The position numbers and the translations under genes are program-made. Positions 1 through 32,927 of a stretch of 32,927 nt of DNA are shown piece by piece. Origin of the DNA: a virus; IMG/VR virus record IMGVR_UViG_3300022745_000547, positions 1 through 32,927 of that record. The stretch is one strand, 5' to 3'. The notes under the pieces are model-generated. The model was given only the letters and a program-made list of their open reading frames with translations. It searched no databases and was not told the DNA's origin. The first letter of the stretch is position 1, and each line of letters starts with the position of its first letter.

Positions 1-126
1 CGCGACCCTGCGAGGGTTTTCGCAAACTCTTGAAAAACCTCCGAAACTTACGCGCAATTGGTCTGACCAAACCGCGACGCGTCGCGTCGGGACGCGGATG
101 TCATAGCAACTTCCGGTCTGACCACT
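1..126. other. Non-coding left edge with short palindromes
   Basis: No gene is supported here. It holds TTGGTC-T-GACCAA at 58-70 and a second copy of its core GGTCTGACC at 115-123. Between them is a perfect 14-bp palindrome, CGCGACGCGTCGCG, at 73-86. It lies downstream of the minus-strand gene at 127-783. The repeats could be protein-binding sites or part of a packaging or termination region; no function can be assigned. Confidence 0.4.
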
Positions 127-783
127 TCACCCGGCGCTGAACAACCGCGACGCGGTCTCGAGCGTATCGAGCACCGCGTTCGCGAGCTCGACGGTTCGAC
201 TCAGCGCACTCGCAGCTGCCTGGTTCGGCGCCTTTTGGATCATCTTCTGCTGCGCCTTCACGCGCGCGCTCACGATATCCGAACTCGCCATGAGTTTCCC
301 CATGTCGGCAAACTCCGGGACGAGCTCGAGCAGCTTGCCCCAGATGCGCTCGACCATCCGCGCGTCACCGCTGAGTCGGTTCGCCGCGACGTTGATCCGA
401 AACGCGTCCTTCGTCGCGCCGACTGCGATGCTCTCGCCGAATCGTCCCGAGTCGTTGAACAACTTGTCGCTCTGCCCCGGCAACCTCGCGCCCATCTTGC
501 CGCCCGCGTAGCGTTTCATCGCCCACGGCTTCCCCGCGGCGAACGCCCGCCGCGCAACCTCACGCGCCTTGATCGTCGCCTCGCTCGCGGTCGCGGAGAT
601 GCCCTTGACGCGCTCCTTGAGGTGAAACGCAATGGCCTGCGCGACTGGAGCTCCGAGCGCCTTGGGGTCAAGGTTCACGACGAGCGGCTCGGCTTTGATC
701 GCGATGGTAAAGCGGCTCTTGCCTTTGGCGTTCGTCCGCTGCTCGAGTCCGCCGCCGAGGATGATGACGTTCTCGCTGGCCAT
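127..783 (-). CDS. Possible phage neck/minor tail protein, minus strand
   Basis: Predicted 218 aa. I do not recognise it firmly. The middle reads KLFNDSGRFGESIAV followed by FRINVAANRL (about residues 105-137), which resembles the 'DSGRL..SI' core of HK97-gp10/virion-morphogenesis proteins; that is an inference. The C-terminal third is helical and Ala-rich. It is the only virion-like gene here on the minus strand and is transcribed away from the terminase block. The ATG at 783 has no Shine-Dalgarno. A copy of the conserved late-promoter-like element (811-826, minus strand) begins 43 bases upstream of it, supporting both the strand and the start. Confidence 0.6.
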   Translation of the reverse strand: MASENVIILGGGLEQRTNAKGKSRFTIAIKAEPLVVNLDPKALGAPVAQAIAFHLKERVKGISATASEATIKAREVARRAFAAGKPWAMKRYAGGKMGARLPGQSDKLFNDSGRFGESIAVGATKDAFRINVAANRLSGDARMVERIWGKLLELVPEFADMGKLMASSDIVSARVKAQQKMIQKAPNQAAASALSRTVELANAVLDTLETASRLFSAG

Positions 784-810
784 GGCTGAGCGTCAGACGC
801 ACAACCGTCG

Positions 811-826
811 AGTAGAGACCGTTACG
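811..826 (-). promoter_or_regulatory. Conserved late element, minus-strand copy
   Basis: On the minus strand it reads CGTAACGGTCTCTACT, matching the CCTAAYCRTCTC-like element found before several + strand genes. It starts 43 bases before the ATG at 783. With the + strand copy at 828-843 it forms a divergent pair only 1 base apart. Confidence 0.5.
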
Positions 827-827
827 C

Positions 828-843
828 CCTAATCATCTCGCCT
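828..843 (+). promoter_or_regulatory. Conserved late element upstream of gene at 872
   Basis: CCTAATCATCTCGCCT. Starts 44 bases before the GTG at 872, in a gap with no Shine-Dalgarno. Nearly identical to the copy at 4935-4950. Confidence 0.5.
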
Positions 844-871
844 CGCTCGCGACGTTCAGATCGTGTCCTCA

Positions 872-1210
872 GTGGCAACCCGACATTGCGACACGCACGA
901 CGTCGACTATCCGCGCGTGGGCCAGTGCCCGCGGTGTCGTGTGGATGCTGCCGCCGTGCGAGGCAACGAGAGCCCCAAGGCCGACACATCCGTCGCTCGC
1001 GTCCGTGCCGCTGAGTACCGCGCGAATCAGTTCGAGTGCTGGGGGCAGTCAATGGCCAGCAAGATTGACGATCCACAGGTCGCCGTGAAGTGGTCCGCCG
1101 AGGCCGGCAAGTGGGCGGGTCGCGCCGACCTGATCGAACTGAAGCTGCTCGAGATCGAGCACGAGCAGTGGGTCTTCGAGCAGGACCAAAAGCGCCGGGG
1201 CGGCAGTTGA
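872..1210 (+). CDS. Small zinc-ribbon protein before the terminase
   Basis: Predicted 112 aa from GTG 872, or 115 aa from the in-frame GTG at 863. I prefer 872 because the upstream element then has the same spacing (44) as in its sister sites. The N-terminus carries CDTH followed by CPRC about 14 residues later, a plausible Cys3His zinc site. The C-terminal half (from about residue 50) is helical and charged. Its place directly before the large terminase is where a small terminase is usually found, but no DNA-binding helix-turn-helix is evident, so that role is only a possibility. Its TGA overlaps the TTG start of the terminase. Confidence 0.6.
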   Translation: MATRHCDTHDVDYPRVGQCPRCRVDAAAVRGNESPKADTSVARVRAAEYRANQFECWGQSMASKIDDPQVAVKWSAEAGKWAGRADLIELKLLEIEHEQWVFEQDQKRRGGS

Positions 1211-2973
1211 TTGCTCGGCTTCTCGTCGTCGCGGCGGTCGTCCTCGTGATCTCGAACACGGCATACCGGCGCAAGCAGATCCTCCGCGCCGTCGAGGCCG
1301 ACAACGAGCAGACGACTCGTTACGTCGACACGGGCGTTACGCTGCACGTAGTTCGCGCCGACCCCAAGGGGCGCGTTCTCATCGAGGGCCTGCGCCCGAT
1401 GGTCATCGTCCGCACGCACGAGCTCGGCGGCATCATCGACACGAAGGCGACCCCACCGCGATTCACAGGCGCACCGTCGACTTCTCCGCAGGTCTGGTAC
1501 TGCTCGGAGGACCAAGAGCCGCTCATCCTCCATGGCGACGAGATGCCCATCGGCCAGCTCGCGCTCGGCGGTATGGGCGCCGGCAAGACCACCGCAGGCG
1601 TGATGTGGCTCTACGTCCGCTGGCTTGAGGAGATGATCGACCGTGCTGACGCAGCCGATTCGGCTCGCGCCGTTGCGGCTCAGCGCGGAGACCGCGCAGT
1701 CATCCCGCCCGCGCAGGAGGGCGGGATTACGGCGCCAACCGAGACGCGCCTGTCCGTCGTTACCAACGAGATCTTGGCGAAGTGGCCCACGGAGTGGCGC
1801 CGCTACAACACGGAGACAAAGGTCATCACGATGTGCGACGGATTCCGCATTCGCGGGGTTTCGACGCATCGACAGTCCGCATCGCAGGGCTCACGACTCC
1901 AAGGTTTTTCGTGGACGTTCTGGCTCGGCGACGAGCTACAAGATCAATGCCCCGAGTTCACCGACATTCAGGCCCGGCTCCGCGCCAAGCGAAACGGCAA
2001 GGCCAAACGCCTCGCGACCGCGACCGCCAAGGACGCGACGGAGTGGCGCGACCTCAAGGGCGCGATCGAGAAGTCGAGCAAGTGGACCACGAAAACGCTC
2101 ATGGGTCCGCGCTCGCCGTTCGTCGACCCCGAGCACTGGAACACGATGAAGCAAACGATGTCGCTGCGGGACTACCAGCGATACGTCGAGGCCGTCGATA
2201 TGCCGCCCGAGCTCGCCGTGTATTACGGTTGGCTCCGCTCGCGAAACCTTGTCAACCGCCCGCAGATCGCCCGCGACGTCACGCACGCGGTCCTGGCTGG
2301 ATACCAGTCCTATCTCCACCCTCGCCGGTCGTTCGGCCTGCTGCTCGGCCACGACCCCGGCGTCATCTACAACACGACCGAGGTCCTCTCGCTGGTGATG
2401 TTCGGCGACGTCCCGACCTGGATAGTCGTCGGAGAACTGCAAACCAAGCAGACGACCGCACACGACCACGTGGCGCAGCTCAAGGCGTACCTGCGCGAGC
2501 ACTTCTACGTCGACCACCCGACGATCGGCGGCCCGCTCGCGATGGCCTTCATTGACCCGCACGGCAAGGGTCAGGGCCAGACCGATTACCAGTCCGTCTA
2601 CATGGCATTCCAGCGCGGCGGCATCGACGCGTTTTCACCGGCCGCACAGACCGGCCGCATCAAGCGCACCGCGCGCGTCGAGATGATGAACCGCCTCTTG
2701 TCGGGCACCGCGGCGCAGGCGGGCGTCCCTCGTCTCGTCGTAGCGCAAGACGACTACGGCAAGCCCGTCGCGCCTCGCCTCGTGGAGTCGTTCGAGGCGC
2801 TGCGTAAAAGACCCGGCGACGACGACCCCGAGGGTAGTCAGACCAAGAACGAGGACGACCAGACGCACGCCCCTGTGGCCACGGCCTACGCGCTGTGGAT
2901 GTTCGAGCAGGAGGCGTTGACTCAGCAGACGATCGACACGGCGCTCCGGGCCGTGAAAGGCAGACCGACATGA
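1207..2973 (+). CDS. terL: Terminase large subunit
   Basis: ATPase-nuclease motor that packages DNA through the portal. From TTG 1207 it is 588 aa. Walker A is GGMGAGKT (residues 121-128) and Walker B is FWLGDE (238-243). The nuclease half shows acidic residues in GHDPG (D383), FIDPHGKG (D450) and EDDQTH (about 549-554), in the order expected for the RNase H-like fold. I chose TTG 1207 because it overlaps the upstream TGA (TTGA), the same junction style as most genes here; the frame stays open back to 1090, but that stretch is antisense-like and overlaps the previous gene. Oddly, the chosen start gives a hydrophobic N-terminus (LLVVAAVVLVIS), so a later start (GTG 1246, ATG 1399) is possible. 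Confidence 0.93.
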   Translation: MIARLLVVAAVVLVISNTAYRRKQILRAVEADNEQTTRYVDTGVTLHVVRADPKGRVLIEGLRPMVIVRTHELGGIIDTKATPPRFTGAPSTSPQVWYCSEDQEPLILHGDEMPIGQLALGGMGAGKTTAGVMWLYVRWLEEMIDRADAADSARAVAAQRGDRAVIPPAQEGGITAPTETRLSVVTNEILAKWPTEWRRYNTETKVITMCDGFRIRGVSTHRQSASQGSRLQGFSWTFWLGDELQDQCPEFTDIQARLRAKRNGKAKRLATATAKDATEWRDLKGAIEKSSKWTTKTLMGPRSPFVDPEHWNTMKQTMSLRDYQRYVEAVDMPPELAVYYGWLRSRNLVNRPQIARDVTHAVLAGYQSYLHPRRSFGLLLGHDPGVIYNTTEVLSLVMFGDVPTWIVVGELQTKQTTAHDHVAQLKAYLREHFYVDHPTIGGPLAMAFIDPHGKGQGQTDYQSVYMAFQRGGIDAFSPAAQTGRIKRTARVEMMNRLLSGTAAQAGVPRLVVAQDDYGKPVAPRLVESFEALRKRPGDDDPEGSQTKNEDDQTHAPVATAYALWMFEQEALTQQTIDTALRAVKGRPT

Positions 2974-4511
2974 CGGCACTGACGACGCTCTATCGAATGG
3001 ACCACGAGGCGCTCGTAGCGTGGCTGTTCAAGTCGCACGGGCTCATCCAGGGCACGGAGTTTCAGAACCCTCACCGCATCCGTCGGCAGGCCATTCGCGA
3101 TCGGCTCGACCTGTACCGCGACAACGCGGAGCGCGCGGTCCACTCGGTGATCGATCGCATCTACACGACCCCGCAGATGTGCGACACGCTCAAGCCGTAC
3201 GTCGCGGTTGCGCTCGAGCAGAACGTCTCGCGCCGCATCGTGAACGAGGTGGCGAGCCTGTACGACCGCCCAGCCCTGCGCATCCTCGCCGACCGCGACG
3301 CCGAGTTCCACGCCGAGGAAAAGCGCGTCTCGCTGCACTTCGTTCACCAGGAGGCGCACCGCCTGACCAACCTCTGCAACGAGGTTCTGATCTGGCAGTT
3401 CAAGGGTGTCGACGATAAGAACGCGCTACGTATCATCACGCCAGATGCGTTCGATGCGATTCCCGATCCGCGCAACCGGCTCGTCCCGGCTGGCTATCTA
3501 TTCGACGCCGTGCCGCACGATGGGTGGATGGCGGACCAGGCCAAGTCGCTTCCGAACTTCGAGCTGTGGGACGACGAGTTCCGCTATCTGATCAACGCGT
3601 ACGGCAAGATCGTCGACGAGAACGGAAGGCCCGGTCAGCCCATGCCGCACGGCCTCGGGCGTATCCCGGGCGTTCTGTTCCACCGTCGCGAGCCGACGAC
3701 GTGCATCCTGGACGCCTCGTACGGCGAGGATATCAAGAGCGCGCACCTGGGCGTGGCGCTACTGAACGTGATGATCATGCGCCTGTCCAAGAGCCAGGGC
3801 GAGAATCAGCCCGTGCTCCAGGGCAACCTGGCATTTCTCGCGAGCGGGCAGGTTATGGACGGCGAGCGTCCCCTGCTGCTGCCGCCCGAGGTCGTCGCGT
3901 CGATGCTGTCGATGAAGACCGATCCGGACCACTACCTCGCGGTCAAGAAAGACAAGATCGCTTCGGTCGGCGCGTCGTACGGCCTCGACTACCAGATGTT
4001 CATGCAGGACCTCGGCAGCGAGTCGGGCAGCGGCAAGTCGTATCAGGTCCGTCGCGAGAAGCTCACCGAACTCCGCACCGAACAGCGGATGCGCGCCGCA
4101 GCGCACGAGGCGCTCGTGGTCGAGCTGATGGGCTTCTCTCCAGATGGGATGCGCATCGACTTCTCGGAGCAGGCCATCCCGCAGGACGCGGCCGAGGAAG
4201 TCTCGCTGCTCGACGAGAAGATGCGCAAGGGGCTCGACAGCCCGGTCGCATACCTCATGCGCAAGGACCCCGACCTCGATCGTGAGCGCGCGGTGATGCT
4301 GCTCAAGTCAAATCTGGCGGACTTCGCTGCGCTGGTGCAGTGGGTGCGGGCGCTCAATGTCCCGAGCGGTGGCGACGGCGGAGATCCGGGTCAGTCACCG
4401 CAGCAGAACGGCGCCGACAACGCGCCCAAGAGCACACCGCACGACCCTGGCGGAGACACGCAGGCAACATCACTGCGCAACATCGCGAAGGAGATCCTGA
4501 ATGCCGATTAA
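2970..4511 (+). CDS. Portal protein
   Basis: Predicted 513 aa dodecameric portal, the DNA channel at the head vertex and the terminase docking site. Order (directly after TerL, ATGA overlap), length and content fit an SPP1-gp6/HK97-like portal. There is a helical N-terminus, a central beta-rich wing region with FDAIPDPRN and FELWDDEFRY, a GRIPGVLFHRRE stretch, and a helical C-terminal barrel with SGSGKSYQVRREK and LRTEQRM. The tail is a low-complexity Gly/Gln/Pro segment. ATG 2970 was chosen over an upstream in-frame start at 2895 because the extra residues are shadow translation of terL. Confidence 0.9.
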   Translation: MTALTTLYRMDHEALVAWLFKSHGLIQGTEFQNPHRIRRQAIRDRLDLYRDNAERAVHSVIDRIYTTPQMCDTLKPYVAVALEQNVSRRIVNEVASLYDRPALRILADRDAEFHAEEKRVSLHFVHQEAHRLTNLCNEVLIWQFKGVDDKNALRIITPDAFDAIPDPRNRLVPAGYLFDAVPHDGWMADQAKSLPNFELWDDEFRYLINAYGKIVDENGRPGQPMPHGLGRIPGVLFHRREPTTCILDASYGEDIKSAHLGVALLNVMIMRLSKSQGENQPVLQGNLAFLASGQVMDGERPLLLPPEVVASMLSMKTDPDHYLAVKKDKIASVGASYGLDYQMFMQDLGSESGSGKSYQVRREKLTELRTEQRMRAAAHEALVVELMGFSPDGMRIDFSEQAIPQDAAEEVSLLDEKMRKGLDSPVAYLMRKDPDLDRERAVMLLKSNLADFAALVQWVRALNVPSGGDGGDPGQSPQQNGADNAPKSTPHDPGGDTQATSLRNIAKEILNAD

Positions 4512-4812
4512 CGATTCACAGCGTGCGCTGCTTGAAGCGGAGGCAAAGAAACGCGGTATCGACCCAGTTGCGCTGATTCGCGAAGCTGAGGCGCTCACCG
4601 CCGGCAGTCCGATATCGAAGGATGCCCCGAAGGCACCCGGCGCATCGGCGAAGGGTGAGAAGCCAAACCTGTACATGTATCACCTTCCATTCGTCACGGT
4701 GAACGAAGTCCGCACGATCTGGCTCGATCTCGAGCCGGTCGACGGTGGCGACGAATATGCTGGTGTGTGGGCAGCGAAGCAGTCGGGTCCTCCGAGCGGA
4801 AGCCAGCCGTGA
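4501..4812 (+). CDS. Small hypothetical protein after portal
   Basis: Predicted 103 aa. It starts at ATG 4501, preceded by a clear AAGGAG with proper spacing and overlapping the portal end by 11 bases. The N-terminal 35 residues form an amphipathic helix (LLEAEAKKRGIDPVALIREA). A short linker follows, and the second half (LYMYHLPFVTVNEVRTIWLDL) looks like beta strands. No family recognised. The position suggests a head-completion or portal-associated role; that is inference only. Confidence 0.7.
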   Translation: MPINDSQRALLEAEAKKRGIDPVALIREAEALTAGSPISKDAPKAPGASAKGEKPNLYMYHLPFVTVNEVRTIWLDLEPVDGGDEYAGVWAAKQSGPPSGSQP

Positions 4813-4964
4813 AATACCTCGACAAGAAGTTCTCCTCGCCCGCGAACAGCAAGCAGTTCGTAGACAACTGGGATGCGATCTTCGGCGAGAAGGAGAAGCC
4901 GAAAGACCCGCCATCAGAGGACCCGCCAGAACCGCCTAACCATCTCGCCGTGAGCGAGAACTGA
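4809..4964 (+). CDS. Short Pro-rich head-region protein
   Basis: Predicted 51 aa from GTG 4809, which overlaps the preceding TGA (GTGA). An in-frame GTG at 4767 would give 65 aa but lies inside the previous gene. The N-terminal half is charged and helical (KYLDKKFSSPANSKQF). The rest is an acidic, Pro-rich tail (KPKDPPSEDPPEPP). No function recognised. Its last codons carry the conserved CCTAACCATCTC element that precedes the next gene. Confidence 0.55.
   Translation: MKYLDKKFSSPANSKQFVDNWDAIFGEKEKPKDPPSEDPPEPPNHLAVSEN
4935..4950 (+). promoter_or_regulatory. Conserved late element inside a coding end
   Basis: CCTAACCATCTCGCCG, lying in the last codons of the 51-aa gene. It starts 45 bases before the ATG at 4980. 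Matches the 828 copy at 14 of 16 positions. Confidence 0.5.
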
Positions 4965-4979
4965 CGCACGGTTGCCCGG

Positions 4980-5318
4980 ATGGATCTGCTGCCCAACAGC
5001 GTCCCGCGCGAGACGCGCAACATCGTCATGCGCGGCGGTGAGCCATGGGTCCCGATCTACTGCGCCAACTGCGGCTGCGACGGCGGATGGGTTCCCGAGG
5101 CGGCCAAGGACTTCGCCTTCTACCTCTGCGTTCCATGCGCGGAGTCATGGGCGCCGCTCGCCGGGACGATGATGGTCCCGGACGAAGTGTTTTGGCAGAA
5201 GGTCAAAGACGCACAGCTCGAAGAGTACGGACGTGAACTGATGGCCCACGAGGTCGTCGAGGAACTCAAGAACGGCGATTCGATGCTGTCGAAGCTCGCC
5301 AATGAACGGAGACAGTGA
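4980..5318 (+). CDS. Zinc-ribbon protein of the head region
   Basis: Predicted 112 aa. It contains two CxxC knuckles, CANC (about residues 28-31) and CVPC (about 51-54), separated by some 20 residues including a GWVPEAAKDFAFYL segment. This is a typical four-Cys zinc ribbon. The C-terminal half is helical (VFWQKVKDAQLEEYGREL). No Shine-Dalgarno precedes the ATG; the conserved element lies 45 bases upstream. Small zinc-ribbon proteins of this kind occur beside head genes in many phages but their role is unknown. Specific function not assignable. Confidence 0.65.
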   Translation: MDLLPNSVPRETRNIVMRGGEPWVPIYCANCGCDGGWVPEAAKDFAFYLCVPCAESWAPLAGTMMVPDEVFWQKVKDAQLEEYGRELMAHEVVEELKNGDSMLSKLANERRQ

Positions 5319-5320
5319 AT

Positions 5321-5794
5321 ATGCCGATGGTCTACAGCATCTCTCTTGGAACGGCCGGCAACTCGGCGACGAACGGATCGGCCAACACCGAGTCCAACAC
5401 ATGCTTTATGAGCCCCGCGAGCAACCGGTCGTGCGGACTTCAGTCGTTTTACGTGATCGGCAAGGGCGCGGGTCTTACCGCGATCAGCGGCATCGCTTTC
5501 CGCCTGGTTCGCTTCACCACGGCCAGCACCGCCGGAACCACGGTCACCCCGTCTCCCAAGGACTCGGGCATGCAGGCCGCGAAGTCCACGGTCAAGAGCG
5601 CCGGTACCACGTCTGTCACGGGTCGCACCAACCGCCTCGTGTTCGGTTGCGGCGCGGCGGGCCCCGGCGGTTGGGTCGCGCCGAACCCGGATAGCGTCGA
5701 GGTCGTCGACACGACCACGCACAGTCAGGACATCCTGAACGTGTCCGGCACGATCAGCCTGAACTACGAATGGTCTGGCGAGATTTGCGAGTGA
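5321..5794 (+). CDS. Beta-rich virion protein, family copy 1
   Basis: Predicted 157 aa, rich in Ser, Thr, Gly and Asn. ATG 5321 has GGAG 9 bases upstream; an in-frame GTG at 5315 is less well placed. It has the layout of the genes at 6073 and 9507: a repeated Thr-rich strand (FTTASTAGTTVTPSPKDSG), a middle with few charges, and a final strand ending EWSGE, comparable with EWDEV and RWHEV in the other two. This suggests a shared fold, perhaps a capsid decoration or fibre protein. Homology is inferred from motif layout, not from an alignment. Confidence 0.6.
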   Translation: MPMVYSISLGTAGNSATNGSANTESNTCFMSPASNRSCGLQSFYVIGKGAGLTAISGIAFRLVRFTTASTAGTTVTPSPKDSGMQAAKSTVKSAGTTSVTGRTNRLVFGCGAAGPGGWVAPNPDSVEVVDTTTHSQDILNVSGTISLNYEWSGEICE

Positions 5795-5797
5795 TCG

Positions 5798-6064
5798 ATG
5801 AGCGAAGCTAAGCCATCGGACACGACCACGACGCTCAACGCCGGATCCGGCGGCGACGTGATGGACGAGTCGTCCGTCTATCAGTCAGACGGCGTCACGA
5901 TTGCTAAGCGCCCGCGCGTCGTGCTCGGTGACGATGACGGAAATCTGCTCGGCGGCGGCGGGTTGCCGCTCAAGACCGCCGACAACGAAATCGCTGAAGC
6001 GCTCACACAGATCGCGGACGACATCCACGCCATCCGCTTTCTTCTCGAATCTGCGCTCACCTAG
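5798..6064 (+). CDS. Small acidic hypothetical protein
   Basis: Predicted 88 aa. It starts 4 bases after the previous stop. The first half is a low-complexity Ser/Thr/Asp-rich segment. A VVLGDDDGNLLGGGGLPL stretch follows, and the C-terminus is a helix (NEIAEALTQIADDIHAIRF) able to form a coiled coil. It sits between two members of the beta-rich virion family, so it is probably a minor virion component or an assembly partner of the next protein. Function not known. Confidence 0.6.
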   Translation: MSEAKPSDTTTTLNAGSGGDVMDESSVYQSDGVTIAKRPRVVLGDDDGNLLGGGGLPLKTADNEIAEALTQIADDIHAIRFLLESALT

Positions 6065-6072
6065 GAGACTCC

Positions 6073-6732
6073 ATGCTGCTCAAAATTGCTGGTCGCGTTC
6101 GAGGAATGTTTGCGGGTGACTATCCAGAGAACCGCGAGGACGAACAGCTCATCATCAACACGCGCGGCGATCTTGCCGTCGCGCAGTCGCTGCCCGCGCT
6201 CACCGAGCTCGTGCGACTCGGCGACTCGTGGGGCATCATCAGCGCCGCGACCGCCGCGCTTACCGCTGTCCCGACCACGACGGCAGGACACTCGCTGTAC
6301 AACAACGAGCCGAGCAACGGTAAGGTATACGCGATCGACTCGTTCGGCTGCGTTGAGATCGTGACGGACGCGACGCAGCAAAACTCACTGGCACTGTTCG
6401 CGATGAACGGCACGATCGGCTCCGTGGCCGCGCCAACCGATGCGGGTCTTACTCGATCGAGCATGGTCGGAAAGTCGTACGGCGGTCGCGCTCGTACGGT
6501 CGCAGGCGGAACCGTCGTCGACAACGGCTGGCAGCCGCACGGTCCGAGCGCACCCGGAGCAACGGCATTTGCCGGTGCGGTCTGGCGTGTACATGAGGCC
6601 AACGTCAACGGCCTGTATCTGGTGCAGCCCGGCGGTCAGTTCAGTATCGCAGCGGCCAAGAGCGTCGCGACTGCCTCGCAGATTCGTTACTTCATCCGCT
6701 GGCATGAAGTGCAGCTGAAGTACAAGACCTAA
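6073..6732 (+). CDS. Beta-rich virion protein, family copy 2
   Basis: Predicted 219 aa with a good Shine-Dalgarno (TAGGAG) before ATG 6073. A leader of about 55 residues precedes a domain starting PTTTAGHSLYNNEP, very like the TTTAGHLFSFRNP segment of the gene at 9507. Both domains then run through alternating strands and end in a short charged strand (RWHEVQLKYK here). The family resemblance is seen directly in these segments. Function inferred: a head decoration or vertex/fibre protein. The leader is unique to this copy. Confidence 0.65.
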   Translation: MLLKIAGRVRGMFAGDYPENREDEQLIINTRGDLAVAQSLPALTELVRLGDSWGIISAATAALTAVPTTTAGHSLYNNEPSNGKVYAIDSFGCVEIVTDATQQNSLALFAMNGTIGSVAAPTDAGLTRSSMVGKSYGGRARTVAGGTVVDNGWQPHGPSAPGATAFAGAVWRVHEANVNGLYLVQPGGQFSIAAAKSVATASQIRYFIRWHEVQLKYKT

Positions 6733-6745
6733 CCCGCGGTAGGTC

Positions 6746-7771
6746 ATGCCGCTGATTCAGTGGCTCCTCAATCTCGACGCGCGGCCTCTTAATGAGAATG
6801 ACGAGGCCGCGCTCGAGTCGACCGTGCTGGGTCCAGCACGGTGGGGGGCTGCTGCGATCAGCGCAACGGCGGCGCTTGCTGCGTCGCTGCTCGTCACGGA
6901 CCGCGAGGACTTTCCAGCTCCGCAGCCGCCGTCGGTCGTCGACGAGGACACAGGCTGGCAGACCACGCCGCAATCGGCACAGACCTACGCGCTGTGCCTG
7001 CCGCGGTCTGTTCCGCCCTGTCGGCTCGGCGATGAGGAAATCCCCGCCGGTTCACTCTCAGGTCAACCGGATGAGGACTATTGGCAGACGGTCCCGGCAC
7101 CACAGTTCGGGCCCAACTACGTAGGACGCCCGTTTGCGGACACGGACGATCCGGCCGGCTCGCTGTTCGGCGTACCCGAGGAGTCCGAGTATCGGCCGAG
7201 CTCGCAGCAACAGTCGTGGCTGGCGCGTGCGTTCGTCGCCGATGACGACCTGCCGATCACGGCTGCCGTCACCATTATCGACGAGGACTATTGGGCGCAG
7301 CCCGCATCGTGGCAGCAGGCCCGTTCGCCGCTCGCCGCGTCGGCTGATGACGACTTGCCCGTCACGGCGTCGCTTATCCAGGACGAGGACTTCTGGTCGC
7401 AGCCCGTTCCGTGGGCCCCGCAGACGTTCCGACTTGCACTCACGATAAGCGACGACGACCTGCCGGTGCTCTCGGTTGACGAGAGCGACTGGCGCATCCC
7501 GGCGCCGTGGGCGACGGCCACGCGTGCTGCGTTCCTGCCGACCGATGACGGCGATCTGGTTCAGGTTGCGTCTGGGTCGTTTGTTGCGGATGACGACTCG
7601 TGGCAAGCGCCGCGACCGTGGCCCACACAGCCGGTTGCGATCGTCGCGTTCAATGACGGAGCGTTCGTTCCGCAGCCACCGTCGACGCCGTGGCGCATGC
7701 GACCGGACGACGGCGATGAACGCCTTGAGATCCCAGGTGTGCATTCGCTTCGTCCTCGCGGACGTCGTTGA
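6746..7771 (+). CDS. Asp/Trp-rich tandem-repeat protein
   Basis: Predicted 341 aa and unrecognised. After an N-terminal segment (residues 1-50, ending in an Ala-rich hydrophobic stretch) it is made of about eight imperfect repeats of 25-40 residues. Each pairs an acidic turn such as DDDLP with a motif like DEDYWAQP or DEDFWSQP, then a W or PW. The pattern is strongest at residues 166-245. Two Cys lie near residues 83-91. Its place among head genes suggests a long, flexible virion protein, but membrane association of the N-terminus cannot be excluded. SD-like GGTAGG precedes the ATG. Confidence 0.7.
   Translation: MPLIQWLLNLDARPLNENDEAALESTVLGPARWGAAAISATAALAASLLVTDREDFPAPQPPSVVDEDTGWQTTPQSAQTYALCLPRSVPPCRLGDEEIPAGSLSGQPDEDYWQTVPAPQFGPNYVGRPFADTDDPAGSLFGVPEESEYRPSSQQQSWLARAFVADDDLPITAAVTIIDEDYWAQPASWQQARSPLAASADDDLPVTASLIQDEDFWSQPVPWAPQTFRLALTISDDDLPVLSVDESDWRIPAPWATATRAAFLPTDDGDLVQVASGSFVADDDSWQAPRPWPTQPVAIVAFNDGAFVPQPPSTPWRMRPDDGDERLEIPGVHSLRPRGRR
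6899..7717 (+). repeat. Eight imperfect Asp/Trp protein repeats
   Basis: Coding repeats within the 341-aa gene. Units begin near DREDF, GDEEIP, DTDDP, ADDDLP, SADDDLP, SDDDLP, TDDGDL and FNDGAF. The best-preserved neighbouring units (about residues 166-235) share DDDLPxT followed by DEDxW. Confidence 0.6.
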
Positions 7772-7773
7772 TT

Positions 7774-7789
7774 CCTAACGTTCTCTGCA
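7774..7789 (+). promoter_or_regulatory. Divergent copy of the late element
   Basis: CCTAACGTTCTCTGCA at the start of the 100-base gap before the scaffold gene. It matches the core CCTAAC...TCTC but lies 98 bases from the ATG rather than 42-45, so it is the weakest copy. A hairpin, CGCCG-GCTA-CGGCG, follows at 7847-7860. Confidence 0.3.
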
Positions 7790-7871
7790 TCGTTAGCAGT
7801 CTCCGATTCTCGCTCGCACGGACTGGCCCTCGTATCGGGGCTGCCACGCCGGCTACGGCGAGAAGCGGAAC

Positions 7872-8597
7872 ATGCTCACACGTCTCTCACGAATTCTCAT
7901 GAACGAGGCCGATAGCTCGCCGGGCAATGGTGCTCCGGCGGCTGCGGCTGCACCTGCTGCGCCGACCGCGAATACCCCGGCGCCTGCACTCGACCTCGAC
8001 ACACTCGTCGCGCGCCTGTCTGGCGTGGTCGACGAGAAGATCAAGGCGAGCCAGAACGCAACGCACGCGGCGTTGCGTAAGGCCGGTGTGTTCAAGCAGG
8101 AGGCCTCCGAGCCTGCCCCCGCGTCCACTCCGACCGCGCCCGCATCGTCGGGCCTGTCGGCCACGGACGTCGAGGCCATGCTCGAGCGCGAGCGAGTGGT
8201 CGCATCGCGCGCTGCGAAGTTCAATCTGTCCGATGTCCAGACCGGTCGCCTCAAGAAGGCACTGGCGGGCGTCGGCGCTGAATCTTTCGCCAGCGAGGCG
8301 GACGCCTTCTTGGCCGACATGGGACTCGCGAAGGCACCCACCCCTGCGGCACCTGTTGCCGCACCCACCGCGACTACGCCCACGGAAGCTCCGAAGCCTC
8401 CGGCCATGGCACCCGCTGCACCGTCAGGCCACAGCCTACCGACGCAGAACGGGATTGTTGATCTGTTTTCGCTGACTCCGCAGCAGCTGAAGGACATCGG
8501 GCCGACCGGGGTTCGTCAGGCACTGGAGCAGTTCAACACGATCGGCAGCCAGATGGCCGGCATCCCGCAGCGTCCGAAGCCGCCGTCGCAGAGGTAA
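7872..8597 (+). CDS. Capsid scaffolding protein
   Basis: Predicted 241 aa, directly before the major capsid gene. It is Ala/Pro-rich and low-complexity with predicted helices: DTLVARLSGVVDEKIKASQ, VEAMLERERVVASRAAKFN and a C-terminal VRQALEQFNTIGSQMAG. Disordered A/P linkers alternate with helices, as is usual for scaffolds that nucleate procapsids and then leave. No protease motif is visible, so it does not look like a fused protease-scaffold. ATG 7872 was chosen because GAGAAG lies upstream; the in-frame ATG at 7899 lacks a ribosome site. Confidence 0.75.
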   Translation: MLTRLSRILMNEADSSPGNGAPAAAAAPAAPTANTPAPALDLDTLVARLSGVVDEKIKASQNATHAALRKAGVFKQEASEPAPASTPTAPASSGLSATDVEAMLERERVVASRAAKFNLSDVQTGRLKKALAGVGAESFASEADAFLADMGLAKAPTPAAPVAAPTATTPTEAPKPPAMAPAAPSGHSLPTQNGIVDLFSLTPQQLKDIGPTGVRQALEQFNTIGSQMAGIPQRPKPPSQR

Positions 8598-8602
8598 CTC
8601 CA

Positions 8603-9472
8603 ATGGCTGGCGAAACTCAATCAAGCTCTCTTTCCGGCACGATCTACGCGTCGATCATCGACGAAGGCGTCCTCGCGTACCAGTACGACGAGTGCAACAT
8701 CGCTCCGTTCTTCCGCGTGAAGAACATCAGCAACGAGCTGACGGACACCGCGCGTTTCCCGCGCATGGTGAAGTCGGCGAGCGTCCCCGCGGCGCCCGGC
8801 TCGGAAGTCACCGCCATCGCGGGTACGGAGCTCACGACCACGTCGGCGACCGTCCAGGTCTCGCGCGTCGGTCTCGCTCGCGAGCTCACCACGACCGCGT
8901 CTGAGGATTCGCTCGTGGGTCGCGCGCTGTACGTGACTGGCTACGTCATGGACGCGGCCAAGCTCTACGGCGAGTATTACGACACCACGGCGTGTGCGCT
9001 GTTCTCGTCCATCACGGCCCCGGTCGGCCCCTCGGGTCAGGCCCTCAGCATCCCGACGATGGTTGCGGCGGTCGCGTCGCAGCGTGAGAACAAGGCCCGC
9101 GGTCAGCAGGTCATCTCGCTCCACGACAAGCAGCTCAAACAGTTCCAGCAGGCGCAGGTCGCGTCGACGAGCACCGCGTGGTCGGCGTTCTACTCGCCCA
9201 ACGGCGTCGGTGGACAGTTCGGCGGATACTTCATGGGAACCGAGATCTGGGCGTCGGGTCTCAACCCGACCTCGACTGGTGACCGCCTCGGCGCGATCTG
9301 GTCGCTCGATCCCGAGTACGCCGCGTTTGCGTACGTGATCAAGCGCGCGCCGTCGAGCCTGACGGAGACGAACATCCTCAACGACTCGCGTCGCTGGGCA
9401 TCGTTCGCTCGCGTCGGCTTCGGAATCATCGCGAACAACTTCTCGACGAGCATCCGCTCGGTGAACGCCTAG
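8603..9472 (+). CDS. Major capsid protein (HK97-like)
   Basis: Predicted 289 aa. The place after the scaffold and portal, the length and the composition fit an HK97-fold major capsid protein. The N-terminus has an extended arm, then FRVKNISNELTDTARFPR. A TTTSATVQVSRVGLARELTTT region fits the E-loop/P-domain strand, and the helical AKLYGEYYDTTACALFSS fits a spine helix. The C-terminal WASFARVGFGIIANN is typical of coat proteins. A short leader (GAGGTAACTCCA) gives a moderate ribosome site. I infer the function from context and overall character; there is no single diagnostic motif. Confidence 0.82.
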   Translation: MAGETQSSSLSGTIYASIIDEGVLAYQYDECNIAPFFRVKNISNELTDTARFPRMVKSASVPAAPGSEVTAIAGTELTTTSATVQVSRVGLARELTTTASEDSLVGRALYVTGYVMDAAKLYGEYYDTTACALFSSITAPVGPSGQALSIPTMVAAVASQRENKARGQQVISLHDKQLKQFQQAQVASTSTAWSAFYSPNGVGGQFGGYFMGTEIWASGLNPTSTGDRLGAIWSLDPEYAAFAYVIKRAPSSLTETNILNDSRRWASFARVGFGIIANNFSTSIRSVNA

Positions 9473-9506
9473 TCCGTAAGGACCAGGAAGAAAGGAACAC
9501 ACGAAC

Positions 9507-10148
9507 ATGCTTACTCAAGGCGTTCGTTCTCGCGCGGCAGGCCAGGAAGGTCGCGTCTCGAGGCTTCACGGAGAGCGTCGTCTCTCCGTGGTCTCCGGCG
9601 CACTCACCACGGTCGCCGCTGGCACCACCACGGCGGGCCATCTCTTCTCGTTCCGCAACCCGGATACGGCGAAGAAGGTGCTGCTCCGCTATCTCGCGGT
9701 CGACTTCAACCTGACGACCGCATTCACGGGTGCGCAGGCGATGGGCCTCGACGTGATCTCTGCGACCGGCTACACCGCGTCTCACTCTGGCGGAACGGCG
9801 ATCGACGTGGGCTCGACCCTCGCCAACTCGCAGAAGATCCGCACTAACGACGCGACCTCGTGTCTCACCGCTGGATGCGTCCGCATGGGCACGACCGGTG
9901 CGCTCACGGCCGGTACGCACACGCTGCACGCCAACCCGCTCAACCAGACCCAGAAGTGGATGGGCGCGGTCGGTGCGCAGATCTCGGCGACTCTCCTCGA
10001 CGCGCGCGATGACGGCGACGGTGCTGTCCGCTCGGCGTGGGAGTTCGGTCAGGACGAGGGCTTCATCATCCGCAACGTCGTGCTCATGGGCGCGGCGGGC
10101 GTTGGGTCGCTCATCGTCACGCTCGAGTGGGATGAGGTCACGCTCTAA
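9507..10148 (+). CDS. Beta-rich virion protein, family copy 3
   Basis: Predicted 213 aa, following the capsid gene. ATG 9507 is preceded by AAAGGAA. The domain starts at TTTAGHLFSFRNP (about residues 45-57) and ends at TLEWDEVTL, the same landmarks as in the gene at 6073. The region TGALTAGTHTLHANPLN is strand-rich. Being next to the major capsid gene it is a candidate head decoration or stabilisation protein. The N-terminal 30 residues are basic (RSRAAGQEGRVSRLHGERR). It ends in TAATG shared with the next start. Confidence 0.65.
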   Translation: MLTQGVRSRAAGQEGRVSRLHGERRLSVVSGALTTVAAGTTTAGHLFSFRNPDTAKKVLLRYLAVDFNLTTAFTGAQAMGLDVISATGYTASHSGGTAIDVGSTLANSQKIRTNDATSCLTAGCVRMGTTGALTAGTHTLHANPLNQTQKWMGAVGAQISATLLDARDDGDGAVRSAWEFGQDEGFIIRNVVLMGAAGVGSLIVTLEWDEVTL

Positions 10149-10438
10149 TGCCGATGATCAGCAGCCGTAGCGCGAACTCCGTCTACAACACGGTGACCGC
10201 TGCATCGCAGCAGCTCACCGCGATGTCGGCGGGAATGGCGTATCGATTCGTTCCCAGCATCGACACGTGGGTCGCGGTCGGGTCCAGCCCGACGGCATCG
10301 GCGGCAGCCGGATCGCACTTTGTCGGTGCGGGTCGCGAACTGCTGATCATCTGCACGGTCGATCTGGACAAGGTCGCGGTGCTCCGCGTCGGCGCTTCCG
10401 ACGGTGTTTGCACCCTGTCCCCGTTGCACGGCGTCTGA
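10148..10438 (+). CDS. Small beta-rich virion protein
   Basis: Predicted 96 aa, starting in the TAATG of the previous gene, so probably translationally coupled. The composition is strand-rich and weakly charged (MAYRFVPSIDTWVAVGSSP, ELLIICTVDLDKVAVLRVG). Short proteins of this type with a 'trimmed' beta-sandwich appear near capsid genes in many phages as minor head or fibre proteins. Exact role unknown. It ends just before a strong hairpin and the tRNA. Confidence 0.6.
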   Translation: MPMISSRSANSVYNTVTAASQQLTAMSAGMAYRFVPSIDTWVAVGSSPTASAAAGSHFVGAGRELLIICTVDLDKVAVLRVGASDGVCTLSPLHGV

Positions 10439-10443
10439 CTCGA

Positions 10444-10459
10444 CCGCGCTACGGCGCGG
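10444..10459 (+). other. Very stable UACG-loop hairpin
   Basis: CCGCGC-TACG-GCGCGG, a perfect 6-bp GC stem closed by a UNCG-type tetraloop, starting 6 bases after a stop codon and ending 15 bases before the tRNA. There is no U-tract, so it is not a standard terminator. It may block 3' decay, pause RNA polymerase, or mark tRNA processing. Confidence 0.5.
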
Positions 10460-10474
10460 CGGGCCAGCCCCTAT

Positions 10475-10547
10475 TGCGGAGTGGAGCAGTGGTAGCTCGC
10501 GTGGCTCATAACCACGAGGTCGCAGGTTCGATCCCTGCCTCACGCAA
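10475..10547 (+). tRNA. tRNA with CAT anticodon (Met or Ile2 type)
   Basis: The D stem GAGC/GCTC encloses AGTGGTA. The anticodon stem CGTGG/CCACG encloses CTCATAA (anticodon CAT, 10507-10509). A 5-base variable loop is followed by T stem GCAGG/CCTGC with loop TTCGATC. The acceptor 5' strand TGCGGAG pairs with 3' CTC-A-CGCA only if one A (10542) is bulged. The stem lacks the three G:C pairs of initiators, so it is elongator Met, or an Ile2 tRNA read through lysidine. CCA is not encoded; the next start codon (10550) begins 2 bases after the discriminator. Confidence 0.88.
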
Positions 10548-10549
10548 CG

Positions 10550-11164
10550 ATGAGTAATCAATCTCCGTTCGTCGTCGAAAACCTGACCCCCAAGAACTCG
10601 ACGGGGGCGCCGACGGCCACCTACGAGCTCACCAAGGCGTCGGTCTCGCCGACCCGCGTCGTGGGACGCGACTCGCGCGGATTCCCCATCGAGGAGACGG
10701 TCCCGACGACGTACTGGCGTCCGTTCCTCATGCTCGACGGCGGTATCAACAAGGTGCCGCTCCGCACCGGATCGGTGTTCTCGATGCAGGCCGAAGCGAC
10801 TGCCTATGAGACCGAAACGGTAACCGAGCTCGTGAGCCTGGGCTGTATCCCCGCGTGGCTGTGCCCGTACTCGACCAAGTACGCGCACATCACGGGCGGC
10901 CCGTTCGTCCCCGGTGGCCAGGACTGCGGCGGCAAGCCCGAGGGTTGCGAGCACATCATGGCGCTGTCCGAGGCTCGCAAGGCGCGCGTCAGGGAGGTCT
11001 ACGACGCCGAGGCCGAGCTGATGGCGAACAAGGAAGCCGAGCGATACACCAAGATGACCAACAGCATCGTGGAGGGCGTCGGCGCGGCCATCGCTCGCCA
11101 CGCGGTCGGCGGCCAGCCCGGCGGCAACCGTAAGCAGGCGCTCCGCGACGGCAAGGAAGACTAG
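10550..11164 (+). CDS. Cys-containing head-tail region protein
   Basis: Predicted 204 aa. ATG 10550 abuts the tRNA 3' end, leaving no room for a normal ribosome site. The first 75 residues are strand-rich. The middle holds SLGCIPAWLC, then H, then QDCGGKPEGCEH (about residues 97-135), which could bind zinc through four Cys. The C-terminal third is a long charged helix (EARKARVREVYDAEAELMA) with a basic end. It lies between capsid and connector genes, so a head-tail interface or assembly role is likely. No named family recognised. Confidence 0.6.
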   Translation: MSNQSPFVVENLTPKNSTGAPTATYELTKASVSPTRVVGRDSRGFPIEETVPTTYWRPFLMLDGGINKVPLRTGSVFSMQAEATAYETETVTELVSLGCIPAWLCPYSTKYAHITGGPFVPGGQDCGGKPEGCEHIMALSEARKARVREVYDAEAELMANKEAERYTKMTNSIVEGVGAAIARHAVGGQPGGNRKQALRDGKED

Positions 11165-11165
11165 C

Positions 11166-11723
11166 GTGGCCGACCTCGACACGAGGGACGCGATCGAAGC
11201 CGACATGGCCGCCCACGAGCGGCGCTTTGCCGGCGAGGTTCACGCGTCCCGGAACGAGGCGCTGGCGGCTGAGGCGTTGCGCGAGCTCGACAAGCAGCGC
11301 GCGATCGAGAAGCCGGTCGCGCCCGTCGAGCAGCCACCGCCGCCCGAGTTCGTCTCGTACAAGCGCGAGTTGAACGGGCACTCGTACGTCGTCGACAAGG
11401 CGCCCGACGTCACGCCGATGTATCGGACCGCCACGGACTTCGAGCGCAACGTGCTTGCCCACGCGATGCCTCGCGTCCAACTGCTGCTGTCCAAGCAGGA
11501 CTCCGGCCCGTTCGGAACGCCATCGTGGCGGACCAAGGCGCTCGCCGCGTTCTACTTCAAGATCAAGAGCCACGAGGCGGCGACGTCGAATCGACCCGAC
11601 GAGGCTGACCTGTACGAGCGGATCTATCAGCAGGACCTATACGAACTGCTCGAGTCCAGCAATCAGCCGTTTGGTGATTGGCGCAAGGATGCGCCCGAGC
11701 CGATCCGCGTGGTGGTGCCATGA
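11166..11723 (+). CDS. Hypothetical connector-region protein
   Basis: Predicted 185 aa from GTG 11166, one base after the previous stop. The N-terminal 55 residues form a charged helix likely to be a coiled coil (EADMAAHERRFAGEV, ALAAEALRELDKQRAIEK). A Pro-rich hinge (VEQPPPPEFV) and a mixed domain with FERNVLAHAMPRVQLLLSK and a Tyr/Glu-rich helix near the end follow. No family recognised. It overlaps the next gene by ATGA. The position suggests a neck or head-completion protein. Confidence 0.6.
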   Translation: MADLDTRDAIEADMAAHERRFAGEVHASRNEALAAEALRELDKQRAIEKPVAPVEQPPPPEFVSYKRELNGHSYVVDKAPDVTPMYRTATDFERNVLAHAMPRVQLLLSKQDSGPFGTPSWRTKALAAFYFKIKSHEAATSNRPDEADLYERIYQQDLYELLESSNQPFGDWRKDAPEPIRVVVP

Positions 11724-12649
11724 GAACCACCGCATCCATCGTCTACGGCGTCACCTCGCAGACGCTCGAGTATCTCGTCCGCGCCGGTCGGCCCACGTCG
11801 GCCACGTTCGAGGTCTTTAACGACTTCGACTCCGACGACGTTACCGCCGAGTTCTCCGGCACGGCAACGGTCGAGAGCGTCACGCAGACGTTGACCTCCG
11901 CGTCGGGCCCGTCTCAGTCCAACCCAAACAAGATCTACGTCACCTCCACGGGCATCTCCACGTCGCGCAAGTACCTCATCAGTGAGGGCTCGCGACAGGA
12001 GTGGATCTCGCCCGTCGAGGTCGGCACGGGCTACGTCATCGCGCGGCACCCGCTCAAGAATGACTACACGACCGCGGCAACGTTCGTAGGCACGACGATC
12101 ACCGCGTCGGTCAGCAACACGTGGGCTGCCGATGCCAGCAACATCAACAGCCAGGCGGACCAGAACCCCGGCTATCGGGTGCGCTGGGAAATCGTGGTCG
12201 GCAGCGCCACGCTCGTCGAGTATTCCTATTTCGATCTCGTCCGCTCCGCCGTCACCAACGGCGTCGATATCGACGACATCGACGCGCGCGCGCCCGGTCT
12301 GCTGGACTCGCTGCCTCCGCAGTACGCGGTAGAGCAGGGGCGTCCGCTCGTGGATGCGGCTTGGCGCATGGTCCAGGCCCGGCTCGCGGCACTCAAGATC
12401 GACACGGACGCACTCCGCGACGCGCAGATCACCGACGAGTTAACTATCCTCGCGGCGCTGAATATCTTGGCCGTCGGCGGCTGGCGCCCAGGTGGCTACG
12501 ACTCGCTGGCGTTGTACATCGAGGTCACGCAGGGGAACTTCAATCGGTTCCTGGAGCAGCACTTCGCCGCAGCTTCACCGCATCGCATGGACACCGGGAC
12601 GAGCGGATCAGCCGAGCCGCGTATCGCCCTGCCAGCGTGGAGCAAGTAA
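11720..12649 (+). CDS. Head-tail connector with beta N-domain
   Basis: Predicted 309 aa from ATG 11720 (ATGA overlap; an in-frame ATG upstream at 11678 is within the previous gene). Residues 1-150 are beta-rich (FNDFDSDDVTAEFSGTATV, KIYVTSTGIS). Residues 185-260 are helical: DIDARAPGLLDSLPPQYAVE, GRPLVDAAWRMVQARLAALK, then DELTILAALNILAVGG. This resembles the helical bundle of HK97-gp6/SPP1-gp15-type connectors, carrying an extra N-terminal beta domain. Role inferred: the neck ring joining portal and tail. Confidence 0.6.
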   Translation: MRTTASIVYGVTSQTLEYLVRAGRPTSATFEVFNDFDSDDVTAEFSGTATVESVTQTLTSASGPSQSNPNKIYVTSTGISTSRKYLISEGSRQEWISPVEVGTGYVIARHPLKNDYTTAATFVGTTITASVSNTWAADASNINSQADQNPGYRVRWEIVVGSATLVEYSYFDLVRSAVTNGVDIDDIDARAPGLLDSLPPQYAVEQGRPLVDAAWRMVQARLAALKIDTDALRDAQITDELTILAALNILAVGGWRPGGYDSLALYIEVTQGNFNRFLEQHFAAASPHRMDTGTSGSAEPRIALPAWSK

Positions 12650-13435
12650 GTGGCCCTCGCCACCGCCGAAGCAATCCGCGACCGTGTGTACTCGCTGATC
12701 GAGTCCCTCACACCGACGTCGCTCACGGCCGACCGATTCAAGCGCCACCGCAACGAGCTCGGCGCGGACTTCGACGCGTGGGCCGAGAAGAACGCGTCGG
12801 GTTCATTCCGCCGCTTTCAGGTTCGTGAGACGGGCGACGACGAGATGCCGCTGGTCAGCGACACGCTAATCGAGCGCGTCCGTATGCGCCTGTCCATCCG
12901 CATCGCGTACCCAGCAACGCATCGCTACGGCGCGGCGAATGCGATGGACCGCGACGACATCATCAATCAGGACTGGAAGCTCATCAACGAGTCCGTCGGT
13001 ATCTACGGCCGCGCGAACTTCGCATCTGCCTGCGACTGCACCCCGCTGGGCGCGGTGAAGTCTCGCGAGGCTGGCGGACCCGTTGACTATCTCGTCGTCT
13101 ACGCGGACTACGAGTATCAGCGCGCCGCATCCAGCTCCTACAGCGGCACTCCGGGCGTCATCCCTCCGATCTCGCCGAGCAACACAGGCGCGTACGGAAC
13201 GATCGTCACGTACACGGCAACCGGCTCCGAGGGGACATCGTTCACGGTCTCGCTGCCCGTCGCGATGAGCAACTCGAACTACGTGGTGATCTGGTCGCCG
13301 CAGAATATCTCCAACTTCCCGATCGTGAACCTGCCGACCGCAGGCAGAACCACGACGCAATTCCCGGTCTACACCGCGGCGCAGATGAGTGCAGGAGAGC
13401 AGCTCGTATTCGTCGTCTATCAGGTCGCCCCATGA
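12650..13435 (+). CDS. Tail terminator-like protein with beta tail domain
   Basis: Predicted 261 aa from GTG 12650, directly after the previous TAA. Residues 1-160 look like a tail-terminator or neck protein: an N-terminal helix (AIRDRVYSLIESLTP), strands, and a final strand pair (YLVVYADYEYQ). After a Pro/Ser linker (GVIPPISPSN) a separate beta domain of about 80 residues follows (TGSEGTSFTVSLPVAMSNSN ... RTTTQFPVYTAA), a module often seen on phage tail proteins and fibres. The fusion would place a surface domain on the tail or neck. Ends with an ATGA-type overlap into the next gene. Confidence 0.6.
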   Translation: MALATAEAIRDRVYSLIESLTPTSLTADRFKRHRNELGADFDAWAEKNASGSFRRFQVRETGDDEMPLVSDTLIERVRMRLSIRIAYPATHRYGAANAMDRDDIINQDWKLINESVGIYGRANFASACDCTPLGAVKSREAGGPVDYLVVYADYEYQRAASSSYSGTPGVIPPISPSNTGAYGTIVTYTATGSEGTSFTVSLPVAMSNSNYVVIWSPQNISNFPIVNLPTAGRTTTQFPVYTAAQMSAGEQLVFVVYQVAP

Positions 13436-15396
13436 TGAAACGAATCCTCGCCATCTCGCTCGTCTCGTTCGCCGTGCTGCTCGCTGCCCTGGCCAGCGCG
13501 CAGAGCCCGGGTATCGCGTTCAACAAGGACGGGACGCTGCTCGGTACCGGCTCGAGCGGGTCGGCGCTGGGCGTCAACACGTCGACGATCCAAAAGCGAA
13601 TCACCCCGGGCTGCGCGAGCGGCAGCGCGATCCGCACCGTCGGATCTGACGGCAGCGTCGTCTGCGAGACGGTCGGTTCCGGCGACATCACGGGCGTCAC
13701 CGTGACATCGCCCGCGTGCTCGGCGGGTTCGTTCATGACGACTCTCACGGGCGGCGCTTCCAGTGGCGACGCGCCGGTCGGGGGAACGTGCGCGTGGTCC
13801 GGTCTCCTGTTCTCCATCGGTCAAGAGGGCGTCTTTCCCACCAACACATCGGGAAGCAAGATCGACAACTGGTCACCGACGGACCTCGCGACCAAGCCCG
13901 TGCTCCAGGTCCAGGCCGGAGACGACCACGGCACGTTGATCACCGGAATCGATGCGATCGGTAGCGGGCTCGCCGTCGGCACCACGCGCATCGTCTGCAA
14001 CACGAACGCGCCGCAAGATGACGGCGTTATCGCGTTCTCTGCCGAGGGCTCCACCTCGGCGCCGAACAACCGAATCTGGACGCCCGGATATGGGCGCAAC
14101 TCCGCGCAGACGGCGGTCGATCGAAAACTGATCGGCCCGTCCGAGTGCGCAACGCTCGTCTATATCCAGCCCGACCAGTCCGACCCGACCGTCAATCGAT
14201 GGGTATTCGCGGACAGCAACGGGCGACAGGGCGCGACGCAGATCGCACAGCTCGGAATCTTCCCGGCGTCCTATCCAGCAGCCATCAGCGGCACGGTAAA
14301 CAACTGGGATCCTGACGATGCCTGCGCCGGAGTCGCGGGGCCGCTGAATACCTCGACGTGCGAGGCCGGACTGAACATCGCGTCGGCGTCGCGCTCGCTC
14401 ATCATGATCAGCACGACGAGCTCCACGGCCGTCACGATCACCGGGCTCAAGTACAACAACAGCCAGTACGCCGACGGAAACGGGCCAGTGAAGATCCTGG
14501 TCAACATGGGACCCGGCAACGTGACGCTTGCAACCACGACGGGCTCGCTGGCCAACAACCAGTTTCAGATCGGATCCGGCGCCAACACCTACGATATCGT
14601 GCTGCCGCCCAACGGCTCTGCGATCTTTTGGCACCAGCGAGACACCGGAGGTTGGATCCCGATTGGCCACCAGGACTCTGTGTTTGACCGGAGCGCCACC
14701 TTTCGTCAGGGCCTCACTGCCGTCGCCGGATCGTCGAGCTACGCGATCGACTCGACCATCTCCACGACGGGGAGAACCGCCGGAGCGTACCTGGCCCACC
14801 TGCTCGACTCAGGATCCACGAACACCACTGGAGGCGCGATCACCAACACGGGACTTGCGTCGGTGATGGGCGCGACCAGATCCGCCGGAGCATCGAGCGT
14901 GACCAACATCGCCGGAATCTTTCAGGCCTCCGGCGGGCAGACGAACTACGCGTGGCAATCCGTCGGCGACGAGTATCACGGCCTGGGCAGTCAATCGAGC
15001 TTCGTCTTTGTGAACACGCTCGACGCGGACTTCGCGGCAGCGGCAGAAGTGGAAACCACATTCTCCGTCGGCGGCGGCGCATTCACGAGCACGACGCGTA
15101 AGCAGATCGCAAAGCAGTCCACCGCGCCGACGGTGAATCACGGCACGCTCGCGGCGGACTCTGGAAACTTCGTCGGCGAGATCACCGGTATCGGCGCATT
15201 CACGTCGGTGACGCTGACGTTTGGCGCGTCGGGCTACGGCACGTCGAGCCACTGCATCGCGCAGGCGGAAGGCGCGACGGCATTCGCCATCACGGTCTCG
15301 ACGGTGAGCAAGACCGCGCCTGTGTTCTCTTGCTTCGACATGGCCGGCACCGCCGCCAACTGTCCCGATTTCAACTACCAATGCTGGGGGCACTGA
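13432..15396 (+). CDS. Signal-peptide fibre/adhesin-like protein
   Basis: Predicted 654 aa. The N-terminus is a clear Sec signal: MMKR, a hydrophobic core (ILAISLVSFAVLLAALA), and a cleavage site ASA|QS near residue 23. The mature part is Ser/Thr/Gly/Asn-rich and beta-like. It has a motif also common in bacterial surface proteins and tail fibres (GCASGSAIRTVGSDGSVVCE, about residues 60-80), a middle DTGGWIPIGHQD and a C-terminal Cys pair. A Sec signal is odd for a cytoplasmically assembled virion part. It may be secreted or surface-located during infection, or be a captured host adhesin. It sits between tail-terminator and tail-tube genes. Confidence 0.75.
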   Translation: MMKRILAISLVSFAVLLAALASAQSPGIAFNKDGTLLGTGSSGSALGVNTSTIQKRITPGCASGSAIRTVGSDGSVVCETVGSGDITGVTVTSPACSAGSFMTTLTGGASSGDAPVGGTCAWSGLLFSIGQEGVFPTNTSGSKIDNWSPTDLATKPVLQVQAGDDHGTLITGIDAIGSGLAVGTTRIVCNTNAPQDDGVIAFSAEGSTSAPNNRIWTPGYGRNSAQTAVDRKLIGPSECATLVYIQPDQSDPTVNRWVFADSNGRQGATQIAQLGIFPASYPAAISGTVNNWDPDDACAGVAGPLNTSTCEAGLNIASASRSLIMISTTSSTAVTITGLKYNNSQYADGNGPVKILVNMGPGNVTLATTTGSLANNQFQIGSGANTYDIVLPPNGSAIFWHQRDTGGWIPIGHQDSVFDRSATFRQGLTAVAGSSSYAIDSTISTTGRTAGAYLAHLLDSGSTNTTGGAITNTGLASVMGATRSAGASSVTNIAGIFQASGGQTNYAWQSVGDEYHGLGSQSSFVFVNTLDADFAAAAEVETTFSVGGGAFTSTTRKQIAKQSTAPTVNHGTLAADSGNFVGEITGIGAFTSVTLTFGASGYGTSSHCIAQAEGATAFAITVSTVSKTAPVFSCFDMAGTAANCPDFNYQCWGH

Positions 15397-15399
15397 GTC

Positions 15400-15756
15400 A
15401 TGGCGATTGATCTGAACGATCCGAACGTGCGCAGCGGAGCCACCATCGGCGGTGCTGCGGTCGTCGCTGCGCTCGTCTCCGGGCTCATGGCGCCGAGCTC
15501 GTCGACGACGACAACAGACACGATCGCGCCGACGTCGACGAGCGAGCAGTCCGTGCCCCCACGCGAGTGCAAGGCCAAGGAAGGCACGTACGCCAGCGAG
15601 GCCGACATCGACACGACTGGATGCGCGCGGATATTCCGCGCCGAGCGTCCGGCGTCGCTCCTCGAGTGTGGCGACGATCGATCGAGTCTCATCGTCCATC
15701 ATCAGCCTAGTGATGCATTGCTGATCATCGACTGCGCACTCGCGGTGCCGAACTAA
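15400..15756 (+). CDS. Membrane-anchored small Cys protein
   Basis: Predicted 118 aa, starting 3 bases after the signal-peptide gene. Residues 13-31 form one hydrophobic segment (GATIGGAAVVAALVSGLM). A Ser/Thr/Pro-rich spacer (SSSTTTTDTIAPTSTSEQS) and a small domain with four Cys (57, 75, 90, 112), suitable for two disulfides outside the cytoplasm, follow. No family recognised. It forms an exported pair with the preceding gene. An immunity or envelope-modifying role is possible but unproven. Confidence 0.65.
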   Translation: MAIDLNDPNVRSGATIGGAAVVAALVSGLMAPSSSTTTTDTIAPTSTSEQSVPPRECKAKEGTYASEADIDTTGCARIFRAERPASLLECGDDRSSLIVHHQPSDALLIIDCALAVPN

Positions 15757-15757
15757 A

Positions 15758-15773
15758 CCTAACCGTCTCACGC
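15758..15773 (+). promoter_or_regulatory. Conserved late element before tail tube
   Basis: CCTAACCGTCTCACGC, 43 bases before ATG 15801. A hairpin, GTCGCC-GACCGT-GGCGAC (15783-15800), ends on the base before the ATG. No Shine-Dalgarno. Confidence 0.55.
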
Positions 15774-15800
15774 TGAGTCGCTGTCGCCGACCGTGGCGAC

Positions 15801-17024
15801 ATGGCAAACCCGGGCTCCCTTGGGGCGATTACGTATGAGATCGAAGCGAGCTTCGGTGTCGATACGACAACGTTCTCCACGCTCCGACTCCCTATCACCG
15901 CGCCCATCGATGCGTCCGGGCTCGTCCACGAGAAGGTCGATTCTCAGCGCGTCGTCCAGTACCGCAACGATGGCAGCGCTTGGATCCTCGGCACGATGGG
16001 CGGGTCGTTCAAGACCAAGCTACACCTGCCTGGCCATGGATCGACGACCTCGGGCGCGGTGACTCTGACCGGCGTCGAGACACTGCTCGGCTACGTATTC
16101 GGCAACGCGGCCTCATCGGCGTCGTCGGGCACGACGTTCACGGGCGGCACGGCGACGGCTGGAACCACCACGGCGTCCGGCACGTTCTCGGCGGGCGGCA
16201 TCTGCTTTGCCGGTGCCCTCGGTGACGCGCGCGGCAACGGTCAGGCGGCTGCGATCAGCACGCACGTCGCGACGACGCTGAACCTCCTGACTGCGCTCAG
16301 CGGATCGCCGAACAATGCGGACGTTCTCTACAGCGCGGTCAACATCTACCCGTCGGAGTCGCCGACGAGCACGACCGTCCAGAGCCTCCGGTTCCTGCTC
16401 CAGACGGCCAACCTGATGTACGAGTGCCATGGCTGCTTCCCGACGGCGGTCAGCATCAGCGGCCTCAACGCCGGCGAACTGCCGACGATCGAAATCACCT
16501 GGGCCGTCGCGTGGTGGCGCTACTCTACGTCGACGTTTCCGAGCTCGGTCTCGACCGAGGCCAACAACCCGGGCGCTGTCGCGGCGGGCTCGCTGTTCTT
16601 GAATGATGTCGGCACCGCGACGCGCGCGACCCGCACATACCGATCGTTCCAGGTCGACTACACGCTCGGCATGGAGACCCTGATGGGTCCCGGCGGCGTG
16701 AACCAGTACCAGAAGATCGTCGGCTGTCGTCGCACGCTGGATGCGATCAAAGTGACCTGGACCGAGGACGCGGACGCGGCGACCACGACTCCGGTCCTGC
16801 CCGGCTACGGCACGGCCACGACGCGCAAGCACGCGCTGTACACGTCGAGCACGGGCGCTGGTTCGCGCATCGCGCTGTACTTCCCGAACCTCGCGATCAG
16901 CAACGTCGCGATCCAGAAGATCGACCAGAACCTTAATCGCCTGACGACTGAGGCGATGGCCTACACGGGCAGCACCACGACGAGCGATCTCACGCTGTCG
17001 GCGATGCGGCTGGCGTTCGCGTAA
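15801..17024 (+). CDS. Major tail tube protein
   Basis: Predicted 407 aa. The opening GSLGAITYEIEASFGVDTTT followed by LRLPITAPIDASGLVHEKVD is typical of siphovirus tail tube proteins, which stack as rings to form the tail lumen. Strand-rich stretches run throughout (GSFKTKLHLPGHG, PTIEITWAVAWWRYS, RSFQVDYTLG), with a Gly/Thr-rich loop (about residues 108-135). It is followed by the frameshifted chaperone pair and the tape measure, the usual tail order. It is longer than many tube proteins, so extra surface domains are likely. Confidence 0.8.
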   Translation: MANPGSLGAITYEIEASFGVDTTTFSTLRLPITAPIDASGLVHEKVDSQRVVQYRNDGSAWILGTMGGSFKTKLHLPGHGSTTSGAVTLTGVETLLGYVFGNAASSASSGTTFTGGTATAGTTTASGTFSAGGICFAGALGDARGNGQAAAISTHVATTLNLLTALSGSPNNADVLYSAVNIYPSESPTSTTVQSLRFLLQTANLMYECHGCFPTAVSISGLNAGELPTIEITWAVAWWRYSTSTFPSSVSTEANNPGAVAAGSLFLNDVGTATRATRTYRSFQVDYTLGMETLMGPGGVNQYQKIVGCRRTLDAIKVTWTEDADAATTTPVLPGYGTATTRKHALYTSSTGAGSRIALYFPNLAISNVAIQKIDQNLNRLTTEAMAYTGSTTTSDLTLSAMRLAFA

Positions 17025-17032
17025 GGAGCAAC

Positions 17033-17554
17033 GTGATCAAGCCCCCCTCTCTTCAGCGCACGTGGGACGCCTTCACCACGTCCAAGCACGAGCCCGCGAT
17101 CATCCGCCCGCCTGCCGACCTGGGCGGCGATGCGACGCAAGAGCAGCGAGACCAGCACGCAAAGGACGTCGATGAATGGGCCGCGAAGATTCTCGCAGCT
17201 CGCGATACGGGCCAGTGGGGTCCCGTCACGGTCGAAGGCCAGCAGCCGACGCGGTTCACGCTCGATCAGGTGAATCCCGAGGTATGGCGCGAGATTCATT
17301 CTCGAGCGTCACTCCCCGATGACTGCGAGCGCAAGCTGGATCGACTGGTCGTTTACGCCCTGCTATTCCGCCTTGCGCTGCGCGGCATCAGCGGATGGGA
17401 CCGGATCGAGCGCCAGCCCGATCCGGCCTGGAGCAACTGGACCATGGCGCCGCTATCAGTTGTGGCGCATCTCGATGCGGTGGATCCGTTCATTGTCAGC
17501 GAGATCGGACTGCTCGTCCTAGCCCGACTGGCAGGTGAGCGCCCTTTGTCCTAG
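17033..17554 (+). CDS. Tail assembly chaperone, zero-frame product
   Basis: Predicted 173 aa from GTG 17033 with a good GGAG 6 bases upstream. It is the gpG-like chaperone that coats the tape measure before tail-tube assembly. Charged helical segments (RDQHAKDVDEWAAKILAARD, DDCERKLDRLVVYALLFRLA) fit the family. The stop lies 3 bases after a canonical -1 slippery site, so a fraction of ribosomes should continue into the -1 frame and make a longer gpGT-like product of about 307 aa. Confidence 0.72.
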   Translation: MIKPPSLQRTWDAFTTSKHEPAIIRPPADLGGDATQEQRDQHAKDVDEWAAKILAARDTGQWGPVTVEGQQPTRFTLDQVNPEVWREIHSRASLPDDCERKLDRLVVYALLFRLALRGISGWDRIERQPDPAWSNWTMAPLSVVAHLDAVDPFIVSEIGLLVLARLAGERPLS

Positions 17555-17569
17555 AGGGCCTACGCGCCC
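17542..17569 (+). other. Programmed -1 frameshift signal
   Basis: Slippery heptamer C CCT TTG (17542-17548), exactly X XXY YYZ in the zero frame. It is followed 7 bases later by a GC hairpin, GGGC-CTACGC-GCCC (17556-17569). The zero-frame stop TAG is at 17552-17554. The -1 frame is closed by TGA at 17536 but open from 17539 to 17952, so slippage at the heptamer is the only simple way to join the two frames. Confidence 0.75.
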
Positions 17570-17577
17570 GTCCGTGG

Positions 17578-17955
17578 GTGAACGAGATGAGTCAGCGCGC
17601 CGACCTCGCCATCGCAGATTGCGGGAAGTGCATGAGCTCGACGCCAGCTCTACAGCGCCAACACCTAGGCTGCGGCTACCTACCGCGGCTCAAGGGTCGC
17701 CTCTCTGTGTGGCAGCCGCCGTCGGGATACAAGGGTCCTGATCTGACCGCGTGCGCCGGATACACGGCGAATCTGCCCGAGGTCATCGAGATCGCGAAGA
17801 TTCGACTACACTGGAAGCACGGCAACGTAACTGCCGCGTGCGGAGGCCCGCCGCAAGACGATGTTTTAGACTGCGTGCTCATTCTCGACGGCGAATACAA
17901 CGCGCTCGACCAGTGGCGCATGACGCCCGCCAAGGATGGCGGGGGAGGCGGTTAG
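17578..17955 (+). CDS. Tail assembly chaperone, -1 frameshift extension
   Basis: Most likely read as the C-terminal part of a fusion with the 17033 gene; the -1 frame continues from about 17545 as PFVLEGLRARPWVNEMSQ. As an independent gene it would start at GTG 17578 (125 aa), but no Shine-Dalgarno is present. It has DCGKC, then HLGCGY, then a Cys in LTACAGYTANLPEVIE, a Cys layout like that of C-terminal extensions of other phage chaperones. The extension should bind the tail tube protein. It ends 2 bases before the tape-measure ATG. Confidence 0.7.
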   Translation: MNEMSQRADLAIADCGKCMSSTPALQRQHLGCGYLPRLKGRLSVWQPPSGYKGPDLTACAGYTANLPEVIEIAKIRLHWKHGNVTAACGGPPQDDVLDCVLILDGEYNALDQWRMTPAKDGGGGG

Positions 17956-17957
17956 CC

Positions 17958-19892
17958 ATGGCGCTCGATCTAATTCAGAAGGTTTTGACCGAGTACAAGG
18001 CCGACACCTCGGATCACATCAAAGAGCTTAAGAAGCTCAAGAAGGAGATCACCGAGCAGCAGCAGGCCGAACTCGATGCGGCCGAGAAGCGCACCGCCAC
18101 GTATGACAAGTGGCTAGAAAACATCGCCAACGTCAACCAGGCGATGGAACTCGGCGGCAGGGCGCTCGACTTTGCGAAAGACGCATGGAAGTCGTACGCC
18201 GAGGACGTTCGCCTGCGCGCGGCAGCCGGAGCCGTCAGCATCGACAAGCTCAAAGAGGCGTCGCTGGGACTACGCACCGAGCACGAGCTACTCTCATTCG
18301 CGGCCAAGACGCAGAACGGAATTATCAAGCTCAACTCCGATCAGATGGAGACGGCGCAGCGCGCCATGGTCGCGCTCACCCGCGCCGGATTCGACCAGGA
18401 GGAAGTCACCAACAAGATCACGAACGCTCTCGTAAAGGCCAAGGCAGAGGGCCTTGACGACTTTGGACTCGCGGTCAAGCAGGGCAAGACTGAGGTTGAG
18501 ACGTTCAATAACCTGATGTCCGCGCTGGCCGATAAGGCTAACGGCGTGCAGACAGGCACCGCGACGGCCGGCGAGGGCATCCAGAAAATGGGTGTCACGA
18601 TGAGCGAGAGCTTCGAGAAGATGAAGCAGGCACTTGGCCAGCTCGTGGCGTCGATGGCGCCCCTGCTCGACGCCCTTGCTCGCGCAGTCGGTATCGTCGC
18701 CGACTTGGCCAAGGACCACCGGGATGTTCAGGAGGCCGGAGGGGTGACCGGTTACGTCCTTCAGAATAAGATGGGGTTCAAGAAGGACAACCGTACCGGC
18801 ATCGGATACGCCACCGACGAATCACGCGGCGCTGATGCGCAAGCCGAATTCCAGGGCCGCATTGATACGGCCCGCGGCATGGCGGGCGGTGCAACGGCTG
18901 CCAGCATCCTGAATAAGTTTGCCGGCGACTTCGTTGCTTACAACGAGAAGGAGCAGGCCAAGTTGCTCGCGGTCGCCTATGGCGTGACCGGCGGTATTCT
19001 CGGCGCGCTAACCAGCGGAGGCAAGGCGACCGGTAAGGGCACGGAGAAGGGGTTTGGCAGGACCGTCAGCGACAGCGAGATCAAGTCACGCGCGCTTACG
19101 GCGGCTCGGATGCAGGCCGAGGCAATCCTGAACGGCGCGACCATTGAAGCGCCGCAGGCGACAGGAGGGGTCGCGTCTACGTCGCTGGGTGCTGTCGCGG
19201 GTCAGACGTTCGAGGGATTTGCGACTGAGGATGAGCTATTCAAAAAGGTCCTCGGCATCGACCCTGCGACTCTAACCAAGAGTTGGTACGACCGGCTAAA
19301 CGCTGCACGTGATGGGCGTGAGTCGTTTCTTGAGAGCACGTTCGGCACGATCGAGGAGTTCAGCGCGTACCGCGCCGCATTCGATGGAGTGACGCAGGCG
19401 CTTGCGTCTCAGTACGAGGCGATCGTTACCGGATCAGACCTTTCGGGCAAGGCGTTCAAGAGGGCGGTCGCAGACACGCTCCTGGCCATCGGCAAGCAGG
19501 AGCTAGTGCTCGGTATCAAGGAGGGTGCGTGGGCACTCGGCGAGCTGGCGTACGGAAATCTTGCGGGCGCCGCCTTGCACGGCAAGTCGTCTGCGATGCA
19601 CTTCGCGGCAGCTGCGGCAGCAGGCGTCGCAGCCAACTCCCTCGGGACATCGGCACAAGCAGCAGCATCCGACAAAGCTGCGGCTGATAAGGCCAAAGCC
19701 GACGAGCAAGCCAAGAAGGACGCGGAGAGGAAATCCAAGTCCGGAGCAAGCGGCGGAGGCTCGGGTTCCGACTCCGCCCGCCCCATCATCGTCATGCTCG
19801 GCTCGGGCTTCGACGAGACGTCGCCTCGCCAGCGCGCGGCCCGCTCTCGCGAGGCCGTCGAGCGCGCGCTCCGCGAACGCGACGACGCGTAA
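17958..19892 (+). CDS. Tape measure protein
   Basis: Predicted 644 aa from ATG 17958, with GGGGGAGG 9 bases upstream; the open frame before it (from 17751) is a shadow of the chaperone gene. The N-terminus is a charged coiled coil (HIKELKKLKKEITEQQQAEL). Long helical stretches follow (QMETAQRAMVALTRAG, SFEKMKQALGQLVASMAP). An Ala-rich segment (HFAAAAAAGVAANSLG) and a Lys/Ala/Asp-rich helix precede a Gly/Ser hinge near the C-terminus. This composition and position after the chaperones identify the ruler that sets tail length. At 644 aa it predicts a fairly short siphovirus tail. Confidence 0.85.
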   Translation: MALDLIQKVLTEYKADTSDHIKELKKLKKEITEQQQAELDAAEKRTATYDKWLENIANVNQAMELGGRALDFAKDAWKSYAEDVRLRAAAGAVSIDKLKEASLGLRTEHELLSFAAKTQNGIIKLNSDQMETAQRAMVALTRAGFDQEEVTNKITNALVKAKAEGLDDFGLAVKQGKTEVETFNNLMSALADKANGVQTGTATAGEGIQKMGVTMSESFEKMKQALGQLVASMAPLLDALARAVGIVADLAKDHRDVQEAGGVTGYVLQNKMGFKKDNRTGIGYATDESRGADAQAEFQGRIDTARGMAGGATAASILNKFAGDFVAYNEKEQAKLLAVAYGVTGGILGALTSGGKATGKGTEKGFGRTVSDSEIKSRALTAARMQAEAILNGATIEAPQATGGVASTSLGAVAGQTFEGFATEDELFKKVLGIDPATLTKSWYDRLNAARDGRESFLESTFGTIEEFSAYRAAFDGVTQALASQYEAIVTGSDLSGKAFKRAVADTLLAIGKQELVLGIKEGAWALGELAYGNLAGAALHGKSSAMHFAAAAAAGVAANSLGTSAQAAASDKAAADKAKADEQAKKDAERKSKSGASGGGSGSDSARPIIVMLGSGFDETSPRQRAARSREAVERALRERDDA

Positions 19893-19903
19893 CCGTCTCT
19901 CGT
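19888..19903 (+). promoter_or_regulatory. Conserved late element after tape measure
   Basis: CGTAACCGTCTCTCGT, 42 bases before GTG 19930. It overlaps the last codons of the tape-measure gene. Confidence 0.55.
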
Positions 19904-19929
19904 CACGCGTGCGCCGACGACGGTAGGGC

Positions 19930-21462
19930 GTGACTTATCAGGGCCGCATCGAGTCGATGCTCACGATCCCCAGCGGCGGCGCCTCGATCTCGGTGACGAC
20001 GACTGCGAAGGCCGCGACGACTGTTACTCTGCCAGCGGCCAGCTATTACGCCACGACCGCAGGCGGCGTCTCCGGCTGGGTCTCGACGCTCCAAGACCTG
20101 CTGAACCAGAATAGCATGGGATTCCCGACGACGGCGGTGACGACGGGAACGGCCATCGGCTACGGCAACTTTACGACCGGCGCGGGCTGGCTGATGCAGG
20201 AGGCGAGCGGGTCGCTGGCCCCGGTGTTCGGCAGCCCGTCACTCACGGCAGTCTCGTCGCCGACGTATCGCAACGCGGGCATCAAGACCGGCGACTATGC
20301 GATCGGATTCGACAGTGCGGCAGATCAGTTCGACGGCGGCAACAACTTTGACGTCATCGCGACGGACGATCTCGTCGTCGCGTGGGTCGGCTACGTCAGC
20401 GCGAACCCAGCCGCGAGCTCGGGCTGGTTCGGCAAGGGTGTTACGCCGGGCTGGTATATCTTCCGACGGGCGACGGGCGAGATCGCATTCACGATCAACA
20501 ACGCCGTGAGCACATCCAACGTGGCCGTACCGCAAGGAGAGTGGCACGTCGGCATCGCAGTGATCGAGCGCGGCACCAACCGTGCGCGCTGTGGCGTCTG
20601 CGGACTGACGTCTGGCACCGTCACGGTCAGTGCGCAGCTTGATATCTCGGCGCAGGGCACGCTGTCCAACGCGAGCAGTATCAACATTGGCAGCACCTAC
20701 GGCGGCGTCGCGATCGATCAGGACCTCAAGGTCTCCGCGTTCTACATCACGGACGGCACCAACGTCGCGACCAACCTCAGCGCGAACCTCTCAACGGCGC
20801 TCGCGACCTTTCGCAACGCCATCAACGCGGCCTGGACCTGTTCGATGTCGACGACAACGGGCCTCGTCTCACTGAACTGGTCCGGTTACACGGGCGCGTC
20901 GTACCTGTGGTCCGTGGCCTGGACCTCGACGGCACTGCGCGATCTGGCCGGGTACACGGCGGATATCACGTCGGTCATCACGGCGCAGACCGGGACGTAC
21001 CAGGCCAGGGGCGTATGGTTCCCTGACTGCCCGCTGAACCTCGACGGTGATCCGACGCAGGCGCCGCTCGTGAGTGACCTGCGCCAGTCCGAATCGCCGA
21101 CGGGTATCGTGCTCGGACTGGTGAGCAACATGAAGTACCGGCATCGCGGCGTGAGCTATCCAGCGGTGCCGAGGGCGCAGGTCTGGGACAGCGCGGCGAC
21201 GTACGAGAATGGGTCGTGGGAAGAGTTCATGCTCGACACTCAGCTCGGGCAGGGACACTCGTGGTTCGTCCCGTCGTCGAGAATCCAACTGTATTGGGAC
21301 AGCGCCGGCACCCAAACTCTCCTCGGCTCGGCGGCCAACTCCAGCGCTGGTCTCTCGGGTTGGTTCATCAAGGGCGCGTCGAGCATCGAGCCTAAGCTTA
21401 CGGCAGCGCCTTGGACGGGGCTGTGGCGCATTGATCTCGGCGAGCTAGTAAGCAACGGCTAG
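19930..21462 (+). CDS. Distal tail protein with LamG-like insertion
   Basis: Predicted 510 aa from GTG 19930. The two ends belong together: an N-terminal strand-rich segment (ATTVTLPAASYYATTAGGVS) and a part starting at about residue 290 (AINAAWTCSMSTTTGLVSLN, then LRDLAGYTADIT, then YQARGVWFPDCPL), a layout that recurs in phage tail proteins. Between them, residues 100-285 look like a LamG/concanavalin-A sandwich (YAIGFDSAADQFDGGNNFDV, GWYIFRRATGEIAFTINN). The insertion suggests sugar binding at the tail tip. Function inferred from position and fold-like patterns. Confidence 0.62.
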   Translation: MTYQGRIESMLTIPSGGASISVTTTAKAATTVTLPAASYYATTAGGVSGWVSTLQDLLNQNSMGFPTTAVTTGTAIGYGNFTTGAGWLMQEASGSLAPVFGSPSLTAVSSPTYRNAGIKTGDYAIGFDSAADQFDGGNNFDVIATDDLVVAWVGYVSANPAASSGWFGKGVTPGWYIFRRATGEIAFTINNAVSTSNVAVPQGEWHVGIAVIERGTNRARCGVCGLTSGTVTVSAQLDISAQGTLSNASSINIGSTYGGVAIDQDLKVSAFYITDGTNVATNLSANLSTALATFRNAINAAWTCSMSTTTGLVSLNWSGYTGASYLWSVAWTSTALRDLAGYTADITSVITAQTGTYQARGVWFPDCPLNLDGDPTQAPLVSDLRQSESPTGIVLGLVSNMKYRHRGVSYPAVPRAQVWDSAATYENGSWEEFMLDTQLGQGHSWFVPSSRIQLYWDSAGTQTLLGSAANSSAGLSGWFIKGASSIEPKLTAAPWTGLWRIDLGELVSNG

Positions 21463-21465
21463 CCG

Positions 21466-21481
21466 CCTAACTCACTCGATA
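21466..21481 (+). promoter_or_regulatory. Conserved late element before 113-aa gene
   Basis: CCTAACTCACTCGATA, 45 bases before ATG 21511. The central three bases differ from the consensus. A small hairpin, CGCT-GCGG-AGCG (21499-21510), ends directly before the ATG. Confidence 0.45.
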
Positions 21482-21510
21482 TCGCGACCGCGCACGCACG
21501 CTGCGGAGCG

Positions 21511-21852
21511 ATGGCAATCACGCTCACTGGCGGCAGCGCCTCGATCAGCACGACTGAGTATTTCCTCGCGTCGCAGAGCACAACGGCCACGTATCAGACC
21601 GCCGATATGGCCATCCAGGTCTTTCTCGACCTGTCCGCGATGGGAGCTGGCGACACGTTCGTCCTCAAGTTCTACGAGAAGGTCAATGGCGGCACGTCGC
21701 GCTCGTTCGTCTCGACGACGTTCACGAATGCTCAGAGCCCGGCGCACTACTCGAGTCTCCAGTACATCGTCGGCGAGGGCTGGGAAGTCAGCCTGATCAA
21801 GACGGCTGGCACTGATCGCACCATCCCCTGGAGCTTGCGGCAGGTGGCCTGA
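21511..21852 (+). CDS. Small beta-rich tail-tip protein
   Basis: Predicted 113 aa. It alternates strands and turns throughout (MAIQVFLDLSAMGAGDTFVL, WEVSLIKTAGTDRTIPWSLR) and lacks helices or Cys. It opens with ITLTGGSASISTTEYFLASQ, much like the start of other tail-tip adaptor proteins. It is probably a small connector between the distal tail protein and the large tip protein that follows, with which it shares a TGATG junction. No named family recognised. Confidence 0.6.
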   Translation: MAITLTGGSASISTTEYFLASQSTTATYQTADMAIQVFLDLSAMGAGDTFVLKFYEKVNGGTSRSFVSTTFTNAQSPAHYSSLQYIVGEGWEVSLIKTAGTDRTIPWSLRQVA

Positions 21853-24800
21853 TGATCTCCGTCGTCGCAGAGCAACTATCGTCGACGCCGCACATCACGC
21901 CCGAGAACCAGCCCGCGCAGGCTGGGATCACGCCGGGTGGTCTCGATCCGGCGAACAACGTCACGACGCTGGGCAAGCTCCAGGCGGGTTCGACATCGTA
22001 CAAGACGGTCGTGCTGATCGAGGGATGCAAGTACGTCCTCAGCGACGCACCCCAAGCCTCTGTCCGCGCCGCCCTCCGTGACGTATCCAGCGGCGACTGG
22101 TCATCTGCGACGGTCCTCGGTGGCGTGTTCGTCGACCTGCGCAACTCGCAATCTATCAGCCCCGACGACCCGTTCCCTCAGATGGGCAGTTGCACGATCA
22201 AGGTCATCGACGACTCGGTAGACCACTCCGACGTGTTCGGGATTTTCGTCAACAAGCGCTCGAGCGGCGGCACGGCCCGCATCTCCTCGACGGTCACGCG
22301 CTCGTCGACCACGTTCAGCGTCGGCGACACGTCCGGGTTCGCGGCGAGCGGCGATGCGTATATCGGTGCGGAATGCTTTGAGTACACGGGCAAGACCGCG
22401 ACGACGTTCACCGTCAGCAAGCGCGGCAAGTATTCACCGTTCGGCACCGCGCGCACGTCGCAGACCTGGGCGCCTGGCTCTGGTGGCGCGCGGTTCGCGT
22501 CGTACCAGCGGATCGCGCAGGATATCTACCATACGCAGAACAACCCGACGGTCACCGAGGTCCCGCGCGTCTGGATCGGCAAGCGCGTCGGCGTCTGGCT
22601 GCACACGTGGGACGCGGCGACGCAGCAACTCAACACGCACGAGAACGCACAACTTGTGTTCTCGGGGCGCATCGGCTCGATCAGCGACGACCCGGAGACC
22701 GCGGCGACGGTGCTCGAGCTCGACCACATCTCCAAGGACATCCGCGAGGCGGTCGTGTTTCGCGATCAGTTCGCGGGTTCAATCCCGGATGGCGTCTACA
22801 TCCCCGCCGGGCGCGTGTTCAAAGCGTTCGACTACTCGTCGAGCAGCGCGATGCGCACGGCCAATGTGCTCACGTGCGTGTCGGGAACGCCCGCCAGCGT
22901 CAACGAGATCAAGGCGGGCTACTACACCACCAACGAGATCTGTTCCGTCATCTCGGCGTGGATGGCATCCGAGCGATCGTCTAATCGTCTTTGGGGAAAC
23001 TACGTGTGGTCGTCGCCCACGTCGACGAATGACGGACTCAGGACGGTTGCGAAGTGGTACTTCAGCACGGCGTCACTGGAGACCGGCTTTGCCGTTATTG
23101 AGTTCCCAGCCGAGGTCTCAACGTTACTCGGCATCGAGGGTGTCCCAGGAGCTACGGGGCAGTCTCGGCAGTGGCCCATTTCCGGCCCAACGAACACCGC
23201 GAACCAGTCGCAGGGTGATTCCGTTCCGTTCGCCTCGCTGATCTTCAAGCCGAGCGGCCCAGGTCGATTCGCGCAGGAGTTCTCCGAGGTCATCAGCTAC
23301 GAGGTCGAGAACCAGCGCGGAACATTCGTTGACCAGTATTCCTACCTGCCCGCGTCGGTAAAGGGCGCATGTGACTCCACGAGGACATGGGGGCTTTTCC
23401 TGTTCGACGAGAAGGCGCTCATCGTCGGCTCCTACGACACCGCCACGTTCACTCTGACTAACTGCTGGATGGCTCCATTCCGTCTGTCCGGCGACAACAG
23501 CACCGACGCCACCACGTACATCGGGCGGCGTGCTGACGAGGCCGAGCAGGGTCCGGTCACGATTCGTCAGGTGCTCGTGCTCGAGAGCACGTTCAAGACG
23601 CTGTTCTCGATGTTCTTCTACTCGTCCGGCACGTCTGGATACAACCACACGAGCTACGACGCGCTGGGATACGGCGCCGGCATCGCCATTCCAGGCGAAC
23701 TCCTCGGCGATCCGTTCGAGCGCTCGCTCGCCAACCTTCCCGGCGCGGAGTCCTCGCTTGTGGTCGTTATCGACGAGCCAACCAAGTTCGCCGACCTGTT
23801 CCGCGATGACCTGCGCCTGCGCCGATCATTCATCCGCTGGAAGGACGAGCACTTCGAATTCGCGCAGTGGCGAACCCCGCTGACCGCAAACGCCATCGCG
23901 ACACTGACCGAGGCGAACAAAGCAGCACCGGCAGGTACCGAGGACAACCATCGGATTGCGTCGGTCGAAACGGACCAGTGGTATTGGCCGGTCGTCAAGA
24001 TCGACTATGCGCGCGACTTCGCCGTCGGTCGCAACGGGCAGTATCTCAAAAGCATCCAGGTCGAGGATCAGACCGCGAGCGACGAGGCGCAGTCTGGCCG
24101 CACGCTGACACTCAAGATGCGGAACACCTACGGGCAGTTCCAAAATACGGGCGCGGGCATCGAGGAGTTGATCAAAGAGTTCATCCCTGGGATGCCGCTG
24201 TTCAGCAAGCCATCACGGATGATCACGCGCTCGATCGATCTGCGCTACTTCGAGACGCTCGCGCCCGGCGATATCGTGACCATCACGGATGGCTTCGCTC
24301 GTGACCCGCTCACGGGTGCTCGTCGGATCTCGGCTCGCGCTGCACTCGTCACGCGCGTCGCCTACCAGCCCGGTGGCGCCACGCCGTCCGGCTCCGTCAC
24401 GGACATGACCGGAGAGGTCGACGGATTCTTCCTCGACGTCCATCGCGGCTCGCTCTACTCGCCCTGCGCCGACGTGGACTGGGAAGCTAACTACGCCGGG
24501 TTCACGGCAGGCTATCGCTCGTCGGATAAAATGCTCATCTGCAAGCCGCACCAGTACAGCTACGTCCAGCAGATCTCGACGGTCAAGGGCAAGACGAACG
24601 TCGGCGAGGCCGTTGACGCGTCGTGGTTCCCGGTCGGCAGTAAGGTCGTCGTCGTCGAGCGCGACCCGGCCGACCCGACCACGTACACGAGCTGGTCCGA
24701 CACCGTGGCGAGTCAGTCGGTCAACATGATCGGGCTCACGACGGGGCTGGCCGGGTACTCGACGACCAAGCGATACCGTGTCATCCCGGCCGACTACTCG

Positions 24801-25517
24801 ACGAGCACGACGACCCAGCGGGACTACGCCTATCAGGCCGATGACGCCGACGAGCGCATCCAGGACCTGGCCGACGCGTTCCAGTTCGCGATCGACGCCG
24901 AGCCCAACACGTTCAGGCCGACGAATGCCAACACGGATAAGGCCGAGCTCGTGCCGACGCTGGCGTACGGCGACGGGAAGCCGATGGACGTGGGCATGGA
25001 CAGGGCGTTGGTGAATACGGCGAACGCGTTCATTGACTACAAGAGTGCGCATCAGGTGGTGTGCCTCGGCACGAATAACGGATCGCCGAATGGCTTCGGA
25101 AGCAACCTTTGGACGACGCAGGTATTTACTCCTATTTTCTTCGGGACCGAGCACTTGTCATCGACGGTCACTCGTACGCTGACCGTTGCTCCGATCTATC
25201 GACTGTACCCAGCAGGCGTGTCTGGGAAGGTTCGCATCACCTTGGCACGTGCAAAGCCAGGGCGAAATCCTAGTTTGGCAGACTCCGCCTACGGCGCGTT
25301 CTACGAGTACGCGGAGCCAGCGTATTATGATGAGTACGCACAGACAGCGGAATGGACGGTCACGTCTGGATCGAACGTCATCGGTAGTGACAAGACGCTG
25401 AGTATCAAAGTGAAGGATCTTTTCTTTGGATACGCATTCCTGATTGTCGAGTGCTACAACGACGTGATCACCCTGGGCCTTGCCAAGTGCATCGAAGGCG
25501 CAAGGACGGTTAGCTGA
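21852..25517 (+). CDS. Large tail-tip / host attachment protein
   Basis: Predicted 1221 aa, the largest gene here, coupled to the gene before it by TGATG. Length and position match the central tip protein (lambda gpJ / tail-associated-lysin region) of siphoviruses. The N-terminal 350 residues are strand-rich with PRVWIGKRVGVWLHTW and a GRIGSISDDPETAATVLELD stretch, as in tip-hub domains that mention layered frames of strands. The middle has repeated FxxRS turns and a Trp-rich YWPVVKIDYARDF. Tyr/Thr-rich strands follow to the end. No muralytic motif was found. It probably binds the receptor complex and triggers DNA release. Confidence 0.72.
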   Translation: MISVVAEQLSSTPHITPENQPAQAGITPGGLDPANNVTTLGKLQAGSTSYKTVVLIEGCKYVLSDAPQASVRAALRDVSSGDWSSATVLGGVFVDLRNSQSISPDDPFPQMGSCTIKVIDDSVDHSDVFGIFVNKRSSGGTARISSTVTRSSTTFSVGDTSGFAASGDAYIGAECFEYTGKTATTFTVSKRGKYSPFGTARTSQTWAPGSGGARFASYQRIAQDIYHTQNNPTVTEVPRVWIGKRVGVWLHTWDAATQQLNTHENAQLVFSGRIGSISDDPETAATVLELDHISKDIREAVVFRDQFAGSIPDGVYIPAGRVFKAFDYSSSSAMRTANVLTCVSGTPASVNEIKAGYYTTNEICSVISAWMASERSSNRLWGNYVWSSPTSTNDGLRTVAKWYFSTASLETGFAVIEFPAEVSTLLGIEGVPGATGQSRQWPISGPTNTANQSQGDSVPFASLIFKPSGPGRFAQEFSEVISYEVENQRGTFVDQYSYLPASVKGACDSTRTWGLFLFDEKALIVGSYDTATFTLTNCWMAPFRLSGDNSTDATTYIGRRADEAEQGPVTIRQVLVLESTFKTLFSMFFYSSGTSGYNHTSYDALGYGAGIAIPGELLGDPFERSLANLPGAESSLVVVIDEPTKFADLFRDDLRLRRSFIRWKDEHFEFAQWRTPLTANAIATLTEANKAAPAGTEDNHRIASVETDQWYWPVVKIDYARDFAVGRNGQYLKSIQVEDQTASDEAQSGRTLTLKMRNTYGQFQNTGAGIEELIKEFIPGMPLFSKPSRMITRSIDLRYFETLAPGDIVTITDGFARDPLTGARRISARAALVTRVAYQPGGATPSGSVTDMTGEVDGFFLDVHRGSLYSPCADVDWEANYAGFTAGYRSSDKMLICKPHQYSYVQQISTVKGKTNVGEAVDASWFPVGSKVVVVERDPADPTTYTSWSDTVASQSVNMIGLTTGLAGYSTTKRYRVIPADYSTSTTTQRDYAYQADDADERIQDLADAFQFAIDAEPNTFRPTNANTDKAELVPTLAYGDGKPMDVGMDRALVNTANAFIDYKSAHQVVCLGTNNGSPNGFGSNLWTTQVFTPIFFGTEHLSSTVTRTLTVAPIYRLYPAGVSGKVRITLARAKPGRNPSLADSAYGAFYEYAEPAYYDEYAQTAEWTVTSGSNVIGSDKTLSIKVKDLFFGYAFLIVECYNDVITLGLAKCIEGARTVS

Positions 25518-26641
25518 TGCCGCGTCTCAAGCTTACTGGTTCGCAGATTGATCTAGTGAGCGTCGGTCCTCGTCAGGTACCGGCATTGCCTGCCAGCAAG
25601 GCCGCCGTACCACCGATCCAGATCGACAAGTATCTACGCAACGGGTTTCACCCCAATGCGCAGCTCTGGAATCAACTAATGGAGGCGACGAACCAAGGCG
25701 CGCTGTTCCGTACGCGCGAGGTATTCCGTTCTCCGGGGATGCTGACTCCTGGTCCGGTTGGCTCGTTCGGGGCCGGATCGCGCGCGAGATGGCGGTTTGC
25801 GTATCGATCATCGACATACGCTCACGCACTGATGGCTGTGTTTGTGATGAGCCCACCAACGGCAGGAACGGCCCAGAACACCTACGGAAAGCTCACGTTA
25901 TTCAGCGACACCGCCGAGGCGACTCCGGTGCTGACCGGAACGGCCTACTACGGAAACGGTCCCACGGGAACGACGGTGGCAGCGGGCTGGCAGTACCTCA
26001 AGACCGTCATGGTGCCGATCGACGGCATTACGCCGAGCACGCAGTATTACGCCCGATTCGACGACGTGGACTGGGGCATCATCCAGTCGTGCTCCGTCTT
26101 CGAATTGCACAGTATGACCGAGAACTTCTCGGGGTATCTGTCGCAGAACCTCACGAGCCAGTCCGATATCGTCGACGTCTACCGCGAGAAGGTAGCGACG
26201 ATGCAGAAAAATCTATGGAAGGGCGCAGGCGGATTGACGCTGCTGTTTACGTGCGAGGACGGCGCATCGCCGCGCACTGTCGCGGTCAATACTCCTACGA
26301 ACGTTGTCGACAACACGACAACGACAACAGCGGATCCGGCGCCCGGCTACAAGATCGACCTAACCAACCACGATCGACTGATGCAGACGTCGGGCATCCC
26401 GGTCGTGATGAAGGTGTTTGCCAAGACCACGAGCGGAACCGGCAAAGGTAGGTTCTATCTCAAGAATAGCGCCGGGACGACCATCCTCAGCATTACGGAT
26501 GGACTATCGGCGACCGCGACGTGGTACTCGGTGTCGGGCTATTTGCCTGCGTCCGCGGACACGTACTATTTGATGTACGACAATAACTCGTCAGGCACGC
26601 TGAGTTGCTATGCAATGAGCCTGTACGAGTACGAGACCTAA
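25517..26641 (+). CDS. Receptor-binding / tail fibre-like protein
   Basis: Predicted 374 aa with a TGATG link to the tip gene. The N-terminal 90 residues seem to be a short attachment segment (PRLKLTGSQIDLVSVGPRQV). Two jelly-roll-like domains follow, separated by a helix (SDIVDVYREKVATMQKNLWK, about residues 215-235). Both have the form of carbohydrate-binding modules: FAYRSSTYAHALMAVFVMSP with VLTGTAYYGNG, and YKIDLTNHDRLMQTSG with RFYLKNSAGTTILSITDG. It is the last tail gene, where receptor-binding proteins are often placed. Sugar binding is inferred from fold-like pattern only. Confidence 0.62.
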   Translation: MPRLKLTGSQIDLVSVGPRQVPALPASKAAVPPIQIDKYLRNGFHPNAQLWNQLMEATNQGALFRTREVFRSPGMLTPGPVGSFGAGSRARWRFAYRSSTYAHALMAVFVMSPPTAGTAQNTYGKLTLFSDTAEATPVLTGTAYYGNGPTGTTVAAGWQYLKTVMVPIDGITPSTQYYARFDDVDWGIIQSCSVFELHSMTENFSGYLSQNLTSQSDIVDVYREKVATMQKNLWKGAGGLTLLFTCEDGASPRTVAVNTPTNVVDNTTTTTADPAPGYKIDLTNHDRLMQTSGIPVVMKVFAKTTSGTGKGRFYLKNSAGTTILSITDGLSATATWYSVSGYLPASADTYYLMYDNNSSGTLSCYAMSLYEYET

Positions 26642-26652
26642 TCGTCTCGCGA
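26637..26652 (+). promoter_or_regulatory. Conserved late element before lysis region
   Basis: CCTAATCGTCTCGCGA, 44 bases before ATG 26681 and starting in the last codons of the fibre gene. A hairpin, CCGAC-CCGCAGA-GTCGG (26661-26677), ends 3 bases before the ATG. Confidence 0.55.
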
Positions 26653-26680
26653 GTTCCGCACCGACCCGCAGAGTCGGCAC

Positions 26681-26971
26681 ATGCGGCGGCTATTGCTCGC
26701 GTTCTCGCTCTACGGCTGCCAAGCCTATGACGCCGCAGAAACGACGATAACGAGCCACGGCGCGGTCTACGTCTGCGTCGTGGCTGACTCGGTTACGTGC
26801 GGCGATGAGTTCTGCTGGGACGGCGGCCAAGACGAGCTCGAGTCGATTCTCGGCACGACGTGCCGGCCGATCGGGCTCAGTGACCGCATCTGGCCCGCGC
26901 TCGTCGGCTGCACGTATGCCTGCGACGGATCGCTGGGCTGTAACGCTACCTGCGGATGTGTCTGCCCATGA
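26681..26971 (+). CDS. Cys-rich lipoprotein
   Basis: Predicted 96 aa. Basic N-terminus (MRR), hydrophobic core (LLLAFSL) and lipobox LYGC give a lipidated Cys at 13. The mature part (83 residues) has ten more Cys (32, 40, 45, 61, 77, 81, 87, 91, 93, 95), most in the last 20 residues, so up to five disulfides are possible. It has no resemblance to a typical Pro-rich outer spanin. It heads the lysis region under its own late element. Phage lipoproteins of this size can block superinfection at the outer membrane, but that is only a possibility. Overlaps the next gene by ATGA. Confidence 0.72.
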   Translation: MRRLLLAFSLYGCQAYDAAETTITSHGAVYVCVVADSVTCGDEFCWDGGQDELESILGTTCRPIGLSDRIWPALVGCTYACDGSLGCNATCGCVCP

Positions 26972-27336
26972 GGCGCACCCCCGCATCCGGCGTCCCCGTC
27001 GAGTTCGCCGATTTTGACGAGCCCGTGACCGGAGTTATCAGCGGCGAGGAGCTCCGTGCAGCCCGCGCCAAGCGGCCCACGGACGAGCGCATCGGGCGAC
27101 TCGAGGACAAACACGACAGCCTAGCCGAGAAGGTCTCGACCGTCTCGGAGACCGTGGCGCGAATCGACGGCAAGCTTGACACCGCGCTGGCCCATCTCGT
27201 CCGGGCCGCGACCGAGGCACACCAGACTGACCGGGCTCGCATCGACAGCCGAACCAGGGTCGTCGTGGCCACGGTGGGTGCTATCTGCACGCTGATCGGC
27301 GTCGTCGTGACGGCGGTGCTCGCGGGGTGCCTGTGA
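26968..27336 (+). CDS. Coiled-coil/C-terminal membrane protein, XhlA-like
   Basis: Predicted 122 aa from ATG 26968 (ATGA overlap). A variable N-terminus is followed by a coiled coil (RIGRLEDKHDSLAEKVSTVS, residues 48-75). One transmembrane helix lies at the C-terminus (VVVATVGAICTLIGVVVTAV) and the protein ends in GCL. This plan (coiled coil, then a single C-terminal membrane anchor) is like XhlA-type holin-associated proteins. It is likely to sit in the inner membrane near the holin. Assignment rests on architecture and neighbours. Confidence 0.65.
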   Translation: MRRTPASGVPVEFADFDEPVTGVISGEELRAARAKRPTDERIGRLEDKHDSLAEKVSTVSETVARIDGKLDTALAHLVRAATEAHQTDRARIDSRTRVVVATVGAICTLIGVVVTAVLAGCL

Positions 27337-27563
27337 GCGACTTCGGCCTCGAGTCTCGCGTCAACCATCTCGAGGACCGTCTCGACGGCGAGGAGCACGT
27401 CGGTCGAATGCGCCACGCTGAGATCTGCACGCGGCTGGACGCCATCGTCTCGCTGCTCCGGCAGGTCGTCGACAACCAAGCCACCGAGCGCGACCGCGTG
27501 GATGCAGTCGAGCGGGACATCGTGGATATCAGAACGCGGATTGCCGCGAGGAAGAAGAAGTGA
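27333..27563 (+). CDS. Small coiled-coil protein of lysis cassette
   Basis: Predicted 76 aa from GTG 27333 (GTGA overlap; an in-frame GTG at 27327 is also possible). It is almost entirely coiled coil with heptads (LESRVNHLEDRLDGEEHVGR, VVDNQATERDRVDAVERDIV) and a Lys-rich end. No membrane segment. It may pair with the coiled coil of the membrane protein encoded just before it, of which it looks like an anchor-free relative. Function unknown. Confidence 0.62.
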   Translation: MSDFGLESRVNHLEDRLDGEEHVGRMRHAEICTRLDAIVSLLRQVVDNQATERDRVDAVERDIVDIRTRIAARKKK

Positions 27564-27565
27564 AT

Positions 27566-27775
27566 ATGTGGAAGGCCATCAAGTCTGTCGCCGTCGAGAT
27601 TCTGTCGTCCAAGAAGGCCGTGATGGGCATCGTCGGTGCCGTCACCGCCGGTCTGCTCAAGCTCGGCGCGCACGTCGATAGTGAGACGGTCGGGCTCGTT
27701 GTCGGGCCGATCGTGGCAGCGATCATCGGACAAGGTGCAGCCGACTTTGGCAAAGAGGCCGCGAAGGCCAAGTAA
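27566..27775 (+). CDS. Holin candidate
   Basis: Predicted 69 aa from ATG 27566 with GAGGAAG upstream (an in-frame GTG at 27560 is also possible). It has two hydrophobic segments: KKAVMGIVGAVTAGLLKLG and TVGLVVGPIVAAIIGQGA. It closes with a charged helix (ADFGKEAAKAK). The ending 'IxGQGxADFGKEAAK' is common in small phage proteins annotated as holins. Expected role: a timed inner-membrane pore releasing the amidase at 31029, which has no signal peptide. Sits among spanins and coiled-coil membrane proteins, supporting the call. Confidence 0.7.
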   Translation: MWKAIKSVAVEILSSKKAVMGIVGAVTAGLLKLGAHVDSETVGLVVGPIVAAIIGQGAADFGKEAAKAK

Positions 27776-28012
27776 GTGGGCGTCACGTTCAACCGCCTGC
27801 TCGGCACCGAGGACGCGCTCGATCCGGGCCAGTACACCCGCGAGACCGATTCCGGTCGCGCTGCGTTGAGGTGTGCCCTGTGCGGTTGCGTGTTCTCGCT
27901 GCCTGCGCACTGCCGTGTTGAGCCAGATGGACGCGTGGTTCCGGCGATCAAATGTGTTCAGGTGGGCTGCGCCTTCTTTGAGTACGTGACCCTCTCGGAC
28001 TACCACGCGTGA
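27776..28012 (+). CDS. Small zinc-binding protein
   Basis: Predicted 78 aa from GTG 27776, directly after the previous TAA. It carries CALC (about residues 33-36), a further Cys, then H and C (LPAHCR), then KCVQVGC, giving six Cys with one His in about 35 residues. This suggests a zinc knuckle of one or two ions. No family recognised. It lies inside the lysis cassette but shows no membrane segment. Confidence 0.6.
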   Translation: MGVTFNRLLGTEDALDPGQYTRETDSGRAALRCALCGCVFSLPAHCRVEPDGRVVPAIKCVQVGCAFFEYVTLSDYHA

Positions 28013-28092
28013 TCGCCTCCATCATCGCCGCCGTCGTTCACGGCCTGTTGTATGCCGCGATGACACTCGGCCTCGGTGCGTGGCTGCTGTGA
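28009..28092 (+). CDS. 27-aa membrane micropeptide
   Basis: Small frame from GTG 28009 to TGA 28092, overlapping the genes on both sides by GTGA. The 27 residues form essentially one transmembrane helix (IIAAVVHGLLYAAMTLGL). Its position between holin and spanins suggests a holin partner or antiholin. The exact GTGA overlaps at both ends argue that it is translated. It is short, so it could also be chance. Confidence 0.45.
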   Translation: MIASIIAAVVHGLLYAAMTLGLGAWLL

Positions 28093-28505
28093 TCTGGCTA
28101 CTCGTCCCATCGCTCGTGGCCTGCGTCGCGTCCGTCGTGACGTTCGCGGTCATGTCGCGCTTGGACGCGCGTGGGCTGACCTCGGCGCGGATTGCGGCCG
28201 CGGAGGCACGACAGCGTCTCGAGCTCGAGCAGGCCGAGCACGCCACGACACGTAATCGGCTCGATCAGGAGGCCAAGCTGCGAACGATCGCCGAGACACA
28301 GCGCAACGCAGCCGAGGGACGGGTGCGCGAGCTGCTGGTGGCCCATGCCAAGGATGCGACCGATGACGAGATACGCAGCATGCTCGCTGACGCTTTCCGT
28401 TCTCCTCTCAGCGTGCTGCCATCGCCCGGCGCCGCAGCCGCCGACGATCCAGACGGTCTCATCAACCCATTCCTTCCAGTGCAGCCTGCCAAACCTGCCG
28501 GGTGA
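28089..28505 (+). CDS. Rz: Inner spanin (Rz-like)
   Basis: Predicted 138 aa from GTG 28089 (GTGA overlap; in-frame GTG at 28080 would read two extra codons plus one). An N-terminal membrane anchor (IWLLVPSLVACVASVVTFAV) is followed by a long coiled coil (IAAAEARQRLELEQAEHATT, then RTIAETQRNAAEGRVRELLV), the plan of an i-spanin. The outer spanin starts inside this gene in another frame. It acts in the periplasm, joining the inner membrane to the outer spanin to disrupt the outer membrane in the last step of lysis. Confidence 0.82.
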   Translation: MIWLLVPSLVACVASVVTFAVMSRLDARGLTSARIAAAEARQRLELEQAEHATTRNRLDQEAKLRTIAETQRNAAEGRVRELLVAHAKDATDDEIRSMLADAFRSPLSVLPSPGAAAADDPDGLINPFLPVQPAKPAG

Positions 28506-28662
28506 CTTGGCGCCGGTGGTGGTATTCCCTGAGCCCGGTGACGGCAACCCGAGCGACCACATCTTTGTGGCCAAGACCGACGCCGCGCTCATGGCCGCGC
28601 ACGTCGAGGCGCTCGGGGCATGGATTCGCGCCGCCGCTGCCTGCCTGGAGGCGCACCAGTGA
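28363..28662 (+). CDS. Rz1: Outer spanin lipoprotein (Rz1-like)
   Basis: Predicted 99 aa from ATG 28363, in the +1 frame relative to the inner spanin, overlapping its last 143 bases. The signal MTRYAACSLTLSVLLSAC ends in lipobox LSAC with lipid Cys at 18. A Pro-rich stretch (CHRPAPQPPTIQ) follows, as in other o-spanins. Residues 50-99 continue beyond the Rz stop and end in a helix (DAALMAAHVEALGAWIRAAA). An outer-membrane lipoprotein partner for the inner spanin is the clear reading. An in-frame start at 28192 is rejected because the signal peptide would be internal. Confidence 0.82.
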   Translation: MTRYAACSLTLSVLLSACCHRPAPQPPTIQTVSSTHSFQCSLPNLPGDLAPVVVFPEPGDGNPSDHIFVAKTDAALMAAHVEALGAWIRAAAACLEAHQ

Positions 28663-28826
28663 GCGACGACGAGCGCGCTCGTGCCTGGACCGTCGATCGC
28701 CCCGGCGTCGTCACAGGCGGGCCGGACGGGCCCATCCCGGTCGGGCCCGGCGACATCGTGATCGTCCACGTCGTGAAGTCGTGGAGCGACCTCGCGCGCG
28801 TGTACCAGGAGCGCAAGCGTGGCTAG
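28659..28826 (+). CDS. Small hypothetical protein
   Basis: Predicted 55 aa from GTG 28659 (GTGA overlap with the outer spanin). It reads as an acidic N-terminus, a Gly/Pro-rich turn (GGPDGPIPVGPGD), then a strand and helix (IVIVHVVKSWSDLARVYQER). No Cys or membrane segment. It ends inside the start of the metallophosphoesterase gene and carries that gene's ribosome site (AGGAG at 28807-28811). Family unknown. Confidence 0.55.
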   Translation: MSDDERARAWTVDRPGVVTGGPDGPIPVGPGDIVIVHVVKSWSDLARVYQERKRG

Positions 28827-30042
28827 CGTCGCCGAACGGCTGCTGGCTGGCGAGCACGCGGACGCTCCGACGTGGACCGAGCGCGCGCGGAGGATGGGTG
28901 TCAGCGAGCGACATCTGCGCAAGGTGCGCGGCAAGTTGGCTGCTGCCGAGGAACCTGACTTTCTTGACGAGATCGAGGCAGAGCGACTTCACAAACCTAA
29001 ACCAACGGTACAGGTCAGTGCAGAGAGCAAGTGGCCCAGCGTTGATGCATTCGATCGCGAGGACCCTCCACTCCCCGCGATGCCCGCGGGCCACGTGGTC
29101 AAGGGCGTGTCGTCGCTCGTCGGGCCGGATGGCGAGATCAAGCAGCAGTGGATCAAGACCACGGCGCTGAATGACGAGCGTGCGGTGTGGATCGACGCGA
29201 TCCGCGATATGGGCGGCGAATTGCCGAGGGCCGATGCGGCCGAGCCCGTCGCGCACGCGAGTGACGACCTATGCGTGGTGGTGCCCGTCGGGGATCCGCA
29301 TGTTGGCCTGCTTTCGTGGCATGAGGACGCGGGCGAAAACTTCGACCTCGACATCGCCGAGCAACGACTCTCCGCCGCGTTCACACACCTGATCGACCTC
29401 GCGCCCGCCGCTGCTGAGTGCGTGCTCGTATTCATCGGAGACACCGCGCACGCCGACGGGCAGAGCAACACGACCACCAAGGGCACGCGCGTTGACGTCG
29501 ACGGGCGAATCATCAAGGTGGCCCGCACCATCCTGCGCATCTGCCGCCGTGCCGTGTCGCTCGCGCTCGCGAAATTCGGGCGCGTCACGGTCATCATGGA
29601 GCGCGGAAATCACGACGAACTCATCTCGGCGATGCTCGCGCTGGCTCTCGCACAGCACTACGAGAACGAGCCGCGCGTGTACGTCGACCAGAGCCCGGCC
29701 ATGTACCACTGGTTTCGGTTCGGCCGTGTGCTCATCGGGACGCACCATGGCGACAAGGCCAAGCCGATGGACCTGCTCGGGGTGATGGCGGTCGATCGAG
29801 CTGCGGACTGGAGCGAGACGACGCACCGCCGGTTCTATCTCGGGCATTACCACCACCAGATCGTCAAGGAAGTGCCCGGTCTCGTCTGCGAGTACCTGCC
29901 GACACTGGCCACGAGTGACGCGTGGCACCACTCCATGGGCTACCGCAGCGCGCGGGCGATGTATCTCGACGTGTTCCACCGCGAGTGGGGCCACGTGAAT
30001 CGTCACATCGTGGGGATTGGGCAGTTGAGGGGTGATGCGTGA
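28819..30042 (+). CDS. HTH-metallophosphoesterase fusion
   Basis: Predicted 407 aa from GTG 28819 with AGGAG 7 bases upstream. Residues 18-40 form a helix-turn-helix-like segment (RARRMGVSERHLRKVRGKL). The catalytic part has all calcineurin-like phosphoesterase motifs: GDPH (D159, H161), GDTAHAD (D208), GNHD (264-266), THHGD (H309-310) and GHYHH (342-346). The family uses two metal ions on DNA, nucleotides or phosphoproteins. DNA is a guess given the HTH. It lies between lysis genes and a run of mini genes, unlike virion genes. Confidence 0.82.
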   Translation: MASVAERLLAGEHADAPTWTERARRMGVSERHLRKVRGKLAAAEEPDFLDEIEAERLHKPKPTVQVSAESKWPSVDAFDREDPPLPAMPAGHVVKGVSSLVGPDGEIKQQWIKTTALNDERAVWIDAIRDMGGELPRADAAEPVAHASDDLCVVVPVGDPHVGLLSWHEDAGENFDLDIAEQRLSAAFTHLIDLAPAAAECVLVFIGDTAHADGQSNTTTKGTRVDVDGRIIKVARTILRICRRAVSLALAKFGRVTVIMERGNHDELISAMLALALAQHYENEPRVYVDQSPAMYHWFRFGRVLIGTHHGDKAKPMDLLGVMAVDRAADWSETTHRRFYLGHYHHQIVKEVPGLVCEYLPTLATSDAWHHSMGYRSARAMYLDVFHREWGHVNRHIVGIGQLRGDA

Positions 30043-30218
30043 GGCTTACGCCCGTCAAAGGTCGGCGCGGGCGGCACGTTCACATCACGCAGAACCTCCG
30101 CATGGCCCTGTGCGGGATCAAGGTGGACGGGTTCATCGTCACACCAGACGAGCCGACGACATGCCCGCGCTGCGTAACCATCGCCATGGAATTCGACCGC
30201 GAGGCAGGCTTCAACTAG
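30039..30218 (+). CDS. 59-aa CxxC protein
   Basis: GTG 30039 overlaps the previous TGA (GTGA) and TAG at 30216-30218 ends it. The 59 residues have a basic start (RLTPVKGRRGRHVHI), a Cys at 25 and CPRC at 42-45. His and Cys residues (His 13, 15; Cys 25, 42, 45) could form a zinc site. Family not recognised. It leads a chain of six mini genes joined by overlaps, each stop touching the next start. Confidence 0.6.
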   Translation: MRLTPVKGRRGRHVHITQNLRMALCGIKVDGFIVTPDEPTTCPRCVTIAMEFDREAGFN

Positions 30219-30439
30219 TGCCGCCTCGCAAGAAGAAGAATCCGACCGTCATCACCTCGGAGTCCGTCGAGGATCCGGTGCAAGAGTTCGATAGTTTCGA
30301 CGAGGCCTATGCCGCGCTGATGGCTCAGCTCGATCCGGGCGGCAGTATCGACTTGCACGAGGAGACGTGTGCGCTGGCGGTTGACGGGCCGGAATGCACG
30401 TGTACGCCTCACCGCATCACGAAGGGCGCGACCGCGTGA
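30218..30439 (+). CDS. 73-aa acidic protein with Cys cluster
   Basis: GTG 30218 overlaps the preceding TAG by one base. The N-terminus is basic (PPRKKKNPTV). An acidic helix (EFDSFDEAYAALMAQLD) and a late cluster (HEETCALAV, then ECTCTPH) follow, so one His and three Cys end the protein, possibly a metal site. An in-frame start at 30032 exists but would run through the previous gene. No family recognised. Confidence 0.55.
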   Translation: MPPRKKKNPTVITSESVEDPVQEFDSFDEAYAALMAQLDPGGSIDLHEETCALAVDGPECTCTPHRITKGATA

Positions 30440-30672
30440 CTCCGATGGCTGGAACCGTCCAGAAGTCACTCGACCACAAGGGCACCTACCAGAAGGCCTG
30501 CGCCCTGCTCGCCAATGACTACGGCTACAAGCTCACCGAGGTCTACGGCTACTGGCGCGAGATCGCCATGATGGTCGAGTACGAGTCGAAGTGGCCGCGT
30601 CACCTCGCTGAGTGGCGCGCGATGCACATGGTCCGCGAGTCGCTGTGCCGGCAAGGTGGGGAGGGGTCGTGA
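30436..30672 (+). CDS. 78-aa helical protein
   Basis: GTG 30436 overlaps the previous TGA (an ATG at 30445 is an alternative). It is compact and helical: KSLDHKGTYQKACALLANDY, EVYGYWREIAMMVEYES and HLAEWRAMHMVRESLCR. Tyr and Trp are frequent and there is no zinc pair. It could be a protein-binding helical bundle. Unknown function, part of the coupled mini-gene chain. Confidence 0.6.
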   Translation: MTPMAGTVQKSLDHKGTYQKACALLANDYGYKLTEVYGYWREIAMMVEYESKWPRHLAEWRAMHMVRESLCRQGGEGS

Positions 30673-30833
30673 CGTCGCTGTTTGAGCTTGCGTTCGAGCA
30701 CCGGTTCTCGTGCGAGCACTGCGATCTTGCGACGGGCAAGGTCTGCGCGGAGGCTCAGCGGTTATTCGCGGCGGCACTGGAGAAGTGCGAGCGACTACAG
30801 GAACCACCGACGGAGAGCAAAGCGAAAGCATGA
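30669..30833 (+). CDS. 54-aa zinc-finger-like protein
   Basis: GTG 30669 (GTGA overlap). The sequence HRFSCEHCDLATGKVC (about residues 11-26) holds CxxC and another Cys with His at both sides, a likely zinc site. The rest is a helix (AQRLFAAALEKCERLQ) and a Lys-rich end. An in-frame ATG at 30612 lies inside the previous gene and is not used. Family not recognised. Confidence 0.58.
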   Translation: MTSLFELAFEHRFSCEHCDLATGKVCAEAQRLFAAALEKCERLQEPPTESKAKA

Positions 30834-30964
30834 GCGCCATCGCCCGTAAGGCCATCGCCATCCTGGCCCGCCGCATCGTCAAGGACCCGACCAAGGCAAC
30901 GCTGGCCGACGCCGACAAGCTCGCGAGGGCCGTGCTGATCCTGCTCGGGGAGAAGATCCAGTGA
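30830..30964 (+). CDS. 44-aa basic helical peptide
   Basis: ATG 30830 (ATGA overlap). It reads ARKAIAILARRIVKDPTKAT, then DADKLARAVLILLGEK: two helices with basic and hydrophobic faces. It may bind nucleic acid or membranes, but nothing specific can be named. It ends in GTGA, which starts the next mini gene. Confidence 0.5.
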   Translation: MSAIARKAIAILARRIVKDPTKATLADADKLARAVLILLGEKIQ

Positions 30965-31032
30965 CCATCTGCCAAAACTGCGGCCGACGCCGCTCGACGA
31001 GCAACGGCTGCCCGACAGGGTGCCGAGAATGA
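30961..31032 (+). CDS. 23-aa zinc-knuckle micropeptide
   Basis: GTG 30961 to TGA 31032, with a GTGA overlap at its start and an ATGA overlap into the amidase. The 23 residues include CQNCGRRRSTSNGCPTGC, i.e. CxxC and CxxxC separated by nine residues. This is enough for one zinc ion. The overlaps at both ends support translation. It is too short for any family match. Confidence 0.45.
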   Translation: MTICQNCGRRRSTSNGCPTGCRE

Positions 31033-31661
31033 ACGCCGCCGACACGTTCCTGTCCATCTTCGGCTTTCGTCGCGTGACAGATCCGGTTCCCCCGTTCGTC
31101 ACCGACCGCCGCAAGTACGCCGCGCAGTCGCACCATGGCTACAAGACCCGAGCGCGACCGATCGCCAAGGTGACCGGCGCGTGCCTGCACCAAACCGCCT
31201 GCGTCCTCGGCGAGCGACCCGAGCGATACGACGGCATCGGCGCGCACCTGGCGATCACGCGCGCGGGGCAGGTGATCTGGCTGCACTCGTTCGATCGGCT
31301 GGTCGTCCACGGGAACGGCTGGAACAACGGGACCATCGGCATCGAGATCGACGGCATCTATGCTGGCGTAGAGGGCGACCCGCGCACGGTCTGGCCCGCC
31401 GGGACGCAGCCGCAGCGACTCACCGACGAGACCGTCAAGGCGGCGTTGATGACGTTGGAGTGGATCCGGACGGCGGTACCCAGCGTGCGCGTGGTCGTGG
31501 CGCACCGGCAGAGTTCGGCGAGCAGGAGAGCGGACCCGGGCGAGGCGATCTGGAAGCGCATCGCGCTTGTCAGCGGGATGGAGATGGCGCCGGATACCGT
31601 GCTTGGCGATGGGCTGCCGATACCGCGCGAGTGGTGGCCTGGGAGCGACCACAGGTACTGA
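31029..31661 (+). CDS. Endolysin: N-acetylmuramoyl-L-alanine amidase
   Basis: Predicted 210 aa from ATG 31029 (ATGA overlap; GTG 31020 in frame is a less likely start). It belongs to the Amidase_2/PGRP fold, which cuts the bond between MurNAc and L-Ala in peptidoglycan. Likely zinc ligands are H54 (CLHQTA), H159 (VAHRQ) and D169 (ADPG, where many relatives have Cys). GWNNGTIGIEIDG (97-109) is the usual core strand. There is no signal peptide, so release depends on the holin. No separate cell-wall binding domain is evident. It is the last + strand gene of the late run. Confidence 0.85.
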   Translation: MNAADTFLSIFGFRRVTDPVPPFVTDRRKYAAQSHHGYKTRARPIAKVTGACLHQTACVLGERPERYDGIGAHLAITRAGQVIWLHSFDRLVVHGNGWNNGTIGIEIDGIYAGVEGDPRTVWPAGTQPQRLTDETVKAALMTLEWIRTAVPSVRVVVAHRQSSASRRADPGEAIWKRIALVSGMEMAPDTVLGDGLPIPREWWPGSDHRY

Positions 31662-31670
31662 CCGTGCGTG

Positions 31671-31690
31671 AGCCGGCGGACTGACCGGCT
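31671..31690. terminator. Hairpin between convergent operons
   Basis: AGCCGG-CGGACTGA-CCGGCT: a perfect 6-bp stem with an 8-base loop, 9 bases after the amidase stop and 22 bases from the end of the minus-strand operon. There is no U-tract on either strand, so it is at best a weak or factor-dependent end. Position, between convergent genes, is the main support. Confidence 0.35.
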
Positions 31691-31712
31691 GGGCGCGGGG
31701 TGGTGGCGTGGC

Positions 31713-32081
31713 CTACTTAATCGCCGCCTCGACACTCTGCCGCACGAGCTCGCCCACGGCGACACCGCGCTCCTCGGCAGCAGCCTGCCAGCGCTCGCGC
31801 GTCTCGGGCTGCACGAGGACCACGATGCGCTCGGTGGCGGCCTGACCGGCGGGCAGGTGGGGGCGCCCCGGCCTGCGCCATGCGATCCGGTCGCCCACCT
31901 CGGCGTCGTCGTCGATCTCGGCCGTCGTCCACATCAGGTGCGTCAGGGCGTCTCCGCGCTTGTCGCCGAGCTGGCGCCGGACCTCGACCACGAGCGCGGC
32001 CTCGGCTGCGTCCTCGGTGCGGTGGCGCGACACGACGCGCCCGTAGCGCCCGCCCTCGCGGATATTCAGGACGGCCCACAT
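31713..32081 (-). CDS. C-terminal ribbon-helix-helix protein
   Basis: Predicted 122 aa. ATG 32081 shares a TAATG with the stop of the gene before it, so the pair is coupled. The last 40 residues are ERIVVLVQPETRERWQAAAE followed by a second helix (VAVGELVRQSVEAAI): a strand plus two helices, as in Arc/CopG/MetJ (RHH) DNA-binding dimers. The N-terminal 80 residues are a separate mixed domain starting MWAVLNIREGGRYGRVV with WTTAEIDDDAEVGDRIAW. It is the likely autorepressor or antitoxin of the operon. An upstream in-frame start at 32243 is rejected as shadow reading. Confidence 0.68.
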   Translation of the reverse strand: MWAVLNIREGGRYGRVVSRHRTEDAAEAALVVEVRRQLGDKRGDALTHLMWTTAEIDDDAEVGDRIAWRRPGRPHLPAGQAATERIVVLVQPETRERWQAAAEERGVAVGELVRQSVEAAIK

Positions 32082-32431
32082 TACTCGGCCTCCGCGATCT
32101 CGGCGATGGCGGCCACAGCGCGGGCGCTCACGAGGCGGTAGCAGGTGAGCTGCTTGCCGCGCTCGTCCTCGTCCTCGTAGCGCACGACGTCCACGCCCTC
32201 GGCCGCGAGGCGGGCCAGGTCCGCGGCGGTATCGCCGGGCCACGACTGCGAGTCGCGATCGACCTCGTGGCTACGGTCCTCGACCGTGAGGCCGTCCAGG
32301 GCGATCTCGACGATGAGCACGCGACCGTTGCGCCAATCCGCATAGGACTCGGCGGCAGAGCAGGAGTCCGTGAGGCACGCGCCGATATGGGCAATCCAGT
32401 CGGTACGGGCCGTGCCGTGGTAGAGCGTCAT
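32081..32431 (-). CDS. ADP-ribosyltransferase-like protein
   Basis: Predicted 116 aa from ATG 32431. It opens LYHGTARTDWIAHIGACLTD with AAESYA near residue 30: a His in 'YHGT', then the 'LTD..AA.xYA' pattern, then strand VLIVEIALDGL, as in small H-Y-E type ADP-ribosyltransferase folds. The last conserved acid is uncertain (perhaps in the DEDERGKQLTCYRL segment). If active it would transfer ADP-ribose from NAD to a host target. The in-frame start at 32446 lies within the -10 region, so 32431 is preferred, which makes the mRNA leaderless. Partner: the RHH gene immediately downstream. Confidence 0.5.
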   Translation of the reverse strand: MTLYHGTARTDWIAHIGACLTDSCSAAESYADWRNGRVLIVEIALDGLTVEDRSHEVDRDSQSWPGDTAADLARLAAEGVDVVRYEDEDERGKQLTCYRLVSARAVAAIAEIAEAE

Positions 32432-32754
32432 GTGATTATTATGCACATGGCTATTGTCCCCGTCAAGGGATAATCATGCACATGATAAATGTGTGCCGCG
32501 ACGGGGAGTTGCAGGGACGAGATCGACACCGCCTCGCACCCTGCGGCGGCTAGCGATACGGCGGCCACGTCGTCCTCGCTGCTACTAACGTTGCTACTAG
32601 TTTCCGCTAAATTAGTAGCAGCCCTGACGTCGGGAGACACGCGGGAGACGAGAAAATAAATAGCAGCGATCACAAACACTTGCAACACAATATAGGTAAC
32701 GAGCCGTTCCGCGCCACGCGCTATGTGCAACGAATCGTTACACATTGGCAACAA
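32428..32754 (-). CDS. Doubtful 108-aa membrane ORF
   Basis: An open frame of 108 aa (ATG 32754; ATG 32745 also possible) with one hydrophobic segment (VTYIVLQVFVIAAIYFLVS, about residues 19-37). Against it: its last 20 residues are read through the promoter and operators of the ART gene, its start lies on a 21-bp palindrome, and it overlaps two other repeat structures. No Shine-Dalgarno was seen. It could be a real small membrane gene of an immunity region, but is more likely chance. Confidence 0.25.
   Translation of the reverse strand: MLPMCNDSLHIARGAERLVTYIVLQVFVIAAIYFLVSRVSPDVRAATNLAETSSNVSSSEDDVAAVSLAAAGCEAVSISSLQLPVAAHIYHVHDYPLTGTIAMCIIIT
32438..32466 (-). promoter_or_regulatory. Sigma70-type promoter of the ART-RHH operon
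   Basis: On the minus strand: -35 TTGACG (32466-32461), 17-base spacer, -10 CATAAT (32443-32438). Transcription should begin about 7 bases after, at the A of ATG 32431, giving a leaderless mRNA. Near-consensus in a GC-rich sequence, and in the right place. Confidence 0.6.
32441..32484. promoter_or_regulatory. Two identical operator-like 9-mers on either side of the -35
   Basis: ATGCACATG occurs at 32441-32449, overlapping the -10, and at 32476-32484, upstream of the -35. The second lies in ATCATGCACATGAT, a palindrome with a 2-base centre. The start-to-start distance is 35 bp. Arrangement fits autorepression by the RHH protein. Confidence 0.5.
32578..32622. repeat. 11-bp inverted repeat with a third partial copy
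   Basis: GCTGCTACTAA (32578-32588) faces its exact reverse complement TTAGTAGCAGC (32612-32622). A third copy of the core, TGCTACTA, lies between (32592-32599). Possibly a repressor or recombinase binding region. Nothing in it looks like a gene. Confidence 0.5.
32724..32744. promoter_or_regulatory. 21-bp near-perfect palindrome, operator-like
   Basis: TGTGCAACGA-A-TCGTTACACA (32724-32744). Every position pairs with its mirror except one pair (C/A) and the central base. The length fits a dimeric HTH repressor operator. Confidence 0.45.
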
Positions 32755-32760
32755 GCGCCA

Positions 32761-32927
32761 CGTCTGCCGCGTTCATTCGTCGTCGACGGACGGGTGCGCG
32801 CGGTCCATCGCGGCACCAGCGGCACGACGAAATCCGGCAAGGTGCGCGCGGTCCCGCTCTTTGACTCTGTACTAGCCGTCATCAAGTCGATGAAGCTAGC
32901 GCGCGGAACTTCCGCGCTACTGTGGCC
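32761..32927 (+). pseudogene. Partial tyrosine recombinase-like fragment
   Basis: The frame reads on to the window end. The stretch FVVDGRVRAVHRGTSG, then TTKSGKVRAVPLFDSVLAVI, then a helix, matches the beta-hairpin/lysine region of phage integrases (usual form 'tKsGK.R.vPL'). The upstream part with the catalytic Arg box ('GLRW.D') is absent in all three frames. So this is a 5'-deleted remnant, or a fused fragment; the catalytic His, Arg and Tyr would lie beyond the window. The frame has no stop back to 32611, but the residues before about 32761 do not look like an integrase. Confidence 0.35.

Follow-up and report, generated by a model that had tools for sequence, protein, structure and literature searches.

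The window, that is, the whole stretch of 32,927 bases that was analysed, is a virus record carrying a terminase (PHROG match, E 3e-11), a DNA-repair-type exonuclease (family match, E 4e-94) and, encoded at 31020-31661, a lysin of the Amidase_2 family (E 2e-10). Most of the remaining proteins searched in the record have no family match. A tRNA-Met gene (anticodon CAT) is found at 10475-10546 on the plus strand, surrounded by late genes, with 89% identity to the tRNA-Met of Sinorhizobium phage phiLM21, a likeness that gives a hint of an alphaproteobacterial host.

Two small genes lie beyond the amidase gene on the minus strand. Gene 1 (P0001, 32081..32431, 116 residues), an open reading frame with a coding signature, encodes a candidate effector that is ADP-ribosyltransferase (ART)-like by motif. 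Gene 2 (P0002, 31713..32081, 122 residues) encodes a protein with an N-terminal part, a GRP arm and a likely C-terminal ribbon-helix-helix (RHH) domain, and ends 51 bp from the amidase stop codon. The stop codon of gene 1 and the start codon of gene 2 share one nucleotide within a TAATG (32079..32083), which makes translational coupling of the two genes possible. In addition, a GGAGG within gene 1 (32089..32093, minus strand), 7 nt ahead of the ATG of gene 2, provides a Shine-Dalgarno sequence for the latter. A preceding sequence-only reading had described such a TAATG-linked pair running opposite to the late genes, and we indeed find both open reading frames in place, with the 1-nt overlap and both on the minus strand. 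A codon-usage score trained on the long genes of the phage itself gives 0.42 bits per codon for gene 1 and 0.25 for gene 2, against 0.20 and 0.11 for the best alternative frames, and the structural genes of the phage range from 0.24 to 0.61. Both are likely real genes, since the scores favour exactly their frames. A 108-residue frame (32754-32428, minus strand), whose stop overlaps the ATG of gene 1, was weighed as a possible leader gene but discarded, its family matches being only noise.

Promoter and operator-like repeats

A promoter scan revealed a -35 element TTGACG (32461..32466, minus strand) and a -10 element CATAAT (32438..32443, minus strand) separated by 17 nt. This 10/12 sigma70-like match, which the sequence-only reading had pointed out, is the only site of that quality on either strand of 31400-32927, where shuffles predict 0.3. 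Two small overlapping genes sit behind one promoter match, the layout asked of a type II toxin-antitoxin operon. The -10 element ends 6 nt from the ATG of gene 1 (32431), and no Shine-Dalgarno sequence is seen ahead of this ATG. From this spacing, a leaderless gene 1 transcript is a fair reading. Transcription had been proposed to start on the ATG itself; judged by the spacing, the transcript most likely begins at the ATG or one or two bases from it.

Two copies of a 24-nt direct repeat lie over the promoter on the minus strand. Copy B, CATGTGCATGATTATCCCTTGACG (32461..32484), spans the -35 element, and copy A, CATGTGCATAATAATCACATGACG (32426..32449), spans the -10 element and the start codon. 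The two copies are identical at 20 of 24 positions with a spacing of 35 bp, and copy A includes the dyad CATGTG-N9-CACATG. The identical repeats noticed earlier over the -10 and upstream of the -35 proved to be the core of this longer repeat, an exact 9-mer at 32441-32449 and 32476-32484, again 35 bp apart. By itself the exact 9-mer repeat is only moderately surprising, as such a repeat arises in 10 out of 1,000 shuffled versions of the 80-nt region and in 41 of 1,000 for 260 nt. A 24-nt repeat as good within 60 bp was found in none of 1,000 dinucleotide-preserving shuffles. Among 822 80-nt tiles (step 40) across the window none equals it, the A/B pair itself straddling tile borders and hence being uncounted there. 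Both the position and the duplication of the repeats fit the needs of an autorepressor, and we regard them as putative operators. They sit at the promoter, where autoregulation of the type II toxin-antitoxin kind would need them.

The two proteins

An AF2 model of gene 2 revealed a C-terminal strand-helix-helix arrangement (strand 82-90, helices 92-105 and 109-121), with a pLDDT of about 72-81 for residues 91-120 and poor values outside the C-terminus. One useful distant relative came from tblastn searches with gene 2 (with an E limit of 10 for plasmids and 1 for phages), the Ruegeria protein P0004, which aligns over GRPxLP...ERIVxL with 34% identity over 62 residues and in turn hits the Pfam RHH_5 model (E 5e-4, below the cut-off bits). 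Matches of gene 2 to the NikA-like and RHH_10 models are sub-threshold (E 0.04-0.08), and the RHH_1 model run on the record alone gave no match to gene 2. A pattern scan of viral contigs, a method that reaches close relatives only, returned nothing for gene 2. Foldseek and VIA-align searches with the whole model yielded unrelated low-score folds, with no RHH protein among the matches listed, and say little, given the poor quality of the model beyond the C-terminal region. Taken from the model and the distant relative, about residues 83-121 likely form an RHH domain, in support of the RHH identity claimed for this protein. Ahead of the strand, the GRP at residues 72-74 looks like an arm for the minor groove, which would fit the AT-rich centres of the repeats. 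The extra N-terminal domain that had been noted is also there, as a part of about 70 residues with no match. In a related phage (L018), an RHH-like sequence, KPVCLRLQADLEAFVRDIAASQGITVSEWIRLLI, was observed in a minus-strand frame at 7809-8309, downstream of the amidase relative.

The two motifs read earlier in the gene 1 protein are both present, as Y4-H5-G6-T7 followed by A26-A-E-S-Y30-A31. YHGT followed by AESYA is the order known in the H-Y-[EDQ] ARTs, a clade so named in a survey of viral NAD+/ADP-ribose systems (PMC9503650), and H5 and Y30 match, by motif alone, the strand 1 His and the strand 2 Tyr of this clade. By eye, a candidate for the third residue (E, D or Q in strand 5), Q94, falls at the position where E, D or N occur in viral ARTs, and the profile alignment does not reach reliably as far as this residue. 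Scanning viral contigs twice at the DNA level for these motifs returned many YHGT proteins; some of them match ART-PolyVal in Pfam, for instance L099 at E 1e-22 and L101 at 6e-5, and other small ones (L066, L059) are, like gene 1, unrecognised by Pfam. The YHGT motif is therefore a fair pointer to ART identity, and on its sequence gene 1 is possibly, even likely, an ART.

It might instead be that YHGT and AESYA in gene 1 are coincidental or belong to another small fold; the pair would then be some other accessory operon under its own control, such as a gene for superinfection exclusion or an anti-repressor coupled to a repressor of the Arc/Mnt type. Gene 1 indeed stands without profile, homolog or fold support. 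No family match was found in Pfam, PHROGs, NCBIfam or PADLOC, and the PF18760 (ART-PolyVal) and PF13151 (DUF3990) models run on the record alone gave no match to gene 1. Against profiles of the viral YHGT ARTs its score lies within the range of shuffles that keep the motifs, being reached by 20 of 400 in profile-profile comparison and by 159 of 2,000 as an HMM score; its C-terminal part alone gave no alignment with these profiles, and no significant similarity to viral ARTs was found outside the two motifs. The ART identity suggested earlier did not find confirmation, and a structure model of gene 1, made with no alignment, has a pLDDT of 45, unusable for a fold match. Against coincidence, the chance that the YHGT...A..YA pair occurs in this order close to the N-terminus in any of the 216 listed open reading frames of the window is about 2e-4, a figure to be read with the fact that the motif pair also served for selection. 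P0001 also keeps, by eye, the usual ART order of the motif, an 'LT' strand, A..YA, a hydrophobic strand and a G-x-D turn. Weighing both sides, we consider a non-ART gene 1 unlikely.

Beyond the motif, the best pairwise match of gene 1 is L066 (4 of 300 shuffles), which is unremarkable among dozens of candidates. L066, for which Pfam gives no match, is a stand-alone YHGT protein of 98 residues (7222-7518, minus strand of a viral contig). Searches for gene 1 by tblastn in phages and plasmids, to E 10, gave chance matches only; these include a match beside an AbiEii-type gene, rejected as the matched stretch contains stops, and matches to head-tail adaptors and a VgrG, dismissed as chance. No match in phages was obtained with a typed consensus of phage YHGT proteins, and pattern scans of viral and genome contigs with gene 1, which reach close relatives only, returned nothing.

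Neighbourhood and origin of the operon

Few related phages were found. Three of them (L002-L004) have the packaging and structural end in common with the window, and two others (L005 and L006) the end bearing the exonuclease and the amidase, which are 67% and 49% identical, respectively, to their counterparts. The amidase is also common to L014, L015 and L018. At the place of the pair, L005 and L006 carry a tyrosine integrase on the same strand, and L014 and L018 carry unrelated plus-strand genes. The pair is absent at the matching place in related phages, and whole-record searches of six of them for the pair found nothing. Nor were relatives of the pair found in phages, plasmids, or viral or genome contigs, where the pattern scans reach close relatives only. 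The operon has a GC content of 70-74% and a GC3 of 0.90-0.92, compared with 58-68% and 0.73-0.87 for the listed phage genes. Because of this distinct composition, the absence in relatives, the own promoter and the opposite orientation, the pair fits accessory phage cargo. The phage looks like one of temperate type, since its relatives have an integrase at the place of the pair.

Just upstream of the operon, at 32568-32632 (plus strand), lie three TGCTACTA words, two direct and one inverted, with no copies elsewhere in the window. These words make an 11-bp perfect dyad, GCTGCTACTAA/TTAGTAGCAGC, with a DNA fold z of -2.7. In L005 a different dyad, with GGAAACTAG and GCTAAAT in common, was observed at about 11315-11355, between the amidase and the end of the integrase. 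The dyad at 32568-32632 is possibly a phage attachment site. Further on, at 32770-32925 (plus strand), an open frame with VDGRVRAVHRGTSGTTKSGKVRAVPL resembles the middle of a tyrosine integrase; it is cut by the window end and its upstream part is missing, and it has no Pfam match and weak matches to two annotated recombinases (E 6-7).

The distinct composition of the operon, together with the att-like dyad and the integrase-like fragment just past it (32568-32925), would also be expected if the pair were bacterial DNA flanking an integrated prophage. However, the operon lies between the amidase and the dyad, which would place it inside the prophage if the dyad is the attachment site, and the end of gene 2 lies so close to the amidase stop that we find a bacterial origin very improbable.

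The neighbourhood in L005 bears on another possibility, that gene 1 is an early ART-like modifier of a host protein in host takeover, in the manner of T4 Alt and Mod, and gene 2 a plain repressor rather than an antitoxin. In L005 the minus strand starts directly after the amidase, with the integrase and further small minus-strand genes. This is probably a non-late region, of which the operon may form the first unit. The scarcity of viral toxin-antitoxin systems with ART toxins in the survey of viral ARTs (PMC9503650) also favours a role in takeover. On the other hand, a plain repressor would need neither the close coupling through TAATG nor the sizeable extra N-terminal region of gene 2, and host takeover seems to us a rather improbable function of the pair.

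A possible effector-regulator pair

Our best explanation, to which we give a little less than an even chance, is an autorepressed effector with an RHH repressor/antitoxin-like partner, carried as phage cargo. The pair would be expressed independently of the late genes from the opposite strand, with gene 1 made from a leaderless start, as the promoter spacing suggests. The gene 1 product would be the effector and, judged by its motifs, most probably an enzyme of ART fold, small and divergent, that uses NAD+. As gene 2 has its own GGAGG and overlaps gene 1, the regulator would be made whenever the effector is made. The RHH protein, as a dimer or a dimer pair, is predicted to occupy both 24-nt operators and to shut the overlapping promoter, and its N-terminal part may bind and restrain gene 1 in a manner like that of type II toxin-antitoxin systems, in reversed gene order. 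The action might take place in lysogeny or early infection, e.g. against superinfecting phages or a host target. Of the autoregulated toxin-antitoxin-like or defence module proposed earlier, the two-gene operon, its own promoter and the operator-like repeats hold, whereas the toxin-antitoxin or defence function is an interpretation.

In type II toxin-antitoxin operons the antitoxin gene usually comes first. The pair shares overlapping small genes, an RHH protein and promoter repeats with the type II systems that have RHH antitoxins (RelBE, ParDE, CcdAB and VapBC), but here the putative toxin gene is first and the candidate toxin is ART-like, not RelE, ParE, CcdB or PIN. Moreover, the RHH domain is C-terminal and the extra part N-terminal, whereas in most antitoxins the DNA-binding domain is N-terminal (PMC4803016). 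Both the gene order and the antitoxin domain order are thus reversed with respect to the usual ones, which counts against the effector-antitoxin reading. RES-Xre and DarTG also combine a toxin of the ART superfamily (here ART by motif only) with an adjoining antitoxin, although their antitoxins are an Xre helix-turn-helix protein or a macrodomain and their toxins belong to other ART families. Arc and Mnt of P22 are RHH repressors acting on their own or a neighbouring phage promoter, as is predicted here, but with another partner gene. Compared with the ART-PolyVal (PF18760) or H-Y-[EDQ] viral ARTs, gene 1 has the N-terminal YHGT and the A..YA about 20 residues on in the same order, but is short and stand-alone, has no significant profile match and no recognisable similarity in its C-terminal half, and offers Q94 as possible third residue where theirs is commonly E, D or N. 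In the available text of the survey, the viral ART toxins have ARG, Dmd or helix-turn-helix proteins as their named partners, and neither 'RHH' nor 'ribbon-helix' appears as a word in that text (PMC9503650).

On present evidence the pair is not assignable to the toxin-antitoxin or ART families. Because no relative of gene 1 was found, no conserved pairing with gene 2 is demonstrable. More tentatively, and with considerable doubt on our side, the pair could represent a new phage-borne toxin-antitoxin or anti-superinfection family, with a stand-alone ART of about 116 residues made from a leaderless transcript, an antitoxin combining an N-terminal inhibitor with a C-terminal RHH domain and GRP arm, and two 24-nt operators. 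The pair is ordinary in its layout and new in its proteins. Should gene 1 prove to be something other than an ART, the pair would still be a good illustration of an orphan phage cargo operon that apparently represses its own expression. If it is a true ART-RHH pair, it would bring to the viral ART systems a further kind of partner and a compact arrangement of promoter and operators.
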